This document shows, piece after piece, positions 1 through 34,992 of a stretch of DNA of 34,992 nt (within the stretch, counting starts at the first letter, position 1; every line of letters starts with the position of its first letter). This stretch comes from Candidatus Poribacteria bacterium. GTDB taxonomy: Bacteria > Abyssobacteria > SURF-5. The DNA lies in contig JACRIR010000126.1 of assembly GCA_016215705.1 (NCBI GenBank), forward strand, positions 1 through 34,992. Reading direction: 5' to 3'. The position numbers and the translations under genes are program-made. Below the pieces are notes generated by a model. The model was not told the DNA's origin. It ran no database searches and worked only from the letters and a program-made list of their open reading frames with translations.

Positions 1-34
1 CCTTTCGCCTTGCTCCTTTCGCCTTTCGCCTCTC
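1..34. repeat. Pyrimidine-rich dispersed repeat, copy 1
   Basis: The stretch is built from CCTTTCGCC and TTGCTCCTTTCGCC words. Near-identical stretches lie at 13889-13944, 17228-17283 and 24861-24904. This copy abuts the stop codon of the ABC permease. On the minus strand it reads as purine-rich AGGCGAAAGG words. Its function is unknown. Confidence 0.7.
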
Positions 35-1168
35 CTATGAGAGCCTCCGGGCGATGCGGCGCGAGGAAATCGCGATCATAAAGAGCGCAAAGCCGGCAAG
101 CGTGAGAATCTGCGGCATGAGCGATTCGACGCCGACCCCTTTCATGATAATGCCTCTGAGTATGACGATAAAATAGCGGACAGGAACGATGAATGTAACG
201 ACTCTTACGCCCCAGGGCATGCTCTCGATCGGGAATATGAAGCCGGAGAGGAGGAAGGAGGGCAGCATCGTCGTGAGCATGCACAGGGTCCACGCTCCCT
301 GCTGGCTCGTGGCGAGTGTCGAGAGGAAGACGCCGAACGCGAGCGCCGTCAGGAGGAAGAGAGCGGAAAGCGCCAACAAGAGAGCCATACTGCCGCGAAA
401 GGGAACGCCGAAAAGCAGCATCGATACCGCCACCAGTGTGAGCACATTGATAAACGCTATTACGAAATAAGGGAATATCTTGCCCAGCACAAGCTCGGCG
501 CGCGTGATCGGCGACACCATCAGCATCTCGATGGTCCCCCGCTCCTTCTCGCGGACTATCGACATCGCGGTGAGGACGGTGGTGCTCATCATCATGACCA
601 GCCCTATCAGTCCCGGCACAAAAAAATTCTCGCTTGTGAGCTCCGGGTTATACCAGATGCGCGGCTCTATCTCGACAGGCAAACTGATCCGTCCGGGAAC
701 CACGCCGCGCCGGGCGAAATCCTCGAAGAGCTTTTCGGTCGAATACTGTTGCACGATCAGGTTGATATAGCTCAAGGTGATTGAAGCCGTATTGTTGTCG
801 GACCCGTCAACAACGACGGCGACCGGAGACGGCTGAGCGGCCTTGAGATCGCGCTCGAAGCCGGGCGGAATCTTTATTGCGACCCGAGCCGAGCCACTAT
901 CGATCAGCCGTCTGATTTCGTTGTCGTTGCCGGCGTATGAGACCACCTGGAAGTACCGGCTTTCGGTAAGTTTCCGCGTGAATTCGCGCGAGCTTGGCGT
1001 CCGATCCAGGTCCCAGACGGCGAGTTTTATGTGGTTTACGTCGAGCGAGATGGCGACACCGAACAGAATGAGCATGAATCCCGGGAGCACGAACATGATC
1101 GCGAGAGTAATGGGATCGCGAATAATTTGAACGACTTCTTTGTATACCAAAGCAACCAGGCGAGACAT
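35..1168 (-). CDS. ABC-2 type transporter permease
   Basis: This is a 377-residue membrane subunit of an ABC exporter of the YbhS/YhhJ (ABC-2) type. A first membrane segment lies near residues 22-43. A periplasmic domain of about 130 residues follows, and then five or so membrane segments between residues 180 and 370. The cytoplasmic word EKERGTIEMLMVSP, near residue 205, is the typical coupling region of ABC-2 permeases. The start ATG follows GAGGTG by 7 bases. It is the last gene seen of a TetR-HlyD-ATPase-permease operon. Related YbhGFSR systems have a second permease, which could lie beyond the left edge. The substrate cannot be read from sequence; related systems export drugs or other hydrophobic cations. 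Confidence 0.93.
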   Translation of the reverse strand: MSRLVALVYKEVVQIIRDPITLAIMFVLPGFMLILFGVAISLDVNHIKLAVWDLDRTPSSREFTRKLTESRYFQVVSYAGNDNEIRRLIDSGSARVAIKIPPGFERDLKAAQPSPVAVVVDGSDNNTASITLSYINLIVQQYSTEKLFEDFARRGVVPGRISLPVEIEPRIWYNPELTSENFFVPGLIGLVMMMSTTVLTAMSIVREKERGTIEMLMVSPITRAELVLGKIFPYFVIAFINVLTLVAVSMLLFGVPFRGSMALLLALSALFLLTALAFGVFLSTLATSQQGAWTLCMLTTMLPSFLLSGFIFPIESMPWGVRVVTFIVPVRYFIVILRGIIMKGVGVESLMPQILTLAGFALFMIAISSRRIARRLS

Positions 1169-1251
1169 TGTGTCACCTCGTGAATGGTGAATGCTGGATG
1201 GAAAGAGGGTAGAACGGGGCCTTTGCGCCCTTGCAGTTTATACTTTTTCCC

Positions 1252-1277
1252 AGTCCAAAATCCAAAATCCAAAATAA
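1252..1277. repeat. Short tandem repeat of an 8-mer
   Basis: Three tandem copies of the word CCAAAATC (CCAAAAT in the last) lie in the 161-base gap between the permease and ATPase genes. Related words occur near 18405. The gap holds no gene. It is not a recognisable terminator, so the two genes may still be co-transcribed. Confidence 0.55.
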
Positions 1278-1329
1278 GATATTCACGGCTTTCTTTTCCA
1301 CGAAACGTATCCTGATTCGAGCCATTACT

Positions 1330-2265
1330 TCAATTCTTCCGTGACAGCGAGACGAACACGTCTTCGATTGAGGCTGCAATGGGTTCGAGCAGGTATATCT
1401 CGACGCGGGCTTCGGCCATGAGGCCACGCACTGTTTCAGCGCCTTCGCGCACGTTGGGAACAACGATATGGAGTTCATCCCCATAGATATTGACGTCCAC
1501 GACCTTGCCGGATTTTGAGAGCGTTTCGAAGGCCGCATGGATATCCGAACACTTGAGGTTGAGGAGTTCGTCGGTCATGATGCGGCTCTTGACGTTATCG
1601 GGCGAGTCACAGGCGACAAGGCGGCCGCGCCATATGAACCCTATCTTGTGGCAACGCTCCGCTTCTTCCATGTAGTGAGTGGTGACAAAAAGCGTTATGC
1701 CCTTGCTCCTGGAAAGCTCGTAAAGGATATCCCAGAGTATTCGTCGAGAGACGGGGTCGATGCCGGCGGTCGGCTCGTCGAGAAAGAGTATTTGCGGCTC
1801 GTGGACGACAGCGCATGCGAGCGCCAGTCTTTGTTTCCAGCCGCCGGAGAGCCGCGCGCTCAGTTGGTTCCGATACTGACCGAATCCCATTGTTTCGATA
1901 ATGGCTTCGCGTTTCTGCTTCGCCTGTCTCCAGTCGCGCAGATAAACGCGCGAGTAGAACGCAAGGTTCTCCTCGACCGTAAGGTCGCTGTAAAGTCCGA
2001 AACTCTGCGACATGTAGCCGATGACGCTTTTGATTTGTTCCGGCTGCTTGATGATGTCGTAGCCGCCGACTGAGCCGCTGCCCGAAGTAGGACGCAGTAT
2101 GCCGCAGAGCATGCGGATGGTTGTGCTCTTGCCGGCGCCGTTCGGCCCCAGGAACCCGAAGATTTCACCCCGTGCGATATTGAGGTCGAGGTCGGCGACG
2201 GCGATGACTTCTCCGAACTTGCGGGTGAGATGATGAGTTTCTATCGCTGTTTGGTTGTTATTCAT
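1330..2265 (-). CDS. ABC transporter ATP-binding protein
   Basis: This 311-residue single nucleotide-binding-domain ATPase is of the YbhF/CcmA-like class. The Walker A motif GPNGAGKS is at residues 40-47, the Q-loop glutamine near 87, the signature LSGGWKQ at 139-145, and Walker B ILFLDEP at 159-165 with catalytic Glu164. The H-loop histidine is near 197. The last 100 residues form the usual C-terminal extension. All catalytic elements are intact, so it should power the ABC-2 permease downstream. It starts 37 bases after the HlyD-type gene. The ribosome binding site is weak, which fits translation within an operon. E. coli YbhF is twice as long because it carries two ATPase domains; this one carries a single domain. 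Confidence 0.95.
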   Translation of the reverse strand: MNNNQTAIETHHLTRKFGEVIAVADLDLNIARGEIFGFLGPNGAGKSTTIRMLCGILRPTSGSGSVGGYDIIKQPEQIKSVIGYMSQSFGLYSDLTVEENLAFYSRVYLRDWRQAKQKREAIIETMGFGQYRNQLSARLSGGWKQRLALACAVVHEPQILFLDEPTAGIDPVSRRILWDILYELSRSKGITLFVTTHYMEEAERCHKIGFIWRGRLVACDSPDNVKSRIMTDELLNLKCSDIHAAFETLSKSGKVVDVNIYGDELHIVVPNVREGAETVRGLMAEARVEIYLLEPIAASIEDVFVSLSRKN

Positions 2266-2302
2266 TGTAACGCCGCGAGCTCATGCGAATGAGCGCCGGC
2301 CC

Positions 2303-3358
2303 TTATTCGCGCCCGGGAGACTGTGCTTCGAGTTTGATATCGGCGTACATTCCCGGTTTCAGCAGGCCACCCGCATTGCCGACGCCGATCTTTACCGCAA
2401 ACACGAGCTTGACCCGGTCCTCGCGAGTCTGAATATTCTTCGGCGTGAACTCGGCCTCACTCGACACGAGCGTCACTTTGCCGGAAAACTCCTTTCCGGG
2501 AAAAGCATCGACCTGCACTTTTGCAGGCTGTCCGAGTTTCACTCGACCGATATTCACTTCGTCAATATAGATTTTGACCCACATGTCGTCGACGTCGGCT
2601 ATCGTGACAATGGGCACGCCGGGCGAGACCACCTCGCCTGCTTCGGAATCTTTCACGAGAACGGTTCCCGCCATGGGAGCATATATGAGGGTCTTCTCGA
2701 GCCTGACCCTTGCAAGCTCGAGCGAGGCCTCCGCCTGCTTGACCTGCCAGCGCGCAGCTTCGATCTGATCGGGTCGCGCGCCTGCCTCGAGCAGCTTGAG
2801 TTCTTCGAGCGCAACGTTATACTGACTGCGGGCAACGTCGAGGTTGGCTCGCGCGTTGTCACGCTGGTTACCGGAAAAAACGCCTTCGTCGAAGAGTTCG
2901 GATGCTCGCTTCCAATCGGACTCGGCAAGAGCGAGCGTCGCGCGGGCCAGATTGACGCGTGCGCGCCCTCGTTCAAGCTCGTTCGCTCTCGCGCCTGCCA
3001 TGAGATCCTGAAGCGTCGCACGAGCCGTTGCCTGCGCCGCTTCAGCGCGCGTTACCTCCGCCCCTAACTGGCTGTCATCCAGTTGCGCAACCAATTGATC
3101 CTTTTTCACGAGGTCGCCTTCATCGACCAGCAGCTTCTCTATCTGGCCGCCTACCTCGGAGGAAATATCAACCTCGGTCGCCTCGATGGTCCCCGTCGCA
3201 GAAATGCGGCCGTTCATTTCGCTCCGGTGTGAAGGCGGGCCGAATCGCAGCCAGAGAAATATGGCGAGCGCGCCTGCGACGACAAGTCCGAGAAGCTTGA
3301 GGATCGGTGGCCGGGTCGCGCCACGGCTATCGCCGGTATTATCTGTTTCGTTTTTCAT
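2303..3358 (-). CDS. HlyD/YbhG-type membrane fusion protein
   Basis: A 351-residue periplasmic adaptor for the ABC exporter. A single N-terminal membrane anchor (LGLVVAGALAIFLWLRF) lies at about residues 24-40. The first half of a biotinyl-lipoyl-like domain follows (DISSEVGGQIEKLLVDEGD). A long alpha-helical hairpin rich in Ala, Arg and Glu lies at about 95-215. The second lipoyl half (APMAGTVLVKDSEAGEVVSPG) and a beta-barrel domain complete it. The start ATG follows GAGG by about 5 bases. It lies 48 bases after the TetR gene and 37 bases before the ATPase gene. In E. coli the order cecR-ybhG-ybhF-ybhS-ybhR is similar, which supports the assignment. Confidence 0.93.
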   Translation of the reverse strand: MKNETDNTGDSRGATRPPILKLLGLVVAGALAIFLWLRFGPPSHRSEMNGRISATGTIEATEVDISSEVGGQIEKLLVDEGDLVKKDQLVAQLDDSQLGAEVTRAEAAQATARATLQDLMAGARANELERGRARVNLARATLALAESDWKRASELFDEGVFSGNQRDNARANLDVARSQYNVALEELKLLEAGARPDQIEAARWQVKQAEASLELARVRLEKTLIYAPMAGTVLVKDSEAGEVVSPGVPIVTIADVDDMWVKIYIDEVNIGRVKLGQPAKVQVDAFPGKEFSGKVTLVSSEAEFTPKNIQTREDRVKLVFAVKIGVGNAGGLLKPGMYADIKLEAQSPGRE

Positions 3359-3406
3359 GAGACCTCTGAAAGTTATGAAAAAGGTTTTCTCTCTCGCCTT
3401 GCTGTT

Positions 3407-4021
3407 CTAGCCGCTTTTTAGTCCACCCAGGTATACATTTCGGATTTGTTCGATTGCTTCGTCAGGTCCGTAGTCGGCAAGGTTGAAGAAACGCTGCAGG
3501 ATGGTGAGTTGCATTCCACCGAGGAGAACCGAGGCGGCTATTCTCGGATTCACATTTCTGAATTTCCCCCGGGCGATGCCTTCACGAATAATTCCTTCGA
3601 TAAGGCTCACGTAAGGGCCTATGGCGACACGTATGATTCTGGCCATTTGCACTTTTGCGCCCGGTCTCTTGCCGTAGATGACCTGAAAGATGTTGCCCTC
3701 CTGGGTGAAGAAGCGGATATGAAACGCGATGAGATTCTCGATTTTCCGCAGCGGGTCGCTCTCGCCTGCAACCGCATCTGACAATCCGCCAAGGACTGCT
3801 CGCGAGTATTCACCGACCATATAAATGAGAAGGTCATCCTTTGTGCGGAAATGATTGTAGATTGAGCCTTCCGCTACGGATGCGCGTTTGGCGATCTCGG
3901 CGGTCGTGGCGTGCTCGAATCCCTTTGTCGCCGCGATGGCGAACGCGGCGTCGACGATACGCCGTTTTGTATCCGCCGGTGATTGCCTGGCGGTCTTGCG
4001 CGTATTTGAGCGCGACTTCAT
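3407..4021 (-). CDS. TetR/AcrR family repressor of the ABC efflux operon
   Basis: This 204-residue regulator has an N-terminal TetR helix-turn-helix: AAFAIAATKGFEHATTAEIA, then KRASVAEGSIYNHFRTKDDL. The C-terminal domain would bind a ligand. I place the start at the ATG at 4021 because GGAGG lies 6 bases upstream. An in-frame GTG at 4060 would lie inside the operator and lacks a ribosome site. The gene is first in the operon and is followed by the transporter genes. A palindromic operator sits on its own transcription start, so it most likely represses the whole operon including itself and is released by a transported compound. The inducer is unknown. Confidence 0.93.
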   Translation of the reverse strand: MKSRSNTRKTARQSPADTKRRIVDAAFAIAATKGFEHATTAEIAKRASVAEGSIYNHFRTKDDLLIYMVGEYSRAVLGGLSDAVAGESDPLRKIENLIAFHIRFFTQEGNIFQVIYGKRPGAKVQMARIIRVAIGPYVSLIEGIIREGIARGKFRNVNPRIAASVLLGGMQLTILQRFFNLADYGPDEAIEQIRNVYLGGLKSG

Positions 4022-4049
4022 GGTTCCTCCGCGTACGGGGAAAGGCTGC

Positions 4050-4067
4050 TGAGTGAGCACTCACTCA
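4050..4067. promoter_or_regulatory. TetR operator palindrome
   Basis: TGAGTGAGCACTCACTCA is two perfect 8-base arms around a 2-base centre. It covers about +1 to +17 of the transcript predicted from the promoter at 4073-4101 and lies just upstream of the TetR ribosome site. Size, symmetry and position are typical of a TetR-family autorepression operator. Confidence 0.8.
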
Positions 4068-4072
4068 CTAAT

Positions 4073-4101
4073 ATTATATCGCACGCCTTCCGTCCTGTCA
4101 A
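4073..4101 (-). promoter_or_regulatory. Consensus sigma70 promoter of the TetR-ABC operon
   Basis: On the minus strand TTGACA (4101-4096) and TATAAT (4078-4073) are separated by 17 bases. Both hexamers match consensus exactly. Transcription should start near 4066, inside the operator, so this strong promoter needs repression. Confidence 0.85.
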
Positions 4102-4198
4102 GAGGTTTGCTCGGGCCAAAACCGAAGAGGGAAGCGTGAGTCATGAATGATGAATGCGAGGTCGGCCCGCGCAGAGAAACCGGCGCTTCAGAGAAACC

Positions 4199-4247
4199 GG
4201 CGGATATTCGGGGACACCATGCGGCATGGTGTCCCCGAGTATCCGCC
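4199..4247. repeat. GGGGACA hairpin repeat, copy 1
   Basis: Two 23-base arms with one G/T-type mismatch flank the 3-base loop CGG. The core is TTCGGGGACACCATG. Four more copies lie at 11467-11507, 13731-13775, 20007-20052 and 30028-30068. Just upstream the 14-mer CAGAGAAACCGGCG occurs twice in direct repeat. The hairpin precedes the DUF456 gene and follows the divergent TetR operon, so it is not an obvious terminator for either. Confidence 0.85.
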
Positions 4248-4282
4248 GCCCTGCCTTGACGCGCACTGGCGGGTGTGGTTAA

Positions 4283-4801
4283 ATGAGAAGAATGGCTCTA
4301 TCAATCATTGGCTACATATTGTTATGCCTCTTCATGCTCGGTGGGCTTTTGCTGACGCCGCTCGGCCTGCCGGGCAATTGGATAATCGTGGGCTGCGGCG
4401 TCGCTCATGGGTTTGTCACCGGCTGGTCCAAGTTCGGGTGGCCTTTTGTGGCGCTGCTTGTGGCTGCGGCTCTTGCAGGTGAGGTAATCGAGGCATTGTC
4501 GGCGGCAATTGGCGCAAGAAAATACGGGGCCTCGACTGGCGCTACGGTGGCGGCGATCGTCGGCTCGATTGTGGGGTTGAGTTTTGGCTCGGGAATAATG
4601 CCTATCGTCGGCACGATAGTCGGAGGTTTCGCGGGCGCATTCCTCGGCGCTTTTCTTTATGAATACTCGAGACTTAAAGATCGCAGGCAGGCGCTGCGCG
4701 CAGGTCTGGGCGCGTTTCTGGGAAGGACGGCGGCCATAATCGCGAAGGAGAGCATCGGGATCATTATGACGGGAGCGATTGTGTATCAGATCATGACTTG
4801 A
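4283..4801 (+). CDS. DUF456 family membrane protein
   Basis: A 172-residue, very hydrophobic, glycine-rich protein. It begins with a membrane segment (SIIGYILLCLFMLGGLLLTP). The GLPGNW motif typical of the DUF456 family follows at about residues 31-36. A further helix sits near residues 50-65, and glycine-rich repeated helices (AIVGSIVGLSFG, VGTIVGGFAGAFLGAFLYEY) run through residues 90-130. The family's function is not known. The ATG start fits the beginning of the first membrane segment. The HAD phosphatase begins 50 bases downstream on the same strand, so the two may be co-transcribed. Confidence 0.85.
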   Translation: MRRMALSIIGYILLCLFMLGGLLLTPLGLPGNWIIVGCGVAHGFVTGWSKFGWPFVALLVAAALAGEVIEALSAAIGARKYGASTGATVAAIVGSIVGLSFGSGIMPIVGTIVGGFAGAFLGAFLYEYSRLKDRRQALRAGLGAFLGRTAAIIAKESIGIIMTGAIVYQIMT

Positions 4802-4851
4802 AAGAATTGGGAGGACCTTTCGCGTTCTCCCTGGAAGGCGGGTCTTATTAC

Positions 4852-5511
4852 ATGGAACGGCAAACGCAATATGATGTAATTCTGTTTGACTTGGACGGCA
4901 CCTTGACGGATCCAAAGATCGGGATTACGAAGTCAATTCAACATGGGCTATCAAGCATTGGAATCGTTGAGGACAACCTTGATGGCTTTGTGTCGCTTAT
5001 TGGAGCGCCGATCTTCGAGTGTCTGAGAACGCGCTACTCGTTGAGCGAGCCGCAGGTGCAACGGGTTGTCGAGTTCTATCGGCGCTACTACTCAGATACC
5101 GGCATATATGAGAATTCGGTGTATCCGGGAGTACCGGAATTGCTCCGGGAATTGAGCGGCCGGGGAAGGGAACTGCTGCTGGCTACAGTAAAGCCGACCG
5201 TGTTTGCGGGACGCGTCCTGCAGCACTTCGAGCTTATGGGATATTTCGGGGCGATTGCGGGGAGTAACCTTGACTCAGCCGGTTTCTCAAAGACAGAGAT
5301 TATTCGGCGTGCCCTGGCTCATGTTCCTGACGCGCCCAGGCAAAAAATAGTCATGGTTGGCGATCGCCGGCACGACGTGGTCGGAGCCCGGAGCAACGGT
5401 ATCGCTTGCGTGGCGGTAGCCTACGGATACGGGACGTTAGAGGAACTGGAGGAAGCCAATCCCACCCATCTGGCACGTTCCATGTCTGATTTACGGGCGT
5501 TGCTGATTTAG
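4852..5511 (+). CDS. HAD family hydrolase, phosphoglycolate phosphatase-like
   Basis: A 219-residue HAD phosphatase. Motif I is FDLDGTLTD at residues 12-20, with nucleophile Asp13 and acid/base Asp15. A helical cap domain follows (about 30-90). Motif II is at LLATVKPT, and motif IV is MVGDRRHDVVGARSNG near 165-180. The cap type and GVPELLRELSGRG place it with Gph/PpaX/YjjG-like phosphatases acting on small phosphorylated metabolites. The ATG at 4852 is preferred over an upstream in-frame TTG at 4798 because the conserved domain begins at once and GGAAGGCGGG precedes it, though the spacing is long. The exact substrate is undetermined. Confidence 0.9.
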   Translation: MERQTQYDVILFDLDGTLTDPKIGITKSIQHGLSSIGIVEDNLDGFVSLIGAPIFECLRTRYSLSEPQVQRVVEFYRRYYSDTGIYENSVYPGVPELLRELSGRGRELLLATVKPTVFAGRVLQHFELMGYFGAIAGSNLDSAGFSKTEIIRRALAHVPDAPRQKIVMVGDRRHDVVGARSNGIACVAVAYGYGTLEELEEANPTHLARSMSDLRALLI

Positions 5512-5515
5512 GCGA

Positions 5516-5539
5516 AGGGGCGCATCACGCTGCGCCCCT
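5516..5539. terminator. Possible terminator hairpin between convergent genes
   Basis: The 9-base arms AGGGGCGCA and TGCGCCCCT are perfect and enclose a 6-base loop. The hairpin lies 5 bases after the HAD stop and 49 bases before the convergent nuclease gene's stop. No clear U-tract follows. Its sequence also resembles the short GGGGCGCAAT palindromes elsewhere in the window, so it may be one of those repeats. Confidence 0.45.
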
Positions 5540-5587
5540 GCAAAAGAGCATTCGACAAAATAGAGGAGCGGATTCGCCGGGCGATCC

Positions 5588-7357
5588 TTAAAGTCTGATG
5601 TCCGCAGGGCGCTCGATGACGCGCCCGACCGTACTCTCGATGCCGGCAATCGGATCGTGATCGCACAGTTTTCCGAACTTAAGGCCGGTCAAGTGTTCAA
5701 TCTGAGAAACCGGCACCTGGTAAGTCTTATACTTGCCGTAAGCGAACTCCAGGTCCTGAATGAGATTCTTCTGGGTCTGCAGATAGGCGGTGGCAGAAAG
5801 CTCTCCGTCTTCCTTCACCATCGCTACCACCTTCCAGAATTCAGCCGGAATCCGGAATTCCTCGCGATAGAGCATGTCATCTTCACGGAACACGGGACCG
5901 GTAAACACCGACACCTTAATGTCGTGTTTGCCGGCGTTCTTAAGAATGTAATCTTCCAGGTTCTGCCAAGTCTTCTGATTGAGATTCTTGTGTTGAGGAC
6001 AGCAGTTTGTGAAATGGAACGTGTCTTCGTTTGCCTCGCTTGCCTCGTCTCCCCACACAGGGTCAAGTCTTCGCACCAGGTGGCCGCGGTCAAGGTCGTT
6101 TTTCTCATACAGTTTGGGGCCACACTGGTATTTGTTGACGATCCTCGGATCAAAGTACCATTTATCGGCGTCACGCTTGATATTCTCGAGTGAACTTCCG
6201 TCGATGTTCACCGCCGTGTAGTATGCCATCCGACGCGATTTACTCAAAACTATCGAGAAGTGTGTGTAGTTGAGAACCTCTCCGCCATCCTTGAGAGGCG
6301 CCACGTCGTCTTTCAGGTCTTGCTGCAAACTCGGCAACGGAACTGTCCACTCCTGCCCGAGAAAAGAAGGGTCATAGCCGGCTGAATCTTCGTACCATTC
6401 CATGTCCTGCTCGGTTACCAGCATTCGCTCGGGCTTGGGGACGCCTTCGACCAATTGATCCAGCATTCTTTTCCTGTCAGAACTGAGGCCGTCCCGCTTG
6501 TCAACAACCAGCTTTATGATGCTGCTGATCCGTATGCCCTCATTCGCAACATATTTGGCGCTGTCGTTCGGGTCGGGGACGCCTGCGTGATGAAGGGCGA
6601 CAACATCCCAGCCGTCGTTGAACACAGGAGAGCCTGAGGCGCCTGGTTCCGTATCCGTGGCATAATGGACGAAATTCTCGAATGTGTCAATCACCCGGTT
6701 TTCACGAATCGCCACGGCTTTGGGAGCGCCGGACGCGTGCTGAATGATTGAAACATATTCGCCCAGGAGCGCCTTACCTGAGTCGGACAGCAGGCGAAGG
6801 AAACCGAACTCGCTCAACTTCACTCCATCGCCGGACGTTTCGTCCACGGCGACCAGGGCAAAGTCGAGGGCTTTGTCGTTGATGAATAGCCGATCCGGGT
6901 CAAGCCGAAAACTCTTGATGGGGCGCGGCATCAATTGCAGGTCTGTTTCGTAGTTGAACTGGGCAAGGCTGAAACGGGCGACGGCCTCATCCTCCAGGAC
7001 GTGATGATTGGTCAGCAGCAATACCGGCGAGACCAGAAAGCCCGTACCGTGTCCAAGCACGCGGCCAATGTTGTCTCGTACTTCGATCCTGCACACAGGC
7101 TTGCCTGCATTGAGTCCCGCCTCCAGGTACGAGATTGGAAACAGATCGCTGGCGCCCATTATGCGTTCCAACGCCAATCCGTCACGCGGATCAACCAGGT
7201 CTTTGCGCGTTCTCACGCGGGAGGGTATATCCACTTCCAACGGATTCTTGACTTTCAGGTTGTTGACAACATCTTGGCGAGCCTGGGCTCTCCTTGTATA
7301 CCGTTTCAGAGCCTCTTGCTGTTGCTCTTTAAGACCAACTTGTTCATACCCCAACAT
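5588..7357 (-). CDS. Trypsin-like protease fused to DNA/RNA non-specific endonuclease
   Basis: A 589-residue two-enzyme protein with no signal peptide, so probably cytoplasmic. Residues 1-35 look like a charged, Gln-rich coiled segment. Residues 85-290 form a trypsin-like (Trypsin_2) domain: His119 in LLTNHHVLED, Asp165 in KALDFALVAVD, Ser241 in TEPGASGSPVF. Residues 365-575 form a NUC1/EndoG-type nuclease: DRGHLVRR with catalytic His426, then HFTNCCPQHKNLNQKTW and LEDYI, supplying the metal-binding Asn and the Glu468. All key residues are intact. The start at 7357 is set by AAAGGAGG 7 bases upstream; a longer frame would overlap the cupin gene. The cupin gene lies 67 bases upstream on the same strand. 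A role as a toxic or defence effector activated by proteolysis is inference. Confidence 0.9.
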   Translation of the reverse strand: MLGYEQVGLKEQQQEALKRYTRRAQARQDVVNNLKVKNPLEVDIPSRVRTRKDLVDPRDGLALERIMGASDLFPISYLEAGLNAGKPVCRIEVRDNIGRVLGHGTGFLVSPVLLLTNHHVLEDEAVARFSLAQFNYETDLQLMPRPIKSFRLDPDRLFINDKALDFALVAVDETSGDGVKLSEFGFLRLLSDSGKALLGEYVSIIQHASGAPKAVAIRENRVIDTFENFVHYATDTEPGASGSPVFNDGWDVVALHHAGVPDPNDSAKYVANEGIRISSIIKLVVDKRDGLSSDRKRMLDQLVEGVPKPERMLVTEQDMEWYEDSAGYDPSFLGQEWTVPLPSLQQDLKDDVAPLKDGGEVLNYTHFSIVLSKSRRMAYYTAVNIDGSSLENIKRDADKWYFDPRIVNKYQCGPKLYEKNDLDRGHLVRRLDPVWGDEASEANEDTFHFTNCCPQHKNLNQKTWQNLEDYILKNAGKHDIKVSVFTGPVFREDDMLYREEFRIPAEFWKVVAMVKEDGELSATAYLQTQKNLIQDLEFAYGKYKTYQVPVSQIEHLTGLKFGKLCDHDPIAGIESTVGRVIERPADIRL

Positions 7358-7424
7358 GATGCTGCCTCCTTTCGGCTGGCCGTTCCCTTCCTCGGTTGTG
7401 TATCTTGGCGCACACCTACGTCGG

Positions 7425-7835
7425 CTAGAGGGGCGATGCGACAACGAGCGCCTTTGTCTCTTCTTTCGTGGGGTTGCGCCAGATATGGGAACCGGTGGAC
7501 TGAAGATATATGCTGTCACCTTCGGCAAGAAGGTGAGAGGAGTTATTCACTGTGACTTCAAGCTTTCCTTTAAGAATGTAGTACCACTTATCTCCGGGGA
7601 GTTCCTGCGCCTCCCACGTGGAAGCGCCGGGTTCAGCGGTCGCAAGCACAGCCGTCAGCGTTCCCGAGCAAGCCTCGTGGACCAAATGTTCCAACTTCAG
7701 GCAACCTTCCGGAAAATCCTGGGTGATCCTCGAACCTTCTCGGGTGACGACACAGTCTTTTTGTGGGCCGCTGTTTTTCGGTGTCGCCGCCGGTTCTTCC
7801 TCTCCAGAGTCAGTGCCTCTCTCGTTGATACTCAT
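7425..7835 (-). CDS. Cupin domain protein
   Basis: This 136-residue protein has an acidic, Ser/Glu/Pro-rich N-terminus of about 30 residues. A single cupin_2 barrel follows: a pattern like PGASTWEAQELPGDKWYYIL, then KGKLEVTVNNSSHLLAEGDS and a later HIWRNPTKEE. The usual first cupin histidine pair is largely missing, so metal binding is doubtful and it may act as a small-molecule or protein-binding module. AAGGAG lies 8 bases before the ATG. Its start overlaps the stop of a possible 43-codon frame (ATGA), and the protease-nuclease gene follows 67 bases downstream, which suggests an operon. The ligand is unknown. Confidence 0.82.
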   Translation of the reverse strand: MSINERGTDSGEEEPAATPKNSGPQKDCVVTREGSRITQDFPEGCLKLEHLVHEACSGTLTAVLATAEPGASTWEAQELPGDKWYYILKGKLEVTVNNSSHLLAEGDSIYLQSTGSHIWRNPTKEETKALVVASPL

Positions 7836-7963
7836 TTCGTGTCTCCTTGTGCTGTTCCCGATGCGCCGAAGGTGTGCGAGCCGCTAGACGTGCACACACC
7901 TTCGGCCGCAACGGCTGGGGGGACAGCGGGGCTGTCAAGAAAAAGTTTCTGTTCCGAGTTCAT
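7832..7963 (-). CDS. Possible small protein coupled to the cupin gene
   Basis: A 43-residue frame begins MNSEQKLFLDSPAVPPAV and ends with Gly/Ser/Thr-rich sequence. Its TGA overlaps the cupin ATG as ATGA, the classic arrangement for translational coupling. AGGA lies 4 bases before its ATG, with a stronger GGAGGAG further up. It has a single Cys, no membrane segment and no family I recognise. A 12-base inverted repeat lies inside it, which may instead mean that this is just leader DNA. Coding status is uncertain. Confidence 0.35.
   Translation of the reverse strand: MNSEQKLFLDSPAVPPAVAAEGVCTSSGSHTFGASGTAQGDTK
7865..7906. repeat. Inverted repeat in the cupin leader
   Basis: GCCGAAGGTGTG (7865-7876) and CACACCTTCGGC (7895-7906) are perfect 12-base arms around an 18-base loop. 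The structure lies about 30 bases upstream of the cupin start codon. It could be an attenuator or RNA hairpin in the leader, or an operator. No U-tract follows on the minus strand. Confidence 0.6.
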
Positions 7964-8033
7964 AGTTCCTGACAAAACTCCTCCAAGAGCGAAACTGCGA
8001 TACCCTTTTATATGTTAGCTTATCATGCGGGTG

Positions 8034-8051
8034 GTTACAGATAGGTTACAG
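8034..8051 (-). promoter_or_regulatory. PHO-box-like direct repeat upstream of the cupin-nuclease operon
   Basis: On the minus strand CTGTAAC-CTAT-CTGTAAC is two identical 7-mers with an 11-base period. The PhoB box pattern is CTGT(C/A)A(T/C), 4 bases, then the same again. The identity extends to ATCTGTAACC in both copies. It lies about 70 bases upstream of the small frame and 200 upstream of the cupin. A good -10 at the right distance is not obvious, so the assignment is tentative. Confidence 0.35.
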
Positions 8052-8157
8052 ATTGGGGGAAAAAACACGAAAAATTTGCAGAGTGCGGGATAAAACCGGC
8101 CAGTCTGCCCAAAATGTGAAAAGAAACGAGGGATCGCTCAGAAGCGATTATAACTAA

Positions 8158-8184
8158 TTGAAATTAAAGGTCTTATGTTATAAT
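8158..8184 (+). promoter_or_regulatory. Promoter of the structured RNA
   Basis: TTGAAA (8158-8163) and a perfect TATAAT (8179-8184) are separated by 15 bases, 2 fewer than ideal. Transcription would start near 8190 and run into the structured RNA region. No plus-strand protein gene follows, which supports a non-coding product. Confidence 0.55.
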
Positions 8185-8189
8185 AACGG

Positions 8190-8340
8190 GTAGGAAACCT
8201 GCATTGCTCGCTGTAAGTCCCTTGGATTGCTGCCGTGATTTCCCGTGAGACTCTTGCGCATGTAAGTTACGCGGACACAATGAGTTGCGCCGCCACAGAC
8301 GTGATTTGTTGGGGTTCAATCCCATCTTGGCGGCATTGGA
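8190..8340 (+). ncRNA. ssrS: Structured RNA, candidate 6S RNA
   Basis: The roughly 150-base stretch between the promoter and the convergent lipoprotein gene folds by eye into one long interrupted hairpin. From outside in: GCTGT with GGCGGC (one bulge), AAG with CTT, an internal loop, GGATTG (8224-8229) with CAATCC (8317-8322), a large asymmetric bubble, CCC with GGG, GTG with CAC, ACTC with GAGT, TTG with CAA, and a CGC/GCG tip. A central asymmetric bubble in a rod, and local resemblance to the 6S 3' strand (GGGTTCAA followed by GGCGGCAT), suggest 6S RNA, the sigma70-polymerase regulator. The outermost closing stem is weak, and no covariance test was possible. It could be another structured RNA. 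Confidence 0.42.
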
Positions 8341-8354
8341 ACGAAAATGGTTTG

Positions 8355-8855
8355 TCAGGGCTTGCTTGTTTTGATCGCTTCTTGTTCGATTAGCGTCATG
8401 ATGTCGTTGGCGAGGAATTCATCGACGTTTGAGGACGGGTACCAGCCTGCTTCCCGAGTGAGTCCACCTATTTCATAGTCTTGAGCCTTTGCGCGCATGC
8501 TGATTTTCGTCTCCTGGGGGCCAGTCGCTTCAAACTTGACGTCGAGAATTGTTCTGTGTCGTAGGAATATGAGTCCGCTGGTTCTCTCGTAGGCAATGAG
8601 CCGACCCGCCTTATCCACGGTATCGAGAAGCAACCTACCGTCATTGTTCAGCACTTTTCGCCCTGCTTCAAACGCTGAATCGAAGCTTGCCGGCAGCGTC
8701 TTGGACTCCGGCGCAAAGGCCGGCGGATATTGTGACGGGGCCGTGGCGCAGGAAATCAGGACCAAAGCGACCAAAGCCAGCATTGGAAATGCGGTCAGGC
8801 GGCATCGAGTTGATTGTTTCACGTGGGAACACATCTGAAAACGCAATTGCCTCAT
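8355..8855 (-). CDS. Small lipoprotein of unknown function
   Basis: This 166-residue protein has a lipoprotein signal: a basic N-terminus, a hydrophobic run FPMLALVALVL and lipobox ISCATAP with Cys36 as the likely lipidated residue. The mature part has a short Pro-rich linker and then an alpha/beta domain. Its words LPASFDSAFEAGRKVLNNDG and TILDVKFEATGPQETKISMR resemble small outer-membrane lipoproteins of unknown role. The start at 8855 is chosen because the signal peptide begins there and GGGAG lies about 9 bases upstream. A frame extending to 9128 would overlap the transporter gene and lacks a signal. It lies downstream of the KimA-like gene on the same strand but has its own possible promoter. 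Confidence 0.8.
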   Translation of the reverse strand: MRQLRFQMCSHVKQSTRCRLTAFPMLALVALVLISCATAPSQYPPAFAPESKTLPASFDSAFEAGRKVLNNDGRLLLDTVDKAGRLIAYERTSGLIFLRHRTILDVKFEATGPQETKISMRAKAQDYEIGGLTREAGWYPSSNVDEFLANDIMTLIEQEAIKTSKP

Positions 8856-8969
8856 ATTTGCTTTCTCCCTGGCACTAATGATACGAAAGAAGAGGAAATT
8901 AGTCAAGCGCGTTTCAAGTGACACAGATTTGCAGGATGAATGGCGCTCTGCGTCTGCTTCAGACAGGAG

Positions 8970-8998
8970 CACATACAGACGGAAACGGCCAATGTCAA
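8970..8998 (-). promoter_or_regulatory. Possible promoter of the lipoprotein gene
   Basis: On the minus strand TTGACA (8998-8993) and TATGTG (8975-8970) are separated by 17 bases. The -35 is perfect and the -10 is weaker. The leader to the lipoprotein ATG would be about 105 bases. Confidence 0.45.
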
Positions 8999-9085
8999 CG
9001 TGACTATGATCCTTCGGCCTAAAGACATGACGCAGAAAGCTCCTGGAAGAAAAATCTGAAATCTCGAAAGCATACCGCTTCTTCC

Positions 9086-11095
9086 CTATTGCATTCGGGC
9101 GGGCACTATTACCATTGTCTGCTCCCACAGTTGCAGCCGCTTCTGAAGAGCGAAGGCGGTCTGATTGTGGAGGATAGGCTGATACCAGCGCTCACGCTGA
9201 AAGACGAGTTGTCCCGTGAAGAACATAATGTGCGGGAACTCTTTCGCAACGTCCATGCAGAGACGTTCGAGCTCATCGACCACGTCTGTTCCAATGGCCA
9301 TTCGATAAGCGCCCGGGATTCCTTGTCCTTCGACGAGCTCGACGTACTTCTTGAGTCCTCCCTCGGTCTGACTCTTGAGCTGGTCGAGCGTATCCTCGCC
9401 TTTGAAGGCGCCGGAATCGATCACGCCGACGGAGAGGAACACCAGGTTCTTGAATTGGCCCGGAAACATGCGGAATATTGCCAGAGTGGTATGAATGCCG
9501 AGCCCGCTGTAGCCGCCGACGAGTACGGCGGCCGTGGGCTTGGTCGGATCGACCGATCCCGGCGAGACCTTCGACACTCGCGGTATATCGATAAGGCTCG
9601 CGTAGAGCGAACTCAGCTTTGCATTGGCGGCGCTGTAGTGACGCCGAATCCAAAAGCAAAGCATTATGACGACTCCCGTGACAGCGAGCGTGACCCAGCC
9701 GCCCTCGAGGAACTTCTCGTAAACGGTTATGAGGAGGATCGTGAAGCACATACTGAGCCCCAGCACGTGGATCGAGATTTTCTTTATCCAGTCAGGCCGG
9801 TGTTTGCGTTCGCCGAAATAGAGGCGGCACATTGACATCTCGGTCATGGAGAAAGTGAGGAAGACGTTTATGCTATACATGACGACAATGTGACGCACGT
9901 CTCCTTTCGTGTAGAGGAGTGCGCCGAGCGACGCCATGCCCATGAGAATGACGCCATTCTGGACCGTGAGGCGATCAGACAGCGTTGCGAATCGGCGGGG
10001 CACCCACGAGTCGATCGCCATATTCGCGAGCACGCGCGGGCCGTCCACGAAGCCCGCCTGTGCGGCCACGACGAGAAGGGCGCCCTCTGAGACCAGCGTG
10101 ACAATCACAAAGGGCCACCCAAGCGGAACGACCGTCACAAACCGCTCGACGAGAACGGCGTTCAGCGTCTTTCCCTCAACCGCGGTCACGTTCCAGAGGA
10201 GATAGCAGAAGAGAAGCCCCGACGCCGTGAACGCGAGCGAACTCGCCATGTAGATCATCGTGCGCTTGCCGGTCTCGACACGCGGCTCCCGCATTATCGT
10301 CAGGCCGTTCGAGACCGCTTCGATTCCGGTGTAGGTGCCGCCTCCGAGTGAATAGGCGTGCAGGAACAGGACGAATAATCCGCCCAGGCCGACGGTTGTC
10401 ACGCCGCCGGAGAATCCGTGCGCCGCCGCGCCGAGCGTCGCGGGCAGCGCCGGCGCCTTCACCAGAAGTCCGGCGGTGATTAAGACGGCGTGAGTGATTA
10501 CAAAGAGCACAAATACGGGGGTAAGAACGAGGATGGACTCCTTTACGCCACGAATATTGAGCGTACTCAGGAAAACAATGAAGAAGACCTCTGCGGGCAG
10601 TTTCCAGACGTGCCACGATAGTGGAAGGAAACTGAACAGCGCGTCCCCCGATGCTGCAATAGATATAGTGATTGTAAGGATGTAGTCCACAAGGAGCGCG
10701 CTGCCGGAGACCATGCCGGCGCGTTGTCCCAGCAGCTTTGTGGCAACGACGTAACCGCCGCCGCCGTGCGGGAAGTGTTCGATGACGCGGCTGTATGCGA
10801 CGGCGATGACGAAAACTGTCGTGGCCATGACTGCCGCGAGGCCGATTGCCAGATAGGTGTGCTGACCGAGGGTGCGAAACGCTTCTTCCGGGCCGTACGC
10901 TGACGACGAGAGGCCGTCCGCTCCCAGGCCGACCCACGCGAGGAAAGATATCAGTGAAAGGTGATGAAAAATACGCCTGTCGGATAGGTCACGCGGTGGG
11001 CCGAACAGAAGGTGTCTCAGGCGCTCGGCGAAAGGCGGTTTCTCTTGCTCGTTGGATTTACGACTACTGCCATCTATGTCCGGCGTGTTGCCCAT
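9086..11095 (-). CDS. kimA: KimA/YdaO-type APC superfamily potassium transporter
   Basis: This 669-residue permease has about twelve membrane segments and a cytoplasmic C-terminal domain of about 170 residues. The first segment carries GLGADGLSSSAYGPEEA (near residues 56-72), the signature of the KimA branch of the APC superfamily. A later FPHGGGGYVVATKLLG is the second conserved loop. In Bacillus, KimA is a proton-coupled K+ importer inhibited by c-di-AMP. The gene has a consensus promoter, a c-di-AMP riboswitch in its leader and a GGAGG ribosome site 7 bases before the ATG. The riboswitch makes K+ uptake the best reading. The alternative is a general amino-acid permease, which I think less likely. 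Confidence 0.88.
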   Translation of the reverse strand: MGNTPDIDGSSRKSNEQEKPPFAERLRHLLFGPPRDLSDRRIFHHLSLISFLAWVGLGADGLSSSAYGPEEAFRTLGQHTYLAIGLAAVMATTVFVIAVAYSRVIEHFPHGGGGYVVATKLLGQRAGMVSGSALLVDYILTITISIAASGDALFSFLPLSWHVWKLPAEVFFIVFLSTLNIRGVKESILVLTPVFVLFVITHAVLITAGLLVKAPALPATLGAAAHGFSGGVTTVGLGGLFVLFLHAYSLGGGTYTGIEAVSNGLTIMREPRVETGKRTMIYMASSLAFTASGLLFCYLLWNVTAVEGKTLNAVLVERFVTVVPLGWPFVIVTLVSEGALLVVAAQAGFVDGPRVLANMAIDSWVPRRFATLSDRLTVQNGVILMGMASLGALLYTKGDVRHIVVMYSINVFLTFSMTEMSMCRLYFGERKHRPDWIKKISIHVLGLSMCFTILLITVYEKFLEGGWVTLAVTGVVIMLCFWIRRHYSAANAKLSSLYASLIDIPRVSKVSPGSVDPTKPTAAVLVGGYSGLGIHTTLAIFRMFPGQFKNLVFLSVGVIDSGAFKGEDTLDQLKSQTEGGLKKYVELVEGQGIPGAYRMAIGTDVVDELERLCMDVAKEFPHIMFFTGQLVFQRERWYQPILHNQTAFALQKRLQLWEQTMVIVPARMQ

Positions 11096-11097
11096 GC

Positions 11098-11157
11098 AGA
11101 ACCTCCCACATTGAACCCGGTCGGAGAGTCGGCCTCCGGTCGTGTCCGGAAGGTTCT
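11098..11157 (-). promoter_or_regulatory. Ribosome-site-sequestering helix after the riboswitch
   Basis: In the leader RNA AGAACCUUCC (11157-11148), the 3' edge of the aptamer, can pair with GGGAGGUUCU (11107-11098), the ribosome binding site. That gives ten pairs, one of them U-G. It would hide the Shine-Dalgarno sequence, so control could be translational. No U-tract terminator is visible. Confidence 0.55.
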
Positions 11158-11284
11158 CTCCTTCGACGCCTGCGAGGTTAGCTGACGGGCTCGGGCCGAA
11201 GAAGTTACCCTACGCCTTGCGGCGATACGCCCCCGAAACTTGGGTCCCCCGTCCCCGCCCGGAAGGCGGGATTCGGCGTGAAAC
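11153..11284 (-). promoter_or_regulatory. c-di-AMP riboswitch (ydaO-yuaA family)
   Basis: The leader of the KimA-like gene carries the conserved ydaO blocks in order on the minus strand: CGCCGAATCC near 11278-11269, GGGGGACCCAAG near 11251-11240, a GGGGGCGTATCGCC hairpin region, AGGGTAAC, then GCCCGTCAGCTAACCTCGCA (11191-11172), GGCGTC and GGAGAG. CCCGTCAGCTAACCTCGNAGGCG is the hallmark 3' core of the family. Known members sense c-di-AMP and usually turn off K+ or osmolyte transporters and wall-remodelling genes. Transcription is predicted to start almost exactly at its 5' edge. Confidence 0.9.
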
Positions 11285-11292
11285 AATGTCTT

Positions 11293-11321
11293 ATTCTATG
11301 CTTTTTGACGCAGAAAGTCAA
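11293..11321 (-). promoter_or_regulatory. Promoter of the riboswitch-kimA transcript
   Basis: On the minus strand TTGACT (11321-11316) and TAGAAT (11298-11293) are separated by exactly 17 bases. The start would be near 11286, immediately before the first conserved riboswitch block. Confidence 0.8.
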
Positions 11322-11342
11322 ACATATCCGCAATTTTTGTAG

Positions 11343-11360
11343 GTGCGAATATATTCGTAC
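11343..11360. repeat. GTGCGAAT short palindrome, copy 1
   Basis: GTGCGAATATATTCGTAC, preceded by GTAG, is an imperfect palindrome. Relatives lie at 11445, 11525, 29989, 30234, 33031 and 33081. It lies just upstream of the kimA promoter. The 11322-11716 stretch holds no gene, only repeats of this kind. Confidence 0.6.
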
Positions 11361-11375
11361 ACACTGTGCGAATGA

Positions 11376-11400
11376 ATTGCGAGCGGAGCGAAGCAATCTG
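11376..11400. repeat. Dispersed ATTGCGAGCGGAGCGAAGCAATCT repeat
   Basis: A short imperfect palindrome (ATTGC..GCAAT ends, GCGGAGCG centre). A near-identical copy is at 24824-24851, and a diverged inverted copy lies at 11614-11647. Related GTCATTCTGAGCGAAGCG units lie at 18034-18272 and 34697-34723. Confidence 0.6.
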
Positions 11401-11444
11401 CGAAGAACACAGCGCGGCATAGTCGCAACCAGACAACACACATC

Positions 11445-11463
11445 GGGCGCGACGAATCGCGCC
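11445..11463. repeat. GGGCGCGA short palindrome, copy 2
   Basis: GGGCGCGACGAATCGCGCC is a short palindrome of the same style as the GTGCGAAT family, with a variant at 33031-33050. It lies 4 bases from a GGGGACA hairpin repeat. Confidence 0.55.
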
Positions 11464-11466
11464 TCA

Positions 11467-11507
11467 GAAAACCGGGGACACGATGCGACATCGTGTCCCC
11501 GGTTTTC
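11467..11507. repeat. GGGGACA hairpin repeat, copy 2
   Basis: Two perfect 19-base arms, whose core is CCGGGGACACGATG, enclose the 3-base loop CGA. The core and the 3-base loop match the other copies, while the outer arm bases differ and are compensated on both sides. Confidence 0.85.
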
Positions 11508-11524
11508 TTCATTCATGTCTGTCT

Positions 11525-11542
11525 GTGCGCAATTCATTGCAC
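11525..11542. repeat. GTGCGCAAT short palindrome, copy 3
   Basis: GTGCGCAATTCATTGCAC shares its ATTCATTG core with the copy at 33081-33100. No gene lies near on either strand until the CocE-type hydrolase gene, which ends at 11717. Confidence 0.55.
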
Positions 11543-11613
11543 CCGTCTGATGTCCATGCCGGGTGTCGCAAGAATCCACGACAGGAATTCTACAAATTGG
11601 CAGTGAGGAACAC

Positions 11614-11647
11614 AGATATTGCTTCTTCGCTGCACTCCTCGCAATGA
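11614..11647. repeat. Diverged inverted copy of the GCGAAGCAAT repeat
   Basis: The stretch reads AGATATTGCTTCTTCGC and then ACTCCTCGCAATGAC. Its reverse complement resembles the GTCATTGCGAG...GCGAAGCAATCT repeat at 24824-24851, with a few changes in the middle. Confidence 0.5.
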
Positions 11648-11716
11648 CTCAGCAGGGCCGCTTTTCAAGGCTTCAACCATGGAACATAAACCGTAAACCA
11701 TCTTTCTTAGGAGAAA

Positions 11717-13660
11717 TTATCGAGCATGCAGCCGTGTGTAAACAACCGGTAGATCGACATAGGAGGCGTGCGCCTTGTCGCGAGCCACCGCGATCGTCGG
11801 TGTCCCTTCCTCCGGAATGCGCGCAAAGCTGTCCTTGTCGTGCCCGGCAATGGCGATGCGTATACGATGGTCTTTCTTGATGCGCACGGACGTTGGATGC
11901 ATGCCGAATGTTAGTTCCGCGATTTCGCCGGGAACGAGCGGCATGGCGTCCTTTCGCTTGAATGAGTGATAAGGGACAAGCATCTCATATGGCGAAGGGT
12001 CTGCAGACACCTTTCGGTGGAGCGCGCGCAACTGGCCCTCTGTGATATATGTGACTTTGCCCGACTCGTCGACGTCTTCAAGATAAACGAAGAAAGCGCC
12101 GTCGGTGTGGGTGGAAGTGACGTAGAGCGTAACGATGGGGTGGCCGGTTATCTCGATGTCTTCCCATAGTGGATTGCTCGTGTACGTGAGCAGGCGGCAG
12201 TCATCTTCGGCGCGGTCCGGGTAAACAACGTCGCCACCCATCTGTGTGTGCCAGCGGTTAGTCGAGCCGGTGGTCGCCTCGAAATCAATCGTGTAGGCGT
12301 CGGCGTCCGATTCCGCCGTCGGAGCATCTTGTGAGAGCGCATTGTCAGCGGCAAGGTACCACCGCTGCTCGGCGCTTCCGGTAGGCGGCCAGATGGTCGT
12401 TGATTTCCATTTCTCTTCGCCCATCGTATAGTAGTTCAGAACCTTCTGCGACATCACGCCGTTGTCGATATCTTTCAGATAGTAGTCGAAGAATTTCACG
12501 CAATCGAGCCACTGGCGCTCCATACTCGGGTCGGTCGGCGTCTTGGCGGGAAGATATGGGCTCGCGTGTTCATCTCCGCCGTGGTTCCACGGACCAATAA
12601 CGGTTCTTTGGGGATTGCCGTATGTCAAGAAGCGCCGGATCGCGGCGTCCGCCATGGTCTCATCCATCCAGCCGCCCCAGCTATAGATGCCGACGTTGGA
12701 GCGTTCGATGTCTTTCCTGAAAGCGTGGGTGCTGAAATCGTCGACTGTGACACCTGAGAGGCTGTTCGTGTCGTCCCGGAACGTAGCGGATTTGGCGAGT
12801 TGATAAACATCGCCGTTGCGCGCATGATCAGCGACCGCCGCCTTCAGGAGACGATGGCCTCTGTCGCCGTCAACGGGCTTGACTCCTCTCACAAAGAGAC
12901 GGCCCATGAGACCGACATCTTTGGGGACGATATTGCTGTCCAGCAGACGGGTGTAATAGCCCCAGTTCTTCATCATCCAATCAAATGATATCCCGCCCGG
13001 GAAAGCGATATCGAAATACATGTCGTGGTCGGCGAACCTCGGGACTACGGCCTTCACGGCTGGATGGTTGTTGACTGCGAGAAGCTCGGCGGTGGTGCCG
13101 GAATAGGAGGTGCCGATTGCGCCGACTTTACCATTCGACCACGGCTGAGCGATTATCCAATCCACGATGTCGCTGTCATCCGCGATCTCATCCTTGGAAA
13201 ACGGATACGGACGCGTTCCGAACGATGCGCCCGTCCCGCGAACGTCAACCATAATCAGAGCATACCCGTGGCCCGTGAAAACTCGCTCGAACTCGTCGGG
13301 CTTTTGGAACCAACTCATGGGGGGCCTGAGTTCGGCCGCCCTCCAGTAACACGTCATCTTCATCACGGCCGGAATCTTCGCGCCCTCCGGCAAATTTCCC
13401 GGAAGCAATACGTCGGCGGCTATTCTCACGCCGTCACGCATGGTTATGTACACTGATTGTGTGGTCACGCCTTTGTATTGCGGCGTCTCGTGGCCCTCGT
13501 AGACTCCGAAATCCGTGGCAGGTTGCGCGCCCGCATGCACGCGAACGCCGGCGAATAGTGCGACGACAAGAATGGCGACCGGGATCGTACACATTGCGAG
13601 CCGGCATTTTCGGCTCGAAGCACACTTGACAAATTTGGCGAGATGTCTGATCAAAATCAT
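11717..13660 (-). CDS. CocE/NonD family hydrolase (X-Pro dipeptidyl-peptidase-like)
   Basis: This 647-residue protein has an N-terminal hydrophobic segment at about 24-43 (IPVAILVVALFAGVRVHAGA), a signal peptide or anchor, so it acts outside the cytoplasm. The alpha/beta-hydrolase core begins at VYITMRDGVRIAADVLLPG. The nucleophile is Ser187 in GAIGTSYSGTT. An Asp is in WNHGGDEH-like surroundings near 345, and the C-terminal jelly-roll carries RIRIAIAGHDKDSF near 615. The fold is that of cocaine esterase, glutaryl-7-ACA acylase and X-Pro peptidases, so it cleaves an ester or amide, but the substrate is not readable. GAGGAC lies about 9 bases before the ATG. It stands alone, with repeat-rich DNA on both sides. 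Confidence 0.9.
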   Translation of the reverse strand: MILIRHLAKFVKCASSRKCRLAMCTIPVAILVVALFAGVRVHAGAQPATDFGVYEGHETPQYKGVTTQSVYITMRDGVRIAADVLLPGNLPEGAKIPAVMKMTCYWRAAELRPPMSWFQKPDEFERVFTGHGYALIMVDVRGTGASFGTRPYPFSKDEIADDSDIVDWIIAQPWSNGKVGAIGTSYSGTTAELLAVNNHPAVKAVVPRFADHDMYFDIAFPGGISFDWMMKNWGYYTRLLDSNIVPKDVGLMGRLFVRGVKPVDGDRGHRLLKAAVADHARNGDVYQLAKSATFRDDTNSLSGVTVDDFSTHAFRKDIERSNVGIYSWGGWMDETMADAAIRRFLTYGNPQRTVIGPWNHGGDEHASPYLPAKTPTDPSMERQWLDCVKFFDYYLKDIDNGVMSQKVLNYYTMGEEKWKSTTIWPPTGSAEQRWYLAADNALSQDAPTAESDADAYTIDFEATTGSTNRWHTQMGGDVVYPDRAEDDCRLLTYTSNPLWEDIEITGHPIVTLYVTSTHTDGAFFVYLEDVDESGKVTYITEGQLRALHRKVSADPSPYEMLVPYHSFKRKDAMPLVPGEIAELTFGMHPTSVRIKKDHRIRIAIAGHDKDSFARIPEEGTPTIAVARDKAHASYVDLPVVYTRLHAR

Positions 13661-13730
13661 AGGCTTTGTCCTCGGTTTGTCTTGAATTGAGATTCTTCGC
13701 TCCGCTCATGAGAAACTGGCGACCTGTTTC

Positions 13731-13775
13731 CCTTAATTCGGGGACACGATGCCGCATCGTGTCCCCGAATTAAGG
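13731..13775. repeat. GGGGACA hairpin repeat, copy 3
   Basis: Two perfect 21-base arms, with core AATTCGGGGACACGATG, enclose the 3-base loop CCG. It lies upstream of the CocE-type gene and downstream of the aminotransferase gene. The rest of 13661-13944 holds short repeat fragments (for example GAGATTCTTCGCTCCGC) and a pyrimidine tract. Confidence 0.85.
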
Positions 13776-13888
13776 ACTGTTTCTTCGACACGTAACCCCC
13801 CTGCAGGCAGGGTCGGCTGCTCAGAATGACGTTCGCCTTCTTATTCGCGCAATTCGTTCCCATTTGTGACATTCGTGTTCCGCCTCTT

Positions 13889-13944
13889 CTTTTTTTCCCT
13901 TTCCCCCGTTTTTCCCCTTTCGCCTTGCTCCTTTCCCCTTTCGC
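13889..13944. repeat. Pyrimidine-rich dispersed repeat, copy 2
   Basis: CCTTTCGCCTTGCTCCTTTC and CCTTTCGCC words again run up to the stop codon of a minus-strand gene, here the aminotransferase. The first half is a looser T/C tract. Confidence 0.65.
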
Positions 13945-15321
13945 CTATCTCAGCAGATGCGAATAGTCCTCTTGAATCAACGGCTTGAGTTCTTGTAGCG
14001 ATTCCGTGAACGCCTCGACAGCTTTGTTCACTTCCGCCTCGGTCATCGGAGTCGAGATGACATACATCTGGCGGCCCGCCGGGTAGATGCCGCGCCGCAG
14101 CATGCACAGATGCAGCAGCATGCGGATGGGTCCTTCTTCGAACATGCCCATCACCGTATCGCGTGCGTTCGTAATCGGTTTGTTGTTGAAATGGACTGCC
14201 GCCAGCGAGCCAAGCCCGGTGCACTGGCCGCGTATGCCGACCTCTTCGAGCGCGGTGTCAAAGCCTTTCCTCAATTTGGCGCCAAGCGCATTGATTCGGT
14301 CATAGACGGGAGGTGTCAACTCCTTGAGAGCCGCGATACCGGCAGCCATCGTCAGCGGATTCCCGTTGAATGTGGCCGAATGCATCAGGAAGTTCGGCGT
14401 GTCGGGATCGAAGAGCGCCATGATATCCTTGCGGCCGCCGAATGCTCCGACCGGCAACCCGCCTCCGATAATCTTTCCCATCGCCGTCAGGTCGGGCGTA
14501 ACCCCAAACATTTCTTGAGCGCCGCCGGGAGCGAGTCTCAGCGTGATGACCTCGTCGAAAATTAGAAGAACATCGTTTTCCTTGGTTATCTTTCGCAGAG
14601 CCTGTAAGTATCCGGGTTTCGGCGGGATCATGCCGAGCGAGCCCATCATCGGCTCGACAATCAGAGCGCAGAGTTCGTGCTTGTGTTTCTTTACCAGCTT
14701 CTCGGTTATTTCCGGCTCGTTGAAAGGGGTAACAACTGTATCTCCGACGGCGCTCAATGCGAGGCCCCTGTCATACTGGAGAGTAATCGGCTCCTCGAAT
14801 GGGCCGGCTTCGGTGGGTATCGGCACGAGGCTTATCTCGCCCATGTCGTGGTTGCCGTGATAGCCGCCTTCAATTTTCATGATTTTCTGTTTGCCGGTGA
14901 AAGCGCGGGCGGCGCGCGCAGCCATCATTGTGGCCTCGCTGCCGCCGCTGCAATAGCGAAGTTGTTCGACTGAGGGCACACGCTCGCAGATCATCCGCGC
15001 AAGCTGGAACTGCGTTTCCGTCGGCGCCGCGTATGCGGTTCCGAGCTGCAACTGCTCCTGCACCGCCGCGATAATCTTCGGGTGCGCGTGGCCGTGGATC
15101 AATGACGTGTAGTTGTTCAGGAAGTCGATGTATTCGTGGCCGTCGACATCATAGATGCGGCACCCCTTCGCGCGGTTCATGTAGGCCGGGTAGGGCTTGT
15201 AGTAGGCCGCGCCACGGGTGTCGCCGCCGGGCAGGTACTTCTTTGCGGTTTCCGTAAGTTCTCCCGATTTCTTTGTCCACTCTTTGTATGCTTGCTGAAT
15301 TGATTCAATGCTCGTGGTCAT
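13945..15321 (-). CDS. Class III PLP aminotransferase, GSAM-like
   Basis: A 458-residue fold-type I enzyme of the glutamate-1-semialdehyde aminomutase/acetylornithine aminotransferase group. It shows the substrate region PGGDTRGAAYY, the cofactor phosphate pocket YCSGGSEATM near 123-132, the PLP ring Asp in IFDEVITLRL, and the Schiff-base Lys283 in AMGKIIGGGLPVGAFGG. Two ATGs lie 6 bases apart. AGGAGG is only 1 base before the first but 7 bases before the second, so I choose the second (15321). True HemL sits with heme genes; this one lies downstream of an acyl-CoA dehydrogenase-type gene, so it more likely acts on an amino or keto acid in that pathway. Confidence 0.9.
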   Translation of the reverse strand: MTTSIESIQQAYKEWTKKSGELTETAKKYLPGGDTRGAAYYKPYPAYMNRAKGCRIYDVDGHEYIDFLNNYTSLIHGHAHPKIIAAVQEQLQLGTAYAAPTETQFQLARMICERVPSVEQLRYCSGGSEATMMAARAARAFTGKQKIMKIEGGYHGNHDMGEISLVPIPTEAGPFEEPITLQYDRGLALSAVGDTVVTPFNEPEITEKLVKKHKHELCALIVEPMMGSLGMIPPKPGYLQALRKITKENDVLLIFDEVITLRLAPGGAQEMFGVTPDLTAMGKIIGGGLPVGAFGGRKDIMALFDPDTPNFLMHSATFNGNPLTMAAGIAALKELTPPVYDRINALGAKLRKGFDTALEEVGIRGQCTGLGSLAAVHFNNKPITNARDTVMGMFEEGPIRMLLHLCMLRRGIYPAGRQMYVISTPMTEAEVNKAVEAFTESLQELKPLIQEDYSHLLR

Positions 15322-15396
15322 GTTCATTCCTCCTGTTATAATCGCGCGTCGCCGCCAAAAGTTCCGTTCAACGGCTCCTAATTAACCATACTTGTG

Positions 15397-16341
15397 CTAT
15401 ACAGGTTTGAAGCTGGTCAGTCCGTCCAGAAAATCCATCAGCTTCAAACAAAGCTCATCGCGCCTCTTGAGGATTTCCTCCTCACTGCGACCGCCGTAAT
15501 CATAAATCCCTTTCGATGTCTTCGTGCCCAGGTGGCCCTGATTGACTTTCTCCTCTATGAGCCGGTTGCTTATCCCAAAACTCTGCATCACTTTGTATAC
15601 CGTATCGAGTCCGGTAAAGTCCAATGTCTGAACAACGCCCAGGATCGGCAGCCGCACTCCGAGGCTGAGCTTTACCGCCAAATCTATATCCTCCGGCGCA
15701 GCCCACTCGTTCTCCAGCATATTCGACACTGCCATGCCGATACCGTTTTGAATCTGATTTATGATTGCGGCAGGCACGTACTTCTTCATCACTACCGGTC
15801 TTTTCCCGAGCCGCTCCACGAGTTTAGCCGTGAACGCGACAACTTCAGGGGAAGTAGGAGGACCCGGAATGACATCAACCAAACGAAAGATGTGCGCGGG
15901 CATCACCCAATGGCAAATCACGAGACGCCCGGGATTCCTCACCTCTGCAATCTCGAAGATGTTGAGTGATGAAGTGTTGCTTGACAAGATGGTATCTTCT
16001 GAACAGGCTTCATTCAACTCCGAAAAAATGCGTTTCTTCACGTCGGCATCCTCGGTAACCGTCTCGAGGACAAAATCCGCCCCGCATGCCGCCGATGCCA
16101 GTTCAGTAGTGGGATGTATGCGGCGAAGGATCGCGGGAATATCGCCTTTCTTTACCTTTCCAAATTCCGCCAGCGTGTTCAGGTTACGATTTATCATGGA
16201 CATTGCTCGCTCGAGAGATTTCTCACGAGTCGCGACAAGCGCCACTTCTATTCCTGCTTGTGCAAAGACCTGCGCGATCGAGTGACCCATTAGGCCCGCG
16301 CCTATTACGGCTACTCTTTTCACATCTTCCGGTTTGACCAT
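15397..16341 (-). CDS. 3-hydroxyacyl-CoA dehydrogenase family protein
   Basis: This 314-residue protein has an N-terminal Rossmann domain with VAVIGAGLMGHSIAQVF (GxGxxG at 14-19) and a C-terminal helical dimer domain. It contains LSSNTSSLNIFEIA and then CHWVMPAHIFRLVDVI. The catalytic His is H144. The partner Glu of the His-Glu dyad, 12 residues on in classical enzymes, is Asp156 here, and the usual HFFNP motif reads HWVMP. So the fold is clear but the substrate may be unusual. The start at 16341 is set by AGGAGG 6 bases upstream. Directly upstream lies the stop of an alpha/beta hydrolase remnant, and the aminotransferase follows 75 bases downstream. Confidence 0.9.
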   Translation of the reverse strand: MVKPEDVKRVAVIGAGLMGHSIAQVFAQAGIEVALVATREKSLERAMSMINRNLNTLAEFGKVKKGDIPAILRRIHPTTELASAACGADFVLETVTEDADVKKRIFSELNEACSEDTILSSNTSSLNIFEIAEVRNPGRLVICHWVMPAHIFRLVDVIPGPPTSPEVVAFTAKLVERLGKRPVVMKKYVPAAIINQIQNGIGMAVSNMLENEWAAPEDIDLAVKLSLGVRLPILGVVQTLDFTGLDTVYKVMQSFGISNRLIEEKVNQGHLGTKTSKGIYDYGGRSEEEILKRRDELCLKLMDFLDGLTSFKPV

Positions 16342-16351
16342 AGCCCGCCTC

Positions 16352-16528
16352 CTACGATTCGCCTTCCATTTTTTGCATAATGCTATCGTATGTCTCATTC
16401 AAAACCCTATTGATCAAGACATCCCGGTACTTTTCCGGTTCTTCATACGGAACATAATGGCCCGAGTTCTCAAACCATATGAATTGTTTCCCGCGCTGCG
16501 CCTGCAGTTCCTGATAATATCGCTCCAT
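16352..16528 (-). pseudogene. C-terminal remnant of an alpha/beta hydrolase
   Basis: A 58-codon frame begins MERYYQELQAQRGKQ and contains WFENSGHYVPYEEPEKYRDV, the C-terminal end of alpha/beta hydrolases including the catalytic His in the GH word. Everything upstream (nucleophile elbow, oxyanion region, acid) is missing; in frame the preceding codons are two stops. The stop lies 11 bases before the dehydrogenase start, so the full gene probably once preceded it in the operon. The break point is at a TGAATGATGAATG word, which also occurs near 4142. Confidence 0.7.
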
Positions 16529-16555
16529 TCATCATTCAGCTTTCATCATCTTCTT

Positions 16556-17029
16556 TCAGCCGTCGTACTCTTTTCTCTCCGGCCTTGCCTTCCATTTCGA
16601 CATCCATTTCCACGTATCCTGGAGCGCCTGAAAGCCCAATTTCTCGTAGACGCCATGCGCATCCTTCGTGATAAGAACCCACTGGTACACATCCTTGAGC
16701 TCCGGATGCGATATCGCGAATCGAACCATTCTCCGCCCCATGCCCCTGCCACGATGTTCATCATGGACTATCACGTCAAGCAGATATGCGAAGCGCACTT
16801 TGTCGGATATCACGCGCAGGAAACCGATCTGTCTGCCCTCTGGAAGATACGCGCCGACCACAAGCGCGGAATTATCCATCCCCTTCTTGATCTCGTTCTC
16901 AGTGATTCCCCGGCACCAATATGCTTTCGACAACATTTCCTGCACATCGTCAAGCCGAATTCGCTCCCGCGATGAGTCAATATCAATTCCAACCGGTCTG
17001 TCGTTCATGTCTTTCTCTGCGCTGCTCAT
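16556..17029 (-). CDS. GNAT family N-acetyltransferase
   Basis: This 157-residue protein has the GNAT acetyl-CoA signature HRGRGMGRRMVRF near residues 90-102, after the beta-strand FAYLLDVIVHDE. The C-terminal GVYEKLGFQAL motif follows. The middle SALVVGAYLPEGRQIGFLRV is the usual beta2-beta3 hairpin. The start at 17029 has GAGG 9 bases upstream; an upstream TTG lacks a ribosome site. It resembles the many small GNATs that acetylate a small amine or a protein N-terminus; the substrate is unknown. It may be co-transcribed with the TetR gene 255 bases upstream, although a repeat-rich gap intervenes. Confidence 0.88.
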   Translation of the reverse strand: MSSAEKDMNDRPVGIDIDSSRERIRLDDVQEMLSKAYWCRGITENEIKKGMDNSALVVGAYLPEGRQIGFLRVISDKVRFAYLLDVIVHDEHRGRGMGRRMVRFAISHPELKDVYQWVLITKDAHGVYEKLGFQALQDTWKWMSKWKARPERKEYDG

Positions 17030-17227
17030 GCTCGAAATCCTCAATTCATGTCACTGTTGTCCGAAAACCTTTCTTCACCGCAAAGGCGCAGAGCACGCCG
17101 CCTTGCTGCTTTCACCTACTCTTCTGCCCCATGTTCCCCGGGATTCTAAAATCTTCTTCTCTTCTTCTTTCCTACCGTAAGTTTCCATTGGTGATGCTAT
17201 TCGCCCCATTCGTGCGATTCCTGATCC

Positions 17228-17283
17228 CTTTTCCCCCTGCCGAGTTTCCCCCTTTCGCCTTGCTCCTTTCGCCTTTCCCCTCC
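17228..17283. repeat. Pyrimidine-rich dispersed repeat, copy 3
   Basis: CCTTTCGCCTTGCTCCTTTC followed by GCCTTTCCCC ends one base from the stop codon of the second TetR gene. The rest of the 17030-17284 gap is T/C-rich and holds no gene I can support. Confidence 0.65.
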
Positions 17284-17284
17284 T

Positions 17285-17950
17285 TCACGCTTGCCATCTC
17301 TCTACAGTCGATTGAAACGCATCCACTGCGGCGTCAAGCGTCTCTTCCGGTCGGACAGCGAGCGGAGAGTCAACGACCAACCCCGTCATGAGCCCCTCGA
17401 TTGCGACGAAGAACATTCTTATCAGAAGGCTTCTCCGCTCCGGCGAGAGGTTCGGAAGTCGCCGCCCAAGCTCCGCCTCTGCGAAATCGCGGTACTCAGT
17501 GTCGGTTTGGGTATGTATCCGATTCACTTCCGGATCAACCATCGCCATGCTGAAATACTCGCGCGTGACCCCGCGCAGGATCGGGTCCTCCGCCAGCATC
17601 TTGAATTGACTCTTCAACGTTTGCCGCAGCGCATTGAAAAAATCCTCCCGTTCAGATACAGCCCGTCGAAGAATCTCCAATGAATTGACCTGGCGCGAAC
17701 GAGTCACCGCAATGAGCAACTCCTTCTTGCCCTCGAAGTGATGATATACGGCGCCCAGGGTCATGCCCGCTTTTGCGGCAATCTCGCGGATAGTAGTCTT
17801 CTGATAACCTTTTGAGGCAAAACATTCCATGGCCGCAAGAAGTATCTTTCGCCTTGTGAGCTTTGTGGCCTGCCCGTGAAGCGCCTTCGGGTCCGCTTCC
17901 GGCTCGGCAATTAGTTTATCGATCGAGAATACTGGATCTTGTGAATTCAT
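17285..17950 (-). CDS. TetR/AcrR family transcriptional regulator
   Basis: A 221-residue regulator. After a 28-residue N-terminal extension comes the TetR helix-turn-helix (RRKILLAAMECFASKGYQKT, then TIREIAAKAGMTLGAVYHHF, about residues 33-75). The C-terminal domain looks like the TetR_C_6/AcrR type, with a dimer helix (RSLLIRMFFVAIEGLMTGLV). The ribosome site is weak (GGAA 5 bases before ATG). It lies upstream of the acetyltransferase, dehydrogenase and aminotransferase genes and could control them. Its own promoter at 18367-18395 has a palindrome on the -10 box, but a leader of about 410 bases with tandem repeats separates promoter and gene. Confidence 0.9.
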   Translation of the reverse strand: MNSQDPVFSIDKLIAEPEADPKALHGQATKLTRRKILLAAMECFASKGYQKTTIREIAAKAGMTLGAVYHHFEGKKELLIAVTRSRQVNSLEILRRAVSEREDFFNALRQTLKSQFKMLAEDPILRGVTREYFSMAMVDPEVNRIHTQTDTEYRDFAEAELGRRLPNLSPERRSLLIRMFFVAIEGLMTGLVVDSPLAVRPEETLDAAVDAFQSTVERWQA

Positions 17951-18033
17951 GCGGTTTCCACATCTCTTCGTTTCTTGCTGACCATCGGCCTTCGACCTTC
18001 AACGGCGTTTTGCCCAAAGGGTAGTAGCCGTTT

Positions 18034-18201
18034 GTCATTCTGAGCGAGGCGTTTGTCATTCTGAGCGAGCCAGTTGTCATTCTGGGCGAGCCGTTTGTCA
18101 TTCTGAGCGAGCCGGTTGTCATTCTGAGCGAGCCGGTTGTCATTCTGAGCGAGCCGGTTGTCATTCTGAGCGAGCCGGTTGTCATTCTGAGCGAAGCGAA
18201 G
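18034..18201. repeat. Tandem array of eight 21-bp units
   Basis: Units of consensus GTCATTCTGAGCGAGCCGGT(T) begin at 18034, 18055, 18076, 18097, 18118, 18139, 18160 and 18181, an exact 21-base period. The first four vary slightly and the next three are identical. The last passes into the common dispersed GTCATTCTGAGCGAAGCGAAGAATCT sequence. Because 21 is a multiple of 3, a minus-strand frame through the array encodes a heptapeptide repeat (MTTGSLR). Confidence 0.95.
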
Positions 18202-18272
18202 AATCTCTGTCGATAGGTCGCAAATCTGCAGGAAAACGAGAGATTCTTCGTCGCTTTGCTCCTCAGAATGAC
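18181..18272. repeat. Long imperfect inverted repeat
   Basis: GTCATTCTGAGCGAAGCG with AAGAATCTCT (18181-18208) is inverted at 18239-18272 as AGAGATTCTTCG...CTCAGAATGAC, around a 30-base centre. It looks like a small MITE-like element from which the 21-base array may have expanded. Confidence 0.75.
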
Positions 18273-18360
18273 AATCCTGACAGCACCATGAAGCGCAATT
18301 TCATTTGGGCAACACGCCTTCGACCTTTGACTCCTTTTGTGCATAACAACGATATCTCAC

Positions 18361-18373
18361 ATAACAATGTTAT
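18361..18373. promoter_or_regulatory. Possible operator over the TetR promoter
   Basis: ATAACAATGTTAT is two 6-base arms around one base and covers the -10 box of the promoter at 18367-18395. The position fits autorepression by the TetR protein. CATAACAA also occurs again at 18342-18349. Confidence 0.5.
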
Positions 18374-18395
18374 CATATGCCCCGATATTTGTCAA
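18367..18395 (-). promoter_or_regulatory. Promoter reading toward the second TetR gene
   Basis: On the minus strand TTGACA (18395-18390) and TAACAT (18372-18367) are 17 bases apart. The start would be near 18360. The transcript would cross the inverted repeat and the tandem array before reaching the TetR start codon at 17950. Confidence 0.65.
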
Positions 18396-18553
18396 GCCCA
18401 TACGAAATCCAAAATCAAATTCGTGCGCCGGAGCTGGCCCTCTAAGGTTTCTTCTTCCTTCTTGCTGCGCGGGAATAAAAACGCGGAGGCGGAGGCGCGA
18501 ATCGAGAGTCGAAAGTCGCAGGTTTGATGGAGACGAAAGGGAAGGTGAAGCTG

Positions 18554-18782
18554 CTATGGCGAGGTTGATCTGCTGAATTCATCTATACTCAGACCCGCCT
18601 GGCGAATAATGGACCTGAGTGTCCCGCGGTCCAATTCTTTATGGTCGGGAACCACTACCTGAGCGAAAGGCTTATCGCGCCGGAGAATAATGTGACTACC
18701 CTTCCTGCCGCTTGACATAAAATCCATGTCTCTCCAGCGCTTTGATGCATTCTCTGCCGGAAACCACTGGTAGCTTCGTCAT
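18554..18782 (-). pseudogene. hicA: HicA-type mRNA interferase toxin, frameshifted
   Basis: The frame opens with MTKLPVVSGRECIKALERHG and FYVKRQEG and then hits TAG at 18698-18696. One base later the sequence continues in another frame as SHIILRRDKPFAQVVVPDHK and ELDRGTLRSIIRQAGLSIDE, ending at 18554. Together they make a full-length HicA of about 75 residues. The double-stranded-RNA-binding-like fold and the catalytic His of the GSHIILR strand lie after the shift, so the toxin is inactive unless frameshifting occurs. The ATG overlaps the hicB stop (ATGA), as expected for a coupled toxin-antitoxin pair. Confidence 0.85.
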
Positions 18783-18985
18783 ACCGCTACCAGGAGAGCC
18801 TCAAAACGATCTTCAGGTACAGGCAACCCATCCTGCTCCAATGCCGCCACGTAACCTTTGATCGCCTCTTTGATATTGTTGACCGCTTCTTCCTTTGTCT
18901 TCCCTTGGCTGACGCAGCCCGGCAAACTGGGACACTCGGCAACCCAGTAACCGTCTTCACCCGGATAAATGATTACTTGTCTCAT
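18779..18985 (-). CDS. hicB: HicB family antitoxin
   Basis: A 68-residue HicB-like antitoxin: an RNase H-like half with VIIYPGEDGYWVAECPSLPG, then GCVSQGKTKEEAVNNIKEAI and a short C-terminal tail. It is the short HicB type without an added DNA-binding domain. I place the start at 18985, where GAGG lies 6 bases upstream; two more start codons lie 12-15 bases earlier. It precedes hicA, and its stop overlaps the hicA start. With the toxin frameshifted, the antitoxin may be a relic. Confidence 0.88.
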   Translation of the reverse strand: MRQVIIYPGEDGYWVAECPSLPGCVSQGKTKEEAVNNIKEAIKGYVAALEQDGLPVPEDRFEALLVAV

Positions 18986-19071
18986 TCGCCACCTCATCAA
19001 TGCCCGCTTGGCTTCAACCCCGCAAATCTCCGCAGCGTGTTGCCGTCTCAGAAAAACAACTTCTTTCTAAA

Positions 19072-19100
19072 ATCATACCACTTCCGACTTCAGCTTACAA
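19072..19100 (-). promoter_or_regulatory. Promoter of hicBA
   Basis: On the minus strand TTGTAA (19100-19095) and TATGAT (19077-19072) are 17 bases apart, giving a leader of about 80 bases to hicB. Confidence 0.55.
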
Positions 19101-19251
19101 GAAAAGAGAGATGTCGGCTCCTTTCCCCCATTCCCGCCCCCCCACGCCCTTCACGCAGTTTGCCTCTTTCGCCTGTTTCAAGTATAGTTTGCAGAACGTT
19201 GCGCGACCGTGCGTTCATTTCCGTAGTCCCACGGTGGCAACTGATGGGGTC

Positions 19252-20463
19252 ATGATGAACTTATCTATCGAAGAGTATGCCGAATGGCAAAGCCGAAGGC
19301 GTTTGCGCCGCCGAACATATCCGATTGTGCCCGCAAGCATCAAGGAGAAGCTGGGGAAAATCGAGAACGCAGGCGCGGTCCTGTGGGATGTTTACGGAAC
19401 GTTGATGGCGGTCTCGGTCGGCGATCTCGAAAACGGACGCAGGAAGAAGGAGTTGATGCTCGAAGCTCTTCGACGCACGGCCCGAGAGTTCGGACTTATG
19501 GAATTCCTCGGAAGCACGCCGGAAGACACGCTCATGGAAATGTACCTGCGCGAAATCGAGAAAACACATCACCGCAAGCGAAGCCATGGCTCTTTCTCAC
19601 CGGAAGTAAGAATCGAAGACATATGGCTTCGAATATTGAAGAAACTCGAATCGGCGGGCTACAAGCCGCCGAGCGGCAAAACAGAGCATAGAACGGAGAG
19701 TGGAGGTCGAGAGGTCAACCTCGACCTCGCTTTGAAGATAGCTTACTTCTTTGACGATGTTTACCACACAAAGCGCCTTTACCCGGACGCGCGTGAGACC
19801 CTCGAGGGCGTCAAGAGACTCGGGCTTCTTCAGGGTATTATTTCAAACGCTCAGTTCTACACTCCCATCGCGCTGAACATCCTCCTTTGTGGAGGGGAAA
19901 AGTCGGCGAGCAGCCGATGGGAAAGCGGTGATATCGAGTCCGAAAGTTATTCATTAGGAAAACAAGCCGGGAATGATAAGAAGGGCATGTCCGCGGCGCG
20001 GCGGCCTATTCGGAGACACGATGTCCCGCTCAGAGCGGGATGTCCCCGAATAAGCTCCGGTTGCTTAACGGACCTCTTCGATGGCCGACTCCTGTTCTTT
20101 TCGTACTGCCTCGGCGTGTCAAAACCGAACCCGCATGCGTTCGAACTGGCGCAGCAACGTCTCAAGAAAACTGGAATTCCGCCGGAACACGTTTTGTATG
20201 TTGGAAACGACCTTCACAGCGACATGACACCGGCGCGTGCGGTCGGGTTCAAATGCGTGCTTCACGCAGGCGATAAGGAAAGCCTCATACTTCGGAAAGA
20301 CCATTCTGACTGCAGAGACCTCGAGCCGGATGCGATCATAAAGTCGCTGCCACAATTGTTGTCGATAATCGGGGGAAAGCACAGCGCGGCAAAACTGCAA
20401 CCAAAGAAGAAGTTTGGATCACGAATTGCACGAATGCACCCTCCTGAAGAAGGGTGGGAATGA
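19252..20463 (+). CDS. HAD superfamily protein with in-frame repeat insertion
   Basis: A 403-residue HAD-fold protein. Motif I is LWDVYGTLM, with nucleophile Asp46 but Tyr in place of the usual second Asp. Motif II is IISNAQFYT, the motif III Lys is in LGVSKPNPHAFELA, and motif IV is VLYVGNDLHSDMTPARAVGF. Between IALNILL and LTDLFDGRLLFFSY, normally adjacent parts of the core, there are about 55 extra residues encoded partly by a GGGGACA hairpin repeat (20007-20052). The last 30 or so residues also come from repeat-like DNA. The frame stays open throughout. The ATG at 19252 (or 19255) is chosen because conserved sequence begins there and GGGG precedes it; the open frame upstream is low-complexity. 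It may be functional or recently damaged. Confidence 0.8.
   Translation: MMNLSIEEYAEWQSRRRLRRRTYPIVPASIKEKLGKIENAGAVLWDVYGTLMAVSVGDLENGRRKKELMLEALRRTAREFGLMEFLGSTPEDTLMEMYLREIEKTHHRKRSHGSFSPEVRIEDIWLRILKKLESAGYKPPSGKTEHRTESGGREVNLDLALKIAYFFDDVYHTKRLYPDARETLEGVKRLGLLQGIISNAQFYTPIALNILLCGGEKSASSRWESGDIESESYSLGKQAGNDKKGMSAARRPIRRHDVPLRAGCPRISSGCLTDLFDGRLLFFSYCLGVSKPNPHAFELAQQRLKKTGIPPEHVLYVGNDLHSDMTPARAVGFKCVLHAGDKESLILRKDHSDCRDLEPDAIIKSLPQLLSIIGGKHSAAKLQPKKKFGSRIARMHPPEEGWE
20007..20052. repeat. GGGGACA hairpin repeat, copy 4, inside a coding sequence
   Basis: TATTCGGAGACA (20007-20018) and TGTCCCCGAATA (20041-20052) pair with one mismatch. Inside lies a second palindrome TCCCGCTCAGAGCGGGA, unlike the 3-base loops of the other copies. 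It is read in frame by the HAD gene, where it encodes an Arg/Pro/Cys-rich segment. Confidence 0.8.
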
Positions 20464-20486
20464 CGCTTGTCACGCTACTCCCGATT

Positions 20487-21572
20487 CTATCCGCTGCTGG
20501 TTGAAACGCCCGTGAGTTCGCGGACCCGGGCCGAATCGCCGAGAACGATCAGCGTCATGCCGTCTGTGAGCGTCGTATCGGCGGACGGATTGTAGATGAA
20601 GCTTTGCGAGCCGGATTCTCTAAGCGCAACGATCAGTAGATTAGAGTCGTCCCGTATTCTTGTCGACTTGATCGTCTGATTGATGAATCTCGATTCAGGC
20701 GTGATGCGCACTTCCTCGAAGCGAATTGCGCCAGTGGTATCGCGGAGCATCGTATCGAGAAACGAGACCACCGACGGCCTTATGAGCTCTGACGCCATGC
20801 GAAGACCGCCGATGTGCGCGGGGGAAACGATGGCGTCGGCGCCTGCCTTTCGAAGTTTGCGGTCAACGCTCTGGTCGAGTCCCCGCGTGACAATGCGGAG
20901 CGAGGGATTGAGTTGGCGGGCGGTAAGCGTGAGGTACAGGTTGTCCTTTTCCGATGAGAGCGTAGCCGCAAGGCCGGCCGCGTGGTCGATGCCCGCGTTT
21001 ATGAGCACGTGATCGTCGGTTGCGTCGCCGAGGATGTAGAAGACGTCGCCGAGCTGGCGCGCGGCCTCGATGCGATCGGGATCGCGGTCGATTACCACAA
21101 AATCCGTCCCCGTTTTCATCAATTCGCTCACGATGCAAGCGCCCGTTGCGCCTGCTCCGCACACTATGAAATGTCTGCGCAGTAATTTGATGTCCTTAAT
21201 CATTTTTCTCCTCTTGAAAACTTCCCGCAGGTCGGTCTCCACCATGATGGACGTCACAGTGCTAACGCTGTAAAGCAGGATGCCCATGCCGAAGAGTATG
21301 AGTGCGATGGTGAATATGCGCACCGCCGGAAACTGCGAGGTGTCGATCACCTCTCCATAGCCCACGGTCGCAAGCGTGATTACCGTCATGTAGAGGCACG
21401 TCAGCCAGTCGTAGCGATTTTCGGTGAGAGCCTTGTACATTACAGTGCCGATGAGAACAGTCGCCGCCATCAACACAAGCGCAATGGCCAGTCTTTTTTC
21501 AGGTCGATCAGGCACGATGACAATTCCCAATGAACATGGCCCGGTGAGCTTTTGGGGAATCTCCCACGACAC
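20487..21572 (-). CDS. Two-TM potassium channel with RCK (TrkA-N/TrkA-C) domains
   Basis: A 361-residue MthK-like channel. TM1 is at about 27-48, the pore helix and filter TLATVGYGE at 67-74, and TM2 (RIFTIALILFGMGILLYSVS) at 85-104. A Rossmann RCK domain begins HFIVCGAGATGACIVSELM at about 134, and the C-terminal RCK_C (TrkA_C) domain ends with LTDGMTLIVLGDSARVREL. The intact filter indicates K+ selectivity. The start is uncertain: the GTG at 21572 is the longest option, and another GTG at residue 20 has GGGAA 8 bases upstream. It converges on the HAD gene with a 23-base gap. RCK_C domains bind c-di-AMP in some bacteria, which would link it with the kimA riboswitch; that is inference. Confidence 0.93.
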   Translation of the reverse strand: MSWEIPQKLTGPCSLGIVIVPDRPEKRLAIALVLMAATVLIGTVMYKALTENRYDWLTCLYMTVITLATVGYGEVIDTSQFPAVRIFTIALILFGMGILLYSVSTVTSIMVETDLREVFKRRKMIKDIKLLRRHFIVCGAGATGACIVSELMKTGTDFVVIDRDPDRIEAARQLGDVFYILGDATDDHVLINAGIDHAAGLAATLSSEKDNLYLTLTARQLNPSLRIVTRGLDQSVDRKLRKAGADAIVSPAHIGGLRMASELIRPSVVSFLDTMLRDTTGAIRFEEVRITPESRFINQTIKSTRIRDDSNLLIVALRESGSQSFIYNPSADTTLTDGMTLIVLGDSARVRELTGVSTSSG

Positions 21573-21686
21573 CGGTCTTTGTGCTCTTCCCCGTTTCTTT
21601 CATTCGGATTCGGTCTTCTTCCAGTGCTTGCCCATATCTTCTTCGTTGATCTTCTTTGTTGCTTGCGCCTTTGCGGTTTAATTCCA

Positions 21687-22607
21687 TTACTTCGCCTTCT
21701 CCCCCATCGAGGAATCATACACGACGACGCGGTTCTTTCCTTCGGATTTCGCAACATAAAGCGCCTTGTCGGCGTTGCCGACCAGCGCCATCATCTCAGG
21801 GGCGTCGGATGGGAATTCCGCGATGCCGATGCTGATGGTGATGCGTTCGCTGATCCCTTTATCGGCGAAACTGATTTCGCCGACAAGCTTGCGCAGTTGC
21901 TCCGCTTTAACCTGTGCGGTGTCTTTAGGCACTTCCGGCAGATAGGCGGCGAATTCATCGCCTCCATAGAGCGCCGCCGCTCCCGATGGTGAAACCTGTT
22001 CCCTTATGAGCGCCGCCACTTTTTGAATGAATTCCGTGCCGGTGAGATGTCCGTGCGCGTCATTTATCTGCTTAAGGCCGTCGAGGTCCATCATTAGAAC
22101 CGAAAGAGGTAAACGATGATTCTCGGCCACCGCGAGTTCCTTTTCCAGTCGACTGTAGAAGGGCTTCAACTGAAGAAGATCGGTCTGCTTGTCGTATTCG
22201 ATAAGTTTCTTGAGATCGTTCATGAAGGCCCTCTCGAGGGAGTCCACTTCCATGAACTTGCATACGATGCGCCCGAGATGGATTCGGTCGCCGTGTCGCA
22301 AGGGACACCGTTTGGTGGGCTCGTTGTTGACTCGAGTGCCGTTGGTGCTCTCGAGATCGTAGAGAACGTAGCGGCGGTCTTCGGGATCAGACGGGTTACA
22401 AACTATCTGCGCGTGCCTTCTGGACACCGACTTATTGGCTATCTGGATTTGACAGCCCTCTTGTCTGCCAATAATGTTGATACCGGGCCCAATGTCGAAC
22501 TCCCTGCCGATGTCTTCTCCGCGGATTATCTGCAAAAGAGCAATCTTCTTTATGGGAGAATGCTTTCCGGTTTCGGGATCGATGCTGACGGTGTCGCTGT
22601 CGTCCAT
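21687..22607 (-). CDS. FHA domain-containing diguanylate cyclase
   Basis: A 306-residue soluble protein. The FHA domain (about 20-120) has GRQEGCQIQIANKSVSRRHA and YDLESTNGTRVNN, the phosphothreonine-binding loops. The C-terminal GGDEF domain (about 140-300) has SVLMMDLDGLKQINDAHGH, the active-site ALYGGDEFAAYL with intact GGDEF at 215-219, and ISIGIAEFP. No RxxD inhibitory site lies 5 residues before GGDEF, so product feedback through the I-site is probably absent. It should make c-di-GMP under control of a phosphoprotein or kinase. The second of two adjacent ATGs (22607) has GAGAGG 6 bases upstream and is preferred. Confidence 0.92.
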   Translation of the reverse strand: MDDSDTVSIDPETGKHSPIKKIALLQIIRGEDIGREFDIGPGINIIGRQEGCQIQIANKSVSRRHAQIVCNPSDPEDRRYVLYDLESTNGTRVNNEPTKRCPLRHGDRIHLGRIVCKFMEVDSLERAFMNDLKKLIEYDKQTDLLQLKPFYSRLEKELAVAENHRLPLSVLMMDLDGLKQINDAHGHLTGTEFIQKVAALIREQVSPSGAAALYGGDEFAAYLPEVPKDTAQVKAEQLRKLVGEISFADKGISERITISIGIAEFPSDAPEMMALVGNADKALYVAKSEGKNRVVVYDSSMGEKAK

Positions 22608-23290
22608 CATGGCCCTCTCGGTAGAGTCGAAGGAGTCTGGATTGCCGACTCCTATTATATTAGGGCTTTCACCTGCGGTCAATCAAAAATATGCTGCCGG
22701 CGGCGACGCCTCTCGTTTTTCCGGAGTGAGTTGCGGCATAGAGAGCATGACGCATGTCATTGCTATCACTCTGCCCTAAATCAGACAACCCATGTGGCGT
22801 AATGAACAGGGAAGGCAGTAATTTCTGCCTTTCTTGTGAATAGTCTTGAAAATGTATGAAGACTCTCTGTGCCGTAACCATAGCTATATTGCTGTGTTAC
22901 AAATGCAGCAGATCATTAACGGCTGCTTTGGCTTGGATTTTGCTCCGCAAGGAGCGAGTATCAAGAAATGAGGCAAGTGCGACGGATTCTTGACTGTCGT
23001 TCTTTTAGTTTGGGTAGCACATAGACAATGACATAGATGATAGCTTGAATGCGTAATTTAGTGCATAGTTTCTGCTATGGAAAGGGAAAGAGGAAAGGAA
23101 CGAGACGAAAGGGAAAAACCAAGAAAGAAGAGAGAGAATCGTCTTCGGTTCCCCCAAGCTTCGCCTCTCTTCCACGATTAACCACGCGACGGTGTGGTCA
23201 GGCGCTCAGAATGATAGAAGCAACGAGATACTCTCAACGTTTTCAGATTCGAGAGACGCTCGCAACACATACAAAGGAAACCGTGACATC
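22608..23290. other. Long intergenic region without a clear gene
   Basis: About 680 bases separate the diverging diguanylate cyclase and cusC-like genes. I see two small hairpins (GGCAG/CTGCC near 22813-22828 and GCTCCGCAAGGAGC at 22942-22955) and a purine-rich tract of AAAGGAAAG-type words at about 23075-23135. No supported gene or known RNA is visible. The promoters of both neighbours must lie here, but I cannot pick convincing -35/-10 pairs. Confidence 0.5.
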
Positions 23291-24709
23291 ATGAAAACGC
23301 GCACACGAACGATGTGGCTTTTGCCAATATTCACGGGGATGCTGATTTTCTTCGCAGGCTGCTCGGGCATCCCGACTCGAAAGGAAAAGCAGGCAAGGCA
23401 AGACATACAGGCAACCGAGTCGGTCTATCGCCCGGAGAACGCAAAGCCTCCCTTGCCGATTCTTACAGAAGACTCCAGTCTTTCGGACTTGATGCAGTAC
23501 GCCATTCTGAACAACCCCAAAGTCGAGTCGGCATTCTACGAATGGAAGGCCGCTGTCGAGGAGATCACCACTGCCCGTTCGCTGCCCGATCCGATGCTCA
23601 ACTTGAGCGCCGAAATTATGGATGGTGTCGTTGAGGCGCTCACTCCGGCTCTCATGACTGATCCCATGAGCAATTGGCCCGGCCCGGGAAAACTCGGGCT
23701 TCAGGCCGACGCAGCCTACGGTATGGCGCTCAAGAAACGCGCGAGCTTCGAGAACGAACTGTTGACAACCGCACTCGGGGTCAAACGGGCGTACTATCAG
23801 ATGTGGGTCGTTGACGAACAGATACGCTGGACTCGCGAGATGCTGACCGTCGTTGATGATATGGAGAGAATCTCGCGCGAGCGTCTCGCCGTCGGAAAAG
23901 TGATGCAGCAGGACGTGCTCCGCGCACAGATCGAGCGGGATCGGCTCAGGAACGAATTGGCCAACCTCGAAGACTCACGGACAACCATCGTTGCTCGGAT
24001 GCGTTCCGCCCTGGGCATAAGACCGGAGACGTCTCTGCCTGCGTTCGCACTCAAGCTCGAACCGACTCCGCCCGATTTCACGGAAGAATCCCTTCAGGAA
24101 ATCGCGTTCGCGCGAAACCCGCGCCTGAAAGAGATGCGGGCAGAAGTGCTGCAAGCCGTTGCGCTTTATCATTTGGCCGAGAAGAGCAAAGTCCCTGATT
24201 TTGCGTTCGGGTTAGAGGCCGACGTTAAAGGTTCGCCCGTGCCGTTCATGCCTTCGTTCGGAATCACACTACCCATTTGGCGTGACAAGATCGCCGCCGA
24301 GATCGCGCGCGGCAGCGCCGGAATCGGCTCGGCCAAAGCGAACCTCACGGCCGAAGAACTCGATATTGCAGTCATGTTTGCGGAAACGGCCTACGGTTGG
24401 CGGGAGGCTGACCGCAACGCGAAGCTTTACGGCGACCGTCTGATCCCCAAAGCAAGAGCTTCTCTGGATTCTGCTCGAGCGGGATACACAAGCGGAGTCA
24501 CGGGCTTTATTGACGTTCTCGATACAGAGAGAATGCTTCTTGAATACTATATGAATAATGCCATGGCAATGGGAGAGCGTGAGATCATGCTTGCCGAGAT
24601 GTCACTTGTCATTCTGGGCCGCTGGCCGCAGGGTGTCGAAGAACTTCTTGGTCCGCAACAGCCATCCGATTTCGAGTATCAAGAACAACAGTCGCCCGTA
24701 AAGAACTGA
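23291..24709 (+). CDS. TolC-family outer membrane lipoprotein of the Cus-type pump
   Basis: A 472-residue outer-membrane factor. The signal peptide ends in the lipobox FFAGCSG with Cys24 as the likely lipidated residue. Two TolC (OEP) repeats follow, with DLMQYAILNNPKVESAFYEW at the first and long coiled-coil helices at about 170-230 and 380-440. The start at 23291 is the signal-peptide Met with AAAGGA about 12 bases upstream; an upstream in-frame start would extend into non-conserved sequence. It is followed on the same strand by the adaptor and the RND pump, so it plays the CusC role: the exit duct for Cu(I)/Ag(I) through the outer membrane. Confidence 0.9.
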   Translation: MKTRTRTMWLLPIFTGMLIFFAGCSGIPTRKEKQARQDIQATESVYRPENAKPPLPILTEDSSLSDLMQYAILNNPKVESAFYEWKAAVEEITTARSLPDPMLNLSAEIMDGVVEALTPALMTDPMSNWPGPGKLGLQADAAYGMALKKRASFENELLTTALGVKRAYYQMWVVDEQIRWTREMLTVVDDMERISRERLAVGKVMQQDVLRAQIERDRLRNELANLEDSRTTIVARMRSALGIRPETSLPAFALKLEPTPPDFTEESLQEIAFARNPRLKEMRAEVLQAVALYHLAEKSKVPDFAFGLEADVKGSPVPFMPSFGITLPIWRDKIAAEIARGSAGIGSAKANLTAEELDIAVMFAETAYGWREADRNAKLYGDRLIPKARASLDSARAGYTSGVTGFIDVLDTERMLLEYYMNNAMAMGEREIMLAEMSLVILGRWPQGVEELLGPQQPSDFEYQEQQSPVKN

Positions 24710-24823
24710 CGCAGATACTTCATAGGAACGGTTCGCGAACGTCCTTACAAGAAGAAGACGAATACTACAGAGCGCGCTATGGCGGGCGCGGTTAATTGTG
24801 AAAGGAAGGCTTCATCGGCTATG

Positions 24824-24851
24824 GTCATTGCGAGCGGAGCGAAGCAATCTC
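24824..24851. repeat. Dispersed GTCATTGCGAG...GCAATCTC repeat
   Basis: GTCATTGCGAGCGGAGCGAA followed by GCAATCTC is a copy of the repeat at 11376-11400. It lies in the 209-base gap between the TolC-like and adaptor genes, beside a pyrimidine repeat, in what is probably an operon. Confidence 0.65.
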
Positions 24852-24860
24852 TCTTTTTTG

Positions 24861-24904
24861 GCTTTCCCCCTTTCGCCTTTGACCTTTCGCCTTTCGCCTT
24901 TCTT
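24861..24904. repeat. Pyrimidine-rich dispersed repeat, copy 4
   Basis: CCCCCTTTCGCCTTTGACCT and CCTTTCGCC words end just before the ribosome site GAGAGG of the adaptor gene. The plus-strand orientation is the same as in the other three copies, but here it precedes a start codon rather than abutting a minus-strand stop. Confidence 0.65.
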
Positions 24905-24918
24905 AAGAGAGGACGAAG

Positions 24919-26847
24919 ATGAAAAAAAGCTTGCAGAAAACACTTGGCGGTGAGCTAACGCTAGGACATTGGGCAAAATCACTCGCGGTCATTTCAAACA
25001 ATAGAGGGAAGGCAAGCGCTTCAATTGCCGGGCTGGTCGTGTTCCTCTTCGGGATAGGGCTAGCTTTGTTCGTGATTGCCAACCCGATGAAGGTTGGGCT
25101 GTTCGAGAAGATAAGCAATGCGATCATGCGGAAAGGAACAGGGGACACCGCCGGAGGCAGAAAAGTGAAGTTCTGGCGCAACCCCATGGACCCCGCTGTC
25201 ACCTCGCCCGTGTTTACGAAAGACTCGATGGGCATGGACTATTTGCCTGTGTATGAAGACGAATTAACAGGCGGCGCCGCCGCCGAGTCCGGCATAAAGA
25301 TCGATCCCGCGACCGTCCAGAACATCGGCGTGATCACCGCGCCTGTCAACCGTGGCGACTTAAGGCTGGAGATTCGCACTGTCGGCAACCTTGATTATAA
25401 CCAGAAAAGCATTTACCTCGTTAACACCAAGTACGAGGGCTGGATAGAAAAAGTGCATGTGAACTATGTCGGTCAGGAAGTCCGCAAGGGACAGCCATTA
25501 TTTGATATTTACAGCCCGGAACTGGTCAGCGCGCAGGAAGAGTACCTGATTGCGCTCAAGTATCGTGACGAAATGAAGGCAAGAGAGGTCCCGGGGTCCG
25601 ATGCGGACGCGGATTATCTGCTTCAGGCGAGCCGAAGCCGGCTCCGTTATTGGGACATCTCTGATGAGCAGATAAAGCGACTGGAAGACGAAGGGGAGTT
25701 GCGGAAAACCCTCACCGTCGTATCCCCGGCAACCGGCGTTGTCATCGAAAAACAAGACCGCGCGCTCGACGGAATGAAGGCGGAGGCCGGCCTGAATCTT
25801 TACAAAATCGCGGACCTTTCAACCCTCTGGGTCTATGTGGACTTGTACGAGTATCAACTGCCCTGGATCAAGGTGGGCCAGAATGCCAAAGTCGAGATCA
25901 GCTATTACCCGGGAGAGGTGTTTCACGGCAAAATCCTCTTTTTCAACCCATTCCTCGACGAAACTACAAGGACAGTCAGGGTAAACCTCCAGATTCCCAA
26001 CCCCGACGGAAGATTGCGCCCGCAAATGTTCGCCACCGTGACACTACTGCCGGTCGCCGCGAAGAATGTAGTGACCGTGCCCGAAATGGCTGTTCTTCAC
26101 ACCGGCGAGAGAAATGTGGTCGTGCTTGACAACGGCGGCGGCCGCTTTGAACCGCGTGACGTGAAACTGGGCCTGCAAGGGGAGGGCGTATACCAGGTGC
26201 TCGATGGGCTTGAAGGCGGTGAGACCGTAGTTACCTCCGCCCAATTCCTCATCGATTCCGAGAGCAACTTGCAAGAGGTCATCAACAAGATGCTCATGGC
26301 CACTGAGGGCGAAGCTTCGGCTGCGCCCGCGTCTGCGACGCTCGCGCCTGCGGCGCCGGGCGCACAAAAACCCGCGGCCAAGGATGCTGAACATGCCGGA
26401 CACGAGAGGAAGTCCCTCATCGATGATCAGAAAATGGTCGATACCCTTGGCAAAACGATCGAGGCTTATCTGCCGATATGGAAAGCGCTGGCAAATGATT
26501 CGACTTCCGGAATCAAAGAGAACGCCGCAACGCTTGCAGACCTTGCCGGCAAAGCCGTGGGCCAGGCGAAAGAGGACGCGCTCAAGTCTCAACTCAAGGC
26601 TCTCAAAAAAGCGGCTTCTGAAATGAAGACCGGCGACCTGAACTCGGCGCGCGAGTCAATGAAGGGCGTGAGCCGCGTGCTCATTTCTGTCTTTACCTCG
26701 CATGAGGTGAAGTTGCCGAAACGCTACTTAATCATCGAATGCACGATGGTCCATGAGAAATGGATTCAAGACACCGAAGAGATAAGAAATCCCTTCCTTG
26801 GCTCGCAGATGCCCACGTGCGGAACCAAGGTTGGAGAAATAGGATAA
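24919..26847 (+). CDS. cusB: CusB-like RND periplasmic adaptor with metal-binding ends
   Basis: A 642-residue adaptor. A membrane anchor (ASIAGLVVFLFGIGLALFVIA) lies at about 34-54. A heavy-metal-binding motif follows, KFWRNPMDPAVTSPVFTKDS then MGMDYLPVYEDE, a Met version without the Cys pair. Lipoyl, hairpin and beta-barrel domains come next (WIEKVHVNYVGQEVRKGQPL; LWVYVDLYEYQLPWIKVGQ). An Ala/Pro-rich linker at about 455-490 leads to a C-terminal DUF3347-like helical domain ending ECTMVHEKWIQDTEEIRNPF with a final MPTCG. This would bind Cu(I)/Ag(I) in the periplasm and hand it to the pump. GAGAGG lies 6 bases before the ATG, and the pump gene starts 6 bases after the stop. Confidence 0.93.
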   Translation: MKKSLQKTLGGELTLGHWAKSLAVISNNRGKASASIAGLVVFLFGIGLALFVIANPMKVGLFEKISNAIMRKGTGDTAGGRKVKFWRNPMDPAVTSPVFTKDSMGMDYLPVYEDELTGGAAAESGIKIDPATVQNIGVITAPVNRGDLRLEIRTVGNLDYNQKSIYLVNTKYEGWIEKVHVNYVGQEVRKGQPLFDIYSPELVSAQEEYLIALKYRDEMKAREVPGSDADADYLLQASRSRLRYWDISDEQIKRLEDEGELRKTLTVVSPATGVVIEKQDRALDGMKAEAGLNLYKIADLSTLWVYVDLYEYQLPWIKVGQNAKVEISYYPGEVFHGKILFFNPFLDETTRTVRVNLQIPNPDGRLRPQMFATVTLLPVAAKNVVTVPEMAVLHTGERNVVVLDNGGGRFEPRDVKLGLQGEGVYQVLDGLEGGETVVTSAQFLIDSESNLQEVINKMLMATEGEASAAPASATLAPAAPGAQKPAAKDAEHAGHERKSLIDDQKMVDTLGKTIEAYLPIWKALANDSTSGIKENAATLADLAGKAVGQAKEDALKSQLKALKKAASEMKTGDLNSARESMKGVSRVLISVFTSHEVKLPKRYLIIECTMVHEKWIQDTEEIRNPFLGSQMPTCGTKVGEIG

Positions 26848-26853
26848 CTAACC

Positions 26854-29800
26854 ATGCTCGTCAAGATAATTGAATGGTCACTGAAGAACAAGTTCTTTGT
26901 CATCCTGGGGACTATCTTCGCAACGGCTTTGGGTGTTTACTCTCTCAAGACGATTCCACTCGACGCCATCCCTGACCTGAGCGACGTGCAGGTGATCATA
27001 TTCACCGAGTATCCGGGCCAGGCGCCACGTGTTGTCGAAGATCAGATCACATATCCTATCACCACAAAAATGCTCTCTGTTCCCTACGCAAGCGTGGTGC
27101 GGGGTTATTCGTTCTTCGGGTATTCCTTCGTTTACGTGATTTTCGAGGACGGCACTGACCTCTACTGGGCGCGCAGCCGTGTGCTCGAGTACCTCAACTA
27201 CGTTTCCGGCCAACTGCCAAAAGGAGTCACACCCGCCCTCGGTCCCGATGCCACCGGCGTCGGCTGGGCGTTCATGTACGCGCTCAAGTCCGATCAGCGC
27301 GACTTGAGCCAATTGCGGTCCATTCAAGACTGGTATCTCAAATATCAATTGACGAGCGTCGAGGGCGTCTCTGAAGTCGCAAGCATTGGCGGCTTCGTGA
27401 AGCAGTATCAGGTTATCGTCGATCCCGTGAGGCTTCTCGCCTATAAAATGCCTCTTCGAGACGTGATGATGGCGATACGCAAGAGCAACATTGACACTGG
27501 CGCCGCGAGCATTGAACTGTCGGAAAAAGAATTCGTAGTGCGGAGCCTCGGCTACCTGAAGAATGTCGACGACCTCAAGAAGGTTGTCGTAGGAGCAGAC
27601 ATGAAGGGGACACCGGTGCTGCTTCGCGATGTCGCCACAGTTGCGCTCGGTCCCGAAATGAGGCGCGGAATCGCCGAGTTGAACGGAGAGGGTGAGGCCG
27701 TCGGCGGGATTGTGATTGTCAGGCACGGCGTCAACGCGCTCGCCACCATAAACAAGATAAAAGCAAAGCTTGAAGAGCTTAAGAAGGGCCTGCCTGCTGA
27801 TATCGAAATCATGACCGTGTACGATCGTTCCGCGCTCATAAACCGTGCTGTTGTCAACCTCTGGAAAAGCCTGACGGAGGAAATGATCGCGGTGGCTATC
27901 GTATGCGGAGTCATGCTGTTCCATCTCCGTAGTTCCCTCGTCGGCATAATCACTCTGCCTATCGCAGTCGTTATCTCGTTCGCAATAATGAAGTGGCAGG
28001 GGATAAACTCCAATATCATGTCGCTCGGAGGCATCGCTATTGCCGTGGGCGCTATGGTTGACGCCGCCAACGTGATGGTCGAGAATTTGCACAAGCACAT
28101 GGAGGACGATGCCGGCAAGAAACCGCACTGGGAAATCGTCAAAGAAGCATCCACTGAGGTAGGGCCGACCCTCTTCTACTCGTCCATTGTCATTGCGTTG
28201 TCCTTCCTCCCGATCTTTGCGCTTCAGGCGCAGGAAGGCCGGCTTTTCAAGCCGCTCGCGTATACGAAAACGTACGCGATGTTGGCGTCGGCCATCCTCG
28301 CAATAACGATTGTGCCGGTTCTCATGGGCTATTGGATTCGTGGCAAGATCATCCCCGAAGACCGCCATCCGATAAGCCGGGCCATGGTTTGGGTTTACTC
28401 GCCGGTACTGTTCTTTGTCATAAAGTACAGAAAGTCCGTGATCGCGGCGGCAATCGCGATCATGGCTTTCACGCTCGTCCCATTTAGCAGGCTTGGCCGC
28501 GAGTTCATGCCGCCTCTCTATGAAGGTGACTTCCTCTACATGCCGACAACTCTGCCGAGCATTTCCGTAACAAAGGTCCGAGAATTGATGCAGCAGACCG
28601 ACAAGATAATCAGGCAATTTCCGGAGGTTCACCACGTTTTCGGCAAGGCCGGCCGCGCTGAGACCGCGACTGACCCGGCGCCCATGAACATGCTCGAGAC
28701 AACCATCATGTTGAAGCCCGAAAAAGAATGGCGCAAGGGCATGACACAAGAGAAACTGAAAGACGAACTCGACGCTGCCATTCAATTCCCTGGCGTCTCC
28801 GACGCATGGACCATGCCTATCAAAACCCGCATCGACATGCTTAGCACAGGCATCAAAACTCCGGTCGGCATAAAAATCGGCGGCCCGGACCTGCGAGTGC
28901 TCGATCAAACCGGGCGACAAGTCGAGGCAATCATCCGGCAGGTTCCCGGCACATTAAGCGCATACGCTGAGAGAGCCTCTGGCGGCAACTATCTAACTTT
29001 CCGCATAAACCGCGATCAAATAGCTAGATATGGGCTCACCATCGAGGATGTGCAGGACATTGTTCAATCCGCTATTGGCGGCATGGCGATCAGCACCACC
29101 GTCGAAGGGCTTGAACGATATCCCATCAATGTGCGGTATGGGCGCGAGCTGCGGGCCGACTTTGAATCCCTCAAACGAGTGCTTGTTCCCACGCCGTCGG
29201 GGCAGCAGATTCCGCTTGCACAGCTTGCCGACATCTACTTCGAGCAGGATGCCGACATGATAAAAACTGAAGACTCGCGGCCGAACGCATGGGTCTACGT
29301 GGACATAAAAGGGATTGATGTCGGCAGATATGTGGATAGCGCCAAGAAGGCGATTGAGGAAAACGTAAGAGTCCCGGCGGGTTACACGCTCACATGGAGC
29401 GGCCAATATGAATACATGCAGAGAGCCAAGAAACGCCTGATGTACGTTATCCCAATGACGATCATGATTATTTTCGTCGTCATGTATCTGAGCACCAAGT
29501 CCATCACCAAGACATTCATCGTATTCCTCGCCGTCCCGTTCTCGCTCGTCGGCGCAGTCTGGCTGCTGTACTTACTCAACTTCAATCTGAGTATAGCGGT
29601 TTGGGTCGGCATCCTCGCCTTGCTCGGCGTCGACGCCGAAACCGGTGTCGTCATGCTGCTCTATCTTGACCTCGCTCACGAGCAATGGACAAAAGAGGGT
29701 CGCATGAACACAACTGGAGACCTCAAGGAAGCCGTCTACCACGGCGCCGTAAAGAGAATCCGTCCCAAAATGATGACCGTCATGACCGACATTATCGGGC

Positions 29801-29988
29801 TGAGTCCCTTCCTGTTAGGCGCGGGGACAGGGTCGGACATGATTGCACGCACAGCGGCGCCGATTGTGGGCGGCATGACTACCTCGATGATACTAGAGCT
29901 CACAGTTTATCCCGCAATCTATTATATCTGGAAATCCCGCAGTCTCAAAGAAGGTGCTCCAACGCCAATCCCCAGTTCAACTCTGTAG
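26854..29988 (+). CDS. cusA: CusA-like Cu(I)/Ag(I) RND efflux pump
   Basis: A 1044-residue HME-RND inner-membrane pump. The N-terminus has the TM1 segment and DAIPDLSDVQVIIFTEYPGQ. TM4 carries GAMVDAANVMVENLHKH with the proton-relay Asp. Three methionines, M563 (FLYMPTTLPS), M613 (PMNMLETTIM) and M662 (RIDMLSTGIK), have the same spacing (50 and 49 residues) as M573, M623 and M672 of E. coli CusA, so the substrate should be Cu(I) or Ag(I) rather than Zn/Co/Cd. The length matches the family. The stop TAG lies within a GTAGGTGCGAAT repeat, so the very end may have been replaced. It is translationally close to cusB (6 bases). Confidence 0.96.
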   Translation: MLVKIIEWSLKNKFFVILGTIFATALGVYSLKTIPLDAIPDLSDVQVIIFTEYPGQAPRVVEDQITYPITTKMLSVPYASVVRGYSFFGYSFVYVIFEDGTDLYWARSRVLEYLNYVSGQLPKGVTPALGPDATGVGWAFMYALKSDQRDLSQLRSIQDWYLKYQLTSVEGVSEVASIGGFVKQYQVIVDPVRLLAYKMPLRDVMMAIRKSNIDTGAASIELSEKEFVVRSLGYLKNVDDLKKVVVGADMKGTPVLLRDVATVALGPEMRRGIAELNGEGEAVGGIVIVRHGVNALATINKIKAKLEELKKGLPADIEIMTVYDRSALINRAVVNLWKSLTEEMIAVAIVCGVMLFHLRSSLVGIITLPIAVVISFAIMKWQGINSNIMSLGGIAIAVGAMVDAANVMVENLHKHMEDDAGKKPHWEIVKEASTEVGPTLFYSSIVIALSFLPIFALQAQEGRLFKPLAYTKTYAMLASAILAITIVPVLMGYWIRGKIIPEDRHPISRAMVWVYSPVLFFVIKYRKSVIAAAIAIMAFTLVPFSRLGREFMPPLYEGDFLYMPTTLPSISVTKVRELMQQTDKIIRQFPEVHHVFGKAGRAETATDPAPMNMLETTIMLKPEKEWRKGMTQEKLKDELDAAIQFPGVSDAWTMPIKTRIDMLSTGIKTPVGIKIGGPDLRVLDQTGRQVEAIIRQVPGTLSAYAERASGGNYLTFRINRDQIARYGLTIEDVQDIVQSAIGGMAISTTVEGLERYPINVRYGRELRADFESLKRVLVPTPSGQQIPLAQLADIYFEQDADMIKTEDSRPNAWVYVDIKGIDVGRYVDSAKKAIEENVRVPAGYTLTWSGQYEYMQRAKKRLMYVIPMTIMIIFVVMYLSTKSITKTFIVFLAVPFSLVGAVWLLYLLNFNLSIAVWVGILALLGVDAETGVVMLLYLDLAHEQWTKEGRMNTTGDLKEAVYHGAVKRIRPKMMTVMTDIIGLSPFLLGAGTGSDMIARTAAPIVGGMTTSMILELTVYPAIYYIWKSRSLKEGAPTPIPSSTL

Positions 29989-30006
29989 GTGCGAATTCAT
30001 TCGGAC
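29989..30006. repeat. GTGCGAAT short palindrome, copy 4
   Basis: GTGCGAATTCATTCGGAC, preceded by GTAG whose TAG is the cusA stop codon. A second copy in the same gap is at 30234-30251. Confidence 0.6.
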
Positions 30007-30027
30007 GTTCGCCCCGCAAGCCGTAGC

Positions 30028-30068
30028 CTAATTCGGGGACAAATTGCCGCAAGGTGTCCCCGAATTAG
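30028..30068. repeat. GGGGACA hairpin repeat, copy 5
   Basis: CTAATTCGGGGACA and TGTCCCCGAATTAG are perfect 14-base arms. Inside, TTG pairs with CAA around the loop CCG, so the loop again is 3 bases. The hairpin lies 40 bases after cusA and might end its transcript, but lacks a U-tract. Confidence 0.85.
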
Positions 30069-30166
30069 CGAAGTAGTCGTTGATTTCTCGGGAGAATCTC
30101 CGCCCCGCAGGTCAGCGCAATCTCTGGCCCGCAGCCCCCATCCTCCTAAGAAACTACCTTCCTATT

Positions 30167-30196
30167 GTCATTCCCGCGAAAGCAGGAATCCATTCT
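30167..30196. repeat. GTCATTCCCGCGAAAGC repeat
   Basis: GTCATTCCCGCGAAAGCAGG followed by AATCCATTCT is a single copy of a short palindromic word very common in many bacterial genomes. Confidence 0.55.
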
Positions 30197-30233
30197 TCTT
30201 GTCGCCCAACCGCCTGGGCGACACGCTCAGTAG

Positions 30234-30251
30234 GTGCGAATCTATTCGCAC
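30234..30251. repeat. GTGCGAAT short palindrome, copy 5
   Basis: GTGCGAATCTATTCGCAC is a nearly perfect palindrome (8-base arms, 2-base centre) preceded by GTAG, as in copies 1 and 4. Confidence 0.65.
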
Positions 30252-30544
30252 GTGGGCGGTGCGTGAACCACCCCTACAATACATTGGCGTTCATTGACGA
30301 CCATCGGCGGGTCCGGCTGTAACATATCCAACACCCGCAGTGGGATAGTCGGCAAACCTCAAACCAAAAACTCCATCTCTCCAAATATGCTGTAATCTGT
30401 AACATTCCGCGAATAAGGGCTTTACAAAGTAATTCAATCTCCGGAATGTTTTGGCCTCTGACTTGCTTTTATGAAAAGCGAAACAGATAACCGGCAACGT
30501 CGCGACGGAAAAATGCGACGCGCCTACAGTAGAAGGAGTTCGCT

Positions 30545-31555
30545 ATGCTGATATCGAACCAAGTTCTCATATGGGTCGCTTTTAACCTGTTTGTCTTAAT
30601 GATGCTCGCTTTGGATTTGGCCGTCTTCCACCGCAAGAGCCACGAGGTCTCCATCAAAGAAGCGCTCGTGTGGACCGGAGTGTGGGTCGCCCTGGCGCTG
30701 CTCTTCAACCTCGGAATCTACTTTACGCGCGGGTCGGAAACGGCCATGAAATTCCTGACCGGCTACATACTTGAGAAATCTCTCAGCGTAGACAACCTTT
30801 TCGTTTTCTTGCTCATATTCTCCTACTTCGGCGTAGCATCTCTTTACCAGCACAGAATCCTCTTCTGGGGGATTCTCGGCGCGCTGATAATACGGGCGAT
30901 CTTCATTGCCACCGGCGTTGCGCTGATGGAAAAGTTTCACTGGATAATCTATGTCTTCGGACCGTTCCTGATCCTGACCGCTATCAAGATGGCTATGGAG
31001 AAGGAGAAAGAAATTCATCCTGAAAAGAATCCAGTGCTCAGGCTTTTCCGTCGATTCGCGGACATTTCAACCGATCACGAAAACGGCAAGTTCTTCGTCA
31101 AGCGCGCCGGGCGTTACGTGGCCACCTCGCTGTTCGTCGTGTTGCTCGTTGTCGAAACGACCGACATCGTCTTCGCGACGGATTCAATCCCTGCCATTCT
31201 CGGGGTTACAACCGACCCCTTCATCGTGTATTCCTCGAATGTGTTCGCGATCTTAGGATTGCGTGCGCTTTACTTCGCGCTGGCCGGCGCAATGAAAATG
31301 TTCAGATACCTTAACTATGGGGTGTCCGCCGTGCTTGCCTTCATAGGCGCGAAAATGATCCTCACAGAGGTGTACAAGATACCGGTGGGAATCGCGCTCG
31401 GCGTTGTGGGCGGCATCCTGCTCGTCTCCGTGATAGCTTCCCTAATTATTCCGCAAAAACAGGCGCCTGTTTCTGATGCTGATTCCGAGGATGAAGGAAC
31501 ACGAGAAAAAGCGGAGCTTCCCGCATACTCTTCGTCTGCCGAATATACGGAATGA
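30545..31555 (+). CDS. TerC/Alx family integral membrane protein
   Basis: A 336-residue protein with about nine membrane segments. Conserved TerC motifs are EKSLSVDNLFVFLLIF near residues 75-90 and VVETTDIVFATDSIPAILG near 200-218; both carry the acidic pairs that are characteristic of the family. A short charged C-terminal tail follows. AAGGAG lies 6 bases before the ATG. E. coli Alx exports Mn(II), and TerC-type proteins help load metals onto exported proteins. Its place between a copper pump and a multicopper oxidase suggests a role in metal handling at the membrane, but the metal is not shown by the sequence. It converges on the oxidase gene with a 25-base gap. Confidence 0.93.
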   Translation: MLISNQVLIWVAFNLFVLMMLALDLAVFHRKSHEVSIKEALVWTGVWVALALLFNLGIYFTRGSETAMKFLTGYILEKSLSVDNLFVFLLIFSYFGVASLYQHRILFWGILGALIIRAIFIATGVALMEKFHWIIYVFGPFLILTAIKMAMEKEKEIHPEKNPVLRLFRRFADISTDHENGKFFVKRAGRYVATSLFVVLLVVETTDIVFATDSIPAILGVTTDPFIVYSSNVFAILGLRALYFALAGAMKMFRYLNYGVSAVLAFIGAKMILTEVYKIPVGIALGVVGGILLVSVIASLIIPQKQAPVSDADSEDEGTREKAELPAYSSSAEYTE

Positions 31556-31580
31556 CTACGTCCTATTTGGGGTCTAGGGT

Positions 31581-32993
31581 TCATTCCTGTCCAGTTTCGC
31601 GGATCAGCCGCATAATCTCATCATACTTGTCGGGCGGGAGCGTCCGCACCAATGTCATCATGCCCGTTATGGCGGCCGACCAGTCCTTTGCAAGCCCATA
31701 GGTCTCCGGTTTCGCGACCATGTCGTCCATGGGCATCCACATGTGCATATCTTGAGGGTATCCGGGCACTCGTGCCGTCATCTCCATAGGATGTTCGGCG
31801 CCTTCATGGCCGGCGCCATGACCCACTGCATGAGAGATGCTCTTCTCGCGGTCGGAGGCGATGCCCATGCCGCGTCCGAGTCCGGGTCCTAACTCTTCGG
31901 ACATGGCGTGTCCTTCCATCATTCCCATTCCCGCGTTCATATCCATGCCGCTGTGCATTCCCATGCCCATTTCAGCCATAGGACCGACCATCGAAGCCAT
32001 GTGGTTCATCATATGGTGTGGAAGGTGACAATGGAGCATCCAGTCGCCGGGATACTTTGCCACAAACTCGACGTCTCGCACCTGAGCCACACCCACCAGA
32101 ACCGTGTTGTTGGGGTACCACGCGGTTTCCGGTACGCGCCCCCCCTCTGTTCCCGTGATATTCCATTGATGCCCGTGCAGATGGATCGGATGATGGTCCA
32201 TTCCGAGGTTCACAAAGCGAAGTCGGACTCGGTCGCCGAGTTTCACGATCAGCGGAGTTGTCGCCGGGCCTGCCTTGCCGTTCATGGTCAGCCAGTTGAA
32301 TTCCATCGAGAATGAGTTCGGTATGGTATTGTTAGGGAGGATCGCCCATTCCTGCAGGACAATGGCGAAGTCCTTATCCACGCGCGGCTCATACGGTTTC
32401 TTCGGATGAATGATGAAGAAACCGATCATGCCCATCATTTCCTGCATCGCCATGTGCGAGTGGTAGAAAAATGTGCCGTTTTGGTGAAGCGTGAACTCGT
32501 ATGTGTATGTGCCGCCCGGCGGGGTGAGCGGCTGGCTTATGGCGGGCACTCCGTCCATCTCGATGGGAACCTCGAGCCCGTGCCAGTGCACGGTCGTCGG
32601 CTCCGGCAGCCGGTTCTCGAAAATGATTCGAACGTGGTCACCTTCCATTACCTCGATGGTCGGGCCGGGCGCTTGGCCGTTATAACCCCAAAGATCGAAG
32701 ACATAGCCGGGCAAGAATTCACGCTTGACGACTTCCGCAACAAGCCGGAAAACTTTCACGCCTTTCTCAATCTCGTAGGGAAGCTTGTACATGTCGGGAG
32801 TCGCAACGGGAACGAATCTTCCATCCGGCGAAGAGGGATTCATTATATGACCCATGTCAGACGGCATGGCCGAATGCGAGGTGGGCATGCTTTGCATATG
32901 GGCGGAATGCGACTGGGCGTACGCTTTCAGGCTCAGGCCGCTGGCCACAAGCCCGGCCATCGTCCCGATAAAACCCCTTCTATTCGTGCTCAT
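31581..32993 (-). CDS. Tat-exported multicopper oxidase with Met/His-rich tail
   Basis: A 470-residue two-to-three-cupredoxin-domain oxidase. The Tat signal RRGFIGTMAGLVASGLSLKA is at residues 5-24. A Met/His-rich segment follows (about 28-50). All four copper-ligand motifs are present: TVHWHGLE, FFYHSHMAMQ, HPIHLHGHQW and HCHLPHHMMNHM (HCHxxxHxxxxM at 321-332). After this comes an unusual 138-residue C-terminal extension rich in Met, His and Gly. Family members such as CueO oxidise Cu(I) to the less toxic Cu(II) in the periplasm. GGTGG lies 6 bases before the ATG. The neighbouring cus-like genes support copper detoxification. Confidence 0.94.
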   Translation of the reverse strand: MSTNRRGFIGTMAGLVASGLSLKAYAQSHSAHMQSMPTSHSAMPSDMGHIMNPSSPDGRFVPVATPDMYKLPYEIEKGVKVFRLVAEVVKREFLPGYVFDLWGYNGQAPGPTIEVMEGDHVRIIFENRLPEPTTVHWHGLEVPIEMDGVPAISQPLTPPGGTYTYEFTLHQNGTFFYHSHMAMQEMMGMIGFFIIHPKKPYEPRVDKDFAIVLQEWAILPNNTIPNSFSMEFNWLTMNGKAGPATTPLIVKLGDRVRLRFVNLGMDHHPIHLHGHQWNITGTEGGRVPETAWYPNNTVLVGVAQVRDVEFVAKYPGDWMLHCHLPHHMMNHMASMVGPMAEMGMGMHSGMDMNAGMGMMEGHAMSEELGPGLGRGMGIASDREKSISHAVGHGAGHEGAEHPMEMTARVPGYPQDMHMWMPMDDMVAKPETYGLAKDWSAAITGMMTLVRTLPPDKYDEIMRLIRETGQE

Positions 32994-33030
32994 GTGATTC
33001 CACCTTTCTGTTCACGAACACAGCAGATTT

Positions 33031-33050
33031 GGGCGCGATGAATCGCACCC
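33031..33050. repeat. GGGCGCGATGAATCGCACCC short palindrome
   Basis: Imperfect palindrome of the same style as the copy at 11445-11463, in the 120-base gap between the oxidase and the second TolC-like gene. Confidence 0.55.
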
Positions 33051-33080
33051 CTAAAAAGTTCCTTGATTTATGTTTAGTAG

Positions 33081-33100
33081 GGGCGCAATTCATTGCGCCC
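33081..33100. repeat. GGGCGCAATTCATTGCGCCC short palindrome
   Basis: The 9-base arms are perfect around a 2-base centre, preceded by GTAG as in the GTGCGAAT copies. It lies 14 bases after the stop of the second TolC-like gene (minus strand), so it could also act as a weak terminator. Confidence 0.65.
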
Positions 33101-33113
33101 TCGCCCCTGCGGT

Positions 33114-34484
33114 TTATTCTGCCCTGTCCCTGCTTGCTCGGATTCCTGCGGCGCGGCTCTCGGGCGCATCCAGCCCGCCCGTTAAGAGCATCCCCTCTAT
33201 TCTCGCCGTGGACTGCCAGAGGTCTACCAGGGTCTGATTATAATCGACTTGCGCCTGGAACAGGTTCCGTTGCGCTATGAGGACTTGCGGATAAGCCGCT
33301 GTCATCTGCATGAAACCTTCGTTGTACATATCGTATGCCTTTTGGGCATTCGGTACTATTGCTTCTCGATACCGCTCTGCCGCGCGGGCCGCATCGGCAT
33401 AATCGGCAAACGCCGTTGCGAGCTGCGCCCGCAAGGCCAAGCCGGCGCGACGTATTTCCTCGCGTGACCGCTCAAGTTCCGCCGATGCTGAAGCGATGTT
33501 GCCCTGATTGCGGTCGAACATAGGCAGTGGAAGCGATATGCCGAGGACCACCTGCGACTCGTTGGGTTCCTGACTGTATGAATAGCCTGCTCGCAGGGTG
33601 ACATCCGAATAGCGCACTGCGTTGGCCAACTGGAGAGCCGCCGCAGCGCGATCGGACCTCGCGTGCAAAGCCTTGATGATCGGACTCTCGCTCATAAGCT
33701 TCTTGGTCATGGTCTCCCGATCAAGTTCAGGCGCCTGCGCCTCCAGTTCGCCTTCGAGACGCGCGCGCTCAAGTTCCGGTTTGCCCACCACGCTTGCCAG
33801 GAGACACCATTCGCGCTCCATCTCGTTCTTTGCGTTTTCGAGTTCGAGGTCCGCCTTCTCGGCTTCCACCTCCGCCGTGAGCACGTCGGGCCGGTCGGCC
33901 TGCCCGACGTTGTAGAGTTGTTCAGAAATATCCACGGCTTCGCGCGCGACCCTCGCGAGTTCCGTGCGTAACTCAAGAGCGCGCTGCGCGCCGAGGGCTT
34001 GATAGTAGGTGATCCGCACGTCATTGAGGACACGCGCCTTCTGGGCCGCTTGTTCAATCTCGGCCTGAGACTGCTCCTGTGCGAAGACGTCTCGGGCATA
34101 TCGAAGTTTTCCCGCCGTCACAATCCTCTGCTCAATTACGAGCGAATGGACTCCCCTCTCCGATGGCTCGTCCACGCTGATTTCTTCACCCTCGTAGCCG
34201 ATGATCGGATTAGGATAGAGACCCGCCTGAATCCTTCGCCCCTCCGCCGCCCGTATATCCGTTGCTGCCTGAACTAGAGTCGGGTTATTCTCCAAAGCCA
34301 TCTGCTGGAGATTTTCGAGACTGAGAGTTTGCTCGGAACTTGGAGACTCGATTTGGCTTGGCGGTTGCAGCGGTTTCAGTGGATGCGGGTGTTCCATCTC
34401 TTCGCTGCAAACTCTGGGGCTACTGTGCGCGAGGATCACTCCGGTGATGACAAGCGCGAAGAAGCCCTTGGCGAAAGGAGTCAT
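33114..34484 (-). CDS. TolC/CzcC-type outer membrane efflux protein
   Basis: A 456-residue outer-membrane factor. The N-terminal signal is FFALVITGVILAHSSPRVCS. A short His/Pro-rich segment (MEHPHPLKPLQPP) may bind metal. Two OEP repeats follow: LENLQQMALENNPTLVQAAT at about 55-75 and a second near 260, with long coiled-coil helices and a Gly/Pro strand (GLYPNPIIGYEGEEISVDEP) typical of CzcC. It has no lipobox, unlike the first TolC-like protein of the window. AAGGAGG lies 8 bases before the ATG. It lies upstream of the multicopper oxidase on the same strand, so the two may form a copper operon. It may be a spare duct for the Cus-like pump or belong to another pump. Confidence 0.92.
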   Translation of the reverse strand: MTPFAKGFFALVITGVILAHSSPRVCSEEMEHPHPLKPLQPPSQIESPSSEQTLSLENLQQMALENNPTLVQAATDIRAAEGRRIQAGLYPNPIIGYEGEEISVDEPSERGVHSLVIEQRIVTAGKLRYARDVFAQEQSQAEIEQAAQKARVLNDVRITYYQALGAQRALELRTELARVAREAVDISEQLYNVGQADRPDVLTAEVEAEKADLELENAKNEMEREWCLLASVVGKPELERARLEGELEAQAPELDRETMTKKLMSESPIIKALHARSDRAAAALQLANAVRYSDVTLRAGYSYSQEPNESQVVLGISLPLPMFDRNQGNIASASAELERSREEIRRAGLALRAQLATAFADYADAARAAERYREAIVPNAQKAYDMYNEGFMQMTAAYPQVLIAQRNLFQAQVDYNQTLVDLWQSTARIEGMLLTGGLDAPESRAAGIRASRDRAE

Positions 34485-34634
34485 TTTCTTTTCCTCCTTG
34501 TGGTGGCGATCAAACGAATAGGAATATTCGGAATAACTATTGCACAGCCCTTTCGTTTGGGCAAACAGGCCGTGCGGAATCTCGAGTTCGGGCTCTCAGG
34601 TCAACTGCAGGCGAAAGTTCCCTTTTCCGCAACA

Positions 34635-34768
34635 CTAGTATGACGTTTCCGAAATAACATAGCATAAGCATTTTGAGCATGAGCCTAACAATAACCGTCA
34701 TTCTGAGCGAAGCGAAGAATCTCGTTCTTTATGGCTATTGCAACGTTACTTAGGAAGCGCTCTACTAG
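34635..34768. mobile_element. MITE-like element A with CTAGTA ends
   Basis: CTAGTATGACGTTTCC...TAAC (34635-34658) and GTTACTTAGGAAGCGC...CTAG (34745-34768) are 24-base terminal inverted repeats matching at 18 positions. No coding capacity. The interior carries the common repeat GTCATTCTGAGCGAAGCGAA at 34697-34723. The last four bases, CTAG, are shared with element B. Confidence 0.6.
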
Positions 34769-34874
34769 TGTGCTGAGTCATAAAAACGTAATCAGTTCCA
34801 TGGGCCAAAATCTCAGCAAAATCGGACAAAACCGCATGTAACTTCATAAACGAATTAATGACTCAGGACACTAG
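34765..34874. mobile_element. MITE-like element B with CTAGTGT ends
   Basis: CTAGTGTGCTGAGTCAT (34765-34781) and ATGACTCAGGACACTAG (34858-34874) are 17-base inverted repeats with one mismatch. The 110-base unit is non-coding. TA lies on both sides (34763-34764 and 34875-34876), as expected for TA target duplication by IS630/Tc1-mariner-type transposition. Confidence 0.65.
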
Positions 34875-34992
34875 TACCGCGTTTCCTAAATAACATGCAC
34901 TTAACTCGGCGACGTTCCCCCCTTTGCAAAGGGGGGAAGGGGGGATTTAAGACTCTTGTTTTCCAAGGATTTCTGCGACTTCCTAAATCCCC
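34871..34992. mobile_element. Partial MITE-like element A copy at the window edge
   Basis: CTAGTACCGCGTTTCCTAAA followed by TAAC repeats the left end of element A (34635-34658) with few changes. The right end, if present, is outside the window. Inside it lies the perfect 24-base palindrome at 34915-34938 (core CCCCCCTTTGCAAAGGGGGG), itself a common genomic repeat. Confidence 0.5.

What the first reader, a model, noticed from the sequence alone, without database searches (positions are those of the whole stretch)
11098..11321. c-di-AMP riboswitch with consensus promoter and anti-ribosome-site helix in front of a KimA-like K+ transporter
All conserved ydaO blocks are visible, and the promoter (TTGACT-17-TAGAAT) would start transcription at the aptamer's first block. 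A 10-base helix between the aptamer's 3' edge (11157-11148) and the GGGAGG ribosome site (11107-11098) points to translational control instead of a terminator. The setting is a diderm bacterium with a tripartite RND pump, where this riboswitch class is less commonly described.
Basis: partly seen in the sequence, partly recalled or inferred. Interest (0 to 1): 0.7.

Follow-up and report, generated by a model that had tools for sequence, protein, structure and literature searches.

The report
Translational c-di-AMP riboswitch before kimA
An RNA sensor for the signal molecule c-di-AMP lies in front of a potassium-importer gene in a little-known bacterium, and its sequence and relatives indicate that it hides the gene's ribosome site when the signal is high, a translation-level version of a switch that mostly works by stopping transcription in the bacteria where it was first studied.

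Summary
Window 11288-11151 (-) is a c-di-AMP riboswitch aptamer (Rfam RF00379, 93.4 bits, E=5.7e-21). It sits just behind a good sigma-70-type promoter and 55 bases ahead of a 669-aa transporter whose only solved relative is KimA. The 10-base helix to the ribosome site exists (one G-U pair, -14.5 kcal/mol), but alone it is barely better than chance (P about 0.045). The aptamer's pseudoknot strand (11165-11158) overlaps GGAGAG, which can also form an anti-anti-SD hairpin with CUCUCC (11128-11123). That hairpin and the anti-SD helix exclude each other; pseudoknot and anti-SD helix are adjacent and compatible. Blocking the pseudoknot strand raises the computed cost of opening the ribosome site from 6.0 to 11.2 kcal/mol, more than any other block of equal length. 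Relatives conserve the three-way design with changed sequences; others place the ribosome site inside the pseudoknot strand, or use a terminator. Best reading: a translational OFF switch. A translational c-di-AMP riboswitch was reported in Corynebacterium glutamicum (PMC9960051) with a similar proposed mechanism, so this is a new member of a known kind. No experiment was possible.

The parts
11293..11321 (-). sigma-70-type promoter TTGACT-17-TAGAAT
   Evidence: promoter-like sites (9 or more of 12) lie in the 62 bases before P1 in 26% of 86 leaders against 1.6% of control windows
11151..11288 (-). c-di-AMP (ydaO/yuaA) riboswitch aptamer, RF00379
   Evidence: 93.4 bits, E=5.7e-21
11275..11279 (-). 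P1 5' strand ACGCC
   Evidence: pairs with 11170-11166
11166..11170 (-). P1 3' strand GGCGU
11197..11204 (-). aptamer loop CUUCUUCG, 5' strand of the pseudoknot
   Evidence: 8 bp with 11165-11158, -11.2 kcal/mol; pseudoknot pairing specific to own partner over 89 leaders
11158..11165 (-). pseudoknot 3' strand CGAAGGAG, proposed switching strand
   Evidence: the crystallised aptamer sequence printed in PMC5393176 has the same kind of complementary pair, CUCCUUCG / CGAAGGAG
11156..11161 (-). GGAGAG, 5' arm of the anti-anti-SD hairpin (overlaps the pseudoknot strand)
   Evidence: pairs with 11128-11123, -8.2 kcal/mol; kept in L093, L022, L021, one base different in L141
11123..11128 (-). CUCUCC, 3' arm of the anti-anti-SD hairpin
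11146..11153 (-). CCUUCCGG, inner-stem strand of the hairpin, shared in part with the anti-SD helix
   Evidence: pairs with 11139-11133 or, in part, with the ribosome site
11133..11139 (-). CCGGAGG, inner-stem partner that competes with the ribosome site
11148..11157 (-). anti-SD strand AGAACCUUCC
   Evidence: 10 bp with 11107-11098, -14.5 kcal/mol
11098..11107 (-). GGGAGGUUCU, ribosome site (GGGAGG) and flank
9086..11095 (-). KimA-like APC-superfamily K+ transporter, 669 aa, ATG start
   Evidence: PF13520; KimA E=1.7e-61; predicted structure best matched by 8b70/8b71/6s3k

Best explanation
A c-di-AMP OFF switch that acts on translation of a KimA-like potassium importer. Low c-di-AMP: the pseudoknot strand is free, GGAGAG (11161-11156) pairs with CUCUCC (11128-11123) and the stem inside it takes up CCUUCCGG, so the anti-SD strand is occupied and the ribosome site is more open. 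High c-di-AMP: the aptamer folds, its loop (11204-11197) captures CGAAGGAG (11165-11158) as a pseudoknot, the hairpin loses its 5' arm, and the released AGAACCUUCC (11157-11148), directly next to the pseudoknot, pairs with GGGAGGUUCU (11107-11098), closing the ribosome site. Import of K+ is thus shut down when c-di-AMP, taken as a signal of enough K+, is high. Shown by computation: aptamer, promoter, three mutually constraining helices, conservation of the design, KimA homology, two cyclase genes. Inferred: ligand binding, sign of the response, level of control, physiological sense.
For: Aptamer E=5.7e-21. No intrinsic terminator before the ORF. Free energy of the segment: hairpin state -36.4, anti-SD state -35.2 kcal/mol, i.e. 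nearly balanced; with the pseudoknot strand kept unpaired the anti-SD state is the minimum, -32.1. SD opening cost 6.0 to 11.2 kcal/mol when the pseudoknot strand is blocked; no other block of that length reaches it; over 35 leaders chosen by rule 22 rise by more than 0.5, 6 fall (Wilcoxon P=1e-4 against other blocks). Own tail-to-SD pairing beats swapped partners over the 35 leaders (P=5e-5). Five leaders (window, L093, L141, L022, L021) keep the hairpin with changed inner stems and have anti-SD helices of different sequence. In 8 of 9 leaders with a start codon within 24 bases of P1, where no terminator fits, the SD overlaps the pseudoknot strand. Genome has two DAC-domain cyclases, one DisA-like with DGA and RHR motifs. 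Transporter keeps the KimA K+-site residues (with PMC10284832).
Against: No experiment. The window's anti-SD helix alone is borderline against shuffles (P about 0.045), and L141, L021, L095, L104 and L043 are individually not significant. L104, a close transporter relative (76%), goes against the mask prediction (-3.5 kcal/mol). The full-leader minimum-energy fold without ligand pairs the SD with the aptamer's AACCUC instead. Even in the free state the SD costs 6 kcal/mol to open. RNA energies ignore c-di-AMP, tertiary contacts and co-transcriptional folding. The rule that defines the 35-leader set was written after some of the sequences had been seen.
Confidence: 0.72

Rival explanations
1. 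Transcriptional control: c-di-AMP causes premature termination, for instance Rho-dependent after translation is blocked, and the anti-SD helix is only an accessory.
For: The B. subtilis and B. thuringiensis c-di-AMP riboswitches act by intrinsic termination (PMC6488665); relatives L026, L030, L024, L031, L041, L074 of the same transporter have intrinsic terminators in the leader.
Against: No terminator between aptamer and start codon here; leaders with the start codon 14-24 bases after P1 have no room for one.
Confidence: 0.13
2. ON switch: without ligand the SD pairs with the aptamer core (CUAACCUCG with GGAGGUU), and ligand frees it.
For: The minimum-energy fold of the bare leader shows this pairing.
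Against: The fold is not better than shuffles (z=-0.9). The core is near-invariant, so it pairs with any GAGGUU; in L022 and L021 the SD lacks that match, and in L141, whose SD does match AACCUCGC, the aptamer core itself has changed. Characterised members are OFF switches (PMC6488665, PMC9960051).
Confidence: 0.08
3. A horizontally acquired riboswitch whose expression platform no longer works, leaving constitutive expression.
For: Neither transporter nor riboswitch is found in the two other genomes held for the phylum; the helix alone is borderline.
Against: High aptamer score, intact promoter, intact transporter reading frame, hairpin and anti-SD states nearly balanced in energy, cyclases present.
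Confidence: 0.05

Closest known systems
c-di-AMP riboswitch RSnlpC of Corynebacterium glutamicum (PMC9960051)
   Same: c-di-AMP aptamer, no canonical terminator, reporter evidence for repression at translation; its authors propose that a CTCC pairs with a GGAG about 20 bases upstream without ligand and with the SD when ligand is bound, the same logic as here.
   Different: It controls a cell-wall peptidase in an actinobacterium; its mechanism was only proposed. Here the gene is kimA-like, the anti-SD strand is AGAACCUUCC inside the hairpin, and relatives with altered sequences support the pairings.
ydaO/kimA riboswitch of Bacillus subtilis
   Same: Same aptamer family and the same kind of gene, a KimA potassium importer; proposed OFF response.
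   Different: Acts through an intrinsic terminator (stated in PMC9960051); the window has none before the ORF.
kdpFABC c-di-AMP riboswitch of Bacillus thuringiensis (PMC6488665)
   Same: Aptamer family; represses a potassium importer at high c-di-AMP.
   Different: Transcription termination; different transporter.
KimA of B. subtilis (6S3K, 8B70)
   Same: Homologous over the membrane domain, K+-site residues kept, fold match includes the cytosolic domain.
   Different: About 25% identity in the structural alignment; cytosolic domain only weakly alignable by sequence; transport and c-di-AMP binding untested.

Membership tests
c-di-AMP riboswitch (RF00379) | score above the family's gathering threshold over the full model | tested here: met
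   93.4 against 38 bits, model 1-134
c-di-AMP riboswitch (RF00379) | P1 and the loop-to-tail pseudoknot | tested here: met
   P1 ACGCC/GGCGU; pseudoknot CUUCUUCG/CGAAGGAG, 8 bp
c-di-AMP riboswitch (RF00379) | binding of c-di-AMP | not testable with these tools
   needs in-line probing or calorimetry
c-di-AMP riboswitch (RF00379) | host makes c-di-AMP | tested here: inconclusive
   two DAC-domain genes, E=8.6e-37 and 4.9e-27; DisA-like one has DGA and RHR motifs, the CdaA-like one has RHS; activity untested
translational riboswitch | SD can be sequestered by a helix that excludes an alternative helix tied to the aptamer | tested here: met
   (computed)
translational riboswitch | no intrinsic terminator between aptamer and start codon | tested here: met
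translational riboswitch | ligand changes translation and not transcript level | not testable with these tools
   needs reporter fusions with RT-qPCR
KimA potassium importer | homology over the APC membrane domain | tested here: met
   E=1.7e-61, profile E=7.1e-87
KimA potassium importer | K+-coordinating residues D36, Y43, T230, Y377 (PMC10284832) | tested here: met
   D60, Y67, T256, Y407 in the alignment; all four invariant in 15 sequences
KimA potassium importer | cytosolic domain that binds c-di-AMP, with R337 and Q581/S582 | tested here: inconclusive
   R337 aligns with R367, and HNQS with HNQT in a weak second segment; Foldseek match to 8b70 runs over 632 columns; binding untested

The most novel reading that the evidence does not exclude
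The pseudoknot 3' strand is the general output strand of this riboswitch class. In one leader it is the ribosome site itself, in another the arm of an anti-anti-SD hairpin, and leaders of the same transporter in different phyla have exchanged these platforms, so that translational c-di-AMP control of kimA-type genes is common in diderm bacteria rather than an exception.
Probability: 0.5. Interest if true: 0.55.

Novelty: new member of a known kind. Interest (0 to 1): 0.42.

Why it matters
In the papers readable here, c-di-AMP riboswitches are described mostly as transcription terminators; one translational case is reported (PMC9960051), whose authors call for work on the mechanism. This locus and its relatives give a concrete, base-by-base model with compensatory mutants to make, and leaders in which no terminator fits. 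They also show the class controlling a KimA-type importer across diderm phyla, extending potassium control by c-di-AMP (probably of both synthesis and activity of the same transporter) beyond the Gram-positive bacteria where it was studied.

Tried and rejected
Minimum-energy folding of the whole leader is no better than shuffles and misses the pseudoknot, as such programs must; not used as evidence of the native fold. Single-sequence shuffle tests are weak (its combined P uses a hand-picked list and is not relied on); I relied on swapped-partner and mask tests instead. An ON-switch reading from the AACCUC-SD pairing was considered and rejected because relatives do not keep it. Denser sampling of close relatives by order and class of G128 and G061 gave one new leader only (L141). 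Key papers (Nelson 2013, Block 2010, Jones 2014) are not held. Searches failed on input rules and gave nothing. Start-codon picks by rule are clearly wrong for some leaders (for example L056, L058, L065, L006, L096), so counts by distance are approximate.

Full report
WHAT IS THERE. The minus strand at 11288-11151 scores 93.4 bits (E=5.7e-21, full model) for the c-di-AMP riboswitch aptamer RF00379, the only match in the window's 5.47-Mb genome. A promoter-like site TTGACT-17-TAGAAT (11321-11293, 10 of 12) precedes it and would start transcription near 11286. Over 86 leaders collected here, 26% have such a site (9 or more of 12) in the 62 bases before P1 against 1.6% of control windows, with the -10 box ending typically 8-20 bases before P1, so the promoter placement is a shared feature. 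The gene starts at 11095 with ATG behind GGGAGG.

THE GENE. The 669-aa product matches PF13520; its only PDB relative is KimA (E=1.7e-61; profile of 15 relatives E=7.1e-87). The K+-coordinating residues named in PMC10284832 (D36, Y43, T230, Y377) align with D60, Y67, T256, Y407, all invariant among 15 sequences. The membrane-domain residue that contacts c-di-AMP, R337, aligns with R367. A predicted structure (mean pLDDT 76) has KimA entries as the three best Foldseek matches over about 630 columns, which includes the cytosolic domain, although its sequence is only weakly alignable. A second KimA-like copy in the genome (C208, 47% identity, one in-frame TAG) has no riboswitch even at a lax threshold.

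THE SWITCH ANATOMY. Three pairings compete in the 70 bases after P1 (minus-strand coordinates). Pseudoknot: loop CUUCUUCG 11204-11197 with CGAAGGAG 11165-11158 (-11.2 kcal/mol as a duplex). The crystallised aptamer is described as having a pseudoknot, and its printed sequence contains the pair CUCCUUCG / CGAAGGAG (PMC5393176; the assignment of the pair is mine). Hairpin: GGAGAG 11161-11156 with CUCUCC 11128-11123, continued by CCUUCCGG 11153-11146 with CCGGAGG 11139-11133. The pseudoknot strand and the anti-SD strand are adjacent and do not overlap; the hairpin overlaps both. So the pseudoknot and anti-SD helix can coexist, and the hairpin excludes both.

ENERGETICS. For the segment 11170-11072 the hairpin state is the minimum at -36.4 and the anti-SD state -35.2 kcal/mol. 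If the pseudoknot strand is kept unpaired, as it would be when engaged by the folded aptamer, the minimum is the anti-SD state at -32.1. The cost of opening the ribosome site rises from 6.0 to 11.2 kcal/mol; no other block of the same length placed elsewhere reaches that (largest 9.3). Over 35 leaders chosen by rule (no terminator except L012, usable SD, start at least 40 bases after P1) 22 rise by more than 0.5 and 6 fall by more than 0.5 (Wilcoxon P=1e-4 against other blocks). L104 is a clear exception.

CHANCE. The window's anti-SD helix alone has P about 0.045 against dinucleotide shuffles. Across leaders, each tail pairs with its own SD better than with those of other leaders (35 leaders, P=5e-5; 15 KimA-type leaders, P=6.5e-4), and the pseudoknot strands match their own loops (89 leaders, 64 distinct helices, no permutation of 10,000 as good). 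Related sequences are not independent, so these P values are generous.

RELATIVES. The transporter search gave 61 loci. With further genomes, 89 aptamers were compared, 46 with a tblastn match to the transporter downstream on the same strand, a few of these short or weak. The closest leaders L093, L141, L022 and L021 keep the hairpin while its inner stem changes sequence, and have anti-SD helices of different sequence, for instance CCGGAAUCGA with UCGAUUCCGG in L022 and GAACCU with AGGUUC plus AAUCG with CGAUU in L141 (read by eye). Nine leaders have the start codon within 24 bases of P1; in eight the SD overlaps the pseudoknot strand, including L111, whose transporter is 77% identical to the window's. 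Sixteen of 88 leaders show an intrinsic terminator by my scan, mainly Geobacteraceae, Desulfobacteraceae and the nine-copy genome G053. The same transporter has thus been combined with different platforms.

MECHANISM. The most economical reading is a translational OFF switch, as described under Best explanation. The OFF sign rests on the anatomy and on characterised members, which repress at high c-di-AMP (PMC6488665, PMC9960051). The genome carries two DAC-domain genes: a DisA-like protein with DGA and RHR motifs and a CdaA-like membrane protein with DGA and RHS (motif reading from my own knowledge of the families).

KNOWN OR NEW. PMC9960051 reports that RSnlpC of C. [quoted passage not shown] PMC10907184 lists ydaO among classes whose interdomain docking can occlude the ribosome site. 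The window is therefore a new member of a known kind. What is added is an explicit three-helix model with comparative support, the direct-overlap group, and the spread in diderms: 45 of 392 sampled genomes of the phylum of L021. The window's own phylum is represented by three genomes only, and the two others lack the riboswitch and the transporter, so acquisition by transfer is plausible.

LIMITS. No ligand binding or expression was tested. Folding programs ignore ligand, pseudoknot and kinetics. Several records are metagenome bins whose titles, not verified taxonomy, give the phyla quoted.

Noticed in passing
window 11466-11508, 13732-13774, 4204-4242: Palindrome GGGGACACGATG-NNN-CATCGTGTCCCC: 371 sites with up to 3 mismatches in the window's genome (about one per 15 kb), none for the reversed control and none in the two other genomes of the phylum. 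In the three window copies the arms extend with copy-specific complementary sequence. Looks like a lineage-specific REP-type intergenic element; the copy at 11466-11508 lies between the upstream hydrolase gene and the riboswitch promoter.
   Followed up: partly
window 11377-11397 and 11617-11643: Imperfect inverted copies of an ATTGCGAG...GAAGCAAT repeat flank the palindrome upstream of the promoter; possibly a MITE-like element.
   Followed up: no
L083 (G000:C208:814-2835): Second KimA-like gene in the same genome, 47% identical, with one in-frame TAG and no riboswitch.
   Followed up: partly
L006, L096 and L092, downstream of the aptamer: In these leaders the SD next to the anti-SD strand serves a short reading frame (about 20-35 codons) ahead of the main gene, read by eye; possibly leader peptides under the riboswitch.
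   Followed up: no
L002 (G000:C212), ORF 2202-760: CdaA-like cyclase with a long C-terminal extension and RHS where RHR is usual; activity uncertain.
   Followed up: no
L004 (G047:C34), downstream of the aptamer: Riboswitch directly in front of a 364-aa ORF that starts like an NAD-dependent dehydrogenase (GAGHGG), with the SD inside the pseudoknot strand; an unusual target gene.
   Followed up: no
L041 2735-2876 and 5092-5230; L051 495-684 and 2793-2951: Two c-di-AMP riboswitches within about 2.4 kb on the same strand: in L041 the second precedes a further KimA-like copy; in L051 the first precedes a 612-aa ORF of unidentified family.
   Followed up: no
window 31581-32993 and 23192-29988: Multicopper oxidase close to a CusB/HlyD-type, AcrB-type and outer-membrane factor set; probably a metal (copper) efflux island.
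   Followed up: no

Follow-up and report, generated by a model that had tools for sequence, protein, structure and literature searches.

A dispersed palindromic repeat read in frame within a HAD-family hydrolase gene of an uncultivated bacterium

A HAD-superfamily hydrolase gene in the window, the whole 34,992-nucleotide stretch of DNA analyzed here, encodes 49 residues more than its orthologues, and the segment with these residues contains one copy of a dispersed palindromic repeat. Our full explanation, which we consider probable, is that a miniature palindrome of the TIRYT/RAYT type landed in a linker of the hydrolase, the frame was kept, and the gene survived. The palindrome would be one copy of a non-autonomous miniature element, belonging to the type that Y1/HUH tyrosine transposases in the TIRYT/RAYT group disperse, and would have inserted in the linker past the motif-II helix. 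About 100 nt of other noncoding DNA would have come together with it, and, with the frame kept and no stop introduced, the gene would survive with a 49-residue hydrophilic loop. In-frame palindromic insertions are already established for Rickettsia palindromic elements (RPEs; PMC10969869) and for GTAG/CGTC REPs (PMC3733652). The present case is an event of this known kind, in another element family (GGGGWSAS, TIRYT-linked) and another phylum.

Table 1. Location of the host gene, the insert, and the copies of the palindrome family in the window
Feature	Positions	Strand	Basis
HAD-superfamily hydrolase gene, 403 aa	19252..20463	+	ORF list, Pfam, orthologues (65/53/46% identity)
Segment with extra residues, residues 213-271	19888..20064	+	Protein alignment, flat codon-position GC
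5' part of insert, no second copy in genome, non-coding-type composition	19888..20004	+	Genome search, composition
Palindrome with outer stem TATTCGGrGACA/TGTCCCCGAATA and inner hairpin TCCCGCTcagAGCGGGA nested in it	20007..20052	.	Pattern and context reading
Intergenic palindrome-family copy	4208..4238	.	Repeat search, context reading
Intergenic palindrome-family copy	11466..11508	.	Repeat search, context reading
Intergenic palindrome-family copy	13731..13775	.	Repeat search, context reading
Intergenic palindrome-family copy	30028..30068	.	Repeat search, context reading

The insert and its host gene

The Pfam Hydrolase and Hydrolase_like models both score above cut-off in the encoded protein. 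A search of 60 related genomes returned orthologues in G002 (65% identity) and G001 (53%), which belong to the same family, and in the more distant G003 (46-47%); their starts correspond to the second ATG, at 19255. Viral contigs scanned for extra HAD homologues yielded none. The HAD motifs DVYGT, SN, KPNP, and VGND...D are invariant between the window protein and the orthologues. Two further stretches of the window protein have no counterpart in the orthologues, 9 extra residues near residue 147 and an extension of 27 residues at the C terminus.

The main difference lies between the invariant LL and LFD, which are separated by 62 residues in the window protein versus exactly 13 in all three orthologues, a net excess of 49 residues, or 147 nt. 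The earlier note, made from the sequence alone, had described extra residues at this point; the alignment bears this out, with the note's figure of about 55 proving slightly high. The hairpin, as that note had described it, occupies 20007-20052 and is read in frame without stops, and the reading frame of the gene stays open across the whole insert. The comparison with orthologues that the note had proposed finds the segment missing from all three, which indicates that it is not ancestral protein sequence.

The palindrome has the sequence TATTCGGAGACACGATGTCCCGCTCAGAGCGGGATGTCCCCGAATA and is translated as IRRHDVPLRAGCPRIS in the HAD frame. Its 5' arm, GGAGACAC, departs from the GGGGWSAS-type majority arm by one mismatch (GGAGACA for GGGGACA), and its 3' arm reads TGTCCCC. 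The DNA folding z-score is -2.7. This copy is of a rarer variant, present at about ten loci in the genome, in which a second GC-rich hairpin (TCCCGC...GCGGGA) is nested inside the first.

The palindrome sits in the 3' third of the segment and contributes only some 46 bases to the excess of 147. No second copy of the 5' part (about 117 nt) was found in the genome itself. GC content by codon position is 0.53/0.62/0.53 in the insert segment (computed on 19888-20067), whereas the gene outside it has 0.58/0.39/0.62. The 5' part taken separately gives 0.51/0.59/0.56; because the pattern of the remaining gene is missing, this part looks like recently noncoding DNA. The limited share of palindromic bases and the lack of repeat copies of the 5' part could also be accommodated if the protein had its long linker from an ancestor or as a feature of its lineage, with the palindrome being a later addition or a coincidence. 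However, the linker is exactly 13 residues long in all three orthologues, and the 5' part lacks the codon-position pattern, as expected of DNA that was recently noncoding. An ancestral linker is therefore highly improbable. A single clean transposition does not explain the whole insert either, because the roughly 100 nt outside the palindrome match nothing else in the genome.

Whether the gene tolerates a loop or is newly disabled was left as an either/or by the earlier note. The possibility that the insert disabled the gene, leaving a dead or dying pseudogene whose frame has yet to decay, draws on the three extra stretches (49 residues, 9 residues near 147, and the 27-residue extension), all missing in the orthologues. 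It also draws on a changed gene setting, in that a glycosyltransferase-like ORF comes after the orthologue in G001 and G002, whereas an opposite-strand ORF (20487-21572) lies 3' of the gene here. Against this stand the intact catalytic motifs and 403 codons without a stop or frameshift. Relative-rate tests outside the insert, comparing the window protein with that of G002, gave 31 versus 26 changes with G001 as the outgroup (chi2 0.44) and 17 versus 26 with G003 as the outgroup (chi2 1.88); neither is significant, and there is no sign of decay, although both tests integrate over a long past and a very recent loss would escape them. Differences prevail at third codon positions (0.57 versus 0.26 at first and 0.23 at second positions), and the other two intragenic copies described below likewise lie in intact long ORFs. 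We regard a pseudogene as unlikely. With the catalytic motifs intact and a normal evolutionary rate outside the insert, a tolerated loop appears more likely than a dead gene, and of the note's two options the former fits better.

In the HAD fold, the insert comes after the helix that succeeds the motif-II strand, a position that fits a surface linker. A profile comparison with solved HAD proteins indicates that the length of this linker varies, 2hoq being 7 residues shorter there. An AlphaFold model of the protein had a mean pLDDT of 34 and was not used for loop position. We infer that the loop lies at the surface and that HAD function is retained.

The repeat family and its putative mobilization

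The genome (5.47 Mb) has 257 exact palindromes of the form CGGGGACA-N(5-32)-TGTCCCCG, versus 0 matches to the reversed pattern used as a control over the same sequence; the palindrome in the HAD gene is thus not a chance match. The sister genera have just 3 and 1 copies, which marks the 257 here as a lineage-specific burst. Six more distant genomes contain no match to the pattern.

The family element measures about 43-56 bp, with the core CGGGGACAC...GTGTCCCCG. Among the 74 copies with the standard core, which formed the covariation set, the majority arm is GGGGACAC, which fits GGGGWSAS, and the palindrome reaches about 8 bp past the core on either side. Base pairs vary in concert in these copies: position -2 is T-A in 45, A-T in 28, and mismatched in one; position -5 is T-A in 40 and A-T in 32; position -6 is G-C in 26, C-G in 21, T-A in 15, and A-T in 6; and position 9 is G-C in 52 and C-G in 20. 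The arms remain complementary while their letters vary. This covariation points to a conserved structure, but it may in part stem from a small number of founder subfamilies and not from compensatory changes that arose independently many times. The copies are nearly all intergenic, with a few in-frame survivors within genes; further window copies are listed in Table 1. Three copies of a further dispersed repeat, likewise short and palindromic (GTAGGTGCGAAT..ATTCG), lie in the window at 11335, 29981, and 30226.

The genome contains three Y1_Tnp (IS200-like) genes. The Y1 protein of contig C225 scores above the cut-off of the NCBI model for REP-associated tyrosine transposases (REP_Tyr_transpos) and carries a DnaA-type C-terminal domain (Bac_DnaA_C), and that of contig C28 is above the Pfam Y1_Tnp cut-off and below the NCBI one. 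GGGGWSAS-type inverted repeats flank the Y1 genes on both contigs. On C225 these are GGGGTCAG, listed also as GGGGTCAGGTCTTG and GGGGTCAGGTCTTGAA; the C28 copies are flanked by TTATTCCGGGGACATAATACC and its complement, and the last base of the inverted repeats there, GGGGACAT, deviates from the GGGGWSAS consensus. A Y1 gene in the sister genus G001 is flanked by GGGGACAGAGACC repeats, also given as GGGGACAGAGACCATATT. The exact form GGGGACACGATG flanks no assembled Y1 gene, the nearest being C28 with GGGGACATAATACC. The C28 repeat TTATTCCGGGGACATAATACC and the family sequence GCTTATTCGGGGACACGATGC have TTATTC(C)GGGGACA in common and differ in the inner part. The draft genome is 92% complete and breaks at these Y1 genes, contigs C28 and C225 beginning inside or just before them.

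Di Nocera et al. 2013 (PMC3733652) named transposases of this kind TIRYTs; GGGGWSAS is common to their terminal inverted repeats, which can give rise to families of repeats. PMC6006769 makes the same statement about GGGGWSAS for subclass 2.1, in which DNA-binding domains of the sort seen in the C225 protein occur. Because its core fits GGGGWSAS and similar inverted repeats accompany Y1 genes in this genome, we read the element as a putatively mobilized, transposase-dependent miniature element of the REP/TIR type. Although no exact cognate gene was found in this draft, which breaks at these genes, the Y1 transposases of the genome may mobilize the family.

Intragenic copies elsewhere in the genome

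Reading 62 copies in their context showed open frames of more than 130 codons to either side of only two, the HAD copy and a copy on contig C182. A two-frame translated search gave one further convincing intragenic copy, on C193. In addition to the HAD copy, two copies are thus read in frame within real genes, both in long intact ORFs. The C182 copy (around 25575-25618) is of the same palindrome variant as that in the HAD gene and has the same frame and orientation. Its product, a membrane/TPR (TMTC/TPR-like) protein, has 34 additional residues in all at the element relative to both orthologues, and the insert also holds a second dispersed repeat beside the palindrome (GAGATTCTTCGCTCCGCTCGC). 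This second repeat (GAGATTCTTCGC...) resembles the repeat at 18181 and 34697 of the window. At 18026-18214 of the window, about eight copies of a 21-bp tandem repeat, GTCATTCTGAGCGAGCCGGTT, run into the dispersed repeat GTCATTCTGAGCGAAGCGAAGAATCTC, which has an exact second occurrence at 34697.

The C193 gene (L118, 2032-4314) encodes a TMEM260-like protein in which the palindrome falls within a loop. The stretch that separates the flanking matches is much shorter in homologues from the sister genera; at 28% identity, the insert size is only approximate. This protein also bears a PPFLNGR-type repeated stretch (TPPFPNGESAPPFLNGRFTPPFLNGKPVPPFREGG). Like the HAD gene, the C182 and C193 sites carry extra sequence besides the palindrome; the elements may arrive with flanking DNA, or the loops may accumulate repeats one by one.

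Several candidates were rejected on inspection. On C222, a 512-aa frame runs opposite to an acyl-CoA-dehydrogenase-like ORF, and the palindrome lies just past that ORF. The copies on C30, C14, and C190, as well as the N-terminal candidates on C136, C13, and C49, were judged intergenic or spurious. The remaining long frames examined look spurious or belong to genes that start downstream of the palindrome.

These copies extend in-frame palindromic insertion to a transposase-linked GGGGWSAS family in a deep-subsurface lineage and suggest that linkers in proteins are able to accommodate DNA of this kind. A broader reading, which we offer tentatively and consider somewhat doubtful, is that a TIRYT-type family gives rise to new protein loops in an uncultivated phylum, with in-frame insertions fixed in several genes independently of RPEs and longer noncoding DNA recruited alongside. 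Transposase-linked hairpins might be a source of new protein segments more generally, and the three intragenic copies in this genome offer a test case.

Comparison with known palindromic elements

The earlier note had likened the palindrome to Rickettsia elements. The resemblance holds for the mode of insertion, a repeated palindrome read in frame in a real gene, and fails as kinship. If the element were an RPE or a direct relative of one, the layout would agree, since RPEs are palindromes read in frame within unrelated protein genes, probably as tolerated loops, and encode inserts of similar size (PMC10969869). In-frame insertions missing from orthologues, an RPE feature, are seen here as 49 additional residues in the HAD protein and 34 in the TPR protein. 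RPE-4 and RPE-6, however, end in CGTC (PMC3733652), and none of the copies read here carries CGTC at an element end. Elements here measure 43-56 bp versus about 150 bp for RPEs, the host is unrelated, and intragenic copies are rare, whereas nearly half of the RPEs of R. conorii lie in ORFs (PMC10969869). The core instead fits the GGGGWSAS of TIRYT repeats. Given the end tag and the distribution, we reject membership in the RPEs, and even direct kinship is extremely improbable. The element works like an RPE yet is not one.

REP-type elements differ in other respects. Intragenic GTAG/CGTC REPs, such as those of O. terrae and Thioalkalivibrio uvrA (PMC3733652), likewise are palindromes that add 20-80 residues to ORFs. 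The element here has neither a GTAG/GTGG nor a CGTC foot, the hairpin foot being ATTC/AATC followed by the GGGGACA core. REPINs, like this family, are non-autonomous palindromes tied to a Y1 transposase (RAYT), but consist of inverted pairs of GTAG-tagged REPs, in contrast to the single near-perfect palindrome here.

The TIRYT/TIRtron repeats (PMC3733652; subclass 2.1, PMC6006769) share with this family the GGGGWSAS core, a dispersed and mostly intergenic distribution, and Y1/HUH genes flanked by such repeats, one of those in this genome having the Bac_DnaA_C domain reported for subclass 2.1. They differ in copy number (257 exact copies here versus moderately abundant TIR families) and in form, the near-perfect palindromes here contrasting with solo TIRs, and the exact cognate transposase was not found in this genome. 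In-frame intragenic copies occur here, and the available parts of the two papers mention none for the TIRYT type.

In an Rfam search of the window, no family covers the palindrome. The sole match is a c-di-AMP riboswitch (ydaO/yuaA leader, RF00379, 93 bits) at 11151-11288 on the minus strand, just upstream of a 669-aa transporter-like ORF at 9086-11095 on the same strand.
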